Shown here one piece after another: positions 1-64,000 of a stretch of 64,000 nucleotides of DNA. The position numbers were made by a program, and so were the translations under genes. The stretch's first letter is position 1. Every line of letters begins with the position of its first letter. This DNA comes from Bacillus sp. FJAT-18017 (lineage in GTDB: Bacteria > Bacillota > Bacilli > Bacillales > Cytobacillaceae). The notes under the pieces were generated by a model. The model made no database searches. It was not told the origin of the DNA and saw nothing but the letters and a program-made list of their open reading frames with translations. The stretch spans positions 1,828,001-1,892,000 of the forward strand of contig NZ_CP012602.1 of assembly GCF_001278805.1 (NCBI RefSeq). The letters are read 5' to 3'.

Positions 1-34
1 GGTTCATGCACCGCAGGCTTCCTTTCAGTCATAA
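1..34 (+). CDS. hemA: 3' end of the gene upstream of hemX, probably hemA (glutamyl-tRNA reductase)
   Basis: A reading frame open from base 2 ends at TAA 32-34 and gives the tail VHAPQASFQS. Only ten residues are visible, so the identity rests on gene order: in Bacillus hemA directly precedes hemX and hemC. HemA reduces Glu-tRNA to glutamate-1-semialdehyde, the first step of the C5 heme pathway. The assignment is inference from synteny. Confidence 0.45.
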   Translation, partial: VHAPQASFQS

Positions 35-48
35 GAGGGGTAATGTCT

Positions 49-882
49 ATGTTTGACATCCACATGACGAGACTGCACGAATTGACGGTTATCCTATATG
101 CCTTAAGTGTGCTGTTATATTTCTTTGATTTTATCCACCATAACCGGAAGGCGAATAAGGTTGCCTTCTGGTTACTTGCATTTGTATGGGTTTTGCAAAC
201 GGGGTTCTTAATCTTTTATATGTTGAACACTGGACGGTTTCCAGTCCTGACGATATCCGAGGGCCTTTATTTTTACACATGGGTACTGATAACGCTCTCA
301 CTTGGAATTAACAGGCTTTTAAAAATGGATTTTATCGTATTCTTCACGAACATACTTGGTTTTATCATTATGGTCATCCATATTTTCACACCGGACCAGT
401 ATGAATCCCATTTGATTAGCGAGCAGCTCATTTCCGAGCTACTCCTTATCCATATAACGATGGCTATTCTGTCCTACGGGGCATTTACCATGTCATTTGT
501 ATTTTCCCTGCTTTACATGATTCAGTATGATTTGTTGAAAAGAAAAAAGTGGGGAGCCCGGCTCATCCGGATCGCGGATCTTTCCAAGCTCGAACAATTC
601 AGCTATCTTCATGCAGTGATTGGCGTACCGATGCTTCTTCTAAGCCTGATTCTCGGGCTTCATTGGGCATACTGGAAGGTGCCGGAAATGCCCTGGTATG
701 ACTCCAAGGTGCTTGGCTCCTTCATCTTGCTTGGAGCATATAGTGTGTACCTGTATTTGAGAATTGTAAAAAACATTGCGGGCAGGCAGCTTGCGATATG
801 GAATATAGCCGCTTTCCTGTTTGTGCTGATCAACTTCTTCCTTTTTGGAAAATTGTCGTCATTCCACTTTTGGTATTCGTAG
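49..882 (+). CDS. hemX: HemX, integral membrane protein of the heme operon (cytochrome c assembly family)
   Basis: A 277-residue polytopic membrane protein with about eight hydrophobic segments, resembling the CcsA/HemX family. It contains the W-rich segment HWAYWKVPEMPW seen in that family. In B. subtilis HemX lowers the cellular amount of HemA; its biochemistry is unclear. I chose ATG 49 because GAGGGG at 35-40 lies 8 bases upstream; ATG 43 would leave only two bases. It sits between the hemA tail and hemC with 15 bases to hemC, so it is co-transcribed with the hem operon. Confidence 0.88.
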   Translation: MFDIHMTRLHELTVILYALSVLLYFFDFIHHNRKANKVAFWLLAFVWVLQTGFLIFYMLNTGRFPVLTISEGLYFYTWVLITLSLGINRLLKMDFIVFFTNILGFIIMVIHIFTPDQYESHLISEQLISELLLIHITMAILSYGAFTMSFVFSLLYMIQYDLLKRKKWGARLIRIADLSKLEQFSYLHAVIGVPMLLLSLILGLHWAYWKVPEMPWYDSKVLGSFILLGAYSVYLYLRIVKNIAGRQLAIWNIAAFLFVLINFFLFGKLSSFHFWYS

Positions 883-897
883 ATTAGGAGGCATCAT

Positions 898-1836
898 ATG
901 AGAAAAATTATAGTAGGTTCCAGACGCAGTAAGTTGGCACTTACCCAAACAAATTGGGTTATCGAGCAATTAAAAAAGATTGCGGGGCCATCGTATGAAT
1001 TTGAAGTAAAGGAAATTGTCACAAAAGGGGACCGGATCCTTGATGTTACGCTCTCAAAAGTGGGTGGCAAAGGACTTTTTGTAAAAGAAATCGAACAGGC
1101 CATGCTTGATAAAGGAATCGATATGGCTGTCCACAGCATGAAAGATATGCCTGCTGTCCTTCCAGAAGGTTTGACAATCGGCTGCATTCCGTTCCGTGAA
1201 GATCATCGTGATGCTCTAATTTCAAGGGACCACGTTAAATTGATGGACCTCCCAGCTGGTGCGGTCGTTGGAACAAGCAGCCTGCGCCGCAGCTCACAGT
1301 TGCTTTTGAAGCGTCCAGATCTTGAGATCAAATGGATCCGCGGAAATGTTGATACACGCCTCGACAAGCTGAATAACGGTGAATATGATGCTATTATTCT
1401 TGCTGCAGCAGGGCTTTCCCGCCTTGGCTGGGCAAAGGAAGTAGTTACTGAATTCATCGATGCTGAAACCTGTATTCCGGCTGTTGGCCAAGGTGCACTG
1501 TCAATCGAGTGCCGTGAAGATGATACTGAACTGCTCGAGATTTTTGAAAAATTCACCTGTAAAAAGACTGCGCTTGCTGTGCGTGCCGAGCGCTCCTTCC
1601 TGCAAAAGATGGAAGGCGGCTGCCAGGTGCCAATCGCAGGCTTTGCAACTGCTGAAGAAGATGGAGAAATTTCACTTAACGTACTTGTCGCTTCTCCAGA
1701 TGGAAAAGAAGTCTACAAAGACACCGTTACAGGAACTAACCCTGAAGAAGTTGGAGAAAAAGCTGCAAGCCTCCTGATCGATAAAGGCGCAAAAGAGCTT
1801 ATTGATAAAGTAAAAGAGGAGCTGGACAGTGAATGA
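898..1836 (+). CDS. hemC: Porphobilinogen deaminase (hydroxymethylbilane synthase)
   Basis: A 312-residue cytosolic enzyme that joins four porphobilinogens into hydroxymethylbilane. The N-terminus [15 protein letters not shown], the segment GTSSLRR (about 125-131) and the cofactor loop GGCQVPIAG are family signatures. Cys242 is the expected attachment site of the dipyrromethane cofactor. The length is normal. AGGAGG lies just upstream of ATG 898. The stop overlaps the start of hemD by four bases (ATGA), indicating translational coupling within the hem operon. Confidence 0.97.
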
Positions 1837-2612
1837 TTACCCCGGAGCCCCTGGCAGGTAAACAAGTTTTGATACCGAGGGGGGCCGGCCAGGCCAAATC
1901 ATTTTCACGGCTCATTGAAAAGTACGGAGGGATTCCAGTCGAAATCCCTCTTATTTCCTTTAAGCCAATTAGCTTGGATGGGAACCTCAAACAAGTGCTA
2001 AATTCACTCGAATCGTATGATTGGATTGTTTTTACAAGCAATACGACCGTCGAAACTTTCCTGTCTTTTTTCCCGGAAGGATTGCCTGCACACCTCCCAA
2101 AGGTTGCGGCAATCGGGGATAGGACAGGCATTCTTTTGGAGAAAAAAGGTCTTGGACCGCACTTTGTACCTTCTAAATACGTCGCTGAGGTCTTCGCTGA
2201 AGAGTTCATCGCCAATATAAATCCGGGTTCCCGGGTCCTGATTCCAAAAGGGAACCTGGCAAGGGAACATATTGCCATGACAATCAGGGAAAACGGCTCG
2301 TATGCCGATGAAATCGTTGTATATGAAACGGTACTTCCCGAACCGAGCAAACTAAAACTGAAAAAAGCACTCACCGGGGGCGGACTTGATATTCTCATGT
2401 TCACAAGTCCTTCGACCGTGAATCATTTTATGGAAGCGGTTGAAGAGTATGGACTACGGGATGAGGCGGACCGCTGCATTGTGGCATGTATCGGGCCTGT
2501 CACTCATCAGCGATTGCTTGAATTTGGCTTCACTGTCCATGCGTCGCCGGAGCAGTATACCGTAGCGGATATGGTTGAGAGCACTATCGAATATTTGGAA
2601 AGCGTTCAATAA
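1833..2612 (+). CDS. hemD: Uroporphyrinogen-III synthase
   Basis: A 259-residue protein of the HemD fold that cyclises hydroxymethylbilane with inversion of ring D. The family is poorly conserved. Supporting segments are [14 protein letters not shown] (about 66-79), [10 protein letters not shown] and the C-terminal [12 protein letters not shown] followed by [11 protein letters not shown]. The ATGA overlap with hemC and the position before hemB match Bacillus hem operons. A short hairpin (TTCTGG/CCAGAA, 2639-2655) lies between hemD and hemB without a T run. Confidence 0.95.
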
Positions 2613-2675
2613 GCTAGTACAATAGAAAAAGAATAAAATTCTGGTTTTACCAGAAATAGTCCGGAGGTAAGAATT

Positions 2676-3650
2676 ATGGAACTTCAATTTTCACGTCATC
2701 GCCGCCTGCGCACTAGCGCGAATATGAGGGCGCTTGTTAGGGAAACCCATCTTCATGTCGATGATTTCATTTACCCTATGTTCATCATTGAAGGCGAGAA
2801 TATTAAAAATGAAATTTCCTCAATGCCAGGAGTTTACCAGGTATCGATGGACCTGCTTGGTGCCGAAATTGACGAAGTCGTTGAACTTGGAATCAAGTCG
2901 GTCATCCTGTTCGGTGTTCCACAGGATAAGGACGAATGCGGAACAGGCGCTTTCCACGACCATGGGATTGTCCAGGAAGCAACACGTTTCATTAAAGAAC
3001 GCCACCCAGAAATGCTAGTTGTAGCGGATACATGCCTGTGTGAGTATACAAGCCATGGCCATTGCGGAGTTGTTGAAGGAAGCCGTGTCCTGAATGACGA
3101 GTCTCTTGAACTGCTTGTTAAAACTGCAGTCAGCCAGGCAAAAGCAGGCGCTGACATTATTGCTCCTTCCAATATGATGGACGGCTTTGTGGCTGCAATC
3201 CGCGCCGGCCTTGATGAGGCTGGCTTCCTAGAAGTTCCAATCATGAGCTACGCTGTTAAATATTCTTCTGCTTTTTACGGGCCATTCCGTGAAGCGGCAG
3301 AAAGCACACCGCAATTTGGCGACAGGAAAACTTATCAGATGGACCCTGCCAACCGGATTGAGGCTATGCGCGAAGCAGAATCCGATGTCCTTGAAGGAGC
3401 GGACTTCCTAATCGTCAAGCCGGCACTGTCCTATTTAGACATTGTTCGCGATGTAAAAAATAACTTCAACTTGCCTGTTGTTGCCTACAACGTAAGCGGC
3501 GAATATTCGATGGTCAAAGGTGCTGCACAACAAGGCTGGATCGATGAAAAAGCGATTGTTCTTGAAATGCTTACTGGCATGAAACGCGCCGGAGCTGACC
3601 TTATCATTACGTACTTTGCTAAAGATGCAGCAAAATGGCTGAAGGAATAG
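2676..3650 (+). CDS. hemB: Delta-aminolevulinic acid dehydratase (porphobilinogen synthase)
   Basis: A 324-residue enzyme that condenses two 5-aminolevulinates to porphobilinogen. The zinc-site triad C120, C122 and C130 lies in [11 protein letters not shown]. The two active-site lysines are K195 (SYAVKYSS) and K248 ([12 protein letters not shown]), the latter forming the Schiff base. The zinc-type cysteines point to a Zn-dependent rather than Mg-only enzyme. CCGGAGG precedes ATG 2676. It belongs to the hem operon, 63 bases after hemD. Confidence 0.98.
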
Positions 3651-3732
3651 AAAAGCTCAGTGCCTGTTCGACGGGCCACCAGAGCTGGATAAAGTAGTGA
3701 CTGTCCTTAAATAGAGAAATGAGGGAATCGTG

Positions 3733-5019
3733 ATGCGCTCTTACGAAAAATCAATTGCAGCTTTTAAAGAAGCAAAACAACTTTTGCCAGGCGGCGTTAA
3801 CAGCCCTGTCCGCGCGTTCAAGGCGGTCAATATGGACCCAATCTTCATGGAGCGGGGCAATGGCTCCAAAATTTACGATATTGACGGCAATGAATATATC
3901 GATTATGTATTATCCTGGGGTCCGCTGATCCTTGGCCATACAAACGATAAAGTCGTTGAAGCGATCAAGCAGGTTGCCGAGCTTGGTACTAGCTTCGGCG
4001 CACCGACCTTGATGGAAAATGAAGTGGCAAAGCTCGTTATTGATCGTGTTCCTTCCATCGAAATCGTTCGAATGGTTTCATCCGGAACTGAAGCGACAAT
4101 GAGCGCCTTGCGCCTCGCGCGTGGTTTTACTGGCCGAAACAAGATTCTTAAGTTCGAAGGCTGCTACCACGGCCACGGTGATTCGTTGCTGATTAAAGCA
4201 GGCTCGGGTGTTGCGACACTTGGTTTGCCTGACAGCCCTGGCGTACCGGAAGGCATTGCAAAGAATACAATTACAGTTCCTTACAATGACCTTGAAGCAG
4301 TCCGATATGCGTTTGAGCAATTCGGCGAAGACATTGCCGGTTTAATCGTTGAGCCGGTTGCGGGTAATATGGGCGTTGTTCCTCCGCTGCCAGGTTTCCT
4401 TGAAGGCTTGCGGGAAATCACCACCCAATATGGTTCATTGTTGATTTTCGATGAAGTTATGACTGGCTTCCGCGTTGACTACAATTGCGCACAGGGCTAC
4501 TTTGGCGTTACACCAGACTTGACATGCCTTGGCAAGGTTATCGGCGGCGGACTTCCTGTAGGTGCATTCGGCGGTCGTGCTGATATCATGCAGCAAATCG
4601 CGCCAGCCGGCCCAATCTACCAGGCAGGCACACTTTCCGGCAACCCGCTTGCAATGACTGCAGGCTATGCTACCTTGAGCCAGCTGACTCCTGAAACTTA
4701 CAAAGAGTTCGGACGCAAGGCTGATATGCTTGAAAAAGGCCTGAGTGAGGCTGCTGAGAAATATGACATCCCTTACTGCATCAACCGTGCAGGTTCCATG
4801 ATCGGCATTTTCTTTACAAACGAAAAAGTCACCAACTATGACATTGCCAAGACATCGAACCTTGAATTCTTCGCGCAATACTACGCGGAAATGGCCAACC
4901 AGGGCGTCTTCCTGCCGCCATCCCAGTTCGAAGGGCTATTCCTGTCTACCGCTCACAGCGATGAAGATATCGAAAAGACCATTCAAGCTGCTGAAGTTGC
5001 ATTTTCAAAGCTAAAATAA
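3733..5019 (+). CDS. hemL: Glutamate-1-semialdehyde 2,1-aminomutase
   Basis: A 428-residue PLP enzyme of the class III aminotransferase fold that converts glutamate-1-semialdehyde to 5-aminolevulinate. It has [12 protein letters not shown] near the N-terminus, the [15 protein letters not shown] phosphate-binding segment, the DEVMTGFR motif and the PLP lysine K268 in [18 protein letters not shown] prefer ATG 3733 over GTG 3730 because GAGGG at 3721-3725 then lies 7 bases upstream. It is the last gene of the hem operon and is followed by a strong terminator. Confidence 0.98.
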
Positions 5020-5028
5020 ATTAGTTAG

Positions 5029-5063
5029 GCATTCCCGTTCTTTGGAGCGGGGGTGCTTTTTTT
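5029..5063 (+). terminator. Rho-independent terminator of the hem operon
   Basis: A 12-bp stem (GCATTCCCGTTC pairing with GAGCGGGGGTGC, with G-U pairs) closes a TTTG loop at 5029-5056 and is followed by TTTTTTT. Confidence 0.9.
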
Positions 5064-5121
5064 ATTTTGGCTGTTGGGTAGGATGGCTTTTGATTATAAA
5101 TTTAGTTTTCAGAATGAAAAA

Positions 5122-5333
5122 CCACACTTTTCCACTAGTGAATATTTTTCTAATATAGCTACTGACGTGCAGGGGTTAGTTACTGTCAGTCAGGTGTCAT
5201 ATTCTTTTTTACTAGAATATAGTCAACGGTTAGTCATCGGATTTAGTTAGTCTTCACACTTTATCACTAGCCATTTCCTTTTCTAAAATAGTTACTGCCG
5301 TGAAGGGATTAGTAACTGTCAGGCAGGTATCAT
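5122..5333 (+). repeat. Two gap-free 79-nt imperfect direct repeats in the hemL-spoVID gap
   Basis: Copy A is at 5122-5200 and copy B at 5255-5333, a period of 133. Both start CACACTTT, then contain CACTAG, TTTTCTAA, TACTG, CGTG and TTAGT, and end CAGGT(G/A)TCAT. They align without gaps at roughly three quarters identity by eye. Each can form a small hairpin: ACTGAC/GTCAG(G)T in A and ACTGCC/GGCAG(G)T in B, with one A-T pair changed to C-G. No convincing reading frame spans the repeats. The rest of the gap (5334-5544) shows nothing I recognise. Confidence 0.7.
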
Positions 5334-5544
5334 AAACTATTTAGTTAATTCTAACCACCAAAGCAACAAATTCGTGACTACTTTTTACTAGCCACAACCC
5401 GAAACCTACAACACCCCGCACCCCTCAATCCCAATTATCATCAATAACAAAATGCACTAAGACGGTTTATATCTCTTCATCACAACCTATCCCACTATGA
5501 CGGAAGGTATTTAACATTTGCCTGGATCGACCTCCTCGTTTTAA

Positions 5545-5573
5545 TCATAATCGCCCAAAAATGTTCATAGAGT
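5545..5573 (+). promoter_or_regulatory. Candidate sigma-E promoter for spoVID
   Basis: A -35-like TCATAAT (5545-5551) and a -10-like CATAGAGT (5566-5573) are separated by 14 bases. They resemble the sigma-E consensus (K/M)ATATT and CATACAMT. In B. subtilis spoVID is sigma-E dependent, which fits. Confidence 0.6.
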
Positions 5574-5622
5574 GTAAGTGACATGGTGATTTTTTACGAA
5601 AGAGATGAAAGGAGGAGTCGCT

Positions 5623-6939
5623 TTGTCTCAGGAGAATAAATCGTCTTTGCGATTTACTTTAGAAGAATCCTTATGGTTTCGGAAAGGACAGGAAGTCGAT
5701 GAACTCGTCTCGATTTCGCTGAGCCCGGACATAACAGTCCAGGAGAGCGACGGATACATCAGCATCCGTGGTGCGCTTGATTTGACAGGAGAATATGAGT
5801 GCAACGGGAATGAGCCGCAGGAATATGATGAAGCTGAGCCGGCTCTAAGATATGTCCAGTCCGCAGCATGGCGTGAGGAGGGAGTTTGGGAGTTTGCTCA
5901 CAGGTTCCCTGTTGACATTACCATTCCGGTAAACCGGATTGAAAGCATCTACGATATTGATGTAATTGTGGATTCATTTGATTATTCTTTTACGGAAAGA
6001 AGCTGCATGAAACTGACCGCAGAGCTGATTATTAGCGGCATCTATGCAGGAGAGCCTGAAGTGAAAGAGGAGCCGGAAGAAATTTTCCTGGAAGCTCAGC
6101 TCCGTGAATACGAGACAGAGGAAGATCTCGAAGAAGAATATGCGGCAGAGGAAGAAGAAGTAGAAGAAGTAGAAGAAGAACAGGAAGACGAGGAGTTGGT
6201 TTTTAAAGCGGAAGCCAGAAGAATGCCGGAAGAAAATCCCGATGAACTGGCGACATTCTCTGCATTTCCATTCAATCCTTCGTTTGCGTCGTATTGGAAT
6301 CAGGCCCAGTCTGTGGCTGGGAGGGGCGAAATGCAGCCAGGACAGCCTCAGCCATTCCAACAGCCGGTCGCACAGCCGCCGGTACAGCAGCAGCCAGTAC
6401 CTCAACAGCAGGTGCAGCAACAGCCAGGGGCAGCTCAATACCAAGAGGCAACCCAGTACCAAACAGGCGGTCAGCCTGGAGTAACCCAGTATCCAGAAGA
6501 TAATAATCAACAGGGCTTCCACCCTGAAGCAGCACATGAACAAGCTCAGCAGCAAGACGCCACATCTAATTCTGAGGCTCAGCAGTCTGCCGAAGACCAA
6601 CTGGAATCTGAAGGTGCAGCCCAGGTTGAACAGCCTGCAGCTCCGGTAGCGGAAACTGAGGAGGTCGAGCAGGAATCATCATCGTCTCCACCTGTTCAAA
6701 AGAAGAAGGCCAAGAAGAACAGCATGTCACTGACTGAATTCTTTGCCCGCCGGGACGAACAGGAGAGGCATGCAAAGTTGAAGGTATGCATAGTCCAAAA
6801 AGGCGATTCTCTTGACAGCCTGTCAGATAGGTACAGCGTCTCGGTTCAAAATATACTCCGCTATAACAACCTTGAAATAAACCAGGATGTTTTTGAAGGG
6901 CAAGTGCTTTATATACCTGAAGCATTTGCAAAGAAATAA
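5623..6939 (+). CDS. spoVID: SpoVID, spore coat encasement morphogen
   Basis: A 438-residue mother-cell protein that anchors coat layers on the forespore and drives encasement. The N-terminal domain (RFTLEESLWFRKGQEVDELVS) matches SpoVID. A strongly acidic stretch follows (runs of E around 165-200), then a long Q/P-rich linker, and a C-terminal LysM domain (CIVQKGDSLDSLSDRYSV...GQVLYIPE). I chose TTG 5623 because AAAGGAGG at 5608-5615 lies 7 bases upstream; ATG 5605 has no binding site. It is followed by ysxE. In B. subtilis SpoVID works with SafA and SpoIVA; safA lies at 47.4 kb here. Confidence 0.93.
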   Translation: MSQENKSSLRFTLEESLWFRKGQEVDELVSISLSPDITVQESDGYISIRGALDLTGEYECNGNEPQEYDEAEPALRYVQSAAWREEGVWEFAHRFPVDITIPVNRIESIYDIDVIVDSFDYSFTERSCMKLTAELIISGIYAGEPEVKEEPEEIFLEAQLREYETEEDLEEEYAAEEEEVEEVEEEQEDEELVFKAEARRMPEENPDELATFSAFPFNPSFASYWNQAQSVAGRGEMQPGQPQPFQQPVAQPPVQQQPVPQQQVQQQPGAAQYQEATQYQTGGQPGVTQYPEDNNQQGFHPEAAHEQAQQQDATSNSEAQQSAEDQLESEGAAQVEQPAAPVAETEEVEQESSSSPPVQKKKAKKNSMSLTEFFARRDEQERHAKLKVCIVQKGDSLDSLSDRYSVSVQNILRYNNLEINQDVFEGQVLYIPEAFAKK

Positions 6940-6991
6940 CAGCAATCTCAGTTGAGCGGGCACATGCTCGCTCACTGTTTTGTTATTTTAC
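6940..6991 (+). terminator. Weak hairpin between spoVID and ysxE
   Basis: CAGTTGAGCG pairs with CGCTCACTG with one bulge, and the hairpin is followed by TTTTGTTATTTT. It could end part of the spoVID transcripts. ysxE starts only about 25 bases further on, so full termination is unlikely. Confidence 0.45.
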
Positions 6992-7015
6992 AATCCGGAA
7001 GTGAGCTGAATTCCG

Positions 7016-8047
7016 ATGAATGAACAAAACCGCTTGAGGGAATTCGCGCCATTGTTGCAGCAATACGGGATTGAACCTTATTTTATAGAGGACTTCGGCA
7101 ATATTAAAAAAATATACAGCAACAAAGGTACATTTGCTCTTAAGTCTATCGATGCGCATACAGGGATCGATTTCATCAAGCATGTCCAGTACCTCTATCA
7201 GCGTGGCTATAACAGAATCGTTCCCATCTATCCGGCTCTTGATGGAAGGTATGGGATTTTGTCGGGTCAAAGGCTTTATTATCTGATGCCATGGCTGCCG
7301 AATGACGTGCAGCAGGCCTACAGGGAAAGAAGTATGCAGATGGTCCGCGAACTTGCCCGCCTCCACACTCTTTCTTCACGAGAAGTAAAGGTAGATAAAG
7401 AAGAGCGCTCGGAACATTTTGAAAGAATGACCCTTCATTATGATAAAAATCAGGAGTTCCTTGATGGATTCATTGAGAATTGCGAAAAGAGAACCTATAT
7501 GTCGCCGTTTGAGCTGCAATTCTGCCTTTATTACAATGAAATCAGCCAGGCGGTGAAATACTCGAAGGAAAAGCTTAAGGAATGGCAGGAAAAAAGCAAG
7601 GATGATGAAAAGGCCAGGATGGTCATTGTCCATGGAAAATTAAAGCCGGAGCACTTTGTTTATAACGAGAATGGCTATGGTTATTTTATAAACTTTGAAA
7701 GAGCTGGCTTAGGTTCGCCTATCCATGATTTACTTCCGTTCATCTCAAGGATGCTCAGGACCACGCCGAAGCAAAATGAAGAGGCGGTTGCAACGGTAAC
7801 ACACTATTTTAAGTATTTTCCCTTTAAGCCTGACGAAAAGCTGCTGTTTTATAGTTATCTTGCGCATCCGCTTCAAATCACGAGAGTGGCGGAAGCGTAT
7901 TTTAACAATGAAAAAGGCCGGAACGAGTATGCCTTTTCCAGAAGGCTGCTAAAGGAATACTGGCATTTGAAAAATACCGAATATCTTGTCATCCGGCTTG
8001 CGGAAATGGACCGCCAGGCGGAGGCACAAAAAGAAGGAGCCCAGTGA
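7016..8047 (+). CDS. ysxE: YsxE, CotS-family spore coat kinase-fold protein (probable pseudokinase)
   Basis: A 343-residue protein of the CotS/aminoglycoside phosphotransferase-like fold, matching YsxE by sequence style and by its place after spoVID. The usual catalytic HGD is replaced by HGK (VIVHGKLKPEHF, about residues 203-214). The metal-binding DFD position reads NFE (FINFERAG). It therefore looks unable to transfer phosphate; this is inference from the motifs. The B. subtilis homologue is a spore coat protein under sigma-E control. The ribosome binding site before ATG 7016 is weak, suggesting coupling to spoVID or low output. Confidence 0.88.
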   Translation: MNEQNRLREFAPLLQQYGIEPYFIEDFGNIKKIYSNKGTFALKSIDAHTGIDFIKHVQYLYQRGYNRIVPIYPALDGRYGILSGQRLYYLMPWLPNDVQQAYRERSMQMVRELARLHTLSSREVKVDKEERSEHFERMTLHYDKNQEFLDGFIENCEKRTYMSPFELQFCLYYNEISQAVKYSKEKLKEWQEKSKDDEKARMVIVHGKLKPEHFVYNENGYGYFINFERAGLGSPIHDLLPFISRMLRTTPKQNEEAVATVTHYFKYFPFKPDEKLLFYSYLAHPLQITRVAEAYFNNEKGRNEYAFSRRLLKEYWHLKNTEYLVIRLAEMDRQAEAQKEGAQ

Positions 8048-8064
8048 CCACATCACTTGGCTCC

Positions 8065-8259
8065 TTAAATAATTTCAAGGTATAAGGCCGTTGCTAGTAA
8101 AATTAATCCCGCTAGCAGGAGTACATCGAATGTCGTTGGAAGCAGAATCGTCCGAATTCCTTGAAAGATGCAGAATGGAATGCTGAACTGGGCTGCCACC
8201 GCTCTAATTGTCCTCACCCACGGAGGATAAGTATAAATGTTGAATCTTCTCCTTTTCAC
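8065..8259 (-). CDS. Small conserved-looking membrane protein of unknown function
   Basis: A 64-residue protein on the minus strand, convergent with ysxE and 17 bases from its stop. It has a basic start (MKRRRF), an aromatic/Pro segment (YTYPPWVR), a central amphipathic region and a C-terminal hydrophobic helix (VLLLAGLILLATALYLEII). The start is GTG 8259-8257 with GGGGGAAG just upstream, which supports translation. I do not recognise a named family. The coding call rests on the good ribosome binding site, the membrane-helix pattern and the fit between ysxE and the valS leader. Confidence 0.72.
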   Translation of the reverse strand: MKRRRFNIYTYPPWVRTIRAVAAQFSIPFCIFQGIRTILLPTTFDVLLLAGLILLATALYLEII

Positions 8260-8434
8260 CGCACTTCCCCCTTTTTGCTAAAAACACCACTCAAATTTCT
8301 TCAACTGAATACCGTCGTGGTAAAGCCATACTAATGGAAGTTTCACTTTATAAAGTGTATGATGAGAAAGCTTGATAGGTGAATGCCCATTTTCGAAAAA
8401 AACGCATGAAATTGAAAAAAATTGGCCATCCTGA

Positions 8435-8464
8435 TTGACGTAAGCAAGGTTTTTTGGATATGAT
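8435..8464 (+). promoter_or_regulatory. Sigma-A promoter of the valS T-box transcript
   Basis: TTGACG (8435-8440) and TATGAT (8459-8464) are separated by 18 bases, about 20-30 bases before the T-box stem I. Confidence 0.8.
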
Positions 8465-8484
8465 ATAAAATAAATTAATAACTA

Positions 8485-8738
8485 AAAGCAAAGACAGGGA
8501 AAAGTACAATGACCCGCATGCTTTCCAGAGAGGGAGACTTACCAGCTGAAAGGTTTCCCAGGCTGCCCATTGGAAACGTCACCCTCGAGCTTCTTCTGCC
8601 AACGGCCAGTGCCCAGTAGTGGAAGACGGATCAACTCCGTTAAAAACATGAGAGCCGGCTCTTTTTTATGCCGGAAAAAAGGTGGTACCGCGAGCGAACT
8701 CCATTCGTCCTTTTATAAGGGATGAGTGGAGTTTTTTA
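8485..8738 (+). promoter_or_regulatory. T-box leader of valS with GUC (Val) specifier
   Basis: A tRNA-sensing leader that controls valS by antitermination. The stem I landmarks are AAGTAC (specifier loop 5' side) and AGAGAGGGAG (AG bulge region). The specifier GTC is at 8578-8580, followed by ACCCTCGAGC, as in other Bacillus T-boxes where the codon precedes ACCTC-GAGC. The T-box sequence GGTGGTACCGCG is at 8681-8692. The terminator stem is ACTCCATTCGTCC / GGGATGAGTGGAGT, followed by TTTTTT (8698-8737). GUC reads Val, matching the downstream gene. Confidence 0.95.
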
Positions 8739-8790
8739 TTTTGGCTCTGTTTGTATACATTTTTGATTAACGTAGAGTTATGGGAATTTA

Positions 8791-8977
8791 TTAGAGGGAG
8801 AATTTACCGCTATTGTATGCAGGGAAATCCTAAGAAGCAGAAATAAGGGGAGATATTTCCCTTAACCTCTCAAAAGAAGGCAAAATCCCTGGGTTTTAAT
8901 CAAATAAGCGGAAAAACTCCCCTTATTAATCGGTAAATATGATTATTTACCGATGTAAAGGTAATTTCTCCCTTTAT
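8791..8977. repeat. Nested inverted-repeat block between the T-box and valS
   Basis: The outer arms 8792-8808 (GAGGGAGAATTTACC core) and 8960-8976 (GGTAATTTCTCCC core) are near-perfect inverted repeats. Inside lie three more hairpins. One is TAAGGGG...TTCCCTTA (8843-8864). One is AATAAGCGGA...TCCCCTTATT (8903-8927). The third is ATCGGTAAAT...ATTTACCGAT (8929-8954), with perfect 10-bp arms. The block lies after the terminator, so it is part of the read-through mRNA. The layout looks like a small non-autonomous inserted element; that is inference. Confidence 0.7.
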
Positions 8978-9043
8978 TTTTTCAAACAGGTGGAATCACC
9001 ATCAGAGCTATTTTTAATCAGCTTTTTATAAGGAGGAATCACA

Positions 9044-11686
9044 ATGGATCAAAATGAAATTAGCATGCCGACGAAGTACGATCCGCAATCGATTGAGCAA
9101 GGTCGTTACGAGTGGTGGGTGAAGGGCAAGTTTTTCGAGGCGAAGGATGATGAAACGAAAAAGCCATACACGGTCGTTATTCCGCCGCCAAACGTTACTG
9201 GAAAGCTTCACCTTGGCCATGCATGGGATACAACGCTTCAGGATATCATCACCAGGATGAAGAGGATGCAGGGCTACGACACACTATGGCTTCCTGGAAT
9301 GGACCATGCCGGAATTGCGACTCAGGCGAAGGTTGAACAAAAACTTCGCAGCGAAGGGAAATCACGCTATGACCTTGGCCGTGAGAAGTTTGTTGAAGAA
9401 ACGTGGAGATGGAAGGAAGAGTACGCCGGCCATATCCGTGAGCAATGGGCAAAGCTTGGGCTTGGCCTGGATTACAGCCGTGAGCGGTTCACTCTTGATG
9501 AAGGGCTTTCCGATGCGGTTAAAAAAGTATTCGTCACTCTTTATGAAAAAGGCCTGATTTACCGCGGCGAATATATCATTAACTGGGACCCGGCTACAAA
9601 GACAGCTCTTTCTGATATCGAGGTTATCCACAAGGATGTCCAGGGCGCGTTTTACCATATGAGGTATCCTTTGGCTGATGGCTCCGGCCACATTGAAATC
9701 GCGACGACTCGTCCGGAAACAATGCTTGGCGATACCGCAGTAGCTGTTCATCCTGAAGACGACCGCTACAAGCATTTGATTGGAAAAACAGTCATCCTGC
9801 CAATCACTAACCGTGAAATCCCGATTGTCGGCGATGATTATGTTGATATGGAGTTTGGTTCGGGTGCTGTTAAAATTACTCCGGCGCACGACCCGAATGA
9901 CTTTGAAATTGGCAACAGGCATAACCTGGAGCGCATCCTTGTTATGAACGAAGACGGCTCAATGAATGCACGCGCAGGTAAATATCAGGGCATGGACCGC
10001 TTCGAATGCCGCAAGCAGATTGTCAAAGACCTTCAAGAGCAGGGTGTATTGTTCAAAATTGAAGATCACCTTCACTCGGTAGGCCATTCCGAGCGGAGCG
10101 ATGCTGTTGTCGAGCCCTATCTGTCAACACAATGGTTCGTTAAAATGCAGCCGCTAGCTGATGAGGCAATCGCGCTTCAGCAAAAGGAAAACAAAGTAAA
10201 CTTTGTTCCTGACCGCTTTGAAAATAACTATTTACGCTGGATGGAAAATACCCGTGACTGGTGTATTTCACGTCAGCTTTGGTGGGGTCACCGGATTCCT
10301 GCCTGGTACCATAACGAAACCGGTGAACTATATGTTGGTGAAAACGCGCCAGAGGATAGTGAGAACTGGACACAGGACAAGGACGTTCTTGATACATGGT
10401 TCAGCTCTGCGCTATGGCCGTTCTCAACAATGGGCTGGCCTGACACGGAAGCTGCCGACTATAAGCGTTACTTCCCAACCGATGTACTTGTCACCGGTTA
10501 TGACATCATTGGCTTCTGGGTATCAAGGATGATTTTCCAAAGCCTTGAGTTCACCGGAGAGCGCCCATTCAAGGATGTTCTTATCCACGGTCTCGTTCGA
10601 GATGCGGAAGGCCGTAAGATGAGTAAATCGCTTGGAAACGGTGTTGACCCGATGGATGTAATCGCCCAGTATGGTGCCGATTCACTCCGTTACTTCCTTT
10701 CAACCGGAAGCTCGCCTGGCCAGGACCTTCGTTACAGCACGGAAAAGGTTGAAGCAACCTGGAACTTTGCGAACAAAATCTGGAATGCATCGCGTTTCGC
10801 GTTGATGAACATGGCAGGACTCACATACGAGGAAATAGACTTCAGCGGTGAAAAGTCGACTGCCGATAAATGGATTCTGACGAGATTGAATGAAACAATC
10901 GAAACGGTTACCCGTTTGTCTGATCGCTATGAATTTGGCGAAGTTGGCCGTGCATTGTACAACTTCATCTGGGATGATTTCTGTGACTGGTATATTGAAA
11001 TGGCGAAGCTTCCTCTTTATGGGGAAGACGAAGCTGCCAAGAAGACGACCCGTTCAATTTTGGCATACGTTCTTGATAACACAATGAGGCTGATGCATCC
11101 GTTCATGCCGTTCATCACAGAGGAAATTTGGCAGCATTTGCCGCATAAAGGCGAGTCAATTACGACTGCCGAATGGCCAAAGGCAAACCAAGAACTGTCA
11201 GATGAAGCCGCGGCTGAAGAAATGAAGCTGCTTGTTGAAATCATCCGCTCTGTCCGCAACATCAGGGCCGAAGTGAACACACCTTTAAGCAAAAAAATCA
11301 AAATGCTCGTTAAGGCGAAGGACGCTAGCTACCTTGATATGGTTAATAAGAACCGTGCCTACATCGAGCGCTTCTGTAATCCGGAAGAGCTGCAGATTGG
11401 CACAGAGCTGGCAACTCCTGACAAAGCGATGACAGCCGTGATCACCGGTGTTGAAATCATCCTTCCTCTTGAAGGACTGATCAACATTGAGGAAGAAATC
11501 GCCCGCCTAGAAAAAGAAAAGGCCCGTCTCGATAAAGAAGTTGAACGTGTTCAGAAGAAGCTTGGCAATGAAGGGTTTGTTAAAAAAGCCCCTGCTCACG
11601 TGATCGAAGAAGAGCGCGCCAAAGAAGCTGATTACTCCGAAAAGAGGGCAATCGTAGAGGCTCGTATTAAGGAGCTTCGCGGGTAA
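9044..11686 (+). CDS. valS: Valyl-tRNA synthetase
   Basis: An 880-residue class Ia synthetase that charges tRNA-Val. It has the HIGH-type signature [14 protein letters not shown] (about 48-61), the editing domain with [13 protein letters not shown], the zinc-free [12 protein letters not shown] segment, KMSKS in [14 protein letters not shown] (about 524-537), an anticodon-binding domain and the C-terminal coiled-coil arm ([21 protein letters not shown]) typical of ValRS. AGGAGG lies 7 bases before ATG 9044. Transcription is controlled by the T-box upstream. Confidence 0.98.
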
Positions 11687-11707
11687 TAAGACTTAAATAG
11701 ACAATCT

Positions 11708-11738
11708 GAAGACGGATTCCGTACTGGAATTCGTCTTC
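11708..11738 (+). terminator. Hairpin between valS and folC
   Basis: GAAGACGGATTCC (11708-11720) pairs with GGAATTCGTCTTC (11726-11738) with one mismatch. No T run follows, so it may stabilise or process the message rather than terminate it. Confidence 0.5.
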
Positions 11739-11765
11739 GGTATGTTTGCAAATGGAGGCATTACT

Positions 11766-13070
11766 ATGTTTCAAACCTATAATGAAGCTTTGGAATGGAT
11801 ACATGGAAGGCTAAGGCTGGGCATGAAACCAGGCCTATCAAGAATGGAATGGATGATGGAACGGCTCGGCAATCCAGAGAATAAGGTGAAATCAATCCAT
11901 GTCGGCGGCACGAATGGAAAAGGCTCGACGGTTACGTTTCTCCGGTCGATTTACGAGGCAGCGGGATATACTGTCGGCACCTTTACATCACCATACATCG
12001 AGACCTTTAACGAGCGGATAAGCGTCAATGGACAGCCGGTATCGGACGAAATAATCCTCCAACTGGCAAACAGGATTAAGCCGCTGGCTGGTGAGCTTGA
12101 CCAATCAGAACTTGGCGGGCCGACTGAATTTGAAATCATCACGGCAATGGCATTTGTCTATTTTGGCGAGACCGAGGGAATTGATCTTGCCATTTTTGAA
12201 GTCGGGCTTGGAGGCAGGTTCGATTCGACAAATATCCTTAAGCCGATGATCTCAATTATTACAAATATTGGCCTGGATCATGTAGCGATTCTTGGAAATA
12301 CATACGAAGAAATCGCCTTTGAAAAAGCTGGAATTATTAAAGAGGGCATTCACGCTATTACAGGAACGCTTCAGCCGGAGGCACTAAAGGTTTTAGAAGA
12401 ACAGGCTGAAAGCAGAGGCTCCAGCTTAATGCGACTCGGGGAAGAGATTGTGATTAGTGACCATGACAAAGCTAAACGTGGTGAAAGATTTACAGTCATA
12501 AGCCCGTTTAGAAAGCTGGATAACCTAGAAATTACGATGATTGGCGAGCATCAAACAGCCAACGCCGCACTCGCTGTAACTGCTGTCGGATATTTAAATA
12601 AACAAGGAATGGTGCGGGCTGACGAACCAGCAATCAGGCAAGGACTGAAGGATGCTTTTTGGCCGGGCAGGCTGGAGATTGTCTCCGAGAATCCGTTCAT
12701 TATCCTTGATGGAGCCCATAACACAGAAGGGGTTCAGGCGCTCGTCGAGGAACTGTCATCCCGTTTCAAAAAAGAACAAATTCGGATTGTCTTTGCCGCT
12801 CTGAAGGATAAACCGCTCGGCAGTATGATTGCCCAGCTGGAAGAGGTCTCATCAAGCCTTACCTTCGTTTCATTTGACTTCCCGCGTGCGGCAAGTGCCA
12901 ATGAACTTTTAAATATCGGAACTAAATCTACCAATTCAGCAGTTGATGATTGGAAGAGTGCCATTTTGCACGAAAAGCAAAAACTTCAGGGTAGTGATGT
13001 ACTAGTCATTACTGGTTCACTTTATTTTATATCTGAGATTCGCCAATATTTAGAAAAAAATATTTTGTGA
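11766..13070 (+). CDS. folC: Folylpolyglutamate synthase / dihydrofolate synthase
   Basis: A 434-residue Mur-ligase-type enzyme that adds glutamate to folates. It has the P-loop HVGGTNGKGST (about 45-55), the segment FTSPYIETFNERISVNG, EVGLGGRFDSTNI and the C-terminal domain with ILDGAHNTEG. I chose ATG 11766 because GGAGG at 11754-11758 lies 7 bases upstream; the longer ATG 11742 frame reads through that site. It follows valS as in other Bacillus species. Here the gene after it is a diguanylate cyclase and not comC. Confidence 0.96.
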   Translation: MFQTYNEALEWIHGRLRLGMKPGLSRMEWMMERLGNPENKVKSIHVGGTNGKGSTVTFLRSIYEAAGYTVGTFTSPYIETFNERISVNGQPVSDEIILQLANRIKPLAGELDQSELGGPTEFEIITAMAFVYFGETEGIDLAIFEVGLGGRFDSTNILKPMISIITNIGLDHVAILGNTYEEIAFEKAGIIKEGIHAITGTLQPEALKVLEEQAESRGSSLMRLGEEIVISDHDKAKRGERFTVISPFRKLDNLEITMIGEHQTANAALAVTAVGYLNKQGMVRADEPAIRQGLKDAFWPGRLEIVSENPFIILDGAHNTEGVQALVEELSSRFKKEQIRIVFAALKDKPLGSMIAQLEEVSSSLTFVSFDFPRAASANELLNIGTKSTNSAVDDWKSAILHEKQKLQGSDVLVITGSLYFISEIRQYLEKNIL

Positions 13071-13083
13071 TTCGAACTTATTA

Positions 13084-13112
13084 TTGTGACAAGCTTCTGA
13101 AAGTTTGATAAA
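13084..13112 (+). promoter_or_regulatory. Candidate sigma-A promoter of the GGDEF gene
   Basis: TTGTGA (13084-13089) and GATAAA (13107-13112) are spaced by 17 bases, about 45 bases before the coding start. Confidence 0.5.
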
Positions 13113-13158
13113 ATGATTTTAAAAAATTGTGACTATTTGTGGAAATGGAGGGATGGAA

Positions 13159-14871
13159 TTGAGCGTAAATTCAAGGATTAAAAAAGCTATATTTTTGTTC
13201 TGGCTATTGCTCGTTCCTCCCGGTCTTGTACTTACATATACTAGCTTTCCACCTCCGGCCGATTTAAACATACTTGACATTATCGGATTTCTTGCACTAG
13301 CTTCCATAGTTGCCTGTATGCCGATGATCATTAATGGTACACCCGTCTTCTTAATCCAATGGGTATCCATCGCTGTTTTTCTTCGCTATGGCCTTTTCGT
13401 TGAGATGATTACAGTACAGGTGTCCGTACTTGTCCTTCTTTTTAGGCTTAAGCTTCCAAAGGAGGGTATGTTCAGGCTGCCCCTCAACTCGTTAATGTTT
13501 TTTATAGTATCACTGTGCAGCGGCATCGTTTATTTTAGTCTTGGCGGCAAAATAAATCCCGACTTCGAAAATGGCGGAAATCCAATTTGGATAGCTTTAG
13601 CTTATGCGTTCTTTTATTATGTACTTCACCAGCTGATCATCATGTTTTTCCAAAGAGTTGTTTACAAGTCCAAGGAATCTTATTTTGGCAAGGATTTCGT
13701 GTGGGAATCGATAACAACAATGATTACATTCCCGCTTGGATTCGTGCTTTATAAGCTTCATGGAGATCTGTATTCTCTTGCGCTATTATTTATCGGCGGC
13801 CCTTTTGCAAGCGTGGCGCTGCTCCTGAGGGCTTTTTCCAGGACACAAGTTATCAACGAATACCTTCAGAAGGCCGCTGAAATTGGCCACCAGCTTGCCG
13901 AGCAAAGCAAGGTAAATGAGGTAACCGATCTTTTTCTACAAAAGCTTTCAGGCATGCTCCCAATTGATTATGCATTTGTCATCGAAGTTCAGGAAAATGA
14001 CCAGCTTGTGATGGTAAGAAGGATCGAGAATGGGACTGTCCTTCCGAATCGCCAATTTGCAATGAAGAAAAATCAGGGAATCAGCGGCACCGTTTGGGGA
14101 ACAGGAAAGCCGGTCCTTTTTGGAACTAAAAAGGAATGGTCCCATATTGTTAGTTCCCATGTTCCGGATGACGCGGAAAGCATACTTGGAGTGCCTATGA
14201 TGAAAAATGGCAAAACAATGGGCATTCTTGTGTTAGCATCAAGACGAAAGCGTGCCTATGAAAAGTCGCTCCTTATAATTGTCGATATCCTTTGTTCACA
14301 CTATGCCATAGCTGTCGAAAATGTGCGCCATTATGAACAGGCCAAAGAGGAAAGTGAGCGTTGTTCCCTTACCAGGCTTCATAACTATCGGTATTTTGAA
14401 AGGGTACTTAACAGGGAATTTAATCTGCTTTTACAGCACAGTCGTGAACGTTTAGCTTTGATTATTTTGGACATAGATCATTTTAAATCTGTTAATGATA
14501 CATATGGACACCAAAGCGGAAATGAAGTATTAAGGGAATTAGCGTCCCGAATCGAAAGGATTGTTGGGGAAGCCGGAACTGTCGCTCGCTATGGTGGGGA
14601 GGAGTTTGTTATACTCTTGCCTGAAGCCACGGACAGGGAAGCATACAATCTGGCGGAACTTATAAGACAATCCATTGCCAGCTGGCCATTTATCTTGAAA
14701 GAGAATATAGAAGGTGAACAGTTGTCAGTAAAAGTCACCGCATCGTTTGGGATTGCCTCTGCTCCTGATGACGCAGAAGATGCGCTAGCACTCCTCCGGC
14801 ATGCCGACCGTGCCCTTTATGTTGGGGCAAAGAGGGCTGGCAGGAATAGGGTTGCGGCGTATGTGAAATAA
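13159..14871 (+). CDS. Membrane-bound GAF-GGDEF diguanylate cyclase
   Basis: A 570-residue protein predicted to make c-di-GMP from GTP. The N-terminal 230 residues hold about seven hydrophobic helices (for example AIFLFWLLLVPPGLVL and IWIALAYAFFYYVLHQLIIMFF). A GAF-like sensor domain follows (about 250-390). The C-terminal GGDEF domain has DIDHFKSVNDTYGH and the active motif RYGGEEF. The usual inhibitory RxxD site before the motif reads GEAG, so product inhibition through that site is not expected. I prefer TTG 13159, which has GGAGGG 6 bases upstream; ATG 13153 is too close to it. It lies directly before the type IV pilus locus, suggesting pilus control. Confidence 0.9.
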   Translation: MSVNSRIKKAIFLFWLLLVPPGLVLTYTSFPPPADLNILDIIGFLALASIVACMPMIINGTPVFLIQWVSIAVFLRYGLFVEMITVQVSVLVLLFRLKLPKEGMFRLPLNSLMFFIVSLCSGIVYFSLGGKINPDFENGGNPIWIALAYAFFYYVLHQLIIMFFQRVVYKSKESYFGKDFVWESITTMITFPLGFVLYKLHGDLYSLALLFIGGPFASVALLLRAFSRTQVINEYLQKAAEIGHQLAEQSKVNEVTDLFLQKLSGMLPIDYAFVIEVQENDQLVMVRRIENGTVLPNRQFAMKKNQGISGTVWGTGKPVLFGTKKEWSHIVSSHVPDDAESILGVPMMKNGKTMGILVLASRRKRAYEKSLLIIVDILCSHYAIAVENVRHYEQAKEESERCSLTRLHNYRYFERVLNREFNLLLQHSRERLALIILDIDHFKSVNDTYGHQSGNEVLRELASRIERIVGEAGTVARYGGEEFVILLPEATDREAYNLAELIRQSIASWPFILKENIEGEQLSVKVTASFGIASAPDDAEDALALLRHADRALYVGAKRAGRNRVAAYVK

Positions 14872-14887
14872 AGGGCTTTAATAAAGC

Positions 14888-14925
14888 AAAAAGGCTAAAC
14901 GGATATTGTCCGCTTTAGCCTTTTT
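14888..14925. terminator. Bidirectional terminator between the GGDEF gene and the minor prepilin cluster
   Basis: AAAAAGGCTAAACGGA pairs with TCCGCTTTAGCCTTTTT around a short loop. A-rich and T-rich flanks allow termination in both directions of these convergent genes. Confidence 0.88.
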
Positions 14926-15842
14926 CAGTATGTTACTTTTATTCCTTCATTGGGGTTAAAAAACCATTCACTGGTATCCGGCTTTGTACATGTATTTCTA
15001 GGGATAGGATAGGAAGTAAGCTTAGCCTTTGTTGAATCCAGCAAGTATGTTTTTCCAGTGATACATATTTTATAGGCGTTTCCAATTACCGTTATTTCTT
15101 TTTCGAAAATTGCATCTCCATTAATTTGTATGGCTGCAGAACCCTGAAGTTCCAAGTCTTTAAAGTATGCCTCTCCATTTACTGTTAAAATCCGATTTCC
15201 TTGGATTGTTACTTTCTCTTTGAAGTAAGTAGAGTTGTTATTTGTTTTAAATTTCGGTGGTTTATTTAAGAGTTCTACTGGATAGTTCTCAATAATTTTG
15301 TAATGAGAAGGAACAGGCTTTAGTTCTCCGACTCTGCTATTTGTTGTACTTTTCTTAATTGTGAAGAACCCCGTTATAGGCCTTTTTTCATTGTTCGTTT
15401 GTCCCGTACTTTCAAACTTTACTATCAACTCATTTGGTTTTTCAGGATTTGGGACAAGGGATTTAAATGTTATTTTAAAATTATTACTTGGTGTATCAAC
15501 GTTCACTTGGGCATTATTTGTTTGTAAGAGGCTTGTTAAATCGCTTTTGAAGGTTTGATCCAAGTAATAATCGCGCTGTTGCTGGCTAGGATTACTCCCA
15601 GTAAAATATTGCTGGGTTTTAGATGCTGCTGTGCCTTTAGCGGAATTAACAAGTTTTTCTACAATTTTTTGATAATATGTTACTCCCATTTCTGCTATGT
15701 CCGTTGCTTTGTTAATGTCATCTGTTTTATTTAGCTGAGCTCTAGTTGATAATGCCAAACCACTTAGAGAAAGAGCAAAGATCATTGTTAAGGTAGCTAT
15801 AATCATAACCAATAACAAAGCATACCCTCTTTCACTTTTCAT
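14925..15842 (-). CDS. PilX-like pilus assembly protein with prepilin-like N-terminus
   Basis: A 305-residue protein beginning MKSERGYALLLVMIIATLTM, a short basic leader and a hydrophobic helix like those of PilX/GspK-type minor pilins. A canonical Glu at position 5 is lacking (GYALLL), as is common in PilX/GspK-like proteins. The rest is a polar beta-rich domain with many Asn/Thr/Lys. It is the last of three minus-strand genes with an 11-base gap to the preceding one. I infer a role in pilus tip priming. The gene looks AT-rich compared with the flanking core genes. Confidence 0.75.
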   Translation of the reverse strand: MKSERGYALLLVMIIATLTMIFALSLSGLALSTRAQLNKTDDINKATDIAEMGVTYYQKIVEKLVNSAKGTAASKTQQYFTGSNPSQQQRDYYLDQTFKSDLTSLLQTNNAQVNVDTPSNNFKITFKSLVPNPEKPNELIVKFESTGQTNNEKRPITGFFTIKKSTTNSRVGELKPVPSHYKIIENYPVELLNKPPKFKTNNNSTYFKEKVTIQGNRILTVNGEAYFKDLELQGSAAIQINGDAIFEKEITVIGNAYKICITGKTYLLDSTKAKLTSYPIPRNTCTKPDTSEWFFNPNEGIKVTY

Positions 15843-15853
15843 ACATTTCCCCC

Positions 15854-16309
15854 TTAATATTGTTTAATAATAGTTTCAATTTCGTAGGTTTGATTTTGTT
15901 GATTTTCTACCTTTAAGTAAATATAAAGCGGATCAGCAGTGTTGATCTTCTTTTCTCCAGAAAAGCTTGCACCATCAATTTCTATATACATTGTCTTCGT
16001 ATTAGGTTGTAATGGAACGAGAGTGGCAGATGACTTTCCAATGAATCCCTTTTTGAGTAAAGGATCATATTTTAGTACATATGTTTCAGACTTATCAGCT
16101 TCAACAGTGTGCAGTTCTTGTTTATGATGGTAATTGGTTATAGTTGCTAAGATTAAGTTCGCTTCCCGATTTAGATTTCCTTTTTCTGAAATGGTGTCAT
16201 AGTTTTTATTTGTACCAATTAAAACCCCATATAATAATCCGGATACTACTAGAATTAGTGATAAAGCTGCTAAAAGTTCAATTAAGGTTACCCCTCTATC
16301 ATTTTTCAT
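15854..16309 (-). CDS. Minor type IV prepilin (PilW-like)
   Basis: A 151-residue prepilin with the class III leader MKNDRG and the peptidase motif G-VTLIELLAALSLILVVSG, including the conserved Glu5 after the cleavage glycine. The C-terminal part is a small beta-rich head. Only three bases separate it from the upstream prepilin and 11 from the downstream PilX-like gene, so the three form one operon. It is processed by the A24 peptidase encoded at 23554. Confidence 0.85.
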   Translation of the reverse strand: MKNDRGVTLIELLAALSLILVVSGLLYGVLIGTNKNYDTISEKGNLNREANLILATITNYHHKQELHTVEADKSETYVLKYDPLLKKGFIGKSSATLVPLQPNTKTMYIEIDGASFSGEKKINTADPLYIYLKVENQQNQTYEIETIIKQY

Positions 16310-16312
16310 GGC

Positions 16313-16780
16313 TCACCTTCGAATATAAGTATATGTTTCCGATTTATCATTACTATCAGCAGGATTTTGAACAATGACCTTAAACATGATTAAATTCTCC
16401 GCGGTATTATTAATAATGAACGAACTATTATCCATAAGAGCGCTTATGGTGTAGTCGCTTGAAATTGGTTCACCTAAATATTGTTCAAGTTCCAATTTAT
16501 TTAAGGACTTTGGTTTATTTAAAACGATTCCATTGGCATCGATTAAATTTAATATTATTAAATCTTGTTTCTCTATATTGATCTCTATCAAATTTATAAT
16601 TGTTTGTGCTGTCTGCATCGTATCCAGCTTTTGTTCATTCTTTTTATTAAAGATCGCCGACTGGGTAAAGAAGCCGAGGAACGAAGTCAGTATTATCGTT
16701 AATAGAACAATTGATAGGAGAACTTCTAATAACGTAAATCCCTCTTGATTTAAGGAATTTTTGTTCACTTTGGCTTTCAC
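16313..16780 (-). CDS. Minor type IV prepilin (PilV-like)
   Basis: A 155-residue prepilin with leader MKAKVNKNSLNQEG and the motif G-FTLLEVLLSIVLLTIILTSF, with Phe1 and Glu5. It is the first gene of the minus-strand minor-pilin operon. It ends YTYIRR. Minor pilins of this kind initiate pilus assembly in type IV pilus and type II secretion systems. AGGG lies a few bases upstream of the start. Confidence 0.85.
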   Translation of the reverse strand: MKAKVNKNSLNQEGFTLLEVLLSIVLLTIILTSFLGFFTQSAIFNKKNEQKLDTMQTAQTIINLIEINIEKQDLIILNLIDANGIVLNKPKSLNKLELEQYLGEPISSDYTISALMDNSSFIINNTAENLIMFKVIVQNPADSNDKSETYTYIRR

Positions 16781-16803
16781 CCTCTTTTTAAATTAGTAAG
16801 TTT

Positions 16804-16836
16804 ATTATACAATAATCAGGAAATGAAAAATGTCAA
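16804..16836 (-). promoter_or_regulatory. Candidate promoter of the minor prepilin operon
   Basis: On the minus strand TTGACA (16836-16831) is followed by TATTGT (16814-16809) after 16 bases, or by TATAAT (16809-16804) after 21 bases. The -10 choice is ambiguous. Confidence 0.5.
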
Positions 16837-16911
16837 TTTTTATATATTTCAGTGGTATTTTGCAAACATTTGAAAAATCTAGCACCTTATTTAGTGGAAA
16901 AGGGGATTTTT

Positions 16912-17631
16912 ATGGAAGTATTTGTTTTTGGTATAGGGTCGCTCGTATTGCTTATCCCCATTTTATTCCTGCTCCCACTCGGATTAACGGCGAAAGGAAA
17001 GATTGTTACCGCACTAATTGCATCATTTTTGGCCATTGGAACCTCTCTTGGAGATGGGATATTTGAACCATGGCAAATGGGCCTTTTGCTGTTTTTGTTT
17101 TCTGGATTAATTGCTTATGTCATGAATGGAAAGCTGGGAGACTTTCTTTATACTAAAAAAGTACTAGTGGAAGGATGGAATTCACAGATACAAAAAGGTA
17201 CTGCTGATGACCACCGCCGTTTGCCTGAAATAGATGAAGTAGTTTTTGAGGATAAGAGGGAGGATGTATTAATCGCCGCTAAGGATCCTCAGGTAGGAAA
17301 AGATCTGCAAATATCGATAGATGAAAATAACCTCTATCAGATTTCTTCCCTATCAGAAGTTGCTGTTTCGGGCATGGATAATGAAGTTGAAGTTTCCTTT
17401 CTTGATGATATTGGGTTCGATATAAGTACGGAAGCTTCACCGATAGAACCCTCTGTTATCCTCTCTGAGGAAAAAACAGGTTCTGTTGATGAATCCCTCC
17501 CGCTGCTGGACTTCGATATTGTTGATCCGAATCAATCTAAAGAATTGCGGGGATCTATGATAGAAGTGGAAGAGGAATACTTATCCGCTGTTCTTGAGGT
17601 TGCCGCTGGTATAAAGCAGGCCGATAGATGA
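16912..17631 (+). CDS. Membrane protein of unknown function, first gene of the pilus operon
   Basis: A 239-residue protein I do not recognise. The first 85 residues carry three to four hydrophobic helices (VFVFGIGSLVLLIPILFLLPLGL, IVTALIASFLAIGTSLGDGIF, MGLLLFLFSGLIAYVM). The remaining 150 residues are acidic, polar and probably cytoplasmic (for example DEVVFEDKREDV, EVSFLDDIGFDI). ATG 16912 is preferred because AAAGGGG lies 8-9 bases upstream. A gap of 43 bases leads to the VanW/G5-like gene, so it is likely co-transcribed with pilBTC. I infer a role in pilus assembly or its control. Confidence 0.8.
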   Translation: MEVFVFGIGSLVLLIPILFLLPLGLTAKGKIVTALIASFLAIGTSLGDGIFEPWQMGLLLFLFSGLIAYVMNGKLGDFLYTKKVLVEGWNSQIQKGTADDHRRLPEIDEVVFEDKREDVLIAAKDPQVGKDLQISIDENNLYQISSLSEVAVSGMDNEVEVSFLDDIGFDISTEASPIEPSVILSEEKTGSVDESLPLLDFDIVDPNQSKELRGSMIEVEEEYLSAVLEVAAGIKQADR

Positions 17632-17674
17632 TTGTGAAATACGTGAGGTTCCCAATAGGAAGGGGCTATTTCCT

Positions 17675-19069
17675 TTGAAAAAGAATCAGCAATTTATAAA
17701 ACTCTTTATTATCCTGTTCCTATGCTCTGCTTATGTATTTGGGTTTTCAAATTATGGAGCTAAAGCCTTCGGTTCACTTTTCGCTGGTAACGAAGGATAC
17801 CTGCCGGGAACTGCTGTTGGAACAATTAACCTTGAAGGGAAATCCCCAACAGAAGCATTGGACATGCTAAAGGCTGGCCTGGCAGAGTGGCAGGCAAATA
17901 CTGCGTATAAATTAGTTTACAAAGAAAAAATGATAGAGTTGGATAAAGAACAGTTCGCTTTTGATTTTGAAGGAACCGTTACATCACTAGTCAATGGCCG
18001 GCAAAATGCATTGAGTATCAGTGTGGATGAAGCGGCAATTGTAGAATGGATAACTTTGATTTCTCCGCAGCTTATAGGCCAGGAAATCAACCTTAAAGAC
18101 CTTCATGCAAAACTCATAGAACCGGCATCAACTTTACAATCCGGGGAAGTTGTTATAAAGCTTGCTGAATTTATTGTTGGAGTAAATCAGAATCCTGAAG
18201 TGATTACTACAGGTACTGTTGATGTTAAAGAGTCTTCCCACGAACTCGAGAAGGCTGTAGAAGCTTTTCAAGGAATCACAATTCAAGCAAGTTCAGAATT
18301 CTCATTCCTTCGTTATATAGAAAATGAGAAGTTGGAGAGCCTTTCTTCCGACGCGCTCAGTATGATGGCATCTGCAGTGTATATAGCGGTGCTCCACACA
18401 AATTTTGAATTAATAGAACGAAATATTAGTAAAGAAATCCCTGAATTTAGTGATCTCGGTTCAGAAGCACGTATTGAGCCGGAGCGGGGAATTGATTTCT
18501 CTTTTTATAATCCAAATGAAGCTGAATTCAAACTGGATTTTGAGTATGCTGGAGACACACTTACTGCATCCATAATTGGTATACCATTTCTCTATGAATA
18601 CAAGGCTGTTTCAGATGGAAAAGAGGAATTTAAGCCAAAAACAATTATTCAATACAGTCCTCTTTTAACAACTGGCCAGGTAACGATTGAAGAAGAAGGT
18701 AAAGAAGGAAAAATCATCACTATTTACAGAGAAGTGTACAGCAATGGAACACTGATTGACACCGTTGCAATTTCTGAGGATTATTATCCACCTGTCCCAA
18801 GGGTAGAGATTAGGGCACTATCTGCAGTTCCGACAAATCCAGTTAGCCCAAACCCTGTGGGGACAACGGATCCAGATCCTGGAACTAACCCGGTTGAAGG
18901 GAATCCCGTTTTAGTTACGCCTTCACCTTCAGAAGGAGAAAGTAATCCTGCTGTCATGGACCCATCAGCATTGCCAGTTGAAGTTGATGATGATGCTACG
19001 ACTGAGGAGCCTAGTGAAAGTGGCGATGATGGTGATCTTTGGGGCAAGCCAAATGAGCAACCGAAATAA
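17675..19069 (+). CDS. Secreted or membrane-anchored VanW-like protein with G5 domain
   Basis: A 464-residue protein starting at TTG 17675, with AGGAAGGGG 10 bases upstream. Residues 8-25 form a signal peptide or anchor (KLFIILFLCSAYVFGFSN). The middle (about 200-315) resembles a diverged VanW domain (ALSMMASAVYIAVLHTNFELIERN). A G5-like domain (about 325-385, TIIQYSPLLTTGQVTIEEEGKEG...VYSNGTLIDT) follows. The tail is Pro/Asp/Glu-rich and low-complexity. VanW and G5 regions occur in cell-wall-associated proteins. Its place directly before pilB suggests a part that guides or anchors the pilus in the wall; this is inference. Confidence 0.82.
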   Translation: MKKNQQFIKLFIILFLCSAYVFGFSNYGAKAFGSLFAGNEGYLPGTAVGTINLEGKSPTEALDMLKAGLAEWQANTAYKLVYKEKMIELDKEQFAFDFEGTVTSLVNGRQNALSISVDEAAIVEWITLISPQLIGQEINLKDLHAKLIEPASTLQSGEVVIKLAEFIVGVNQNPEVITTGTVDVKESSHELEKAVEAFQGITIQASSEFSFLRYIENEKLESLSSDALSMMASAVYIAVLHTNFELIERNISKEIPEFSDLGSEARIEPERGIDFSFYNPNEAEFKLDFEYAGDTLTASIIGIPFLYEYKAVSDGKEEFKPKTIIQYSPLLTTGQVTIEEEGKEGKIITIYREVYSNGTLIDTVAISEDYYPPVPRVEIRALSAVPTNPVSPNPVGTTDPDPGTNPVEGNPVLVTPSPSEGESNPAVMDPSALPVEVDDDATTEEPSESGDDGDLWGKPNEQPK

Positions 19070-19089
19070 ACGATAAGCAGGGATGTTGA

Positions 19090-20751
19090 ATGAGACAAGC
19101 ACGAAAACGGCTCGGAGATCTGCTTACCGAAGCAGGAATCATTTCAGAAGAACAACTTCAAGCTGCTTTGAAGGATAAAGCACCGAAACAAAGGCTTGGA
19201 GAAGCATTGGTACAACGTGGATTTATTACGGAACACCAGCTAATTGAAGTGCTGGAGTTCCAGTTGGGTATTCCCCATATCAGCCTGTTTAACTATCCAT
19301 TTGATAAAAATCTCTTTAGTCTTGTTCCAAAGGAGCTAGCCAGAAGGCATTTAATAATACCTCTTAAAAAAGACGGGGACAAACTCTTTATTGCAATGTC
19401 GGACCCGATGGACTTTCTTGCCATCGATGACCTTAGGCTAATGACAGGTTTTCATATTGAAACAGCTATTGCCACGAAGGATGACATCCTTCGGTCAATC
19501 AATAAATATTACAATACCGACGAAGGTCTTGAAGAACTTCTTGGTGAGCTTCCAACAAAGGATGGAGCCGCTAGTGATGATGTTACTGACCTTGATTCAC
19601 CCATCGTCAGGCTTGTAAACCAGATTCTGGTCAATGCGGCTGTTCAACGTGCCAGTGATATCCATATCGACCCGCATGAAACAAAAGTAGTGATTCGTTA
19701 CCGGATAGATGGAATTTTACGAGTGGAGAGAACTCTTCCAAAAAACATGCAAAACATTCTTGCTGCGAGAATCAAGATTATGTCCAACCTAGATATTACT
19801 GAATATCGTATCCCTCAGGATGGACGGATTAAGCTGAATATTGATTTTCATCCTATTGATTTGCGAGTTTCAACCCTACCAACTGTTTACGGGGAAAAAA
19901 TTGTTCTGCGTCTGCTCGATATGGGAAGCGCATTGAATGATTTGGCGAAGCTTGGTTTCAATCAGCTTAATCACAAAAGATTCATCGAGATGATAGAGCG
20001 GCCTACTGGGATTGTATTAATAACCGGGCCAACCGGGTCGGGTAAATCTTCAACACTATATGCTGCTCTGAACAAGCTGAACAGTGAAGCCGTTAATATA
20101 ATTACAGTTGAGGATCCGGTCGAGTACCAGCTTGAAGGAATTAATCAAATCCAGGTAAACCAGAATGTCGGGATGACATTTGCAGCCGGTTTGCGCTCTA
20201 TTCTCCGCCAGGATCCAAACATAATAATGGTTGGGGAAATCCGGGATAAAGAAACAGCTGATATTGCAGTTCGTGCTTCCTTGACCGGCCATCTTGTTTT
20301 AAGCACGCTCCATACGAATGATGCGTTAGGTACGGTTTCAAGGCTGATTGATATGGGCGTAGAGCCATTCATGGTTGCCGCATCATTGAGCGGGATAGTA
20401 GCCCAGCGCCTTGTAAGGAAGGTTTGCCGCGATTGTGCGGGGATGGTCGAACCGTCAAAACGGGAACTTGAGATTTTCGCGAAACGCGGGATCAGGATTG
20501 AGAAGGTTCCGCGTGGTATTGGGTGCTCATCATGTAATATGACTGGCTATAAGGGGCGTATTGCACTGCACGAGGTTCTCCCAATTAGTGACGACATGAA
20601 ACGCCTGATAATGGACGGAGAATCAATCCAGCGCCTCAAGGAAATTGCCTTAAAAAATAAAACAATTTTTCTAATAGATGATGGCCTGCTAAAAATAAAA
20701 CAAGGATTGACAACAACTGAGGAAGTACTGAGAGTGGCGATCCTGGAGTAG
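19090..20751 (+). CDS. pilB: PilB, type IV pilus extension ATPase with MshEN-type N-terminal domain
   Basis: A 553-residue hexameric motor ATPase. The N-terminus has two tandem motifs, RLGDLLTEAGIISEEQL (from R7) and RLGEALVQRGFITEHQL (from R35, ending Q58 LGIP). These match the MshEN pattern that binds c-di-GMP in other bacteria. The catalytic half has Walker A GPTGSGKS (313-320), the Asp box ITVEDPVEYQ, Walker B IIMVGEIRDKETADIA and the zinc tetracysteine CRDC...CSSC. It is 20 bases after the VanW-like gene and 9 bases before pilT. Confidence 0.96.
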   Translation: MRQARKRLGDLLTEAGIISEEQLQAALKDKAPKQRLGEALVQRGFITEHQLIEVLEFQLGIPHISLFNYPFDKNLFSLVPKELARRHLIIPLKKDGDKLFIAMSDPMDFLAIDDLRLMTGFHIETAIATKDDILRSINKYYNTDEGLEELLGELPTKDGAASDDVTDLDSPIVRLVNQILVNAAVQRASDIHIDPHETKVVIRYRIDGILRVERTLPKNMQNILAARIKIMSNLDITEYRIPQDGRIKLNIDFHPIDLRVSTLPTVYGEKIVLRLLDMGSALNDLAKLGFNQLNHKRFIEMIERPTGIVLITGPTGSGKSSTLYAALNKLNSEAVNIITVEDPVEYQLEGINQIQVNQNVGMTFAAGLRSILRQDPNIIMVGEIRDKETADIAVRASLTGHLVLSTLHTNDALGTVSRLIDMGVEPFMVAASLSGIVAQRLVRKVCRDCAGMVEPSKRELEIFAKRGIRIEKVPRGIGCSSCNMTGYKGRIALHEVLPISDDMKRLIMDGESIQRLKEIALKNKTIFLIDDGLLKIKQGLTTTEEVLRVAILE

Positions 20752-20760
20752 GAGATCAAA

Positions 20761-21813
20761 ATGAAGGACCAAATAGACCAGATTCTAAGGGCGGCCTCTG
20801 AACATAAGGCATCGGATGTTCATTTGACAGTAGGTGTTCCGCCGATATTAAGAATCAATGGCGACTTGAAACGGTACGGCAAAGAGCCACTTAAACCGGC
20901 TGATACAGAAAGCATGGCTAAAGCGATTATCCCGGAGACAATGTGGCAAATTTTTAAGGAAAAAGGGGAGCTTGATTTTTCCTACAGTGTACCCGGTGTA
21001 TCCCGGTTCAGGGTCAATACGTACCATCAGCGAAATTGCATTGCAATTGCCTTACGTACTGTGCCATCTAAAATACCTACCATTGAAGAATTGGGAATGC
21101 CGGATACGTTAAAAAAACTGATGGAGAAGCCGCAGGGTCTAGTGCTTGTAACAGGGCCAACCGGAAGCGGAAAGTCAACAACACTTGCTTCGATGATTCA
21201 TTATATGAACATGACAATGCGGAATCACATTATTACTCTCGAGGATCCAATTGAATATTTGCATAAGCATGGAAATTGTATTATAGATCAACGGGAGGTA
21301 GGCTTCGATACTGGCAATTTTGCCAACGGGCTTCGCGCCGCGCTCCGTCAGGATCCGGATGTCATCCTTGTAGGTGAAATGCGAGACCTTGAAACAATCC
21401 AGACAGCAATAACTGCAGCCGAAACAGGCCATCTTGTCCTTGGAACGCTGCATACATCTAGCGCACCGGCAACAATCAACAGGATCATCGATGTATTTCC
21501 ACCCAACCAACAGCCACAAATACGGATTCAGCTTGCTTCAGTTCTAGTCGGAATTATTTCGCAGCGACTTTTCCCGACTGCGGACAGGACTGGCAGGAGG
21601 GCGGCAACTGAAATCATGGTCAATAACCCTGCGATTGCCAACTTGATTCGTAATGAAAAGATTCACCAAATAGCGAGTATTATGCAAACGTCACGTGCCC
21701 TCGGGATGCATACACTGGATTATGCTATTAAAGAAATGATTGAGCGGGGGACTATCCTTAAGGATGTCGCGGAGCCGTACTTGCAGGAGTTGATTTTCAA
21801 TGGCCAGGTTTAA
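20761..21813 (+). CDS. pilT: PilT, type IV pilus retraction ATPase
   Basis: A 350-residue ATPase that depolymerises pili. It has Walker A GPTGSGKST, the Asp box TLEDPIEYLH, Walker B DVILVGEMRDLETI, the His box TLHTSSAPATINRIIDVFP and a C-terminal AIRNLIRE-like segment (AIANLIRNEK). It lacks the zinc tetracysteine found in PilB, as expected. A retraction motor implies dynamic pili (twitching or DNA capture), not only a competence pseudopilus. TAGGAG precedes ATG 20761. Its end overlaps pilC by 14 bases. Confidence 0.97.
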   Translation: MKDQIDQILRAASEHKASDVHLTVGVPPILRINGDLKRYGKEPLKPADTESMAKAIIPETMWQIFKEKGELDFSYSVPGVSRFRVNTYHQRNCIAIALRTVPSKIPTIEELGMPDTLKKLMEKPQGLVLVTGPTGSGKSTTLASMIHYMNMTMRNHIITLEDPIEYLHKHGNCIIDQREVGFDTGNFANGLRAALRQDPDVILVGEMRDLETIQTAITAAETGHLVLGTLHTSSAPATINRIIDVFPPNQQPQIRIQLASVLVGIISQRLFPTADRTGRRAATEIMVNNPAIANLIRNEKIHQIASIMQTSRALGMHTLDYAIKEMIERGTILKDVAEPYLQELIFNGQV

Positions 21814-23014
21814 ATATGAGGGTCGTGACAGACGTGGCTCAAGGCAGGGTGTCATCAATGCTGTTTCAAAACGTGAAGCTCTTCTTAAATTAAAGGAAGA
21901 TGGGGTCCGGGTTGTCGATATAAGCGAGGTTCCGGAAACACTTCTGACAAAGGACATCACAATTGGAAATCCTGTAAAGCTTGAGCATTTTGTTATTTAT
22001 ATTCGCCAATTTGCAACGTTGTTAAAAGCAGGGGTAACCGTTGTTGATGCGACAGCCATTCTTTCTCAGCAAACTGAAAGCAAACCGCTTAGAAAAGCCC
22101 TGATTTCCATTGAATCGGAATTGCGGGAAGGACACCAGCTTTCGCAGGCATTAGCGAAGCATAAGAAAATATTCACCCCGATGTTTGTAAATATGCTTCG
22201 GGCTGGAGAAGCGAGTGGTAACCTTGACGGGACGCTTGAAAGATTAGCCCAGCATTTTGAGAAACAGCATCACACCAAGCAGAAAATAGTTTCCGCGTTG
22301 TCATATCCAGCTGTCATCGGTTTTATAGCAGTTGGAGTTGTCATTTTTCTCCTTGTGTCAGTAGTTCCTACATTCGTAGACATGTTTGATGGGATGAATG
22401 CTGAATTGCCGGGAATAACTAAATTTGTCCTTTCGGCAAGCGATTTCGTTCAACAATTTTGGTGGCTCCTTCTATTGCTTGGTGTATTTGTAAGCGTAGC
22501 GTTTCTTGTTATGAAGAGAAACAAGGAGACGAAGTATTATCTTGACTATGCCTTGCTGAGAATGCCAATCTTCGGCAAGCTCCTGCAAAAAGCAGCCCTG
22601 GCCAGGTTAACAAGAACATTAAGTTCATTATTTTCCAGTTCGGTTCCGATTCTGCAGGCGATGTCCATAGTGGAGAATGTAGTTGAAAATGAAGTGATTG
22701 CGAGAGTAGTAAAGAAGTCGCGGGATTCTTTAGAAAAGGGGCAGTCGATGACAATCCCGATGGATGAACACTGGGCCTTTCCGCCTCTAGTCACGCAAAT
22801 GATATCAATAGGAGAACAAACCGGTTCCCTTGATGCGATGCTGGACAAAGTAGCCGAGTTTTATGAAAAAGAAGTCGATACAGGAACTGACCGCTTAAAA
22901 TCATTGATAGAACCCTTAATGATAGTGGTTCTCGCAGGACTAGTAGGAACGATTGTTTTGAGCATTATGGTACCTATGTTTGAGATGTTTAACCAATTTG
23001 ACAAGAACTACTAA
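21800..23014 (+). CDS. pilC: PilC, inner membrane platform protein (GspF family)
   Basis: A 404-residue platform protein with two GspF domains. It begins MARFKYEGRDRRGSRQGVI, has FVIYIRQFATLLKAGVTVVDA and HTKQKIVSALSYPAVIG before the first membrane helices, and a second copy (LARLTRTLSSLFSSSVPILQA) before the C-terminal helix (LMIVVLAGLVGTIVLSIMVP). It connects PilB/PilT to the growing pilus. The 14-base overlap with pilT indicates coupling. Confidence 0.96.
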   Translation: MARFKYEGRDRRGSRQGVINAVSKREALLKLKEDGVRVVDISEVPETLLTKDITIGNPVKLEHFVIYIRQFATLLKAGVTVVDATAILSQQTESKPLRKALISIESELREGHQLSQALAKHKKIFTPMFVNMLRAGEASGNLDGTLERLAQHFEKQHHTKQKIVSALSYPAVIGFIAVGVVIFLLVSVVPTFVDMFDGMNAELPGITKFVLSASDFVQQFWWLLLLLGVFVSVAFLVMKRNKETKYYLDYALLRMPIFGKLLQKAALARLTRTLSSLFSSSVPILQAMSIVENVVENEVIARVVKKSRDSLEKGQSMTIPMDEHWAFPPLVTQMISIGEQTGSLDAMLDKVAEFYEKEVDTGTDRLKSLIEPLMIVVLAGLVGTIVLSIMVPMFEMFNQFDKNY

Positions 23015-23041
23015 AAATAGTGAAATTTTTACAAAAAGCCA

Positions 23042-23070
23042 TTTTTTACAGGAAACATCTGTTGTATAAT
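23042..23070 (+). promoter_or_regulatory. Candidate promoter of the major pilin gene
   Basis: A perfect TATAAT (23065-23070) is preceded by the T-rich TTTTTA (23042-23047) at 17 bases, or by TTTACA (23045-23050) at 14 bases. It lies in the 106-base gap between pilC and the pilin gene, so the pilin can be expressed apart from the operon. Confidence 0.55.
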
Positions 23071-23120
23071 GAGAGTGTACTAATTTTATAGGTTTTTAGA
23101 CCTTAAAAGGAGCGGGGAAA

Positions 23121-23564
23121 ATGTTCAAGGCTTTGAAAAGGAAAATGAAAGATCAACGTGGTTTAACGCTTATTGAACTGTTGGCCGTTATTGTTATTTT
23201 GGGAATTATCGCAGCAATTGCAATACCTTCAATAGGAGGTTTAATTACAAAAACTAAGAATGATGCAAAAGTTGCTGAAGCAATCCAAATCATCAATGCG
23301 GCTAAATTGTCACGCGCATCCAATGCTAGTATTACTCAATGGGATGATGATGGATCTTTGACGCCAAGTGGTGGTGGCACAGCGGTCAGTATTGGTAAAA
23401 TTGGAGATTTGGTTGAAAATGTAAAGGATGCTGGTAAAGATTATCTAGTAGAATATGTTGGTGGAGTATACAGAATTTCCGAGCATGATGCAAATACTGT
23501 AGTTTCTGGTGCTACAACAGGATTCGCTACCGAAGATGAATTATTAAAGTACAGTGGAAACTAA
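23121..23564 (+). CDS. Type IV major prepilin (PilA-like)
   Basis: A 147-residue prepilin with a 14-residue basic leader (MFKALKRKMKDQRG). The mature N-terminus is LTLIELLAVIVILGIIAAIAIPSI, with Leu at +1 (Phe is more usual) and the conserved Glu5. The small head has a flexible Gly/Thr/Ser region (SGGGTAVSIGKIGDLVENVKDAGKDYL) and no cysteine pair. AAAGGAGCGGGG lies upstream of ATG 23121. Its own candidate promoter and its place among pil genes suggest it is the major subunit. Its stop overlaps the start of the peptidase gene by 11 bases. Confidence 0.92.
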   Translation: MFKALKRKMKDQRGLTLIELLAVIVILGIIAAIAIPSIGGLITKTKNDAKVAEAIQIINAAKLSRASNASITQWDDDGSLTPSGGGTAVSIGKIGDLVENVKDAGKDYLVEYVGGVYRISEHDANTVVSGATTGFATEDELLKYSGN

Positions 23565-24312
23565 TTTATTTATAGGAATTGTTTTTATTTACGGCATCAC
23601 CCTCGGCTCCTTCTACAATGTTGTCGGCCTAAGAGTGCCTGAAGGAAAATCGATTGTCCGTCCAGGCTCTTCATGCCCGAACTGCGGGCATAAGCTTAGA
23701 GCGTGGGAATTGGTTCCTGTATTTTCATATGTTTTTCAAAGGGGGAAATGCCGTGGCTGTGAGTCGCGGATTTCCCCTGTTTATCCAATCATGGAGCTTT
23801 TAACGGGGATTTTATTTGTCCTGGCACCTTTACTCCTGGGTTGGAGCCTGGAGCTAGTAATAGTCTGGACGTTGATTTCGCTGTTTATCATCATTACTGT
23901 ATCCGACATCGCTTATATGCTCATCCCTGATAAAATCTTAATTGTGTTTGCAGGGATTTTTTTATTTGAACGTATCCTTTGGCCGCTTTCCCCCTGGTGG
24001 GATTCCCTTGTTGGCGGGGCTGCTGGATTTAGTCTTCTTTTACTGATTTCAATTATCAGCAAAGGCGGTATGGGCGGAGGAGATATTAAGCTTTATGCTC
24101 TAATTGGTTTTGTGCTTGGAACAAAGCTGGTGCTTTTGTCTTTCTTCCTCTCCACATTATTCGGAGCGATGTTTGGAATTGTGGGTATATTTTTAAAAAT
24201 TGTTAAGCGGCGCCAGCCAATACCGTTTGGGCCATTTATTGCCCTGGGAACGCTGGTTGCGTATTTTTTCGGAAACGAATTAATTAAGATGTATTTAAAT
24301 TTATTTATATAG
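23554..24312 (+). CDS. pilD: Prepilin peptidase / N-methyltransferase (A24 family; PilD/ComC)
   Basis: A 252-residue polytopic membrane protease that cuts prepilins after the leader Gly and methylates the new N-terminus. It has the zinc tetracysteine CPNC...CRGC (about 46-73) and the two catalytic aspartates in SDIAYMLIPD and GMGGGDIKL. The GTG start at 23554 lies inside the pilin gene. It sits at the position of B. subtilis comC and probably serves both this pilus and any com pseudopilus elsewhere. ComC is the Bacillus name for this family. Confidence 0.95.
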   Translation: METNLFIGIVFIYGITLGSFYNVVGLRVPEGKSIVRPGSSCPNCGHKLRAWELVPVFSYVFQRGKCRGCESRISPVYPIMELLTGILFVLAPLLLGWSLELVIVWTLISLFIIITVSDIAYMLIPDKILIVFAGIFLFERILWPLSPWWDSLVGGAAGFSLLLLISIISKGGMGGGDIKLYALIGFVLGTKLVLLSFFLSTLFGAMFGIVGIFLKIVKRRQPIPFGPFIALGTLVAYFFGNELIKMYLNLFI

Positions 24313-24345
24313 TAGTTGTAACCTGATAACAAAGGGGTAGTTTGC

Positions 24346-25341
24346 ATGGCTTTTTCCCTTTCGCTTGGCAACAAACGAACGATCAACATCATATTTAACG
24401 ACCACAGCATACGTTTTCTCGAGCTTAAGTCTGCCACTCCTCCTGTTCCTCAGAGATGGGGAGAGCGCTTTCTTCCTCCCGGGATTATTGAGGAAGGGAA
24501 AATTGTAGACTTTGAAACTCTTTCTACTATTCTTGATGAGTGTATTGACGAATGGAAGATTAGCAGACGGCCTATCCATTTTGTAGTTCCTGATCCACTG
24601 GTTATTATTCGAAAAATCACTATTCCTGGAGACATAGAGGAGGATGAGATAGAAAGTCATCTTTATATGGAGCTTGGAGCCAGCATACATTTGCCGTTTG
24701 AAGACCCGGTTTTTGACGCTTATCCTCTGGGCGTGAAGGACGGGAAGAAAGAACTACTCTTATTTGCTTCTCCTGAAAAATATGTTATGGAGTATTCGGA
24801 GCTATTGTCAGGTTTAAGGCTTGTTCCCGTCTCGGCGGATATTTCACCACTTGCCTTATATCGCCTTTATCATTCTTTGAATGGACTACAGCCCAACGAG
24901 CGGTTGTTTACCGTCCAGGTAAATATGACTTCTGTCAGTATGTGTATCTTTGAGAACCATATCCCTTATTTTATGAGGCAGTTTCAGTTGGATTTCGATG
25001 CAAATAACTGGGAAGTTCTTCATGATCGATCAGGGGCGAGCGAATACAAGTTTATTGGCGAGGCCTTTCAGCTCGAATGGCAATTTTCGAATATCTATTC
25101 GGAAATGGTCAAGCTTATGGATTTTTATAAGTATTCCGCGAATGTTGAAACTTCAGGAATAACCAAAATCCTTCTCGTGGGAGACCATCCCATGCTAGCG
25201 CGTATCCATGAAGAAATTAAAGAGCAATTTACACTGCCAGTAGTTGTTTTTTCAACTGACAAAATACAGAATAACCGGGATAGAACCTTCCCTCAAACGC
25301 ATACTCTTGCACTTGGGCTTTCACTGAAAGAGGTGAGATGA
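24346..25341 (+). CDS. pilM: PilM-like actin-fold pilus assembly protein
   Basis: A 331-residue cytoplasmic protein of the PilM family (actin/FtsA-like fold). It has RTINIIFNDHSIRFLELK as the first nucleotide-site strand, VVPDPLVIIRKITIPGDIEEDEIESHLYMEL, and the later KILLVGDHPMLARI. In type IV pilus systems PilM binds the cytoplasmic tail of PilN and connects to PilB/PilC. It begins the pilMNO group. The start of pilN overlaps it by four bases. Confidence 0.88.
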   Translation: MAFSLSLGNKRTINIIFNDHSIRFLELKSATPPVPQRWGERFLPPGIIEEGKIVDFETLSTILDECIDEWKISRRPIHFVVPDPLVIIRKITIPGDIEEDEIESHLYMELGASIHLPFEDPVFDAYPLGVKDGKKELLLFASPEKYVMEYSELLSGLRLVPVSADISPLALYRLYHSLNGLQPNERLFTVQVNMTSVSMCIFENHIPYFMRQFQLDFDANNWEVLHDRSGASEYKFIGEAFQLEWQFSNIYSEMVKLMDFYKYSANVETSGITKILLVGDHPMLARIHEEIKEQFTLPVVVFSTDKIQNNRDRTFPQTHTLALGLSLKEVR

Positions 25342-25976
25342 TGCTGATTGAAATTAATTTGCTACCGAAAAAGAAGCAAGAAAGCAGAAAGCTTCTCACT
25401 TCCACTTTGATATTGGCACTTCTCTTTATCACGGCGGGCGGGGCGCTTTTCTGGCAAGCTTCGACTTTGAAAGCCGATGTTGCTGTTGTTGAAAATAGAT
25501 TAGATACGACTAAAAAATTAGCAGAGATTGAACAAAAGAAAACAACCGAGCTCACTGAAGCGGATTCTGTTTCCAAGCTTGAACAGTCAGTTGTTTGGGC
25601 TGAAGACTATATTGTCCCTTCTGTACCAGTGATGCGGGAATTCACCTCATTACTACCGGAGCGAGGATTTATCCAGACTTTTGCTTATCAGGAATCCGGT
25701 ACTCTATCACTGACAGTCCAATTCGACACAAGTAGGGAAGCAGCTTATTTCCTAAACAGACTGAACGAGTCAGAATGGGTAAATGAAGCGATGCTTTTAA
25801 GTTTGACAGCTACACAGCAAGTCGGAGAGCCGGCAACTGAAACTACTTTAAACTTGAATAATGATAATGAGGAAGAAATACTGCCTCGTTACCAGGGGCA
25901 ATTTGAGATAAAGCTTAATAAGGACACTGTAAAGTCTTCAGTTCTTGAAGACGAGGAAGGAGAGAGCGGGCTATGA
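25338..25976 (+). CDS. pilN: PilN-like bitopic pilus assembly protein
   Basis: A 212-residue protein whose N-terminus MMLIEINLLPKKKQ matches the INLLP motif that PilN uses to bind PilM. One membrane helix follows (TLILALLFITAGGALFWQA), then a coiled coil (about 45-75) and a small ferredoxin-like outer domain. ATG 25338 overlaps the pilM stop (ATGATG) and its own stop overlaps pilO by four bases, so the three are tightly coupled. Confidence 0.9.
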   Translation: MMLIEINLLPKKKQESRKLLTSTLILALLFITAGGALFWQASTLKADVAVVENRLDTTKKLAEIEQKKTTELTEADSVSKLEQSVVWAEDYIVPSVPVMREFTSLLPERGFIQTFAYQESGTLSLTVQFDTSREAAYFLNRLNESEWVNEAMLLSLTATQQVGEPATETTLNLNNDNEEEILPRYQGQFEIKLNKDTVKSSVLEDEEGESGL

Positions 25977-26797
25977 GGCTGGATTCGAAAAAGCAAAACC
26001 TAATCATAGCTAGCCTTTCTGCCCTATTTGTCTTGTTTGTGGCTGGAGGTTATTTCCTCTGGGTTCAGCCATTGAAGGCAGACCTTGAAACGAAAGAAGC
26101 TTCACTTAAAACAGAGGAACAGCTTTTGGGAGTTTTGCAAGGCAAGGAAAAGGAAACAGAAGAGTTTTCATCAGAAAGTACAACCCAGCTCCAAACGAAA
26201 ATTCCAGTTAAACCGCTTGTTGAACAATTGATTCTTGATTTTGAAAAAGCAGAAGTAATCTCTGGCTCCAAAGTTCTTTCAATGTCATTTGCACAGGATG
26301 GAGGCGTAGAAAATACTGAAGAAAACCCTGACGGGGCAGCCCTAGAAGCTGTCGCAAATGAGACAACTATCGAAGCTGCGGAAGGTGATACAATTGATGG
26401 AACTACAACTGACGAGAACGGTAAGCTTGTTGAGCCGAAGTCGGTAATTGCGGTTCCTGAAGGAGTCAAAAAAGTAACCGTCCAGCTTGCCCTTGAAGCA
26501 GCTGGATACGAGGAAATTGAAAAGTTTATTGCAACCCTTGAAAGTCTTAAGCGGATTGCTGTTGTTGAATCGATTAACTATATCGGTAACCATGAAGTAA
26601 CAACTATTTTAGCTGAAGAACCATCATTGAAATTTACAATAACACTTTCAGCCTTCTACATGCCGGACCTTGCTGATCTTGCCAAGCATACACCGACTAT
26701 CGAAACACCTGAGCCTGCTAAAAAACGGAATCCGTTAACAACATTCTCGACACCTGAGAAGAATGAAACTGAAACAGACGATAAAAGTGAAAATTAA
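25973..26797 (+). CDS. pilO: PilO-like bitopic pilus assembly protein
   Basis: A 274-residue protein with one N-terminal membrane helix (LIIASLSALFVLFVAGGYFLWV), a coiled coil (about 30-75, EASLKTEEQLLGVLQGKEKETEEF) and a C-terminal domain with GYEEIEKFIATLESLKRIAVVESINY typical of PilO. An acidic Thr/Glu-rich insert lies in the middle (about 115-155). It pairs with PilN on the outer face of the membrane. It is the last pilus gene and is followed by a terminator. There is no pilP or secretin gene, as expected for a Gram-positive cell. Confidence 0.9.
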   Translation: MRLDSKKQNLIIASLSALFVLFVAGGYFLWVQPLKADLETKEASLKTEEQLLGVLQGKEKETEEFSSESTTQLQTKIPVKPLVEQLILDFEKAEVISGSKVLSMSFAQDGGVENTEENPDGAALEAVANETTIEAAEGDTIDGTTTDENGKLVEPKSVIAVPEGVKKVTVQLALEAAGYEEIEKFIATLESLKRIAVVESINYIGNHEVTTILAEEPSLKFTITLSAFYMPDLADLAKHTPTIETPEPAKKRNPLTTFSTPEKNETETDDKSEN

Positions 26798-26823
26798 ATC
26801 AGTAATTGGCGAAAGCATCTTAT

Positions 26824-26857
26824 AACAAGGCGACAAAAACCTTGTTATTTTTTTTTG
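26824..26857 (+). terminator. Terminator of the pilus operon
   Basis: AACAAGG (26824-26830) pairs with CCTTGTT (26840-26846) and is followed by ATTTTTTTTT. Confidence 0.88.
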
Positions 26858-26880
26858 CCTGTATGGTAGGATTACAAAAA

Positions 26881-26991
26881 GCGTAAGCGACTTGATCAGG
26901 ACCGACCTGCAAAAGATAAGAGCCCGCAGGATGGCCTGCCCTCAGGAGGGAAACGGCTTAAGACCTCGAGGGGCTAGGCGCTGAAGCTGGA
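26881..26991 (+). repeat. Degenerate Bacillaceae intergenic repeat (GAGGGGCTAGGCGCTG type)
   Basis: The segment runs from GCGTAAGCGACTTGATCAGG to CGAGGGGCTAGGCGCTGAAGCTGG. From memory it resembles an intergenic repeat scattered through many Bacillaceae genomes, in which an early GCGCCTTG-like box pairs with a late TAGGCGC box. Here the first box reads GCGACTTG, so the copy looks decayed. It contains further small inverted repeats (CCTGC...GCAGG). Its function is unknown. Confidence 0.6.
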
Positions 26992-27030
26992 TTAAAACAA
27001 ATCCGCCGTGGCAGAAGGGATGCGCGAATT

Positions 27031-28068
27031 GTGGACAAGCCGAAAAACAATACGATAACGATTAAGATAAATGGCGACAGCAGGCCGTATAAAGAAGATA
27101 ACAAGAGGCAAGAGACGGTCAGGGTACCCGAGACAAAAGAAATGGTCACTCCGGCCCAGCCTGAACAGGCTGCTGCTTTAGAAGCAGGGGAAGAAAGCTT
27201 TGAATGGATTTTGCCGGAATTTGAACCTGCTGAAACACCTAAAGAATACATAATAAAGGAAGCAACTGAAAGTGCCTCAATCTACCCAAAAGCAGTCAAG
27301 CCTTCTAAATCTTCAAAACCAGCTTTCCAATTTAATACACTTAATTTGAAACCAATTATTGTTCCTGTTATTTTCGCGATATTAATCGGGGTTACATTAG
27401 GAGCTGGAATGCTAAAGCTGCTTATCTCGGGTGATGGCGTTGAAGAGGCTATCACACCGACCAATGCAGTTACCCCTGCCGATAGAGAGAAACCGGTATC
27501 TGCTGGCAAAACTGCTGCGGCCACACTGCAGCCAATTACAACCTTTGCAGTCCAGGAAGGGATCTATACGAATAAAGACTCGGCAACTTCGGTAAAAGAG
27601 GAACTTGTCTCAAAAGGGATTCCCGCTGCAGTATTTGATAAGGATGGCCAGGCGATGATGCTTGTTGGTGTTGCAGCGAGTATCGAAGACGCTAAGGAAG
27701 TTGGAGCAGCCTTGAAGGCAAAAGGCATAGAGATTTATGCAAAAGAGGTTGCTTTCCCTGAGAAGGATGCCGGAAAACTCGCTGAACAGGATGCAGCTTT
27801 TTTGAAAAAAGTTCCTGCACTTTATGAAGGCCTAAGTAATGCCGCTGCAGCAAATATCACGGGTGGCAGTACGGGAGAAGCCGCAAAAAACGCACAGTCC
27901 GAGCTTCAAAAAATTGATGAAAGCAAACTGAAAAATGGTGCTATCAAAAGTATGTACGGGGAGCTGACTGGTGCGGCTACTCTGCTTGCAGGGACACTTG
28001 ATGAAGCAGGAAGTATCAAAGCACAGCAGCACCTCCTCGACTTCCTTGCATTATATCAATCCTTCTAA
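27031..28068 (+). CDS. spoIIB: SpoIIB, stage II sporulation protein with SPOR domain
   Basis: A 345-residue bitopic protein. The start is GTG 27031, with AGAAGGGA about 11 bases upstream. The first 108 residues are cytoplasmic and charged, beginning with a TITIKINGDSRPY segment like SpoIIB. One membrane helix follows (PIIVPVIFAILIGVTLGAGML). The outer part has a SPOR-like repeat (FAVQEGIYTNKDSATSVKEELVSKGIPAAVF). In B. subtilis SpoIIB helps septal peptidoglycan thinning and engulfment and lies just after comC. Here it lies after the pil operon. Confidence 0.88.
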   Translation: MDKPKNNTITIKINGDSRPYKEDNKRQETVRVPETKEMVTPAQPEQAAALEAGEESFEWILPEFEPAETPKEYIIKEATESASIYPKAVKPSKSSKPAFQFNTLNLKPIIVPVIFAILIGVTLGAGMLKLLISGDGVEEAITPTNAVTPADREKPVSAGKTAAATLQPITTFAVQEGIYTNKDSATSVKEELVSKGIPAAVFDKDGQAMMLVGVAASIEDAKEVGAALKAKGIEIYAKEVAFPEKDAGKLAEQDAAFLKKVPALYEGLSNAAAANITGGSTGEAAKNAQSELQKIDESKLKNGAIKSMYGELTGAATLLAGTLDEAGSIKAQQHLLDFLALYQSF

Positions 28069-28072
28069 CTGG

Positions 28073-28100
28073 TATCCGGGCACATCGCCCGGGTATTTTT
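28073..28100 (+). terminator. Terminator after spoIIB
   Basis: TATCCGGGC pairs with GCCCGGGTA around ACATC and is followed by TTTTT. Confidence 0.88.
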
Positions 28101-28217
28101 GTATGTATAGGAACGGAAAAATTTCGACACTTTAATCATTAGAAATTGTTTGCAGGGGCGAAGTTTGATACGATTGGAATGTATCTCCCCAAACATAGCA
28201 AAAAGAAAGGTGATTGT

Positions 28218-28790
28218 ATGCCGAACCTCATTTTAGCCTCTTCATCTCCACGGCGAAAGGAACTTCTAGAAAATCTCCAGCTTACTTTCCACATTTACAG
28301 CTCAGATGTTGACGAAAGCTTTGCACCTGGCTCATCTCCTGAAGACATTGTGATGGGGCTTGCTGAACGGAAGGCTGTTGCCGTGTCTCATGACCATCCC
28401 GGTGACTTTGTCATTGGCGCCGACACGATTGTTGTTGCAGACGGTAATGTGCTTGGTAAGCCCGCCAATCGCGAGGAAGCAATCGGGATGCTGAAGCTTT
28501 TGTCAGGCAGTGTCCACCATGTTTACACCGGGGTAGCCATCATCTCCCCGGAAGCAAAGTCCCGTTTTTATGAAAAAACTGAAGTCCATTTCTGGGAGTT
28601 GACGGACAGGGAAATCGAATATTATGCGGATAGCGGGGAGCCGCTGGACAAAGCAGGCGGCTATGGTATCCAGGGTCTGGGCGGTATGCTTGTCAAAAAG
28701 ATTGACGGCGATTATTTTAGCGTTGTCGGGCTCCCTGTCTCCAGGACAGTCCGGGAGCTTGCCAAGGCAGGCTACCCGCTTCCGTATTGA
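28218..28790 (+). CDS. maf: Maf, nucleoside triphosphate pyrophosphatase (dTTP/UTP type)
   Basis: A 190-residue Maf/HAM1-fold protein with the signature LASSSPRRKELL at the N-terminus, VIGADTIVVADG around the catalytic Asp, and DKAGGYGIQGLGG. The family hydrolyses non-canonical or pyrimidine NTPs and affects septum formation in Bacillus. I chose ATG 28218 because GAAAGG lies 7-8 bases upstream and the signature begins at once; the longer frame from 28146 adds an unrelated leader. Confidence 0.95.
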   Translation: MPNLILASSSPRRKELLENLQLTFHIYSSDVDESFAPGSSPEDIVMGLAERKAVAVSHDHPGDFVIGADTIVVADGNVLGKPANREEAIGMLKLLSGSVHHVYTGVAIISPEAKSRFYEKTEVHFWELTDREIEYYADSGEPLDKAGGYGIQGLGGMLVKKIDGDYFSVVGLPVSRTVRELAKAGYPLPY

Positions 28791-28850
28791 TGAAAGGTTC
28801 CGGGCATTAGTAAACGTCCGGCTCTCCCTACTATAAGGGAGGAAACACGT

Positions 28851-29540
28851 TTGACGAGCAATACATTAATGATCCGTGATTACCCCCAGGAGGAAAGGCC
28901 CCGGGAACGATTCATTTCCGGCGGACCATCCAGCCTTTCAAACCATGAATTGATTGCACTGCTGTTAAGAACAGGAACTAAGGATGAGTCTGTCCTTCAA
29001 TTGGCAAATCGGCTCCTGTCCCATTTCGAGGGACTCCGGCTTCTAAAAGCTGCCTCACTCGAGGAAATAACAGCAATTAAGGGCATCGGCCAGGCGAAAG
29101 CAATCCAGCTATTGGCGGCGCTTGAGTTGGGAAGCCGAGTTGCCAACCTCTCCAACAATGAGCGTTATGTCATTCGTTCCCCGGAAGATGGGGCAAACTA
29201 TGTGATGAACGAGATGCGCTTCCTGAGCCAGGAACACTTCGTTTGCCTCTATCTCAACACAAAGAACCAGGTTCTCCACAAACAGACAATCTTCATTGGT
29301 AGCCTGAATGCTTCGATTGTGCATCCCCGTGAGGTGTTCAAGGAAGCGTTCCGAAGGTCAGCTGCTTCCATTATTTGTCTCCATAATCACCCCTCAGGCG
29401 ACCCTACTCCTAGCAGGGAGGATATCGAAGTAACGAAAAGGCTGTCGGAGTGCGGCAAGATCATTGGAATAGATGTACTCGACCATTTGATTATCGGGGA
29501 AAATAAATTTGTGTCTCTGAAGGAAAAAGGTTACTTGTAA
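28851..29540 (+). CDS. radC: RadC family JAMM-domain protein
   Basis: A 229-residue protein with an N-terminal UPF0758 region (RDYPQEERPRERF), a helix-hairpin-helix (LEEITAIKGIGQAKAIQLLA) and a C-terminal MPN+/JAMM domain with HNHPSGDPTPSREDIE. The JAMM motif suggests a metal-dependent peptidase-like site. The name comes from an old repair phenotype and the function is not settled. TTG 28851 is chosen because AAGGGAGG at 28835-28842 lies 8 bases upstream. It sits between maf and mreB as in Bacillus. Confidence 0.95.
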   Translation: MTSNTLMIRDYPQEERPRERFISGGPSSLSNHELIALLLRTGTKDESVLQLANRLLSHFEGLRLLKAASLEEITAIKGIGQAKAIQLLAALELGSRVANLSNNERYVIRSPEDGANYVMNEMRFLSQEHFVCLYLNTKNQVLHKQTIFIGSLNASIVHPREVFKEAFRRSAASIICLHNHPSGDPTPSREDIEVTKRLSECGKIIGIDVLDHLIIGENKFVSLKEKGYL

Positions 29541-29543
29541 TAC

Positions 29544-29572
29544 TATGTTTTTATTTGACGTTACGATATAAT
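29544..29572 (+). promoter_or_regulatory. Candidate promoter of mreB
   Basis: A perfect TATAAT (29567-29572) lies about 145 bases before mreB. The -35 at 17 bases (TATGTT) is poor, so the call rests on the -10 box alone. Confidence 0.4.
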
Positions 29573-29714
29573 AAGGCTTATGATTTTTTAGGGCCTGCCC
29601 ATTAAAAAATACGATTTAATTGCTGAGTTTTTCAACAATTTTAGAATATGAACACCCTCTTTTCGCCAGGAGGGTTAATGACAGAATTTTTGCTACGGAA
29701 AGGGAGATACGCGA

Positions 29715-30740
29715 ATGTTTGGATTAGGATCAAGAGATCTTGGCATAGATTTGGGGACTGCCAATACACTTGTTTATGTTAAAGGAAAAGGAATCGTTTT
29801 AAGGGAGCCATCAGTTGTTGCTTTTCAGACGGATACAAAAGATATTGTCGCTGTCGGGAACGAAGCGAAAAATATGATCGGAAGGACTCCTGGCAATATT
29901 GTAGCCTTAAGGCCGATGAAGGATGGAGTTATTGCCGATTATGATACAACGGCAACGATGATGAAGTATTACATTCGTGAAGCTATGAAAAGTAAAGGGA
30001 TTTTTAAGAGCAGCAAGCCGTATATCATGGTTTGTGTTCCATCCGGAATTACTGCTGTGGAACGCCGGGCTGTTATTGACGCAACAAAGCAAGCCGGTGC
30101 GCGTGATGCCTTTCCAATAGAAGAACCTTTTGCGGCTGCGATTGGCGCGAATCTGCCTGTCTGGGAACCGACAGGAAGTATGGTTGTTGACATCGGCGGC
30201 GGTACGACCGAAGTGGCGATCATTTCCCTTGGAGGCATCGTGACAAGCCAGTCGATCCGGATTGCCGGTGATGAAATGGATGAAGCAATCATTCAATATA
30301 TTCGCAAAAACTATAATTTGATGATTGGCGACCGTACAGCGGAGACAATCAAAATGGAAATCGGCTCGGCCGGAAATGCGGAAGGTATTGAAAATATGGA
30401 AATCCGCGGCCGCGACCTTTTAACTGGTCTGCCAAAGACGATTGAAATTACTGCCGCTGAAATTGGCGGAGCGCTTCATGACACGGTGTATGCGATTGTT
30501 GAAGCGGTAAAAAGCACGCTTGAAAAAACACCGCCTGAGCTTGCCGCTGATATCATGGACAGAGGAATTGTCCTGACCGGCGGAGGAGCCCTTCTGCGCA
30601 ACCTTGATAAGGTCATTGGCGAAGAAACAAATATACCAGTCCTAATCGCGGAAAATCCGCTTGATTGTGTGGCAATTGGGACAGGTAAGGCGCTTGATCA
30701 TATCGACCTGTTTAAAAACAAAAGCAGGGACTCTAGATAA
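29715..30740 (+). CDS. mreB: MreB, actin-like rod-shape protein
   Basis: A 341-residue actin homologue that forms membrane filaments guiding lateral wall synthesis. It has the phosphate-1 motif [15 protein letters not shown], phosphate-2 [16 protein letters not shown], the adenosine motif [12 protein letters not shown] and an N-terminal amphipathic segment ([10 protein letters not shown]). AAAGGGAG lies upstream of ATG 29715. It starts the mreBCD-minCD cluster. Confidence 0.98.
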
Positions 30741-30762
30741 ATGGCTGCAAAACGAGGTGTGA

Positions 30763-31647
30763 ATGATGCCACAATCTTTTTTTAACAAACGCCTCATTAT
30801 CCTGTTAGTAAGTGTCATTATCCTGGTTGCATTAATCGGATTTTCTTTAAGAGAACGTGATAGGCTGACGTGGCCGGAGCAGTTCGTAAAGGACTCCACC
30901 GGCTGGCTTCAGTCGCTTGTCTCTACTCCCGTCCAGTATGTAGCGGGCTTTTTCGAAAATGTTTCGGATCTACAAGATACATACAATGAAAATAAAAAGT
31001 TGAAAACAAGAGTAGTAGATATTGCGCGGCTTGAAGCAGAAGTCTATCAGCTTGAAAAAGAAAATGAAGAACTTCGCAAGACGCTCGATAAAACGGAGTC
31101 CTTGAGCAATTCGGATATCATTCAGGCAACGATTATGGGCCGGAACCCGGACCGCTGGAATGAACTGATTATCATCAACAAGGGCTCATCAGACGGGCTT
31201 GAAAAAAATATGGCTGTTATTACAGCCGAGGGCCTGATCGGCAAGGTTAAAAGCGTTAACGACTTTTCCTCAACAGTCCAGCTTCTCAGTGCGATGGATC
31301 CAAAGAACAGGATTTCTGTTGTAACCCAGGGAAAAGAGGAAATCTATGGGTTTGTCGAAGGATATGATGAGGAAAAGAAACTTCTTCAAGTCAAAAAAAT
31401 TCCGTATGAAGCGAAAGTGAAAAAGGGACAGACAGTCGTGACTTCGGGCCTTGGCGGAGTGTTCCCTAAAGGGCTTTTGGTAGGGAAAATCGAGGAAGTC
31501 CAGCCTGACCAATACGGATTGAACCAGATTGCCTTTGTGAAGCCTGGCGCAAACTTCTACGACATTAGTGAAGTAATGGTAATTAAACGGTTAATGGACA
31601 AGCCGCTTGCTTCAGAAATGGTGGATGATAAGGAGGAAGAATTGTGA
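30763..31647 (+). CDS. mreC: MreC, rod-shape-determining protein
   Basis: A 294-residue bitopic protein with one N-terminal membrane helix (LIILLVSVIILVALIGFSL), a coiled coil (about 65-105) and the beta-rich MreC domain with IMGRNPDRWNELIIINKGSSDGL and TSGLGGVFPKGLLVGKIEEV. It links MreB filaments to wall enzymes outside the membrane. The stop overlaps the GTG start of mreD by four bases. Confidence 0.97.
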   Translation: MMPQSFFNKRLIILLVSVIILVALIGFSLRERDRLTWPEQFVKDSTGWLQSLVSTPVQYVAGFFENVSDLQDTYNENKKLKTRVVDIARLEAEVYQLEKENEELRKTLDKTESLSNSDIIQATIMGRNPDRWNELIIINKGSSDGLEKNMAVITAEGLIGKVKSVNDFSSTVQLLSAMDPKNRISVVTQGKEEIYGFVEGYDEEKKLLQVKKIPYEAKVKKGQTVVTSGLGGVFPKGLLVGKIEEVQPDQYGLNQIAFVKPGANFYDISEVMVIKRLMDKPLASEMVDDKEEEL

Positions 31648-32159
31648 GGCGTGTCTTCCTTCCTCTTTTGTTGTTCCTTTTTTTTACAATTGAAAGTATC
31701 TTTGTCCAGCTTCTGCCGTCGGAATATTTCATGGATAAATACATTTTGGTTCCAAGATTCTTGATTGGCATCCTGATGTTGTTCGCGATTTATGGGAAAC
31801 AAAAACAAGCCGTTATTTATGGATTTGTGTTTGGGCTTCTTTTTGACATCGTTTATACTGAAATAATCGGAGTCTATTTATTCCTGTTTCCATTGACGAT
31901 TGTTATGGTATCGAGGCTGATGCGGGTTTTCCATGCAAACGTTCTTGTCGCGATTGTGGCGATACTTGCAGCTATTTCAGCCCTGGAAATTGTGATTTAT
32001 AAATTGAACAATTTTATTGGCATTACAGAAATGCCGTTTTCAGCATTCGCTGAAGTGCGCCTTTTGCCGGTCATTGTCCTGAACTTTGTTTTCCTGGCAG
32101 TGGCCTTTTATCCATTCAGGCGCTTTTTTGAAAAATTGGCACAGGATGAAAGCCTTTAA
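31644..32159 (+). CDS. mreD: MreD, rod-shape-determining membrane protein
   Basis: A 171-residue polytopic protein with about five helices (LFLFFTIESIFVQLLP, YILVPRFLIGILMLFAIYG, VFGLLFDIVYTEIIGVYLFLFP and others). It completes the MreBCD set. The start is GTG 31644, overlapping the mreC stop. Confidence 0.95.
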   Translation: MRRVFLPLLLFLFFTIESIFVQLLPSEYFMDKYILVPRFLIGILMLFAIYGKQKQAVIYGFVFGLLFDIVYTEIIGVYLFLFPLTIVMVSRLMRVFHANVLVAIVAILAAISALEIVIYKLNNFIGITEMPFSAFAEVRLLPVIVLNFVFLAVAFYPFRRFFEKLAQDESL

Positions 32160-32256
32160 AAAGGATTTTTGGCAATGTATGTCGAAATATAATAAAGGCA
32201 GTCTGTACCCTGGATAGCCAGGGAAGGTTGTGTGTTTGATGATCGGGGTGAAAGGC

Positions 32257-32937
32257 GTGAGCAAACGGCAGCATGTGACGATTAAAGGGACGAAGGATGG
32301 CATCACGCTGTTCCTTGATGACCTTTGCTCGTACGAAGAATTAAAGCGGGATTTGGAAAGCAAGCTTTCAATCCATGAAAATAGCAGCGGAGACGGCAAC
32401 CTCCTTCATGTGAATGTGAAGTCCGGGAACCGTTTCCTAACAAATGAGCAGCAGGAAGAACTGAAGCAGCTCATCCGAAAAAAAAAGGATCTTGTTGTCG
32501 AAACGATTGAATCAGATGTTATCTCGATACAGGAAGCTAAACAACTGGCGGAAAGGTCGCAAGTTAGCACCGTGGCAAGGGTGATTCGCTCTGGCCAGGT
32601 TCTTGAAGTGCCCGGCGACCTATTGCTCATTGGTGATGTCAATCCTGGCGGGGTAGTCATGGCCGGCGGCAATATTTTTATCATGGGAATCCTCAAGGGG
32701 ATTGCCCACGCAGGCTGTTATGGCGATACTGAAGCCATCATTGCTGCTTCTGCCATGGCGCCATCGCAGCTAAGGATTAGCCAGAATGTACTGACTCTGC
32801 CGAATATAAATGGCCCAGAAAATATGCGTGACATGGAATGCGCGTACATAGATGAAGAAAATGAAATTGCGCTTGGCAGGCTTCAGTCATTGGCAGGTTT
32901 AAGGCCTGGATTAACTAGATTAGAAGGAGGGCGTTAA
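32257..32937 (+). CDS. minC: MinC, septum site-determining protein
   Basis: A 226-residue inhibitor of FtsZ assembly. The N-terminal domain begins SKRQHVTIKGTKDGITLFLDD. The C-terminal beta-helix has VLEVPGDLLLIGDVNPGGVVMAGGNIFIMGILKGIAHAG. GTG 32257 gives the length of B. subtilis MinC and has GGGGTG 6 bases upstream. ATG 32239 is an alternative that adds six residues. A hairpin (CCCTGG/CCAGGG, 32208-32223) lies just before. minD follows after one base. Confidence 0.94.
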   Translation: MSKRQHVTIKGTKDGITLFLDDLCSYEELKRDLESKLSIHENSSGDGNLLHVNVKSGNRFLTNEQQEELKQLIRKKKDLVVETIESDVISIQEAKQLAERSQVSTVARVIRSGQVLEVPGDLLLIGDVNPGGVVMAGGNIFIMGILKGIAHAGCYGDTEAIIAASAMAPSQLRISQNVLTLPNINGPENMRDMECAYIDEENEIALGRLQSLAGLRPGLTRLEGGR

Positions 32938-32938
32938 C

Positions 32939-33742
32939 GTGGGGGAAGCAATCGTAATTACATCCGGGAAGGGCGGCGTCGGCAAGACGACGACTTCCGC
33001 TAATTTAGGTACAGCCCTTGCCCTGCAGGGGAAGAAGGTCTGCCTGGTCGACACCGATATCGGCCTTAGGAATCTTGACGTGGTCATGGGACTTGAGAAC
33101 AGGATCATTTATGACCTGGTCGACGTAGCCCAGGGCCGCTGCAAAATGCACCAGGCGCTTGTAAAGGATAAGCGTTTTGACGGGCTTCTCTATTTATTGC
33201 CTGCGGCCCAGACTGAGGATAAGACCGCTGTCACGCCCGAGCAGGTAAAAATGCTCGTTGAACAGCTTAAGCAGGATTTTGATTACATTATCATCGATTG
33301 CCCTGCCGGAATTGAGCATGGCTACAGGAACGCCATTGCAGGGGCTGACAGGGCAATTGTCGTGACAACTCCGGAAAAATCGGCTGTCCGCGATGCTGAC
33401 AGGATTATTGGCTTGCTCGAAAAAGAAGAAAACATCGAATCGCCAAAATTGATTATCAATCGGATCAGGCCGCAAATGATGAAAAATGGCGAAACATTGG
33501 ATGTGGAAGAAATCAGCTACCACCTGTCGATTGAATTGCTGGGAATTGTCGCTGATGATGATGAGGTCATCAAGGCCTCACATTATGGTGAGCCTATCGC
33601 AATGAACCCAAACAGCAAAGCATCAATTGCCTATCGGAACATTGCCCGCAGGATTCTCGGTGAATCAATTCCGCTACAACAGCTTGAGGATGACAACAAA
33701 GGCGTATTTACGAAAATTAAGAGGTTTTTTGGCGTTAAATAA
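32939..33742 (+). CDS. minD: MinD, septum site-determining ATPase
   Basis: A 267-residue deviant Walker A ATPase that recruits MinC to the membrane. It has ITSGKGGVGKTTTSANLG with the signature lysine, DTDIGLRNLDVVMGLENR, DCPAGIEHGY, and a C-terminal amphipathic membrane-targeting helix (FTKIKRFFGVK). The start is GTG 32939 with GAAGGAGGG upstream. In Bacillus MinCD is placed by DivIVA/MinJ, which are not in this window. Confidence 0.97.
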   Translation: MGEAIVITSGKGGVGKTTTSANLGTALALQGKKVCLVDTDIGLRNLDVVMGLENRIIYDLVDVAQGRCKMHQALVKDKRFDGLLYLLPAAQTEDKTAVTPEQVKMLVEQLKQDFDYIIIDCPAGIEHGYRNAIAGADRAIVVTTPEKSAVRDADRIIGLLEKEENIESPKLIINRIRPQMMKNGETLDVEEISYHLSIELLGIVADDDEVIKASHYGEPIAMNPNSKASIAYRNIARRILGESIPLQQLEDDNKGVFTKIKRFFGVK

Positions 33743-33762
33743 GTAGATTAATAGAAATGTGA

Positions 33763-33801
33763 AGCCCTGCTGGAATCATTGTGATTCGGCAGGGCTTTTT
33801 T
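33763..33801 (+). terminator. Terminator after minD
   Basis: AGCCCTGC-TGGAATCA pairs with TGATTC-GGCAGGGCT around a short loop and is followed by TTTTTT. Confidence 0.92.
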
Positions 33802-33896
33802 GTGTATGGGTTTTCCCTGCTTTGAAACAAGTTGAGGGAAAACGGAAGCTCGTTCACTAGTTATTTTATGATAGTACTCACTAGTTACCAAGCCAT

Positions 33897-34036
33897 CCGG
33901 GCCAGACCCTGACTATATAAAAAAATAAACTATAGTAAGTTTTCGCTATAAAATTAGGGGTTATTTTTCTGAAAAGACTAGTCAGGTTCATAGTCATGGC
34001 TATGTTCACAATGGCCCGGGCCAGACCCTGGCTATA
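33897..34036. repeat. Two copies of a 21-nt GC-rich repeat in the minD-spoIVFA gap
   Basis: The word CCGGGCCAGACCCTG is followed by A/G-CTATA at 33897-33917 and again at 34016-34036, with one difference in 21. Between and around them lie ACTAGT words, CTATA words and the palindrome GGCCCGGGCC (34013-34022). The remaining gap (33802-33896, 34037-34161) is AT-rich without a credible reading frame. Confidence 0.6.
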
Positions 34037-34161
34037 GTTCAATACGTAATTTAGTATGTTTTTACTAGTGAGGTTTAGGTCGTGCTAAAAAAAAATCACC
34101 TCCACCATAGATAGAGCGCCAACTTAAAAGACCTTTTAAAATGAACTCCTCCATTCGGTAG

Positions 34162-34169
34162 CATACACC
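34162..34169 (+). promoter_or_regulatory. Possible sigma-E -10 element for spoIVFA
   Basis: CATACACC matches seven of eight positions of the sigma-E -10 consensus. No good -35 lies 13-14 bases upstream, so the call is weak. The spoIVF operon is sigma-E dependent in B. subtilis. Confidence 0.35.
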
Positions 34170-34224
34170 GGACAACTCCTTCATAGACTTGTACAAAAAC
34201 GTGGTAAAAAAGGTTGGTGGAGAT

Positions 34225-35010
34225 ATGCAGCCAAGCAAGGAGGAAATCCGCAGGCGAATAGCTCAGCGGAAAAAGGAACGGAGCCGGCGGACAAGCAATA
34301 AATTACCTGAAAGACCTGGCAAAACGCCAGTACCCGGCTGGCTCCAGGACGATGAGAACTACCGATTCAATGAGATGATTTCCTATGAAACCGGACCAGA
34401 TGAGGGCAGCCATCCCTTATTTAAGAAGGAAGTGTTTTTCTTTAAGCTGCTTGGTTCAGCGGTATTATTCCTGGCGATTGCCATCCTGTTCCGCAGTCAG
34501 TCACCTGCGGCGGATCCGGCGAGGGAGCTTGTTTTAAAAGGATTCACAGAAGACTTCCAGTTTGCCACGGTCAGCCAGTGGTATGAAGATAAATTCGGCA
34601 AGCCGCTTGCCTTGCTTCCCCAGCCAACAAGTGATGAGCCAGTGCAGACTGACTTTGCCATGCCAGCCTCAGGAAAAATACTCGAAAACTTTGAAAAAAA
34701 TGGCCAGGGTATCATGATTGGAACTGAAAAGGATGCCCCCGTAGAGTCCATCAAAGAGGGGCTCGTCAAGTTTGCCAGTGTTAAGGAGGGGCTTGGGAAA
34801 ACTGTCATTGTTCAGCATGCTGATAACACCGAGTCCTGGTATGGAAATCTTGATTCAATTTCAGTTGGCCTTTATGATCACGTTGGGAAATCGAAGGAAA
34901 TTGGCAGGGTAGGGCCAAGTGCCGATGAAACAAAAGGGGAGTTTTATTTTGCGATAAAAAAGAAAGAAGAGGGCTTCATCGATCCAATCAAGGTGATTTC
35001 ATTTGAATAA
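34225..35010 (+). CDS. spoIVFA: SpoIVFA, inhibitor and anchor of the pro-sigma-K protease
   Basis: A 261-residue protein with a basic N-terminal cytoplasmic part, one membrane helix (FFKLLGSAVLFLAIAILF) and a C-terminal LytM/M23-like fold (ASGKILENFEKNGQGIMIGT...VIVQHADNTESWYGNLDSI) that looks degenerate. It holds SpoIVFB inactive with BofA until the forespore signals through SpoIVB. ATG 34225 is chosen because GGTGGAG lies 5-6 bases upstream. It overlaps spoIVFB by eight bases. Confidence 0.93.
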   Translation: MQPSKEEIRRRIAQRKKERSRRTSNKLPERPGKTPVPGWLQDDENYRFNEMISYETGPDEGSHPLFKKEVFFFKLLGSAVLFLAIAILFRSQSPAADPARELVLKGFTEDFQFATVSQWYEDKFGKPLALLPQPTSDEPVQTDFAMPASGKILENFEKNGQGIMIGTEKDAPVESIKEGLVKFASVKEGLGKTVIVQHADNTESWYGNLDSISVGLYDHVGKSKEIGRVGPSADETKGEFYFAIKKKEEGFIDPIKVISFE

Positions 35011-35872
35011 AGCCGCATCACTGCTGGGGCTTGTCCATATCCATCCCCTGTTATGGCTCGCAGCAGCCCTGGCAGTCGTTACCGCCCACTTTCAAGAGCT
35101 ATGTATGCTGCTGTTTATCATTTTCATTCATGAAATCGGCCATGCGTTTGCAGCAGCCATGTTTTCGTGGCGGATTAAGCGGATCACGCTGCTTCCATTT
35201 GGCGGGGTTGCGGAAATGGATGAGCATGGGAACCGGCCGCTCAAGGAAGAAACTATTGTCATTCTGGCCGGTCCAGTTCAGCATGTATGGATGATTGCAG
35301 CGGCTTATATTCTGCACAGCTCTGGGTTGATCCTCGATTCTACCTTTGAATTATTTCTCGAGTATAATATGATGATTCTCGTTTTCAATCTGCTTCCAAT
35401 TTGGCCGCTTGATGGCGGAAAGCTGCTTTTCTTGGGATTGTCCCTTTGGAAACCTTTCCCCGAAGCGCATCGATGGGCTTTGATTGCTTCATTTGCAGCT
35501 CTTATCGTATTTACCCTTGGTATCCTGGTGATTGCTCCGCTGCATTTGAATAGCTGGATTATTGCTGGATTCCTTTACTTTACTTTATTCTTTGAATGGA
35601 AGCAGCGCCACTATGTGTTCATGCGTTTTTTGCTGGAGCGCTATTACGGAAAGAAAGATAGCAATCTTTCGGGATTACAGCTAATAAAAGCAAACGAAGG
35701 GGAACCGATCCTGGAGGTATTGGCAAAATTCCGGCGCGGGTTCAAGCATTCAATCGTCATTGACAGCGCTGCTGGAGAAAAAGGCATTCTTGATGAAAAT
35801 GAAGTGCTTCATGCATGCTTTTCCGAGCATCGAATATCCGGAAAAATCGGAGACTTGTTTTTTGTATATTGA
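35003..35872 (+). CDS. spoIVFB: SpoIVFB, intramembrane metalloprotease that processes pro-sigma-K
   Basis: A 289-residue site-2-type protease. It has the zinc motif HEIGH in LLFIIFIHEIGHAFAAAMFSW, the third ligand segment NLLPIWPLDGGKLL, about six membrane helices and a C-terminal CBS-like domain (GLQLIKANEGEPILEVLAKFRRGFKHSIVI). It acts in the mother cell membrane facing the forespore. The start is TTG 35003, inside spoIVFA, giving MNKAASLLGLVHIHPLLW, close to the B. subtilis start. Confidence 0.96.
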   Translation: MNKAASLLGLVHIHPLLWLAAALAVVTAHFQELCMLLFIIFIHEIGHAFAAAMFSWRIKRITLLPFGGVAEMDEHGNRPLKEETIVILAGPVQHVWMIAAAYILHSSGLILDSTFELFLEYNMMILVFNLLPIWPLDGGKLLFLGLSLWKPFPEAHRWALIASFAALIVFTLGILVIAPLHLNSWIIAGFLYFTLFFEWKQRHYVFMRFLLERYYGKKDSNLSGLQLIKANEGEPILEVLAKFRRGFKHSIVIDSAAGEKGILDENEVLHACFSEHRISGKIGDLFFVY

Positions 35873-35876
35873 TTGG

Positions 35877-35916
35877 AAAGGGTATTCCCGGGTTCCGCCT
35901 GGCGAATGCCTTTTTT
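35877..35916 (+). terminator. Terminator after spoIVFB
   Basis: AAAGG(G)TATTC pairs with GAATGCCTTT with one bulge, has an inner CC...GG stem, and is followed by a T run. Confidence 0.8.
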
Positions 35917-36008
35917 GCGCTATCCCACATTAATTGGGCGGTAAGATCCCCTTCAAAATTCTTAATAAAAGAAAGGGTGGGAATTACTGTCCGTAAAAAC
36001 CTGATTGG

Positions 36009-36066
36009 TTAAACTAACAATCAGTGGGATAAAAAATCCCCATTGATTAAAGTTTAACTTTATAAT
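36009..36066. promoter_or_regulatory. Long imperfect inverted repeat and TATAAT box before rng
   Basis: An arm starting TTAAACT and ending CAGTGGGAT (36009-36030) is complementary to ATCCCCATTGATTAAAGTTTAA read in pieces (36036-36057), around AAAAA. TATAAT follows at 36061-36066. No good -35 is seen at normal spacing. The repeat could be an operator or, if transcription starts further upstream, a leader hairpin. Confidence 0.5.
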
Positions 36067-36097
36067 GAGTAGAGATTTAGAGAAGCGGGGTTTACTC

Positions 36098-37576
36098 ATG
36101 AACCAATTAATTATTAATTACGGTGCCCGGGAAAAACGGGCCGCCTATTTAAAGGACGGCAAAGTGGAAAGAATCGAACTGAGCCGCGAAGACAGCCAAA
36201 CTCTTGTTGGAAGTATTTTCCTGGGGATTGTCACCAAGGTGCTTCCAGGCATGAATGCTGCCTTTGTGGACATTGGAACCGGGAGGAACGCGTATCTGCA
36301 TCGTGATGCTCTTGCCTCATTTGTCCAGTCGGATGAGCCTGCCGAAGCAAAAGCAAAAAAGTCGGTTTCATCGTATGTCAGCCAGGGTGAGCGGCTGCTC
36401 GTTCAGGTGGAAAAAGATCCGGTGGGAACTAAGGGTGCGAAGGTGACCGGGATCCTTGAATTTGGCGGCGCCCATCTTGTCTATATGCCCCAGGGAAAAC
36501 AGGTGGCTGTTTCCAAGAAAATGGCTTCTTCAGAGAGGCGTGAGCAAATTAGGAACCTGGGCCGCGATGCCACGATTGATCCGGAAGGTGTTTTGTTCAG
36601 GACTTCCTCCGAGATAGTCAGCGATGAAGACCTCCTGGTTGAACTAGATCAGCTTCGCGAGGAAGCTTCTGTGCTTTTTCAAAAAGCAGCGGGATTAAAG
36701 AAGCCCTTCCTCCTTTCCTCGAGCGATCCTTTCCTTGAAAAAGTTCAGGAACTGCTGACTACAATCGAGGAAGGAGAAGTAATGGCTGACGACCTGGCAT
36801 TCCTTGAAAAGCTGAAGGCTTTTGGAAAAGGCCTTTCATTTTCGTATTATTCAGGCAAACCGAATATATTTGATGCATACGGAACTGATAAAGAGCTTGA
36901 TAAGCTGCTTCGAAGAGTGGTTTGGCTCGAAAATGGCGGCTATTTGCTTTTTGAAGAAACGGAAACATTGATCGCTATTGATGTGAATACAGGCAAGTTT
37001 TCCGGAAAAAACAACTTGCGGGAAACGGTCTTAAAAACAAACCTTATGGCAACGGAGGAAACCGCCAGGCAAATAAGGCTTCGCGACCTGGCTGGAATTA
37101 TTCTGATTGATTTCATCGATATGAAGCAAGACCATGACCGTGAGCTCGTTGCTAAAAAGATGGAAGCGGAGCTGAAAAAGGATTGGCGGCGGACGAGGGT
37201 GGCCGGGTTTACGTCGCTCGGAATTCTCCAGATTACCAGAAGGCGTGTTGGAGAGTCTTTCGGAGAAACACTAACAGTAAAATGCCCTTCATGTGAAGGG
37301 ACGGGAAGGGTGTCAAGCCCGGAAACTGTGGCGTTCAAGCTGGAACGCGAGCTGTGGGAATACCGCGGCAGCCTTGAGGATGCAGTCCTGATTGAGGCGA
37401 CCGAGCAGGTAAGGTCAGTTTTTAGCGGGGAAGGAAATATCCACTTAAATAGGATTGAAAAGTCACTGGGTATGAAAATTATCTTTAGTGTTGCTGTTTC
37501 GCCGATTCATTTTTATAAAATCCTGCAGTTTGGTTCTGCGGATGAACTTAAGGAAAAAGCCCGTAAATTAGGTTGA
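36098..37576 (+). CDS. rng: Ribonuclease G (RNase E/G family)
   Basis: A 492-residue endoribonuclease. It has an S1-like RNA-binding part (FLGIVTKVLPGMNAAFVDIGTGRNAYLH), the catalytic DNase-I-like part with LIAIDVNTGKFSG and LRDLAGIILIDFIDM containing the metal-binding aspartates, and the zinc-link CPSCEGTG. It lacks the long C-terminal scaffold of E. coli RNase E. B. subtilis has no RNase E/G homologue and uses RNase Y. ATG 36098 is chosen at the conserved MNQLIINYG; the site GCGGGG upstream is modest. It sits between spoIVFB and rplU. Confidence 0.94.
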   Translation: MNQLIINYGAREKRAAYLKDGKVERIELSREDSQTLVGSIFLGIVTKVLPGMNAAFVDIGTGRNAYLHRDALASFVQSDEPAEAKAKKSVSSYVSQGERLLVQVEKDPVGTKGAKVTGILEFGGAHLVYMPQGKQVAVSKKMASSERREQIRNLGRDATIDPEGVLFRTSSEIVSDEDLLVELDQLREEASVLFQKAAGLKKPFLLSSSDPFLEKVQELLTTIEEGEVMADDLAFLEKLKAFGKGLSFSYYSGKPNIFDAYGTDKELDKLLRRVVWLENGGYLLFEETETLIAIDVNTGKFSGKNNLRETVLKTNLMATEETARQIRLRDLAGIILIDFIDMKQDHDRELVAKKMEAELKKDWRRTRVAGFTSLGILQITRRRVGESFGETLTVKCPSCEGTGRVSSPETVAFKLERELWEYRGSLEDAVLIEATEQVRSVFSGEGNIHLNRIEKSLGMKIIFSVAVSPIHFYKILQFGSADELKEKARKLG

Positions 37577-37602
37577 CACTACGTGCCAAGTTGTGATAGT
37601 AT
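37573..37602 (+). promoter_or_regulatory. Sigma-A promoter of the rplU operon
   Basis: A consensus TTGACA (37573-37578) and TAGTAT (37597-37602) are separated by 18 bases, with an extended -10 TG at 37594-37595. Confidence 0.75.
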
Positions 37603-37608
37603 TTTCAT

Positions 37609-37717
37609 GTTATGTTTGTAGCGCACCCGTGCTACAACCGCTCAGAACAGGTTTTCAAGATTTGCGGGAGCAAACGCCTGGGTTGGCGAGTCTTAGACTA
37701 AGAGGAGGTGCAAGTTC
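37609..37717 (+). promoter_or_regulatory. Ribosomal protein L21 leader
   Basis: A structured leader before rplU. TGTAGC pairs with GCTACA around GCACCCGT (37617-37636). Further conserved-looking segments are CCGCTCAGAACAGG, TTTGCGGGAGCAAACGCC and TTGGCGAGTC before the AGGAGG. It resembles the L21 leader found in Bacillus, thought to let L21 control its own operon. Confidence 0.8.
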
Positions 37718-38026
37718 ATGTACGCAATTATCGAAACAGGCGGTAAGCAAATCCGTGTAGAAGAAGGCCAAGCCATCTACATCGAAAAGCTGAACGCTGA
37801 AGCAGGCGAAACAGTTACATTTGATAAGGTTCTTTTCGTTGGTGGTGAAAATGTTAAGGTTGGCAGCCCGGTTGTTGAAGGCGCAACTGTTACAGCTACT
37901 GTTGAAAAGCAGGGCCGCGCAAAGAAAATCATCGTTTTCAAGCTCAAAGCGAAGAAAAACTACCGTAAAAAGCAAGGTCATCGTCAGCCATACACTAAAG
38001 TTGTAATCGGCAAAATCAACGCGTAA
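37718..38026 (+). CDS. rplU: 50S ribosomal protein L21
   Basis: A 102-residue ribosomal protein that binds 23S r[21 protein letters not shown] at the N-terminus and [15 protein letters not shown] near the C-terminus are L21 signatures. AGGAGG precedes ATG 37718. It heads the rplU-prp-rpmA operon. Confidence 0.99.
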
Positions 38027-38037
38027 GGCGTGATTTG

Positions 38038-38385
38038 ATGATAAATGTAGCGATTATTCGAAATGACACCGGCTCGATTGATTCGTTTTCAATCAGTGGC
38101 CATGCTTTTTTTGCAAAACGGGGCGAGGATATCGTCTGTGCGGGCGTTTCCGCAGTTTCTGTTGGTGCAATAAATGCCATCCACGAGATTACGGGAGTCG
38201 TTCCCGAAACAGAGATTGATTATGAAGAAGGTCTGCTCCGCTGTGTGATTCCGGGAAACCTCTCGGCGCAGGAGCAAGCTAAAATTCAGATTCTTCTCGA
38301 AGGAATGTACTACTCGTTGAAAACGATCGAAGAAGAGTACGGAAAGCACATACGAATTACCTTCAAAAACCAGGAGGTGGAATAA
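38038..38385 (+). CDS. prp: Prp, ribosomal-processing cysteine protease
   Basis: A 115-residue protease (YsxB family) that removes the N-terminal extension of L27. The catalytic His and Cys are visible in SGHAFFAKRGEDIVCAGVSAV, spaced 12 residues apart. It lies between rplU and rpmA, and the L27 encoded next has the matching cleavage site. ATG 38038 is preferred over TTG 38035; GGCGTGA upstream is a weak site. Confidence 0.95.
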   Translation: MINVAIIRNDTGSIDSFSISGHAFFAKRGEDIVCAGVSAVSVGAINAIHEITGVVPETEIDYEEGLLRCVIPGNLSAQEQAKIQILLEGMYYSLKTIEEEYGKHIRITFKNQEVE

Positions 38386-38679
<294 letters not shown>

Positions 38680-38691
38680 GTTAACGTTCTG

Positions 38692-38727
38692 AAAACTCTA
38701 GCCTCCATGGCTGGGGTTTTCTTTTTG
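38692..38727 (+). terminator. Terminator of the rplU-prp-rpmA operon
   Basis: AAAACTCTAGCC pairs with GGCTGGGGTTTT (two G-U pairs) around TCCAT and is followed by CTTTTTG. Confidence 0.88.
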
Positions 38728-38827
38728 TGTTTTTTACTGGAAAAAGAAGGCAGGTTAAATCATTTAGGCTCTTCGCTAATAGTAGTGGTTTTATCAGTTT
38801 AATCGCTGTGCAGCCAGCGATAGAAAA

Positions 38828-39015
38828 ATAAGCGGAGATTTTCCACTTATGCTACCGAAGGGAACTTTTATCGGGTGAAATAAGCGGAGATAATTCCCTT
38901 ATGAAAACACATACCCCTCTAAATAAGCGCTTTTTAAGTCATTAGGCGGAAATTCTCCGTCTATTGAGGCTGTTTTTAGGACGGTTTACTATATAAGCGG
39001 AAATAGTCCCCTTAT
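38828..39015. repeat. Cluster of ATAAGCGGA hairpin repeats in the rpmA-spo0B gap
   Basis: Copies lie at 38828-38850 (ATAAGCGGA...TCCACTTAT), 38880-38902 (ATAAGCGGA...TCCCTTAT), 38943-38963 (TAGGCGGA...TCCGTCTA) and 38993-39015 (ATAAGCGGA...TCCCCTTAT). Each is a small hairpin. Related copies are at 8843-8864, 8903-8927 and 39862-39888. No reading frame with a start and ribosome binding site is evident in 38728-39180. Confidence 0.75.
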
Positions 39016-39172
39016 TCACTAGGGTGCAATGACCTATGGTCCACCCAGCCGATACTGGCGAATTCCAAGATGCCTAAACCAGCATCTTTTTATCGAACAG
39101 AATTTGTTAAACACCCTGTTGGGGTGAGTGTAAGATACATGTCCAAACCAGAATTTTCCGATAGTGCCAAAT

Positions 39173-39204
39173 TTGCTTACGAACCAGGCTTTTTTTGTTA
39201 TACT
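39173..39204 (+). promoter_or_regulatory. Candidate promoter of spo0B-obgE
   Basis: An extended -10 TGT-TATACT (TATACT 39199-39204) with a weak TTGCTT (39173-39178) 20 bases upstream. The start of spo0B lies about 35 bases downstream. Confidence 0.5.
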
Positions 39205-39239
39205 ATGAGCAAATGAGCATTAGGTATAAGGAGTAATGT

Positions 39240-39773
39240 ATGGAAAAGAATTGGGATCTTGTTGAAGTTCTCAGGTATTCCCGACATGACTGGCTGAACA
39301 GGCTGCAGCTGATAAAAGGGAATCTTGATTTGGATCGGATGGATTGTGCAAAAGCTGTGATTGATAAAATCATTATTGAGACTCAACAGGAATCGAAGCT
39401 TTCGAATCTTAAAATGCCTGAGCTTGCATCTCAGCTGCTAAGAGCAAATTGGGAAGGACACCATTTCACGCTTGAATACGAGGTTTTGTACGAACAACAA
39501 GCAGAGCCGGTTGATGAAACTGCGATTACAGAGTGGGTGGCTGAATTCTTTTCCATATTGGATCAATCTGTTGAACCTTACCAGGAGAACAGCCTCTCCA
39601 TCTGCCTGAACCAGGTCGAGGATGGAGTAAGTTTCAATTTTGATTTTAGCGGAATAATAAAAGAGACGAAGCTGCTTGGCGAACTCCTTCAGAAAGGCAG
39701 CGGCTTGAAAATTTCTGTAAGGGAGCTTACCCGCGAGGAGCTCGATGTAGAGGTTTTTGTGCCGTTCTGCTAA
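39240..39773 (+). CDS. spo0B: Spo0B, sporulation initiation phosphotransferase
   Basis: A 177-residue phosphorelay protein that moves phosphate from Spo0F to Spo0A. The phosphorylated His lies in LRYSRHDWLNRLQLIKGNLDL within the helical hairpin (about 10-50). The C-terminal part is a degenerate kinase-like fold. AAGGAG lies before ATG 39240. It precedes obgE as in B. subtilis, where Obg also affects sporulation initiation. Confidence 0.93.
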   Translation: MEKNWDLVEVLRYSRHDWLNRLQLIKGNLDLDRMDCAKAVIDKIIIETQQESKLSNLKMPELASQLLRANWEGHHFTLEYEVLYEQQAEPVDETAITEWVAEFFSILDQSVEPYQENSLSICLNQVEDGVSFNFDFSGIIKETKLLGELLQKGSGLKISVRELTREELDVEVFVPFC

Positions 39774-39860
39774 CGGATGTCCCGCCGTGTAGATCAGAAG
39801 GAAAAGTTAGTGAATGGATATGGCCATCGGGGCATGGATTTGGTCTTTTCAAGTATGACC

Positions 39861-39889
39861 CATAAGCGGACCCAAACCATCCACTTATG
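39861..39889. repeat. Single ATAAGCGGA hairpin between spo0B and obgE
   Basis: CATAAGCGGA (39861-39870) and TCCACTTATG (39880-39889) form a 10-bp stem with one G-U pair. It belongs to the same family as the cluster at 38.8-39.0 kb and lies about 30 bases before obgE, inside the presumed operon mRNA. Confidence 0.7.
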
Positions 39890-39920
39890 CTTTTCGATAC
39901 AGACGGGAGGATTTTGAAAA

Positions 39921-41213
39921 ATGTTTGTTGATCAGGTGAAAGTTTATGTAAAAGGCGGGGATGGCGGCGATGGTATGGTCGCGTTCCGCCGTGAAAAATA
40001 TGTGCCCAATGGAGGCCCTGCTGGCGGTGACGGCGGCAAGGGAGCCAACGTTGTTTTCCAGGTTGAAGAAGGCCTCAGCACTCTGATAGATTTCCGCTAT
40101 AAGCGCCACTTTAAGGCTGACCGCGGCGAACACGGCATGTCGAAAAACCAGCATGGGCGTGGTGCCAAGGATATGATTGTCAAGGTCCCGCCTGGCACAG
40201 TCATCTATGATGAAGAAACGAATGCGATCATCGCCGACCTTGTAGAAAATGGCCAAACTGCCGTTATCGCAAAGGGAGGCCGTGGAGGACGCGGCAATTC
40301 ACGGTTTGCTACTCCGCAAAATCCAGCTCCCGAGCTTTCCGAAAAAGGAGAGCCAGGCCAGGAGAGGAACGTTATACTCGAATTGAAGCTGCTTGCTGAC
40401 TGCGGGCTAGTCGGTTTTCCAAGTGTCGGAAAATCCACGCTTCTTTCTGTTGTATCCTCAGCAAAGCCGAAGATTGCCGAATACCATTTTACAACAATCG
40501 TACCGAACCTCGGTGTTGTTGAAACGGAAGATGGCCGCAGTTTTGTAATGGCAGACCTTCCAGGCTTGATTGAAGGTGCCCATCAGGGAGTTGGCCTGGG
40601 ACATCAGTTCCTGCGCCATATCGAGCGGACCAGAGTTATTGTCCATGTGATTGACATGGCGGCGACAGAAGGCCGGGATCCGTTTGAGGATTATACGAAA
40701 ATTAATCAGGAACTTCAGCAATACAATCTTAGGCTGACCGAGCGTCCGCAAATCATTGTTGCAAACAAGATGGACATGCCGGAAGCAGAGGAAAACCTGA
40801 AGGCTTTCAAGGAGCAAATCCAGGAAGATTATCCTATTTTCCCAATCTCCGCGGTTACTAGGCAGGGGCTGAGGGATTTGCTGTTTGCCATCGCTGATAA
40901 AATTGCTGAAACACCTGAATTCCCGCTCCATGAAGAAGCACTTGAGGATACAAGTGTGAACAGGGTTGTTTATAAGCATGAGAACGAGCCGGAGCAATTC
41001 AAAATTACCAGAGATCCAGATGGCGCTTATGTTATTTCTGGTGACAGTCTAGAAAGATTGTTCAAAATGACGGACTTCTCCCGTGATGAGTCGGTTCGCC
41101 GCTTTGCCCGCCAGCTGCGCGGCATGGGTGTCGATGATGCACTAAGGGAGCGCGGTGCCCAGGATGGCGACATTGTCAGGCTGCTTGAATTTGAATTTGA
41201 GTTTATTGAGTAA
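39921..41213 (+). CDS. obgE: GTPase Obg/CgtA
   Basis: A 430-residue ribosome-associated GTPase. The glycine-rich Obg fold ([30 protein letters not shown]) spans about 1-158. The G domain has [23 protein letters not shown] and SA. The C-terminal OCT domain starts about 345. It acts in 50S assembly and the stress response and is essential in B. subtilis. GACGGGAGG lies upstream of ATG 39921. Confidence 0.98.
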
Positions 41214-41237
41214 TGGCTTAAGCGGGGTGTGGTTGGT

Positions 41238-41693
41238 TTGAGTTATAAAAAGGGAGATTTGAAATTTTATCTGGTCAGGGAAGATGTATTGCCGGAAGCG
41301 ATGAAGAAGACCATTGATGCAAAGGAACTGCTTGAACGTGGCAAAGCTTTGAATGTTGGCGAAGCTGTCCGCCAGGTTGACCTTAGCCGGAGTGCTTTTT
41401 ACAAGTACAAGGATACGGTCTATCCATTTTCACAAATTGTGAAGGATCGGCTTGTCACGCTCGTTTTCCATTTGGAGGATCGTTCCGGCACGCTATCGCA
41501 GCTGCTTGGCATAGTTGCAAATGCCGGCTGCAATGTCTTGTCCATCAATCAATCCATCCCACTTCAAGGTAGAGCGGTTGTTACCCTTTCCCTTAATATC
41601 AAAGAAATTAAGGTGGAAATAGAAGACTTGCTTGAAACCTTAAAGCAGCTTGAATACGTTGAAAGTGTCGAAATACTCGGCACAGGAGCTTAA
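41238..41693 (+). CDS. pheB: PheB, ACT-domain protein
   Basis: A 151-residue protein with an N-terminal helix-turn-helix-like region ([35 protein letters not shown]) and a C-terminal ACT domain ([32 protein letters not shown]). It matches PheB of B. subtilis, historically linked to phenylalanine synthesis but with no proven enzyme activity. TTG 41238 is preferred over GTG 41229 because AGCGGGG is then about 10 bases upstream. The usual partner pheA does not follow. Confidence 0.88.
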
Positions 41694-41701
41694 GAAATGG
41701 T

Positions 41702-41737
41702 AAAGGCCTGTTTCCCGGTGAGGGAACAGGCCTTTCT
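41702..41737. terminator. Bidirectional terminator between pheB and niaR
   Basis: AAAGGCCTGTTTCCC pairs with GGGAACAGGCCTTT around GGTGA. It lies between convergent genes and ends in a short T-rich tract. Confidence 0.88.
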
Positions 41738-41748
41738 TTGAGCTTTCT

Positions 41749-42288
41749 CTAATTTGTAATCAGGAACCCGGCCTTATGAAGGGTTTGTTCAGCTCTTTCA
41801 AGTGCTTCCTTAGAACCAGCGGTCAGCGTGTGCAAATGATAACCGCCAGTCAGTTCGGATAGGAAGGAAGCATTCGTTTCCCTGACCTTCGTCATGAATT
41901 TTGAAACCTCTGGGCGATTCGAGACCATGATTGATGCTGTCAGGTCTCCGTAGACAGGATGTTCGATTTTGACATCCTTAACGGTGACTCCTTCGTCCAC
42001 GATGGCGATTAATTCCTGCTCTGTTTTATCAGGAGCATGGAAGCAGGCTATGGTCTTTTCATAAACAGGCGCCTGAGTATTTTGTTTCAAATACAAATAT
42101 CCCTGGCTTGTCGCGATGATCGGTTCGCTTTTGGCTTTTAGAAGCGTGATGTCACCTACAATGATTTGTCTGCTGACATTTGCCCTAGCCGCCAGCTCGC
42201 TGCCTGTAATCGGCTCGTTACTATCCTTCAAAAGCGACAAAATAATCGCTCTCCGCTCATCTCCAAGCAATTTCTTTTGTTCACCCAT
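41749..42288 (-). CDS. niaR: NiaR (YrxA), nicotinate-responsive repressor of NAD synthesis
   Basis: A 179-residue repressor with an N-terminal winged helix-turn-helix (RRAIILSLLKDSNEPITGSELAARANVSRQIIVGDI) and a C-terminal 3H domain whose conserved histidines include IEHPVYGDL and GGYHLHTL. With nicotinic acid bound it represses nadBCA and nifS. ATG 42288 is chosen because GGGAG lies 9 bases upstream; TTG 42297 touches that site. It is downstream of nifS on the same strand, and the operon it likely controls is next door. Confidence 0.95.
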   Translation of the reverse strand: MGEQKKLLGDERRAIILSLLKDSNEPITGSELAARANVSRQIIVGDITLLKAKSEPIIATSQGYLYLKQNTQAPVYEKTIACFHAPDKTEQELIAIVDEGVTVKDVKIEHPVYGDLTASIMVSNRPEVSKFMTKVRETNASFLSELTGGYHLHTLTAGSKEALERAEQTLHKAGFLITN

Positions 42289-42353
42289 ATACAACAACTC
42301 CCGGTAGGATGGTTAATCCTATTTTAGCATAAGCATTAATAGATATCCTTCAA

Positions 42354-43481
42354 TCAAAATTTGCCGGCTATTCCGACAATATCGGCAGCGAGTTTTTTTG
42401 CGTCATTTTCACTTGTTGTTGTTCCGAAAGATATTCTTACAAACTCTTTTGCCTGCTTGCCATCAATGCCGATTGCCTGCATCGTCTTGGATGGGGATAG
42501 CATCCCTGAGTGGCAGGCAGTCCCGGTTGAAATCGCATAACCGAGCCGATTGCATTCGAGCATAAGCCATTGTCCTTCTATGCCGGCAATACCAAGTCCG
42601 ATAATCGCAGGATATTGTTGATCCCCTGTTGAACCGAATATAGCAAGTTTTCCTCTTAAAGGTTCCAATCCCAGTAAAAATTCAGTTCGCAGTGCCGTAA
42701 ACCTATTTACATTCTCTGGAATATGTCTTACTGCCTTTTCAGCGGCAGTTGCCATCGCAGCGATGGCGGGCACATTCAATGTTCCTGGCCTTAAGCCTTT
42801 TTCGTGGGATGTTCCGGGAAAGAACGGCTTCCAGGCAACTTCGGGGTTAATGTAAACACAGCCAATGCCCTTAGGACCATATAACTTATGGCCGGACACG
42901 GAGAAGCTTGAGACAGAAGATATTAGCGGACGAATGTCAATTTTTCCGGCAGCCTGTACAAAATCGGAATGAAAGAGAATTCCGCTGCTTTTGCAAAGTG
43001 CGCCGATCTCCTTAATAGGCTGAATTGTGCCAATTTCAGGGTTCACAAGCTGAATGGCTGCTACTACTGTATCAGGCCTGATAGCGTCCTTGAAGGCACT
43101 CATATTAATCGTGCCAGAAGAGGTAAAGGGAAGCCTTGTGATTTCGTATCCGTTGTTCTCCAGCCTGTTCAAGACCCCGCTCACGGATGAATGTTCCGCA
43201 TAGCCTGTAATGATATGCTTACCTTCATGACGGGCGGAGAGGAGTGCCTCTAGACATAAGAAATTCCCTTCAGAACCGCCACTTGTAAAATAAACCCCTT
43301 CTGAACTGACGCCAAAACTTTGCGCAATAAGGCTGCGTGATTCCTCGACAATGTCTCTAGCAGCACCTCCACTATCATGAAGGCTGTTTGGATTGCCAAA
43401 GAACTGAATGGATACCTGGTTATATACTTCTAGTGCTTCCTTGCCAATAGGCGTGGTCGCTGCAAAATCAAAATAATTCAT
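42354..43481 (-). CDS. nifS: NifS-type cysteine desulfurase for NAD synthesis
   Basis: A 375-residue PLP enzyme. It has NPNSLHDSGGAAR, the PLP lysine in SVSGHKLYGPKGIG and the active-site Cys loop ISTGTACHSGMLSPS. In Bacillus this paralogue supplies sulfur for the [4Fe-4S] cluster of NadA, which fits its place divergent to nadBCA. About 110 bases of shared promoter region separate it from nadB. Confidence 0.95.
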   Translation of the reverse strand: MNYFDFAATTPIGKEALEVYNQVSIQFFGNPNSLHDSGGAARDIVEESRSLIAQSFGVSSEGVYFTSGGSEGNFLCLEALLSARHEGKHIITGYAEHSSVSGVLNRLENNGYEITRLPFTSSGTINMSAFKDAIRPDTVVAAIQLVNPEIGTIQPIKEIGALCKSSGILFHSDFVQAAGKIDIRPLISSVSSFSVSGHKLYGPKGIGCVYINPEVAWKPFFPGTSHEKGLRPGTLNVPAIAAMATAAEKAVRHIPENVNRFTALRTEFLLGLEPLRGKLAIFGSTGDQQYPAIIGLGIAGIEGQWLMLECNRLGYAISTGTACHSGMLSPSKTMQAIGIDGKQAKEFVRISFGTTTSENDAKKLAADIVGIAGKF

Positions 43482-43532
43482 CTTCTATTCTCCTATACTC
43501 ATATTCTTCTAGGGTGAAAATTACTTGTAAAT

Positions 43533-43562
43533 AGTCTAATTGTGTGTAAAGATAGATGTCAA
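43533..43562 (-). promoter_or_regulatory. Promoter of nifS-niaR
   Basis: On the minus strand TTGACA (43562-43557) and TAGACT (43538-43533) are separated by 18 bases. The -35 box abuts the candidate NiaR site. Confidence 0.7.
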
Positions 43563-43576
43563 GACACCTGTTTAGT
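43560..43576. promoter_or_regulatory. Candidate NiaR operator between nifS and nadB
   Basis: GACACCTGTT, with the palindromic core ACA-CC-TGT, lies at 43563-43572. It resembles the NiaR sites described for Bacillus NAD genes (recalled, not searched). Its position next to the nifS -35 box, and upstream of the nadB ribosome binding site, would allow control of both directions. Confidence 0.6.
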
Positions 43577-43592
43577 CAGGAGGTAAGCATCA

Positions 43593-45164
43593 TTGGAATC
43601 AACGGATATTTTAATCATTGGAAGCGGGATTGCTGCCCTGCAGCTGGCAACCCACATAGATGTTTCTCGAAAAGTGAAGGTTCTCACAAAAGCAACGGTA
43701 AAGACGTCAAATTCCTACCTGGCACAGGGAGGAATTGCTGCGGCAATCGGTGAAACCGATTCTCCAGCTTTTCACAAACAAGACACACTGGAGGCCGGGC
43801 GCTACCATAACCGGCCGGATATAGTGGAAGCAGTATTGAATGAGGCTCCCTCACTGATTAATGAAATAGCTGATGATGCACCAGTTTTTGATTTGGATCA
43901 AAATGGCACGATCGTTCTTGGCATGGAAGGGGCCCATTGCCGAAACCGAATTGTCCATGGAGGCGGCGATGCCACAGGCAGGACAGTCATCGACTATCTT
44001 GTAGAAAAAATTCGGGGCAATATCGAAGTAGAAGAAAATATGTACACATACGAACTGCTCCTAAATGATAACAAATGCATTGGAGCCAAGGCAAAGACAG
44101 CTGATGGCAGGATTAGAACTTTTTATGCAAAGCATGTCATTCTTGCTACTGGCGGGTGCGGCGGTCTGTATGAATTTACATCGAACTCAAGCGCGGTGAC
44201 CGGAGACGGAATTGCGATGGCGTATCGGGCCGGAGCGGAGATAGCCGATATGGAATTCATCCAATTTCACCCGACACTTCTTTTTGTAAATGGAAAAACA
44301 AGAGGACTAGTTTCTGAGGCGGTAAGGGGAGAAGGAGGAATCCTTGTAACTGAAGACGGCCAGCCAATCATGGAAGGGGTTCATCCATACAAAGACCTTG
44401 CCCCGCGGCATATTGTTGCCCAAACGATTTTCAGCTATATATCAAGCGGGATGCAGACCTATTTGGATATATCCCGGATAGATAACTTTGAAAAGAAATT
44501 TCCAACTGTTACCGAGATTTGTTTGAAAAACGGAGTGGATTTGTCAGGGAGGCGGATTCCGGTTGTGCCCGGAAGCCATTTCCTCATGGGAGGGGTTAAA
44601 ACAGACCTGATTGGAAGGACTACCATTAATGGGCTTTTTGCTATCGGGGAAGTGGCTTGCACCGGCCTTCATGGCGCCAACAGGCTTGCCAGCAATTCCC
44701 TCCTGGAAGGATTGTATCAAGGAAAAAAGCTTGCGGAATGGCTGAACGAAAATCCAAGCGGAAGAGATTCCATGCCGGTGGGGACTATCCAGAAAGCCGC
44801 TGGCAAGCCTTTAAATCTTCCTTCAATAAAAACCATAAAGCAAACGATGATGAAACGGGTGGGGATTGTCCGGTCTGCACAAGGGTTGATTGAACAATTG
44901 GAATGGCTTGCTGAATTCCCTGTTGATAACCTGGAGTCCCTGGACGCTTTTACCACGGATGAACTTACTAAACTATTTATGCTGATTACAGCAAGGCTTG
45001 TTACCGAGTCAGCACTTGAACGGACTGAGAGCAGAGGCGGGCATTATCGGGAAGATTTTCCGGCAGAGGATGATGAAGCCTGGCAGGGGAGAATTATTTT
45101 ACACAAAAGAGTTGGAACGGAGGATGGGGAGAATGAATACCTTCAAACTGCGCTCGCTACTTGA
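43593..45164 (+). CDS. nadB: L-aspartate oxidase
   Basis: A 523-residue FAD enzyme that oxidises L-aspartate to iminoaspartate, the first step of de novo NAD synthesis. It has the FAD-binding ILIIGSGIAALQLA at the N-terminus, SNSYLAQGGIAAAIG, HGGGDATGR, and the active-site region DMEFIQFHPT. The start is TTG 43593 with AGGAGG about 8 bases upstream. Its 3' end overlaps nadC by 32 bases. Confidence 0.97.
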   Translation: MESTDILIIGSGIAALQLATHIDVSRKVKVLTKATVKTSNSYLAQGGIAAAIGETDSPAFHKQDTLEAGRYHNRPDIVEAVLNEAPSLINEIADDAPVFDLDQNGTIVLGMEGAHCRNRIVHGGGDATGRTVIDYLVEKIRGNIEVEENMYTYELLLNDNKCIGAKAKTADGRIRTFYAKHVILATGGCGGLYEFTSNSSAVTGDGIAMAYRAGAEIADMEFIQFHPTLLFVNGKTRGLVSEAVRGEGGILVTEDGQPIMEGVHPYKDLAPRHIVAQTIFSYISSGMQTYLDISRIDNFEKKFPTVTEICLKNGVDLSGRRIPVVPGSHFLMGGVKTDLIGRTTINGLFAIGEVACTGLHGANRLASNSLLEGLYQGKKLAEWLNENPSGRDSMPVGTIQKAAGKPLNLPSIKTIKQTMMKRVGIVRSAQGLIEQLEWLAEFPVDNLESLDAFTTDELTKLFMLITARLVTESALERTESRGGHYREDFPAEDDEAWQGRIILHKRVGTEDGENEYLQTALAT

Positions 45165-45984
45165 GCAATTTTTTATAGAAGATATTGGTGAACAAGATGT
45201 TACGACCGACCTGCTTTTTCCAGAGGGAACCGCCGGAGAGATTGTATTTTTGGCAAAAGAAGATGGAATCTTCTGTGGTACGGATGTGATTCACACCGGT
45301 TTTGCCTTGCTAAATCCTTCGATTGAGGTTGAACTGTTTGTTAAGGACGGGGAGAGGATTGAAATCGGCCAGCGGATTGCGACTGCGACTGGCTCTGTTC
45401 GCGACCTTCTGAAAGGCGAAAGGGTCATCCTGAATCTTGTCCAGCGGATGAGCGGGATTGCAACTCTGACAAAAAAAGCGGTCGGTGAGCTGAACAGCAC
45501 CCACACCAAAATTTGTGATACAAGAAAAACTATGCCGGGACTGCGGATGCTTGATAAGTATGCTGTCCGGGTCGGCGGCGGCTATAATCACCGTTTCGGT
45601 CTTTACGACGGCGTAATGGTCAAAGACAACCACATATCCTTTGCTGGATCGATCACTAATGCTGTGCGGGCGATTAAGGAAAAAGCTGGGCACATGGTCA
45701 AAATAGAGGTCGAAACAGAATCCGCTGAACAGGTAATTGAAGCGGTAGAGGCAAAAGCGGATGTTATTATGTTTGACAACCGGACACCAGATGAAATCCG
45801 GGAGTTGATTAAGCTAGTTCCAGAGGGGATTGTAACGGAAGCATCAGGCGGAATTCAGCTTGGCAATCTAGCAACCTATGGGGAGACAGGTGTCGATTAC
45901 ATTTCCCTCGGTTTCATCACTCATTCGGCAAAAGCGCTTGATATTAGTGTGAAGGTTTCCTTTAGGAAGGAGAATGAACGATGA
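45133..45984 (+). CDS. nadC: Nicotinate-nucleotide diphosphorylase (carboxylating), quinolinate phosphoribosyltransferase
   Basis: A 283-residue enzyme that turns quinolinate and PRPP into nicotinate mononucleotide and CO2. It has [17 protein letters not shown], the substrate-binding [15 protein letters not shown] and [19 protein letters not shown], and EASGGI near the C-terminus. ATG 45133 matches the family N-terminus and has GGAGG / GGGGA upstream; the longer frame from 44998 overlaps nadB heavily. The stop overlaps the start of nadA by four bases. Confidence 0.97.
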
Positions 45985-47084
45985 GCATCCTTGCAGCTTT
46001 GAAAAAAAACACCATGATTCCCGACCGCTATCGGGAAATGTCGGTAGAAGAATTGGAAGCTGGGGTAAGGGCAATCAAGGAGAGGTTTGGTGCGAAGCTG
46101 TTCATTCCTGGCCACCATTACCAAAAGGATGAGGTCATTCAGTTTGCTGATGCGACCGGTGATTCTCTTAAACTTGCCCAGCTGTCCGCGGAAAATAAAG
46201 AGGCGGAATTCATTGTGTTTTGCGGCGTCCATTTTATGGCGGAGACCGCGGATATTTTAACCAGCAAAAATCAAAAGGTCTTTTTGCCTGACATGCGGGC
46301 TGGCTGTTCAATGGCGGACATGGCCAACATTCAGCAAACCGAGCGTGCCTGGGCAGAACTTCAAAAGATGTTCGGAGATACGATTGTTCCGCTCACGTAT
46401 GTCAATTCCACAGCAGCAATTAAGTCGTTTGTTGGTGCCAATGGGGGTGCGACAGTAACGTCCTCGAATGCAGAAACTATGGTGGAATGGGCGTTTGAAC
46501 AGAAGGAGCGGCTCCTTTTCCTGCCTGATCAGCATTTGGGAAGAAATACTGCGTTCAATTTAGGTGTCGGCTTAGATGAAATGGCTGTTTGGAATCCAAT
46601 TACCAATTCACTCGAATTCGAGGGTGAACTGGAAACGGTGAAGGTTATTCTTTGGAAGGGCCATTGCTCGGTCCATGAGAATTTCACTACAGGGAATATC
46701 GCCGATGTCCGCAAGCAGTACCCAGAAATGAAAATCATTGTTCATCCGGAATGCAGCCGGGAAGTAGTCGCTTTATCGGATGAAGCTGGTTCAACGGCTT
46801 ATATAATTAATGCAATCGAAAAAGCTGCTCCGGGAACTTCCTGGGCAATCGGAACAGAAATGAATCTGGTAAACCGATTGATCAAGCAGCATCCCGACAA
46901 GCATATCATTTCCCTAAACCCTCACATGTGCCCGTGTCTGACAATGAACAGAATTGATCTGCCGCACCTGTTGTGGTCCCTGGAAACGATGGAAGAACAG
47001 GACGCACACAATATCATAGAAGTTTCAGAAGAAGTTGCTGAGAATGCAAGGCTTGCTTTAGAACGCATGCTTCAGCACGCATGA
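45981..47084 (+). CDS. nadA: Quinolinate synthase A
   Basis: A 367-residue [4Fe-4S] enzyme that condenses iminoaspartate with dihydroxyacetone phosphate. The long Bacillus type is shown by the length and by [16 protein letters not shown] near the C-terminus. Candidate cluster cysteines lie in [17 protein letters not shown] and MCPC. The N-terminal [14 protein letters not shown] is also conserved. AAGGAGAATGAACG precedes ATG 45981. Confidence 0.97.
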
Positions 47085-47092
47085 TGTGAGAA

Positions 47093-47122
47093 AAGACGGA
47101 GCAAAGAGTTCCGTCTTTTTTG
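47093..47122 (+). terminator. Terminator of nadBCA
   Basis: AAAGACGGA (47093-47101) pairs with TCCGTCTTT (47111-47119) and is followed by TTT. Confidence 0.85.
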
Positions 47123-47337
47123 CTATTCTGGTCATCCTCCAGTATACGGAGGGGGTGTTTCTGTTTGGTTGATCAAATAATTCAGCGTTTTTTTAATTAA
47201 TTCTAACGGTTTTAAAAATAATTCAGCGGTTTTGAAATTATATCTCTAAGTGCAGAATATTCCGGTAATTAATCTTTTATTTTTCACGCTTGAATCATAT
47301 AGATTTCAAAGGTTGCATAACTTTTTATGTAGATTGT

Positions 47338-47365
47338 TAGCATTTTGCCCAGACCGACATACACT
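47338..47365 (+). promoter_or_regulatory. Sigma-E promoter of safA
   Basis: The -10 CATACACT (47358-47365) matches the sigma-E consensus CATACAMT exactly. TAGCATT (47338-47344) fits five of seven -35 positions at a spacing of 13. safA is sigma-E dependent in B. subtilis. Confidence 0.75.
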
Positions 47366-47398
47366 ATATGGACTTATGCCATAGGAGGGGAAATCAGA

Positions 47399-50062
47399 GT
47401 GAGAATCCATATCGTACAGAAAGGGGATACTCTTTGGAAGATCGCCAAGAAGTACGGCGTGAATTTTGAAGAGCTGAAGAAGATGAATTCACAGCTCAGC
47501 AATCCTGATATGATTATGCCCGGTATGAAAATTAAGGTCCCAACTGGAGGCGGCAACATAAAAAAACAAGCCCCTGCCACTGGGACAAATCAGGGAGCAT
47601 CCATAAAATACGGGGTCGTGAAGGAAGCCCCAACTGCTCAGCACCCTTTTTCAAACCTTAAAACATTGTCACAGGACGAATCACCGGATGTTCCAGTACC
47701 AACTGAACCAATCACGGAAGAAACACCGGTCACGCCATATCAGCCAAAGGTTCCGCAAATGGAAACAGAAAATAATTTCATGATGAATATGAACAATATG
47801 TCTATCAAAGAAGTTCCTATTAAACCTATTAAAGAAGCACCGCTTAAACCAGTAAAAGAAGTGCCGCTTCCACCGATCAAGGAAGCACCTATGCAGCCAA
47901 TCCCTGCACCGATCAAGGAAGCACCAATCGCACCTATAAAAGAAGTGCCGCTTCCACCGATCAAGGAAGCACCTATGCAGCCAATCCCTGCACCGATAAA
48001 GGAAATACCAATCGCACCGATCAAAGAAGTACCGCTTCCACCGATCAAAGAAGTACCTATGCAGCCAATTCCTGCACCGAAAAAGGAAATACCAATCCCG
48101 CCAAAAAAAGAAGTACCAATCTCACCCATAAAGGAAGTACCGATTGCACCCATCAAGGAAGTGCCGATTCCACCAATGAAGGAAATACCGCTTCCGCCTA
48201 AAAAAGAAATACCAATTCCACCAAAAGTCGAAGTTCCTGTCCCTCCACCAATTCCAACACCAACTCCAGTTCAGCCAGTTGTCGAAGAATATTGCCCACC
48301 ACCAGTAGTAGAGGAATGTTATTATGTAACACCGGTGATGCCAGGCGTATGTACTCCATGCCCACCGCCGCAGTTTATGCCGTGCCCTCCTATGCCAGTA
48401 TGTCCGCCATTCCCGGGGGTTGCGGGTGAAATGTACAATATGCCTCCCGCTTACCCTCAGATGATGGGAGTTACAGACGCTCCATGTCCGCCATTCCCGG
48501 AGGCTGCAGGTGAAATGTATCAGATGCCGCCCGCTTACCCTCAGATGATGGGTGTTTCAGACGTTCCATGTCCTCCATTCCCGGAGGTTGCAGGTGAAAT
48601 GTATCAAATGTCACCAGGTTATCCTCAGATGATGGGAGTTGCCGGTGTTCAATATGACGAAGAATCGTCGTCTTCATCTTCATCTTCCATGCCTTTCATG
48701 GGCCAACATCCTCAATTTGGGATGGGTTATGAGCAACAGCAAATGGGACAATTCCCGGGTCCGGGTTATGGCCAACAGCCTTTAACCTACGGTCAGCAAT
48801 TCGGAGTTCAAGCTCAACCGGGAGTTGGGGTACCGCTGAGTGGAGCAGAACCATTAATGGGAGAAGAACAATACCCGATGATGGGAGGCCAGCCATCATA
48901 CGGAGGTCAACAGCAGTTCCCGATGATGGGAGGGCAGGCGCCATGCGAAGGTCAACAGCCATTCCCGATGATGGGAGACCAGCCATCATACGGAAGCCAA
49001 CAGCCATTCCCGATGATGGGAGGGCAGCCACCATATGGAGGTCAACAGCAGTTCCCGATGATGGGAGGCCAACCGCCATTCGGAGACGAACAGCAATTCC
49101 CAATGACGGGAAGCCAGCCGCAATACGGAGGTCAACAGCAATTCCCAATGATGGGAGGGCAGCCACCATACGGAGGTCAAGAGCAATTTCCGATCATGGG
49201 TGACCAGCCGCAATACGGAGGTCAACAGCCATTCCCGATGATGGGAGGCCAGCCGCCATACGGAAGCGAACAGCAATTCCCAATGATGGGAGGCCAGCCG
49301 CCATACGGAGGTCAAGAGCAATTCCCGATGATGGGAGGCCAGCCGCCATATGGAGGTCAACAGCAGTTCCCGATGATGGGAGGTCAGCCGCCATACGGAG
49401 GTCAAGAGCAATTCCCGATGATGGGAGGGCAGCCGCCATACGGAGGTCAAGAGCAATTCCCAATGATGGGAGGCCAGCCGCCATACGGAGGTCAACAGCA
49501 ATTCCCGATGATGGGAGGGCAGCCGCCATACGGAGGTCAAGAGCAATTCCCGATGATGGGTGGCCAGCCGCCATACGGAGGTCAACAGCAATTCCCGATG
49601 ATGGGAGGGCAGTCGCCATACGGAGGTCAACAGCAATTCCCGATGATGGGAGACCAGCCGCCATACGGAGGTGATCAGCAATTCCCAATGACGGGAGGCC
49701 AGCCGCAATACGGAGGCCAACAGCAATTCCCGATGATGGGAGGCCAAGCGCCATACGGAGGTGATCAGCAATTCCCAATGACGGGAGGGCAGCCGCAATA
49801 CGGAGGCCAACAACTCCCAATGATGGGAGGCCAGCCGCCATATGGCGAGCAGCAAATGCCGTTCATGTCTGAGACAGGGCAGACTGGTAACGAAACCATC
49901 GGCGGTGATCAGGGTGCGATGAGAGAAAATGACTTCATCCCAGGCGTACCAAGGATTTTTTCCCCGCCATTGCCTTTTTCACAGCCACCGCTGTTGAATC
50001 CTTATGGAATTGGCCCTCTAAGTCCAGGCCAGCATGGATACTTTGATGAAAGCGCAGATTAA
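47399..50062 (+). CDS. safA: SafA, LysM spore coat morphogen with greatly expanded repeat regions
   Basis: An 887-residue protein, more than twice the B. subtilis length (387, from memory). The N-terminal LysM domain (RIHIVQKGDTLWKIAKKYGVNFEELKKMNSQL, about 1-50) binds cortex peptidoglycan. Then come a Pro/Lys/Glu heptad region (K-E-V/I/A-P units, 47804-48250), three 28-residue Cys-Pro-rich units starting CPPFP (48401-48652), a Ser-run linker, and about 22 units of 15 residues of the type GGQPPYGGQQQFPMM (48884-49867). The start is GTG 47399 with GGAGGGG 8 bases upstream. SafA organises the inner coat with SpoVID. The last 29 bases overlap the next gene. Confidence 0.93.
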   Translation: MRIHIVQKGDTLWKIAKKYGVNFEELKKMNSQLSNPDMIMPGMKIKVPTGGGNIKKQAPATGTNQGASIKYGVVKEAPTAQHPFSNLKTLSQDESPDVPVPTEPITEETPVTPYQPKVPQMETENNFMMNMNNMSIKEVPIKPIKEAPLKPVKEVPLPPIKEAPMQPIPAPIKEAPIAPIKEVPLPPIKEAPMQPIPAPIKEIPIAPIKEVPLPPIKEVPMQPIPAPKKEIPIPPKKEVPISPIKEVPIAPIKEVPIPPMKEIPLPPKKEIPIPPKVEVPVPPPIPTPTPVQPVVEEYCPPPVVEECYYVTPVMPGVCTPCPPPQFMPCPPMPVCPPFPGVAGEMYNMPPAYPQMMGVTDAPCPPFPEAAGEMYQMPPAYPQMMGVSDVPCPPFPEVAGEMYQMSPGYPQMMGVAGVQYDEESSSSSSSSMPFMGQHPQFGMGYEQQQMGQFPGPGYGQQPLTYGQQFGVQAQPGVGVPLSGAEPLMGEEQYPMMGGQPSYGGQQQFPMMGGQAPCEGQQPFPMMGDQPSYGSQQPFPMMGGQPPYGGQQQFPMMGGQPPFGDEQQFPMTGSQPQYGGQQQFPMMGGQPPYGGQEQFPIMGDQPQYGGQQPFPMMGGQPPYGSEQQFPMMGGQPPYGGQEQFPMMGGQPPYGGQQQFPMMGGQPPYGGQEQFPMMGGQPPYGGQEQFPMMGGQPPYGGQQQFPMMGGQPPYGGQEQFPMMGGQPPYGGQQQFPMMGGQSPYGGQQQFPMMGDQPPYGGDQQFPMTGGQPQYGGQQQFPMMGGQAPYGGDQQFPMTGGQPQYGGQQLPMMGGQPPYGEQQMPFMSETGQTGNETIGGDQGAMRENDFIPGVPRIFSPPLPFSQPPLLNPYGIGPLSPGQHGYFDESAD
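47804..48250 (+). repeat. SafA repeat region 1: KEVP heptads
   Basis: Degenerate 21-base units encode seven-residue blocks such as PIKEVPL and PIKEAPM, with a longer period where PMQPIPAPIKE recurs three times. The region is rich in Pro and Lys/Glu and is probably an extended charged rod. Confidence 0.85.
48401..48652 (+). repeat. SafA repeat region 2: three 84-base units
   Basis: Three tandem units of 28 residues begin CPPFP and contain AGEMYQM, then YPQMMGV. Each unit has one Cys, so the region carries regularly spaced cysteines. Confidence 0.9.
48884..49867 (+). repeat. SafA repeat region 3: about 22 tandem 45-base units
   Basis: Twenty units of 15 residues plus two of 14 make up 984 bases. 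The consensus is GGQPPY-GGQQQF-PMM with Q/E, Q/P and G/D exchanges. The DNA units are very alike, so the number can change by slippage or unequal recombination. Long open frames on the opposite strand are by-products of the repeat. Confidence 0.95.
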
Positions 50063-51038
50063 ACGCACCAATCCGGGAGACGAGGACTTTTTGAATCGTC
50101 TCCTCTCTTATTTGGATCAACATATTTCTGCAACAATTCTTGCCATTGAGCCAATCCGTCCAAAGGTTCTGTTTTTAAAAACTTCCGCTGGAAATTTTAT
50201 TCTGAAAGGCTATTCTTCGTATACCCGTTTAAAGCTAATGGAGTCTTTTACGAGAAGGCTTAAAGAAAGTGGGTTTACAGAAACGTATTCCTACATGGCA
50301 TTTCCTGGCCTGGATCCGTTGTATTGGGATGGTTTATTTTATGGTTGTATGGAGTTTATTCCTCCGCATCCAAATACATTTAATTACTATTGGGAAGCTG
50401 ACAGATTAAATGGAGCAAGGTTATTGACTAAATTCCACCGAATTTCACAAACTCTTGAAAAGGAGTTTCAATCCACGGTTCCTTCAGCAAGTCTTCTGGA
50501 TAAGTGGGAGGAGAGACTTGATTGTTTTATAGCCAATAGGAAAGAAATCGGAAGATATCTTGATGAAACGATAGTAGCTGAACTAATTGAGTGGGCAAAT
50601 CGGGCCTTGGATGGGATGAATGTTCAGGAGAGATTTTTGCAAGCGGAGATGCCCGCAGTGCTGCATGGAGATGTAGCCCATCATAATTTTATTCGGTCTA
50701 AGACAGGAAAGGTTTTTCTCATTGATTTCGACCTAATCAGCATCGGGTCGCCAGCGGTCGATTTTTTGCAGTATGCCAACCGCATTCTGCCTTATATTCG
50801 GTGGTCGTTGAAACACCTGTCCAAGTACACACAGATTGCACCTTATTTATATAATAAGGGTTTTTTATATGGACTTGTTTATCCGTCGGATATTTTAAGA
50901 GAATGGAATCGGGTCATGCGGGAACGGAACCCGCCCGATGCAGTGAGACTTAAGCAGGTTTTGGACCAAACGATGTACCAGTATGATGCAAGAAGGAAAT
51001 TTGTATTTGATGTAAAGGAAAAAATTAAATCAGGTTAA
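50034..51038 (+). CDS. CotS-like phosphotransferase-fold protein following safA
   Basis: A 334-residue protein of the aminoglycoside phosphotransferase/CotS fold. It keeps the catalytic loop LHGDVAHHNFI (about 213-223) and the metal motif LIDFDLISIGSPAVDFLQY, so unlike YsxE it may be an active kinase. No nucleotide-binding P-loop of a classic kinase is seen, as is usual in this family. ATG 50034 lies inside safA; ATG 50046 is an alternative. Neither has a strong ribosome binding site, suggesting coupling to safA. A spore coat role is inferred from context; the substrate is unknown. Confidence 0.85.
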   Translation: MDTLMKAQIKRTNPGDEDFLNRLLSYLDQHISATILAIEPIRPKVLFLKTSAGNFILKGYSSYTRLKLMESFTRRLKESGFTETYSYMAFPGLDPLYWDGLFYGCMEFIPPHPNTFNYYWEADRLNGARLLTKFHRISQTLEKEFQSTVPSASLLDKWEERLDCFIANRKEIGRYLDETIVAELIEWANRALDGMNVQERFLQAEMPAVLHGDVAHHNFIRSKTGKVFLIDFDLISIGSPAVDFLQYANRILPYIRWSLKHLSKYTQIAPYLYNKGFLYGLVYPSDILREWNRVMRERNPPDAVRLKQVLDQTMYQYDARRKFVFDVKEKIKSG

Positions 51039-51081
51039 TCAAAGGCGATGCCCCAGGGTATTGCTTTTTCCCATTTAGATA

Positions 51082-51230
51082 TTGTTGATTTATTAGCATT
51101 GTTGGTTGGAGAGGAAGGCGCGAAGACTCCTACGGGAGAAAAGGTCAGTGGGAGACCCCACAGGCGCTGGCGCCGAGGAGGCTCCCAGGCCGCCCGTGGA
51201 AAGCGAAGCGCCTGGAGCGGAAATCAACAA
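51082..51230. repeat. Bacillaceae intergenic repeat (AGCG...GGAGCGGAAATCAACA type)
   Basis: The segment with GAAGACTCCTACGGGAG, GGCGCTGGCGCCGAGGAGGC, CCGCCCGTGGAAAGCGAAGC and GCCTGGAGCGGAAATCAACA matches, from memory, a repeat found many times in Bacillus-type genomes. Perfect 10-bp terminal inverted repeats flank it: TTGTTGATTT (51082-51091) and AAATCAACAA (51221-51230). The frame running through it (51048-51275) has the composition of translated repeat and is not called as a gene. Confidence 0.75.
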
Positions 51231-51326
51231 CGTTGTTTAACATGCTTTCTGCTAAAAAGGATAATTAGGCAATAAAGGGAAAAGATAATAAAGGATTAGC
51301 AGTAATAAAAGGAAGAGGTGGGCAAT

Positions 51327-51851
51327 ATGAAACGGAAAACAGTATATTTTGTGGCTGCATTTCTGGTCCTTCTGGTAAGCGGGCTCATTTGTCCGGATAT
51401 CAGGGCATTAGCAGATGAAAAAGCGATTTCGGAGCCTCTTCGTCTGAGCGTAACACTCGAAAAAATGTATGTTGATGGGGAAATCAGCCAGGAAAAGGTC
51501 GTTGAAACGGTAAAGTCCTGGGAGGATTTCTGGTCAAAATATGAGAATTGGACAACCGTTGATGTTGGCAAAAATTCGGTTGTTTTAAGGAAGCAAGTTG
51601 AGGATATTTCTCCTCTTTTAAAATCAAATGGTTATTTTGGGCTTGGACAGGGGAGAGTTCTGGCTATTTTTAATGGCAGGCCTCCATACTCTCAAATTAT
51701 CCAATCTTTTTATCAAATTGATGTGAAAAAGTTAGAGAGCAGGAAGCACGATGAACTAAAAAGGGGAATCCCGATACGTACAAAGGATCAGTACGTAGAA
51801 GTGCTTGAAAGCTATAAGCCTTATTCGTCCTGCGAAAAAATTAGCCATTAA
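51327..51851 (+). CDS. bofC: BofC, forespore regulator of the sigma-K checkpoint
   Basis: A 174-residue protein with a signal peptide (VYFVAAFLVLLVSGLICPDIRALA). The body matches BofC: LEKMYVDGEISQEKVVE, DFWSKYENW, LRKQVEDISPLLKSNGYFGL and the C-terminal GIPIRTKDQYVEVLESYKPY. BofC acts between the forespore membranes to restrain SpoIVB, which triggers SpoIVFB. ATG 51327 is chosen because GGAAGAGG lies 9 bases upstream. It precedes ruvAB as in B. subtilis. Confidence 0.93.
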   Translation: MKRKTVYFVAAFLVLLVSGLICPDIRALADEKAISEPLRLSVTLEKMYVDGEISQEKVVETVKSWEDFWSKYENWTTVDVGKNSVVLRKQVEDISPLLKSNGYFGLGQGRVLAIFNGRPPYSQIIQSFYQIDVKKLESRKHDELKRGIPIRTKDQYVEVLESYKPYSSCEKISH

Positions 51852-51871
51852 GGATTCATTTTATATAAAAG

Positions 51872-51900
51872 AGACCAGCGTATATTATGCCTGGTCTTCT
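51872..51900 (+). terminator. Terminator after bofC
   Basis: AGACCAG (51872-51878) pairs with CTGGTCT (51891-51897) around a 12-base loop, followed by a T-rich stretch. Confidence 0.65.
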
Positions 51901-52000
51901 TCCGTTTACTTGGGCAGTTTAACTTAACGAAGAATTTCATAATAACATTCCTACATGAGTTTTCTGGCAATTGAAGAAGTGTGCAGTGATGAGGAAACTT

Positions 52001-52032
52001 TTTTCAAATAAACAAAGATAGTATGGTAGAAT
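52001..52032 (+). promoter_or_regulatory. Candidate promoter of ruvAB
   Basis: An extended -10 TGG-TAGAAT (TAGAAT 52027-52032) with a weak TTTTCA (52001-52006) upstream. ruvA starts about 30 bases later. Confidence 0.45.
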
Positions 52033-52062
52033 GGAGTTCAGCATGGAAGAGGAGAGAAAAAA

Positions 52063-52674
52063 GTGTTTGATTTCATTCGCGGGAAACTGGACTTTGTTGG
52101 TCCGGAATACATAGTAGTAGAAAATGCAGGGATTGGCTGGCAAATATCGACGCCAAATCCTTTTGCCTATTCAAGTAAAATTGGTACAGACGTAACGGTC
52201 TTTGTCTATCATTATGTCCGGGAGGATGCTATGAGTCTTTTCGGATTTTCAAAAAGAGAAGAAAAAACGCTTTTCACCAAGTTATTAAGTGTTTCTGGAA
52301 TTGGGCCTAAAGGAGCGCTCGCAATCCTGGCATACGGACAGCCGGAGCAGGTTGTATATGCGATTGAACAGGAAGACGAGGCGTTCCTAATTAAATTCCC
52401 GGGAGTAGGGAAAAAGACAGCCCGGCAAATGATACTGGATTTGAAGGGTAAGCTTAAAAACATTACGCCTTCATTATTTCCGGACCTGTTTAACCAGGAC
52501 GGGGCAGGGTTTGTTCCGGCAGCTGGAAACAGCCAGCTTGATGAAGCAATTCTTGCGTTAAAGGCACTGGGTTATACAGAAAAGGAAGTAAATAAAGTAT
52601 CGAAGGAATTGCAAAAAGAAGACCTGTCGACGGACCAATATATTAAAAAAGCCCTGCAGCGGCTAATAAAGTAA
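52063..52674 (+). CDS. ruvA: RuvA, Holliday junction-binding subunit
   Basis: A 203-residue protein with the OB fold ([27 protein letters not shown]), two helix-hairpin-helix motifs ([16 protein letters not shown] and [23 protein letters not shown]) and the flexible C-terminal domain that touches RuvB. The start is GTG 52063 with GAGGAGAG upstream. ruvB follows after 12 bases. Confidence 0.98.
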
Positions 52675-52686
52675 AGGTGATCGAGA

Positions 52687-53691
52687 GTGGATGAACGAGT
52701 GATTTCGAGCGAGGCGGACAAACAGGAGCTTATTTTTGAAACAAGTCTCAGGCCGCAGACACTCAAGCAATATATTGGGCAAGATAAAGTTAAAGCCAAT
52801 CTTGAAGTGTTCATCAGCGCGGCAAGGATGCGGAAGGAAACACTTGACCATGTGCTTTTATATGGACCTCCAGGACTTGGAAAAACAACTCTTGCCGCAA
52901 TTATTGCCAATGAGATGGGCGTGAATTTAAGGACCACCTCGGGGCCAGCCATCGAGAGGCCTGGCGATCTTGCTGCCATCCTTGCTTCACTTGAGCCTGG
53001 CGATGTATTATTCATTGACGAGATTCATCGGCTTCCAAGGGCAATCGAGGAAGTATTGTATCCGGCAATGGAGGATTTTTGTCTTGATATAGTGATTGGG
53101 AAAGGACCGGAAGCCCGCTCGGTGCGGATTGACCTTCCACCTTTCACACTTGTTGGCGCCACGACAAGGGCCGGTGCGATTTCCGCTCCGTTGCGGGATC
53201 GATTTGGAGTTTTGGCCCGCCTCGAGTATTATAAGGAAGAACAGCTAAGGGATATCGTTGAGCGGACTGCGATTATACTGGATACAGTAATAAGTCCAAC
53301 AGCGGCTGCGGAAATTGCAAGAAGGTCTCGCGGGACTCCGAGAATTGCCAACAGGCTCTTGCGAAGGGTGCGGGATTTTGCTCAGGTGCGCGGCAATGGT
53401 GAAATTGACCAGGTACTAGCATCAGAGGCGTTAGAACTTCTTCAGGTAGACAGGCTCGGGCTAGATCATATTGATCATAAACTTTTGATTGGCATTATCG
53501 AGAAATTCCGGGGCGGACCGGTAGGATTGGATACGATTGCAGCTTCAATTGGCGAGGAATCCGACACAATAGAGGATGTATACGAGCCTTACCTTTTGCA
53601 AATAGGATTCTTGCAGCGTACCCCGAGGGGGAGAGTAGTAACCGACCTCGTTTATCGCCATTTTCATATGGAGGTGCCCGAAAAGAAATGA
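52687..53691 (+). CDS. ruvB: RuvB, Holliday junction branch migration ATPase
   Basis: A 334-residue AAA+ motor. It has Walker [13 protein letters not shown], Walker [10 protein letters not shown], the sensor VGATTRAG, and the winged-helix C-terminus ([17 protein letters not shown]). The start is GTG 52687 with AAAGGTGA upstream. The stop overlaps the next gene by four bases. Confidence 0.98.
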
Positions 53692-53894
53692 CCCCATTTT
53701 CAAAGATGCTAATGGTAATTGGAGCCGTCATTTTCCTAATTGGTCTGCTTATGCCAATTTTTAATCTGGGCAAGCTGCCAGGTGATATTTTAATCAAAAA
53801 GGGCAATACTACCTTTTATTTTCCTGTTGTAACATCGATTGTTTTAAGTATTGTCCTATCGCTGATCCTTTTTGTCATCGGGAAGTTCAGATAA
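53688..53894 (+). CDS. DUF2905 small membrane protein
   Basis: A 68-residue protein with two membrane helices ([19 protein letters not shown] and [21 protein letters not shown]) joined by the loop [20 protein letters not shown], the DUF2905 signature. It overlaps ruvB by four bases (ATGA) and lies 55 bases before queA. The function of the family is unknown. Confidence 0.9.
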
Positions 53895-53949
53895 GCCCGT
53901 AAAGAGGGTCTAGATGGTATAAAACGTTATTATAGTAAGGGTGTAGCAA

Positions 53950-54978
53950 ATGAAAGTGGATATTTTTGATTTTCATCTACCTGAAGAACTTATTGCCCAG
54001 ACACCGCTTCTTGATAGGTCGGACAGCAGGCTGATGGTCCTGGATAAGCAGACAGGTGATTTGAAGCATGAGAAATTCAAGGCAATTAAGGATTATTTGA
54101 AGCCAGGCGACTGCCTCGTTCTAAACGATACAAAGGTACTTCCGGCAAGGCTTCATGGCGTTAAAAAGGATACAGGCGCGAACATCGAAATTCTTTTGCT
54201 CAAGCAGCTTGAAGGTGACAAATGGGAAACGCTTGTAAAACCTGCCAAGCGGGTAAAGGAAGGAACGGAACTGGAATTTGGGGAAGGCATCCTAAAAGCA
54301 GTCTGCACGGCTGAGGCCGAGCATGGCGGACGGGTCCTGGAATTCAACTATGAAGGCATTTTTTATGAGATCCTCGACTCGCTTGGTGAAATGCCGCTTC
54401 CTCCTTATATAAAGGAACAGCTTGATGATAAGGACCGCTATCAGACTGTTTATGCAAAAGAAAGAGGCTCGGCTGCAGCGCCAACCGCAGGCCTTCACTT
54501 TACCGAGGAACTCCTCGATGAAATCAAGGAGTTAGGTGTAAAAGCGGCGTTTATTACGCTCCATGTTGGCCTTGGCACATTCAGGCCAGTTAGCGTGGAG
54601 ACAATAGCCGAACATGATATGCATTCCGAGTTTTATATCGTTTCGGAGGAAACCGCGCGGACGCTAAATGAAACGAGGGAGAGTGGCGGCAGGATCATCA
54701 CTGTTGGAACTACATCTACGAGGACCCTCGAGACTGTTGCTTCCTCAAATAATGGGAAATTTAATGCTTCAAGCGGCTGGACCGATATCTTTATTTATCC
54801 TGGTTATGAATTTAAGGCTATTGATGGTATGGTGACCAACTTTCACCTTCCAAAATCAACATTAATCATGCTCGTTAGTGCACTTGCCGGCAGGGAAAAT
54901 GTCCTTCATGCATATGAAACAGCAGTGAAAGAACGGTACAGATTCTTTAGCTTTGGCGATGCAATGCTGATTGTCTAG
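53950..54978 (+). CDS. queA: S-adenosylmethionine:tRNA ribosyltransferase-isomerase
   Basis: A 342-residue enzyme of queuosine synthesis that transfers the ribosyl group of SAM to preQ1 in tRNA. It begins [28 protein letters not shown] and has [38 protein letters not shown] and [19 protein letters not shown], all QueA signatures. It precedes tgt, as usual. Confidence 0.98.
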
Positions 54979-55014
54979 GAGTTTGTCTAGGTCCCTATTT
55001 TTTGCGCAAAATGA

Positions 55015-56187
<1,173 letters not shown>

Positions 56188-56217
56188 ATATATAATTTTT
56201 GAAAGGAGGGAAATCAT

Positions 56218-56493
56218 TTGGACGGAAATTTAATTGGTACTTTGGGACCGCTTATTCTTATGTTTGTCCTGTTTTACTTCCTGCTGATCCGCCCGCAGCA
56301 AAAGCGTCAGAAGGCAGTCCAGCAGATGCAAAGTGATTTGAAAAAAGGGGACCGTGTTGTAACAATCGGTGGCCTTCATGGCTTTGTCGATTCATTGGAT
56401 GAGGACAAGGTAGTCATCCTTTGTGGCGATGGCAGCCGTCTTACATACGACCGTGCGGCTATCCGCGATGTTTCATCCGATTCTGCAAACTAA
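56218..56493 (+). CDS. yajC: YajC, Sec translocase accessory subunit
   Basis: A 91-residue protein with one N-terminal membrane helix (LGPLILMFVLFYFLLIRPQQKR) and a small cytoplasmic domain (LKKGDRVVTIGGLHGFVDSLD). In other bacteria it associates with SecDF and YidC; secDF lies 3.7 kb downstream here. The start is TTG 56218 with AAAGGAGGG upstream. Confidence 0.96.
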   Translation: MDGNLIGTLGPLILMFVLFYFLLIRPQQKRQKAVQQMQSDLKKGDRVVTIGGLHGFVDSLDEDKVVILCGDGSRLTYDRAAIRDVSSDSAN

Positions 56494-56503
56494 ATGAAAC
56501 ATT

Positions 56504-56532
56504 AAAAAGGCATTCCGAGTGAATGCCTTTTT
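56504..56532. terminator. Bidirectional terminator after yajC
   Basis: AAAAAGGCATTC pairs perfectly with GAATGCCTTTTT around CGAGT, between convergent genes. Confidence 0.92.
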
Positions 56533-56540
56533 GCATATTT

Positions 56541-56954
56541 TTAAGCTGCTGTCCGTTTGGGACCAGCCAAATTGACGCCGAGGATACCGCCCATCATGGC
56601 AATCAGGATGTAGCAGACATGGTACACGATTTGCTCGACGTCGAACAGCTTATCGTAGCCGAGATATTGAAATAGAAAAATGATAAGTGAATAAATCATT
56701 CCGGTCAAACCGCCAAGCAACCAGCCTTTCTGCCCGGCCTTTCCACCCGATAGGAAGCCACCCCCGAACAACCCGATAAATGACATGGCTGTAATAATGT
56801 ATTCAAGTGATACTTCCCTAACAGATGTGAACCTCAACAATAATGAAAAAATGAGTGAGCTGAATACCGCGAATACAAAAATGAACACCAGCCCGGATAG
56901 AATGCCTTTTCCCATGCTCCTTGTTTCGATTTTCACCATCTCCCTTCCATACAC
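56541..56954 (-). CDS. TIGR04086 family membrane protein (YrzE-like)
   Basis: A 137-residue protein with four hydrophobic segments (ILSGLVFIFVFAVFSSLIFSLLL, YIITAMSFIGLFGGGFLSGG, WLLGGLTGMIYSLIIFLFQYL, YILIAMMGGILGVNLAG). The glycine-rich GLFGGGFLSGGKAGQKGWLLGGLTG is typical of the family, whose function is unknown. The start is uncertain: GTG 56954 or ATG 56939. The site GGAAGGGAG lies between the two. Confidence 0.85.
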   Translation of the reverse strand: MYGREMVKIETRSMGKGILSGLVFIFVFAVFSSLIFSLLLRFTSVREVSLEYIITAMSFIGLFGGGFLSGGKAGQKGWLLGGLTGMIYSLIIFLFQYLGYDKLFDVEQIVYHVCYILIAMMGGILGVNLAGPKRTAA

Positions 56955-57097
56955 TCCAATCTTTGCCTAGTACAAGCATATTCACAAGAACCAGGAATAG
57001 AAGTCCCGTTTGAAAGAAACTTGGCAATAAGTACCTTACTTAATCGTGTTGAAAAGCGGAAACTAAACATGTTTAAACCTTGGAGGTGCTTTGGGCA

Positions 57098-57760
57098 ATG
57101 GAACATTTGGAACTTCTGTTACGGACCATATTTTTGTACCTTGTCATCCTAATAACCTTCAGGCTGATGGGGAAGAGGGAAATTGGTGAACTTAGTGTTC
57201 TTGATCTGGTTGTGTTTATAATGCTGGCAGAGATTGCATCAATGGCGATTGAAAATACGGCAGATTCCATCTTTCACTCACTCATTCCAATGCTTGGGCT
57301 TGTCGGAATACAAATTGTGTTTGCTTACGTTTCATTAAAAAGCAAGTGGTTTAGGGATTTAATCGATGGCAGGCCAACAATTATTATCAACAAAGGCAAT
57401 ATTGATGAAAAGGCAATGAAAAAACAGCGCTATAATTTTGATGATTTGCTTGTACAACTGAGGGAAAAGGATATCCGAAATATATCAGACGTAGAATTTG
57501 CTATACTTGAAACATCCGGAAAGTTGTCCGTTTTTAAAAAAGAGCCAAAAGGAAACGGGAAGCGAGATCATTCAAAGGGTGATATTACAATGCCCCTCAT
57601 TATTGATGGAAATATTCAGGAAGAAAATCTTAGACGAATTAATAAGTCAAAAGATTGGCTTTTAGAAGAACTTAATAAAAAAGGCGATTTGCAGGTAAAG
57701 GATATTTCATTTTGCAGCTATGATCAAGGAAAAATGTATGTCGATATAAATAACAAATAA
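57098..57760 (+). CDS. DUF421 membrane protein (YetF/YrbG-like)
   Basis: A 220-residue protein with three membrane helices ([43 protein letters not shown], then [20 protein letters not shown]) and a DUF421 cytoplasmic domain ([41 protein letters not shown]). Relatives in Bacillus are sporulation or spore-membrane proteins in some cases; the exact role here is unknown. ATG 57098 is chosen because GGAGGTG at 57082-57088 lies 9 bases upstream. Confidence 0.9.
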
Positions 57761-57799
57761 AATGCTGGCTACCTAAATTGGGAGCCAGCATTTTTTTGG
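57760..57799. terminator. Bidirectional terminator between the DUF421 gene and spoVB
   Basis: AAATGCTGGCT pairs perfectly with AGCCAGCATTT and is followed by TTTT, between convergent genes. Confidence 0.92.
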
Positions 57800-57816
57800 A
57801 AAAAATATCTTTCTCA

Positions 57817-59376
57817 TTACGGAGTCAGCCTTGAAAGAAAGCCTCCAATCCAGGGAATCCGTTTTAACTCCTGCGGCCGGATAAGTTTAAGGAAAAGGAT
57901 GAGCATTGAATAAATGGCTGCCATACTTATAGTGGAAATGACCACTTTGTTTAGCAACGAAATATCCGGAGAAAATCCATGGTAAATAAGAAAACCTGCA
58001 TAGCCTGAAACGGCAATTACGACTAGAATTTTTAAATATTCCATTACATAAAAAGAAAATGAAATCCGTTTGAGGACAGTTGCAAAATGGAGAAGTGTAA
58101 CCAGAACGGTTCCAGTCATCAATCCAAGTGCGACACCATTGATACCAAAGGCTGGCTGTGATGCGAGAAGGAAAATGACGGCTGTTTTGATAACCGCTCC
58201 AATCAGGCTATTAATCATGGCTGCCCTTGCCAGGTTCAAAGCCTGCAATGCTGCCTGCAGCGGCCCTTGATAATAATAAAATAAGAAGAACGGAGCCATC
58301 AGCCTGATAAATCCAGCCCCATTTGAGGATCCATACATCAATGTCATTAATGGGTCGGCAAGCACATAAAGAACAGCAACTGATATCCCCCCTGTTAAAA
58401 TGGAAAAGCGCAATGCTTGCTGGAGGCGGTGTTCAATCAGCTTACTGTTGTTTTTAGAGTTTGCTTCGCTGATTGCCGGGACAAGTGAAGTTGCCAGTGA
58501 ATATGTAATAAAAGATGGCAGCAACAGAAGCGGCATCGCGAAGCCGGTCAATGCGCCATATTGTTTAGTTGCGAGGGCCGTTGCTACCCCTGCAAGCCCA
58601 AGGCTATGCGAGACGACAATCGGCTCAAAGAACCAGGAGACAGACCCGATCAGCCTGCTGCCTGTTGTTGGGACTGCGACACTCATCAGCTCTTTAAAGG
58701 ACTGCTTGCCTGATTTGACGAACTTGAAGAAATCCTTTCGTACCCTGAACTTTTTCTTTAATTTAAATGCGGTCATAAGATAGACTAAAGAAACAAGCTC
58801 ACCAATTACGGCAGAAAGCATTGCCCCGGCGGCGGCGAATTCAATCCCATACGGAAGGAAGGTTTTTGTCATTACGGCAATAAGTGCAATTCTGAAGGTT
58901 TGCTCCAATATTTGCGAGTAAGCGGAAGGCTTCATATTTTGCCTGCCCTGGAAATAACCGCGCAAAACGGAAGAAACCGCGATGATGGGCACAACAGGAG
59001 CAATGGCAATTAACGGATAATACGTCCGGCTGTCTGTGAACAGCGTTTCTGCCAGCCATGGTGCGAGCAGAATCATCGCAGGTGTGAAAATGGCGGATAG
59101 AGTAAGAGTGGTAGCTAAGGAAACAACAAGAATCTTTTTTATTTTTCCGTATTCACCGCGGGCTTCTGCCTCAGCAATATTTTTTGAAATCGCCACCGGC
59201 AGGCCGAACTGAGTAATCGTAATGACGAGCACCAATGTCGGGTACGCCATCATATAGAGGCCGACACCTTCCTCACCGATGAAACGGGCAATTGCAATCC
59301 GATTGATGAATCCTAGCATTCTAGTAATAAATCCTGCGAGAAGCAGGATAACTGTTCCTTTTAAAAACTTAGACAT
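57817..59376 (-). CDS. spoVB: SpoVB, MOP-superfamily flippase for spore cortex synthesis
   Basis: A 519-residue protein with about fourteen membrane helices, beginning KGTVILLLAGFITRMLGFINRIAIARFIGEEGVGLYMMAYP, a typical SpoVB start. It belongs to the polysaccharide transporter branch of the MOP superfamily and resembles lipid II flippases. In B. subtilis it is needed for cortex formation. It is monocistronic here, convergent with the DUF421 gene and divergent from comN. Confidence 0.94.
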   Translation of the reverse strand: MSKFLKGTVILLLAGFITRMLGFINRIAIARFIGEEGVGLYMMAYPTLVLVITITQFGLPVAISKNIAEAEARGEYGKIKKILVVSLATTLTLSAIFTPAMILLAPWLAETLFTDSRTYYPLIAIAPVVPIIAVSSVLRGYFQGRQNMKPSAYSQILEQTFRIALIAVMTKTFLPYGIEFAAAGAMLSAVIGELVSLVYLMTAFKLKKKFRVRKDFFKFVKSGKQSFKELMSVAVPTTGSRLIGSVSWFFEPIVVSHSLGLAGVATALATKQYGALTGFAMPLLLLPSFITYSLATSLVPAISEANSKNNSKLIEHRLQQALRFSILTGGISVAVLYVLADPLMTLMYGSSNGAGFIRLMAPFFLFYYYQGPLQAALQALNLARAAMINSLIGAVIKTAVIFLLASQPAFGINGVALGLMTGTVLVTLLHFATVLKRISFSFYVMEYLKILVVIAVSGYAGFLIYHGFSPDISLLNKVVISTISMAAIYSMLILFLKLIRPQELKRIPWIGGFLSRLTP

Positions 59377-59590
59377 TCGTTTCCCACCTTCTCAAAATAG
59401 TGGAGATAATATACAATTAACTATATGCACCGGGGTGGACAAACAGACATAGAGCATGTCAGAAAACTAAATATGAGTTATACTTTCATTCCATATTCAT
59501 GGAAAGGGACTGTTTATCAAGCGGGAACAAGCAAAATAAGTTGATGGAGCGTAGCGGGACTATATAAGTGCCGATTATGGAATTTTATCT

Positions 59591-59619
59591 CTGCAAGTTT
59601 AATAGTGAGCGGCTATAAT
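59591..59619 (+). promoter_or_regulatory. Candidate sigma-A promoter of comN
   Basis: CTGCAA (59591-59596) and TATAAT (59614-59619) are separated by 17 bases. The remainder of the 290-base spoVB-comN gap shows nothing else I recognise. Confidence 0.5.
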
Positions 59620-59666
59620 TAGCGAAGCTACACACAAAAGACAAACTGTTTCAGGAGGTTCCAATA

Positions 59667-59963
59667 ATGGAATACGGGCATACATACGACCAGTACCGGG
59701 ATCAGCTTTTTCCAGTCCTTGAAAGCAAGCTAGAGGAATTCCGTCTTCTTGGCAATGAATCAATCAACGAACAAGAGCTGTGGGGCTATCTTATTAAGAA
59801 GAAATGGAAAAAGGACAACGGGGAAAAGCTTCTCCATGAACTTGTCCAGGACATTTTGTCTGTTAAAGTTAGTGATTTCATCAGCTATGCGACTCAGGAA
59901 ACATACAAGGAATCCCCGTTTTCCATGGATAATCAGGAAGAATGGAAGGAACTGCTCAAATAA
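59667..59963 (+). CDS. comN: ComN (YrzD), post-transcriptional regulator
   Basis: A 98-residue cytosolic protein with YDQYRDQLFPVLESKLEEFRLLG, ELWGYLIKKKWKK and the conserved-looking LHELVQDILSVKVSDFISYATQETYK, matching the ComN family. In B. subtilis ComN promotes comE mRNA localisation and competence. CAGGAGG precedes ATG 59667. Its presence fits a naturally competent or once-competent ancestor. Confidence 0.9.
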   Translation: MEYGHTYDQYRDQLFPVLESKLEEFRLLGNESINEQELWGYLIKKKWKKDNGEKLLHELVQDILSVKVSDFISYATQETYKESPFSMDNQEEWKELLK

Positions 59964-60043
59964 TTGAGGATATTTGTAGATTAATTGTTAGTAGAGATTG
60001 GGTTATTAATTCATGAAGAATCGGGTTGAAAAAGGCCATTAGC

Positions 60044-60080
60044 GGCTCTGCAGACCTGTTGCAGAGCCTTAATAAGTTTT
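60044..60080 (+). terminator. Terminator after comN
   Basis: GGCTCTGCA (60044-60052) pairs perfectly with TGCAGAGCC (60060-60068), followed by TTAATAAGTTTTT. Confidence 0.7.
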
Positions 60081-60133
60081 TGCAGGAGTTTCTTCAAATC
60101 CAATTTTGTGTAAAAAATGTCATCTAAGTGGAA

Positions 60134-60162
60134 TTGACAGGCTATTCCTTATAAATCATAAT
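60134..60162 (+). promoter_or_regulatory. Sigma-A promoter of secDF
   Basis: A consensus TTGACA (60134-60139) and CATAAT (60157-60162) are separated by 17 bases, 65 bases before secDF. Confidence 0.75.
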
Positions 60163-60227
60163 AATTCTATTGGACTTAAAATGTATTTACAGGTTAGCTT
60201 TGCCAGGAATTTAAGGAGGTTCATCAC

Positions 60228-62492
60228 ATGGTTAAACGCAACAGGATTGTGGCTTTCATCCTCATTGTCCTTATCGTGGGGAGCATTATAGGAGCCACAT
60301 CCAAAAACATCTTGGGCAACATCAAGCTAGGCCTTGATTTGCAGGGCGGATTTGAAATCCTTTATGAAGTGAAGCCTGCAAAGGAAGGGCAAAAGATCAA
60401 CCAGGAAGCACTGGCAAGCACAGCCGAAGCTCTGGACAGGCGTATTAACGTCCTTGGTGTCAGTGAACCAAATATTCAAATTGAAGGGGACGACCGAATC
60501 AGGGTGCAGCTTGCCGGGGTAACCGACCAGGCAAAGGCCCGGGAAATGTTGTCTACCGAAGCAAATCTTAGCTTCCGGGATGCAAATGATAAACTGATGA
60601 TGGACGGAACCGACCTTGCGGAAAACGGTGCAAAGCAAACGTTTGACCAGCAGGGAAGGCCAGCCGTCTCTCTTAAATTAAAAAGCGCGGATAAGTTCCG
60701 CGAGGTAACACAGGAAATCGTGAACAACGCTCCGAACAATGTTCTTGTTATCTGGCTTGATTTTGAGGAGGGAGTCGATTCCTTTAAGGAGGAAATCGGA
60801 AAAGAAAATCCGAAATTCCTTTCTGCTCCTACAGTCAGCCAGGTTTTTAACGACAACGAAGTTTCCATCGAAGGACAATTCACACCTGACGAAGCCCAGA
60901 CTCTCGCAAGCCTGCTGAATGCGGGGGCACTTCCAGTCCAGTTGGATGAGATTTATTCAACGTCGGTTGGAGCTAAATTCGGTGAAAAGGCTTTGGATGA
61001 GACGGTTTTTGCAGGAATTATCGGTGTTCTTGCTATTTTCATTTTCATGATTGCCTATTACCGATTCCCAGGTTTTATTGCGACAATTACTTTAACTATT
61101 TATCTATTTTTGACTTTGCTTATATTTGATTGGATGAACGTCGTCCTGACGCTGCCGGGCATCGCAGCCTTGATTCTCGGTGTCGGTATGGCCGTAGACG
61201 CGAACATCATTACGTATGAACGGATTAAAGAGGAAATCAAGGTTGGTAAAACAATCAAGGCGGCCTTCAAAGCAGGGAACGAAAACTCGCTCTCCACAGT
61301 TACAGATGCCAACCTTACAACCTTGCTCGCAGGTGTGGTCCTCTTTTTCTACGGGACAAGCTCTGTCAAAGGGTTCGCGACAAGCTTGATCATTGGTATT
61401 CTAGGAAGTTTCTTTACGAACGTTTATCTTTCAAGATGGCTGCTCGGCCTTTGGGTAAACAGCGGCTTCCTGAATAACAAGCCCGGCTGGTTCGGTGTTA
61501 AAAAGAGCGACATCCACGACATTGCTGAAGGCGTAGATACACTTGAACTTAAAACAAAGTTTGACAGAATTGATTTCGTACGTAACCGGAAGGCCTTCTT
61601 CATTGCATCCGGTGCAATCGTCGCTGTGGGCATTGTCATTCTGTTAATGTTCAGGCTGAATCTCGGCATTGATTTTACGCAAGGTACTCGTGTGGAGGTA
61701 CTCTCGGATAAGCCTTTGACAACCGAACAGTTCTCGGCTGATCTCAAGAAGGTTGGTCTTGAAACTGAAGATATTGTCATCTCAGGGAATAACGACGAAA
61801 TCGGCGTCGCTAGGTTTAAAGAAGAAATGTCCAAGGATGAAATCACTCAATTAAAACAGGGCCTTCATGATATATATGGCTCAGATCCAACTGTCAACAG
61901 TGTCTCGCCGACAGTCGGAAAGGAATTGGCAAAAAATGCTTTGATAGCTCTGGCGCTTGCATCACTGGGCTTGATCATTTTCGTTGCTTTCCGATTTGAT
62001 CTCCCAATGGGGATATCAGCTATCATAGCCTTGCTGTTTGCGGCATTCTTCATCTTCCCGCTCTTTAGCATCATTCGCTGGGAAGTGGATATCACCTTCA
62101 TTGCTGCCGTCCTTACCGTTATCGGTTACGCAATCAATGATACAATCGTTACCTTTGACCGGATGCGTGAGAACATGCAGAAACGCCGCCGCCTGAAGAC
62201 GAAGGAAGAAATTGCCGATGTTGTTAATACAAGTATCAGGCAAACCCTCGGTCGTTCAATCAACACGGTGGCAATGGTTGCTTTGACTGTAGTAGCGCTT
62301 TTGTTTTTCGGTAGCGAGTCGATTCGCAGCTTCTCACTCGCTTTACTTGTCGGTCTAATTGTCGGCACGTACTCTTCCATCTATATCGCAGCACAGCTGT
62401 GGGTGGAATGGAAAACGCGCGAGTTGAAGAAGAAGGGTGTTCTCATCACTTACAAAGAAAAACGCAAATACAACGACCAGCCACAAGTCTAA
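60228..62492 (+). CDS. secDF: SecDF, fused protein translocase subunit
   Basis: A 754-residue RND-type membrane protein that uses ion gradients to help preprotein export. SecD and SecF are fused, as in Bacillus. It has the SecD start KLGLDLQGGFEILYEV, a large outer loop, GVGMAVDANIITYERIKEE, and the SecF part with FRLNLGIDFTQGTRVEV and VIGYAINDTIVTFDRMREN. Twelve membrane helices are expected. AAGGAGG lies upstream of ATG 60228. It has its own promoter and terminator. Confidence 0.98.
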   Translation: MVKRNRIVAFILIVLIVGSIIGATSKNILGNIKLGLDLQGGFEILYEVKPAKEGQKINQEALASTAEALDRRINVLGVSEPNIQIEGDDRIRVQLAGVTDQAKAREMLSTEANLSFRDANDKLMMDGTDLAENGAKQTFDQQGRPAVSLKLKSADKFREVTQEIVNNAPNNVLVIWLDFEEGVDSFKEEIGKENPKFLSAPTVSQVFNDNEVSIEGQFTPDEAQTLASLLNAGALPVQLDEIYSTSVGAKFGEKALDETVFAGIIGVLAIFIFMIAYYRFPGFIATITLTIYLFLTLLIFDWMNVVLTLPGIAALILGVGMAVDANIITYERIKEEIKVGKTIKAAFKAGNENSLSTVTDANLTTLLAGVVLFFYGTSSVKGFATSLIIGILGSFFTNVYLSRWLLGLWVNSGFLNNKPGWFGVKKSDIHDIAEGVDTLELKTKFDRIDFVRNRKAFFIASGAIVAVGIVILLMFRLNLGIDFTQGTRVEVLSDKPLTTEQFSADLKKVGLETEDIVISGNNDEIGVARFKEEMSKDEITQLKQGLHDIYGSDPTVNSVSPTVGKELAKNALIALALASLGLIIFVAFRFDLPMGISAIIALLFAAFFIFPLFSIIRWEVDITFIAAVLTVIGYAINDTIVTFDRMRENMQKRRRLKTKEEIADVVNTSIRQTLGRSINTVAMVALTVVALLFFGSESIRSFSLALLVGLIVGTYSSIYIAAQLWVEWKTRELKKKGVLITYKEKRKYNDQPQV

Positions 62493-62520
62493 CCGCAGAT
62501 TTTCTGCGGTTTTTCTTTTT
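62491..62520 (+). terminator. Terminator of secDF
   Basis: AACCGCAGA pairs with TCTGCGGTT around a short T loop, followed by TTTCTTTTT. The stem begins at the stop codon. Confidence 0.88.
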
Positions 62521-62544
62521 GTGAAAGAAAGGCAGGGATACTTT

Positions 62545-62875
62545 CTTGCTATAAGTGAAAATCAGCTGGTAAGTTTTCTCTAGTGAACTCGGAGGTTCAC
62601 TAGTTGTTTCGAGGAAAATAGTAGTACTACTCTGAGTAGTACTAAAAGTACTACGTGAAAAAACCAGCAATTTCTTGCTATAGGGGGGAATTTGCTGGTC
62701 GTTTTTATCTAGTGATACTCAGAGGTTCACTAGTTATCTAGAGAGGAAAATTAGTAATACTCTGAGTAGTACTAAAAGTACTACGTAAAAAAGCCAGTAA
62801 GTTCTTGCTATAAGGGAAAAACAGCTGGTCGTTTTTATCTAGTGATACTCAGAGAAACACTAGTCCCCAAACAGA
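62545..62875. repeat. Tandem structured repeat, about 2.6 copies of a 130-base unit
   Basis: Units start with CTTGCTATA at 62545, 62674 and 62804 (periods 129 and 130). Each contains GCTGGT, then CTAGTGA...CACTAG, then (in the first two) a run of GTAGTACT words, and ends near CCAG. In unit 1 CTAGTGAAC pairs with GTTCACTAG (62580-62603) and GTAGTACT with AGTACTAC (62636-62654). The third unit is cut short. No coding frame is supported. From 62876 to 63084 I see nothing I recognise. Confidence 0.8.
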
Positions 62876-63084
62876 AAAGACTAGTAGTAATTAAAAAATC
62901 CGCATGCCTTGGTTCCATTTCGCACATCTGAAATCCTTCAAACATAACCAATACACCTTATTGGTACCATTTTCCAGCAGTCGCGAAGTCCAAAACGGCT
63001 CCAATGAACGCGAAGACTCTGAACTCTGTTCCGCCCATTGGTCCCAAAATTACCCTGAAATCCATTGTCCGCAAGAATAGATGA

Positions 63085-63113
63085 TTGTGCTGGTTTTCCT
63101 GCTCCTGTATAAT
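63085..63113 (+). promoter_or_regulatory. Sigma-A promoter of recJ
   Basis: TTGTGC (63085-63090) and a perfect TATAAT (63108-63113) are separated by 17 bases, 22 bases before the recJ start. Confidence 0.7.
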
Positions 63114-63135
63114 AGAAAAGTTGAGGGGTGAACGT

Positions 63136-64000
63136 ATGTTACATTCAAAAACACGTTGGATTGTCCGGGATTATGATTTGGGCACGGCTGAAAAACTCGC
63201 AGAAGAACTGAATATATCTCCCCTTGTTTCTTCAATGCTATTAAACCGGGGGATTGACAATTCTGACTCTGCCCGGACTTTTCTATTTGGCGGGCAGGAT
63301 TTTCACGATCCGTTTTTGCTTGAGGGTATGGATAGGGCGGTTGCCCGGATCCAGGAGGCAATTGCCAATCAGGAACCGATACTAATATATGGAGATTATG
63401 ATGCGGACGGTGTAAGCAGTACAACTGTTCTGATGATTACGCTAAGAGAACTTGGAGCAAATGTAAGCTTCTACATACCGGACAGGTTTTCCGAAGGGTA
63501 TGGACCGAATGAAGCAGCATTCAGGAAAGCGGCCGAAAGTGGAATTGAGCTCATTATTACCGTTGATACTGGAATTGCAGCAATTCATGAGGCGGAAATA
63601 GCCAGAGAGTTAAATGTTAATCTGATAATCACAGATCACCATGAGCCTGGACCGGTTTTACCGGAGGCTCTTGCGATTATTCATCCAAAACTGCCTGGGA
63701 GCAACTATCCATTTAGGGAACTTGCCGGTGTGGGTGTTGCCTTCAAAGTGGCACATGCCCTTTACGGGAAACTTCCAGAGCATCTTTTGGAAATTGCCGT
63801 TATTGGCACGATTGCCGACCTTGTTTCGTTAACAGGGGAAAATCGGCTAATTGCCAAAAAAGGCATTGAAAAGCTTAAATCGACTAAAAATATTGGAATC
63901 AAGGCAATTTTCAAGGTTGCCGGTGTCGAACTCCAAACAATTAATGAAGAGACGATTGGATTTTCGCTTGCGCCACGGATTAATGCTGTGGGAAGGCTTG
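63136..64000 (+). CDS. recJ: RecJ, single-stranded-DNA-specific 5'-3' exonuclease (partial)
   Basis: The frame is open from ATG 63136 to the window end, giving 288 residues of a protein usually about 780 long in Bacillus. It has the DHH-family motifs YGDYDADGVSSTT, VDTGI, ITDHHEPGP and VGVAFKVAHAL. RecJ resects 5' ends in recombination and repair. GAGGGGTG lies 6-8 bases before the start. The 3' part lies outside the window. Confidence 0.96.
   Translation, partial: MLHSKTRWIVRDYDLGTAEKLAEELNISPLVSSMLLNRGIDNSDSARTFLFGGQDFHDPFLLEGMDRAVARIQEAIANQEPILIYGDYDADGVSSTTVLMITLRELGANVSFYIPDRFSEGYGPNEAAFRKAAESGIELIITVDTGIAAIHEAEIARELNVNLIITDHHEPGPVLPEALAIIHPKLPGSNYPFRELAGVGVAFKVAHALYGKLPEHLLEIAVIGTIADLVSLTGENRLIAKKGIEKLKSTKNIGIKAIFKVAGVELQTINEETIGFSLAPRINAVGRL

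What the first reader, a model, noticed from the sequence alone, without database searches (positions are those of the whole stretch)
13159..26797. Possible local c-di-GMP circuit: diguanylate cyclase next to a type IV pilus with an MshEN-type PilB
Seen: a membrane GAF-GGDEF protein with an intact RYGGEEF motif lies directly before the pilus locus. PilB begins with two tandem RLGxxLxxxG...L motifs (R7 and R35). Known: such tandem motifs define the MshEN domain, which binds c-di-GMP in MshE and related ATPases. Inference: the cyclase feeds the pilus motor directly. The first motif ends in K30 where Q is usual, so affinity may differ. This layout would be a compact signal-to-pilus module in a sporulating Bacillus relative.
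Basis: partly seen in the sequence, partly recalled or inferred. Interest (0 to 1): 0.75.

Follow-up and report, generated by a model that had tools for sequence, protein, structure and literature searches.

The report
c-di-GMP-type pilus motor beside cyclase
A Bacillus relative carries a pilus motor with a c-di-GMP-sensing type of domain, and beside it a likely c-di-GMP-making enzyme that has kept this neighbourhood across many Bacilli but also persists where the pilus genes are gone, so the pair looks like an old shared address rather than a proven private circuit.

Summary

"The cyclase feeds the motor directly" is not established. In the window a two-way terminator and three opposite-strand genes separate them. 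The cyclase survives, under purifying selection, in genomes without pilB; in one genus whose pilus locus moved it stayed at folC. PilB keeps its motifs in genomes without the cyclase. This genome has 11 other GGDEF places.

New: K30 is no quirk. In family and order samples 124 of 130 PilBs end motif I in K (1 in R) with a shorter linker; outside the order 56 of 66 have Q and the normal linker, with K or R next in 55 of 66. This reads best as a one-codon deletion of the ligand-contacting glutamine. Binding itself is untested.

The parts
13159..14871 (+). membrane GAF-GGDEF protein, predicted diguanylate cyclase (start TTG 13159; ORF opens at 13129)
13086..13114 (+). sigma-70-like promoter match just upstream of the cyclase (10 of 12, TG before the second hexamer); consensus match only
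   Evidence: 40 promoter-like sites found against 35.1 expected in shuffles, so not significant as such
13912..14319 (+). GAF domain of the cyclase (residues 252-387)
14365..14850 (+). GGDEF domain (residues 403-564); RYGGEEF at 14587-14607; no RxxD I-site (GEAG at that position)
14888..14925 (.). two-way intrinsic terminator between the convergent cyclase and the minus-strand genes (predicted)
   Evidence: sequence; fold -19.9 and -19.2 kcal/mol, z -5.9 and -6.3
14925..16780 (-). three genes on the opposite strand: a 305-aa protein without a family, and two N_methyl (minor pilin-like) proteins
16852..17631 (+). 259-aa protein (orfX), no Pfam family up to E = 5; found upstream of pilB in many of the relatives mapped
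17675..19069 (+). VanW-G5 protein directly before pilB, an arrangement seen in most relatives mapped
19090..20751 (+). PilB, pilus extension ATPase
19108..19179 (+). MshEN motif I (residues 7-30, ends in K30)
19192..19263 (+). MshEN motif II (residues 35-58, ends in Q58)
19264..19527 (+). MshEN C-subdomain (PF05157, residues 59-146)
   Evidence: model
20761..21813 (+). PilT retraction ATPase
21800..23014 (+). PilC platform protein (GspF/PilC family; below the strict NCBIfam equivalog cut-offs)
23121..23564 (+). pilin
23554..24312 (+). prepilin peptidase (PilD/ComC)
24346..26797 (+). PilM, PilN-like and T2SSM-like genes
   Evidence: the PilN and T2SSM matches lie just below the Pfam cut-offs

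Best explanation
The locus encodes a type IV pilus whose extension ATPase PilB carries an MshEN domain and most likely responds to c-di-GMP. Ligand bound between motifs I and II would change the N-terminal domain and so bias the motor towards extension, as in MshE. In most Bacillales PilBs the glutamine that ends motif I has been lost, best explained by a one-codon deletion, with the next basic residue (here K30) in its place and a linker one residue shorter; this should lower affinity or change the contact with the phosphate. The neighbouring GAF-GGDEF protein is an old resident of the folC site. It probably makes c-di-GMP and can contribute to the pool that PilB reads, but it is not a dedicated or required partner: it is kept without the pilus, the pilus is kept without it, and here the two appear to be transcribed apart. 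Shown: domains, motifs, predicted fold, neighbourhood, distribution, constraint. Inferred: cyclase activity, c-di-GMP binding, effect on piliation, transcript ends.
Against: No binding or activity data exist for this clade in anything I read. The motif-I glutamine matters in Thermus PilF GSPII-B (Q190E: 6 to 950 nM; PMC11731258, passages), and GSPII-A, which has H and R at the two Gln positions among other changes, does not bind (PMC12002112, passages and one section), so binding could be weak or absent here. Against 'not dedicated': the pair co-occurs more than chance would give (odds ratio 2.7 and 2.8, not corrected for phylogeny); broken cyclases are somewhat commoner where pilB is absent (3 of 19 against 3 of 131); only one genus shows a moved pilus locus, so that test rests on what is probably one event. 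The dN/dS values have no counterpart from pil-bearing genomes: the 12 such loci tried were too divergent for a usable pair.
Confidence: 0.58

Rival explanations
1. Dedicated local circuit: the membrane cyclase makes c-di-GMP next to the pilus base and this pool sets PilB activity.
For: Linkage in 108 of 110, 76 of 79 and 16 of 21 outside the order, including two genomes (G627, G647) whose PilB keeps the glutamine; co-occurrence odds ratio 2.7-2.8; no I-site in the cyclase (G at residue 473 in 70 of 70 rows), so no canonical product inhibition; in other families the cyclase and vanW-pilB are co-directional with no opposed gene between (L189-L193 and L195-L197); a second pilus type sits beside the same cyclase in G041 and G354.
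Against: Apparently separate transcription units in the window. Cyclase without an MshEN PilB in 20 of 152 and 38 of 170 cyclase-bearing genomes, under purifying selection in those tested. MshEN without the cyclase in 29 of 161 and 71 of 203. In genus g71, where the same type of pilus locus lies about 590 kb away (G374, G417, G438), no GGDEF match lies in the roughly 20 kb fetched around pilB (3 of 3; best E 0.6) and the cyclase is still at folC (2 of 2 fetched).
Confidence: 0.22
2. PilB's MshEN domain in this clade no longer senses c-di-GMP: the fold remains as a structural or docking domain after the glutamine was lost.
For: The lost residue contacts phosphate and ribose in solved complexes (PMC5013675 and PMC11731258, passages); some MshEN-fold domains do not bind (XpsE per PMC5013675; GSPII-A per PMC12002112).
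Against: RLG/KLG, the stacking leucines and Q58 stay conserved in the samples; single Gln mutants of GSPII-B still bind (950 and 460 nM, PMC11731258, passages); the MshEN authors' relaxed search motif allows K as the last residue (PMC5013675, passage).
Confidence: 0.15
3. The cyclase has nothing to do with the pilus; both merely occupy the conserved folC-maf interval.
For: Cyclase next to folC with or without pil; kept when pilB is absent or elsewhere.
Against: Co-occurrence above chance, and a different pilus gene order with a Q-type PilB beside the same cyclase in G354 and G041.
Confidence: 0.2

Closest known systems
Vibrio cholerae MshE, MshEN domain (PDB 5htl; PMC5013675, passages read)
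   Different: First glutamine absent (K30), 4-residue instead of 5-residue linker; a cyclase gene lies in the same locus
Thermus thermophilus PilF GSPII-B (PDB 8pdk; PMC11731258, passages read)
   Same: MshEN fold in a pilus ATPase; also tolerates a one-residue loss (in its motif II) and non-R motif starts
   Different: Has glutamines at both motif ends and 6 nM affinity; three GSPII domains in tandem
Clostridium perfringens PilB2 (read only in the review PMC11656802, passages)
   Same: Gram-positive type IV pilus ATPase with an MshEN-type motif; binds c-di-GMP in vitro
   Different: The review calls its motif nearly identical to MshEN; in this clade the first glutamine is missing
Paenibacillus thiaminolyticus PilB (PMC9765702, passages read)
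   Same: Bacilli type IV pilus PilB with MshEN domain
   Different: Described there as having a perfectly conserved motif; the two same-class Q-type PilBs (L170, L175) are of this kind
SadC-PilO coupling in Pseudomonas aeruginosa (read in the review PMC11656802, passages)
   Same: A diguanylate cyclase functionally tied to a type IV pilus
   Different: There an interaction with the pilus machine modulates the cyclase; here only gene neighbourhood is known

Membership tests
MshEN domain (c-di-GMP receptor) | MshEN fold | tested here: met
MshEN domain (c-di-GMP receptor) | two RLGxxL(L)xxG(L)(L)xxxxLxxxLxxQ motifs with a 5-residue linker | tested here: inconclusive
   Motif II meets it; motif I meets all but the last residue (K for Q) and the linker has 4 residues. 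The authors' relaxed search motif allows K at that place
MshEN domain (c-di-GMP receptor) | binds c-di-GMP | not testable with these tools
   needs titration with purified domain
Type IV pilus extension ATPase PilB | T2SSE ATPase with MshEN N-domain, beside PilT and PilC | tested here: met
   TIGR02538 PilB 632.6 bits is under its strict equivalog cut-off 675.65
Diguanylate cyclase (GGDEF) | GG[DE]EF catalytic signature in a GGDEF domain | tested here: met
   RYGGEEF; GGEEF in 70 of 70 alignment rows (69 loci and the window, some genomes fetched twice; 10 of 79 loci with partial or other matches left out)
Diguanylate cyclase (GGDEF) | RxxD inhibitory site (optional in the family) | tested here: not met
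   GEAG in the window; G at residue 473 in 70 of 70 rows
Diguanylate cyclase (GGDEF) | makes c-di-GMP | not testable with these tools
   needs an enzyme assay
Dedicated local c-di-GMP circuit | cyclase and receptor conserved together | tested here: inconclusive
   linked in 108 of 110 and 76 of 79, but each also occurs alone
Dedicated local c-di-GMP circuit | cyclase moves or is lost with its target | tested here: not met
   cyclase kept under purifying selection without pilB; stays at folC in the one genus with a moved locus (2 of 2 fetched)
Dedicated local c-di-GMP circuit | direct contact or phenotype specific to this cyclase | not testable with these tools
   needs genetics or pull-down
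c-di-GMP riboswitch control of pilus genes (as in C. difficile) | c-di-GMP riboswitch upstream | tested here: not met
   none at Rfam gathering score in the window or in 7 relatives' loci

The most novel reading that the evidence does not exclude
Bacillales PilBs form a distinct, re-tuned class of MshEN sensor: a single-codon deletion removed the glutamine that clamps one phosphate of c-di-GMP and put an almost invariant lysine in its place, giving a lower-affinity or differently selective nucleotide switch on the pilus motor, fed in part by a co-resident cyclase that lacks the canonical product-inhibition site.
Probability: 0.2. Interest if true: 0.65.

Novelty: new variant of a known kind. 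Interest (0 to 1): 0.42.

Why it matters
c-di-GMP control of Gram-positive pili has been tested in few species (Clostridia, in what I read). A residue loss fixed across most Bacillales PilBs sampled, at a residue whose change in Thermus PilF alters affinity about 158-fold and reduces twitching, is a natural experiment on how affinity of this receptor is set. The neighbourhood data also caution against reading gene adjacency as a private signalling circuit: the cyclase follows folC more than it follows the pilus.

Tried and rejected
Operon with pilB in this genome: rejected (opposite-strand genes and predicted terminator). c-di-GMP riboswitch: none at gathering score. 'K in 75 of 75' is withdrawn: that view printed only the window's columns and so hid inserted residues; the recount without alignment is 55 of 57 after removing duplicates. 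In one search my first motif-II positions (52, 56, 59) were one off; the correct ones are 51, 55 and 58. Origin of K30 by plain substitution plus a separate linker deletion is not excluded, only less economical. G186 and G188 were first taken as genomes with a moved pilus locus; a recheck shows that their distant PilB is the other, Q-bearing type, so only the three genomes of genus g71 (probably one event) count as moved. For this I lowered the best explanation from 0.60 to 0.58 and raised the dedicated circuit from 0.20 to 0.22. Identity of the cyclase's membrane sensor domain: no Pfam match and no fold obtained. Prior report of the folC-cyclase-pilus neighbourhood or of the Bacillales glutamine loss: not seen in the listings of searches (open-access library only; supplements not readable) or in the passages read; the PLoS One survey of Gram-positive pili (PMC3244431, passages) has no occurrence of GGDEF, diguanylate or c-di-GMP in its main text. 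The C. perfringens PilB2 paper (PMC5405213) is not held.

Limits: co-occurrence tests are not corrected for phylogeny. Position rows were cut by the tool, so linkage counts cover 122 of 132 (family) and 85 of 132 (order) genomes with both. The genomes on different contigs (12 family, 6 order) could not be judged. G054 is counted as a broken cyclase only because it matched in two pieces, and G090, which was not listed, as intact. Cyclase relatives outside the order go down to 24% identity and may not all be orthologues. The PilB AlphaFold alignment holds 29 close sequences. One of the 20 order loci fetched as 'both' (G196) ended before pilB.
Full report
What is there. The window is bases 1828001-1892000 of a 5.27 Mb single-contig genome, close to Bacillus sp. 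EB01 (94% on the cyclase). A 570-residue protein (13159-14871) has about 245 N-terminal residues without a Pfam family, a GAF domain and a GGDEF domain with RYGGEEF at 477-483. After it come three minus-strand genes (two with pilin N-methylation signals), then on the plus strand a protein without a family, a VanW-G5 protein, PilB, PilT, PilC, a pilin, a prepilin peptidase, PilM, a PilN-like and a T2SSM-like gene and a SPOR-domain protein, followed by ORFs that I name maf, radC and mreB from recall of the sequences and their known order.

K30 is the mark of a clade. I extracted PilB N-termini and measured the motifs without alignment, after removing duplicates. Family: 55 of 57 end motif I in K with 28 residues between motif starts; 2 have Q and 29. 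Order outside the family: 68 K/28, 1 K/27, 1 R/28 and 3 Q/29 of 73. Other Bacillota: tandem motifs in 66 of 68, of which 56 are Q/29, 1 is K/28 and 9 are other combinations; the residue just after motif I is K in 41 and R in 14 of 66. Among 20 further PilBs from families outside the order whose genomes carry a cyclase relative, 13 are K/28, 1 K/27 and 6 Q/29; one more genome gave no motif pair. Thus K goes with a shortened linker and Q with the normal one. The simplest reading is that the codon of the glutamine was deleted and the following basic residue took its place. In solved complexes this glutamine bonds phosphate and ribose (PMC5013675 and PMC11731258, passages). In PilF GSPII-B the change Q190E weakens binding from 6 to 950 nM and reduces twitching, yet binding persists (PMC11731258, passages), and that domain also tolerates a one-residue loss in motif II. 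For MshE, changes of Arg9, Asp12 or Gln32 are reported to cost no more than about fivefold (PMC5013675, passage). In GSPII-A, with H and R at the two places among other changes, there is no binding (PMC12002112, passages and one section). So binding by this clade is likely but may be weaker; this is inference.

The neighbourhood is old. In 193 genomes of the family the cyclase N-terminus is found in 152 and MshEN in 161: both in 132, cyclase only 20, MshEN only 29, neither 12 (odds ratio 2.7, p 0.019). Positions of both were printed for 122; 110 are on one contig and in 108 of these pilB lies downstream on the same strand within 20 kb; 2 are 1.3 Mb apart and 12 are on different contigs. In 299 genomes of the order: 170 and 203; both 132, cyclase only 38, MshEN only 71, neither 58 (odds ratio 2.8, p 5.6e-5). 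Of 85 with both positions printed, 76 are linked, 3 are unlinked on one contig and 6 on different contigs. In a class sample of 249 genomes 34 have a cyclase relative, 25 of them outside the order; 21 of the 25 have MshEN and 16 of these 21 are linked, 1 is not and 4 are on different contigs. Two of the linked ones (G627, G647) have a PilB that keeps the glutamine, so linkage is found with both PilB types. These tests ignore phylogeny.

But the cyclase is tied to folC. Gene maps by tblastn with the window's proteins show valS-folC-cyclase-[pil]-SPOR-maf-radC-mreB, with the cyclase the next mapped gene after folC in 45 of 45 cyclase-bearing loci (44 genomes, as L013 and L105 are one) and 30 of 30. 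In four of the loci outside the order (L334-L336, L340) the gap after folC is wider, and in L333 only the GGDEF part was matched. Genomes without pilB keep folC-cyclase, mostly followed by a prepilin peptidase, then SPOR and maf. There GGEEF is intact in 15 of 15 full-length copies, and in G186 and G188, and dN/dS among seven pilB-less relatives of genus g10 is 0.10-0.26, and 0.06-0.08 among G186-G188 of genus g23, whose folC site has no pilus genes; no pil-bearing pair close enough for comparison was obtained. In three genomes of genus g71 (G374, G417, G438) the same type of pilus locus lies about 590 kb away; no GGDEF match lies in the roughly 20 kb fetched around pilB (3 of 3, best E 0.6) and the cyclase is still at folC in the two fetched. 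In G186 and G188 the distant PilB is the other, Q-bearing type, again without a GGDEF match beside it. PilBs of genomes without the cyclase keep both motifs (10 of 10 order loci; 57 of 57 family PilBs with and without the cyclase). Against this, broken cyclases are commoner where pilB is absent (3 of 19 against 3 of 131, p 0.027), a weak hint of linked use.

In this window the two appear to be transcribed apart: a hairpin with T-runs on both strands lies between the convergent cyclase and the minus-strand genes (-19.9 and -19.2 kcal/mol, z -5.9 and -6.3), and the pil genes start beyond a divergent interval. In other families (L189-L193, L195-L197) no opposite-strand gene of 70 residues or more was found between the cyclase and pilB, so read-through may exist there. 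No c-di-GMP riboswitch was found in the window or in 7 relatives' loci.

The genome has 12 GGDEF places, 7 EAL places (5 in the same open frame as a GGDEF, judged from coordinates) and 4 PilZ places, so PilB can read a common pool. The cyclase lacks the RxxD site, so product inhibition of the usual kind is not expected.

Verdict. Observation confirmed. MshEN supported. A compact private circuit is possible but not favoured. The most informative new point is the clade-wide loss of the motif-I glutamine. The literature searches (listings, with passages of named papers) did not show either point in print; only an open-access library was searched.

Noticed in passing
L079 (G041), L116 (G005), L201 (G354), L263 (G278), L262 (G277), L344 (G186), L345 (G188): PilBs of these genomes keep the motif-I glutamine and the normal linker; where the surroundings were mapped (L079, L116, L201, L344, L345) the pilus genes have another order (pilD early, pilB late). 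In G041 and G354 this second type also sits beside the same cyclase at folC.
   Followed up: partly
L337 (G782), L338 (G753); also G848: Two copies of the cyclase in tandem between folC and the pilus genes (mapped in L337 and L338; G848 from match positions only).
   Followed up: no
window 17675-19069: A VanW-G5 protein lies directly before pilB in the window and in most relatives mapped, also where the pilus locus moved (L341-L343); role in the pilus unknown.
   Followed up: partly
window 13159-13893: N-terminal membrane domain of the cyclase has conserved polar residues (Q67, E82, Q87, R106, N110, E183) but no Pfam family: possible undescribed sensor domain.
   Followed up: partly
L123 (G024), about 4.6 kb: A weak GGDEF match right after folC in a genome scored as lacking the cyclase; possibly a remnant.
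   Followed up: no
window 8482-8715 and 37626-37703: T-box leader upstream of valS and an L21 leader (Rfam); ordinary.
   Followed up: no
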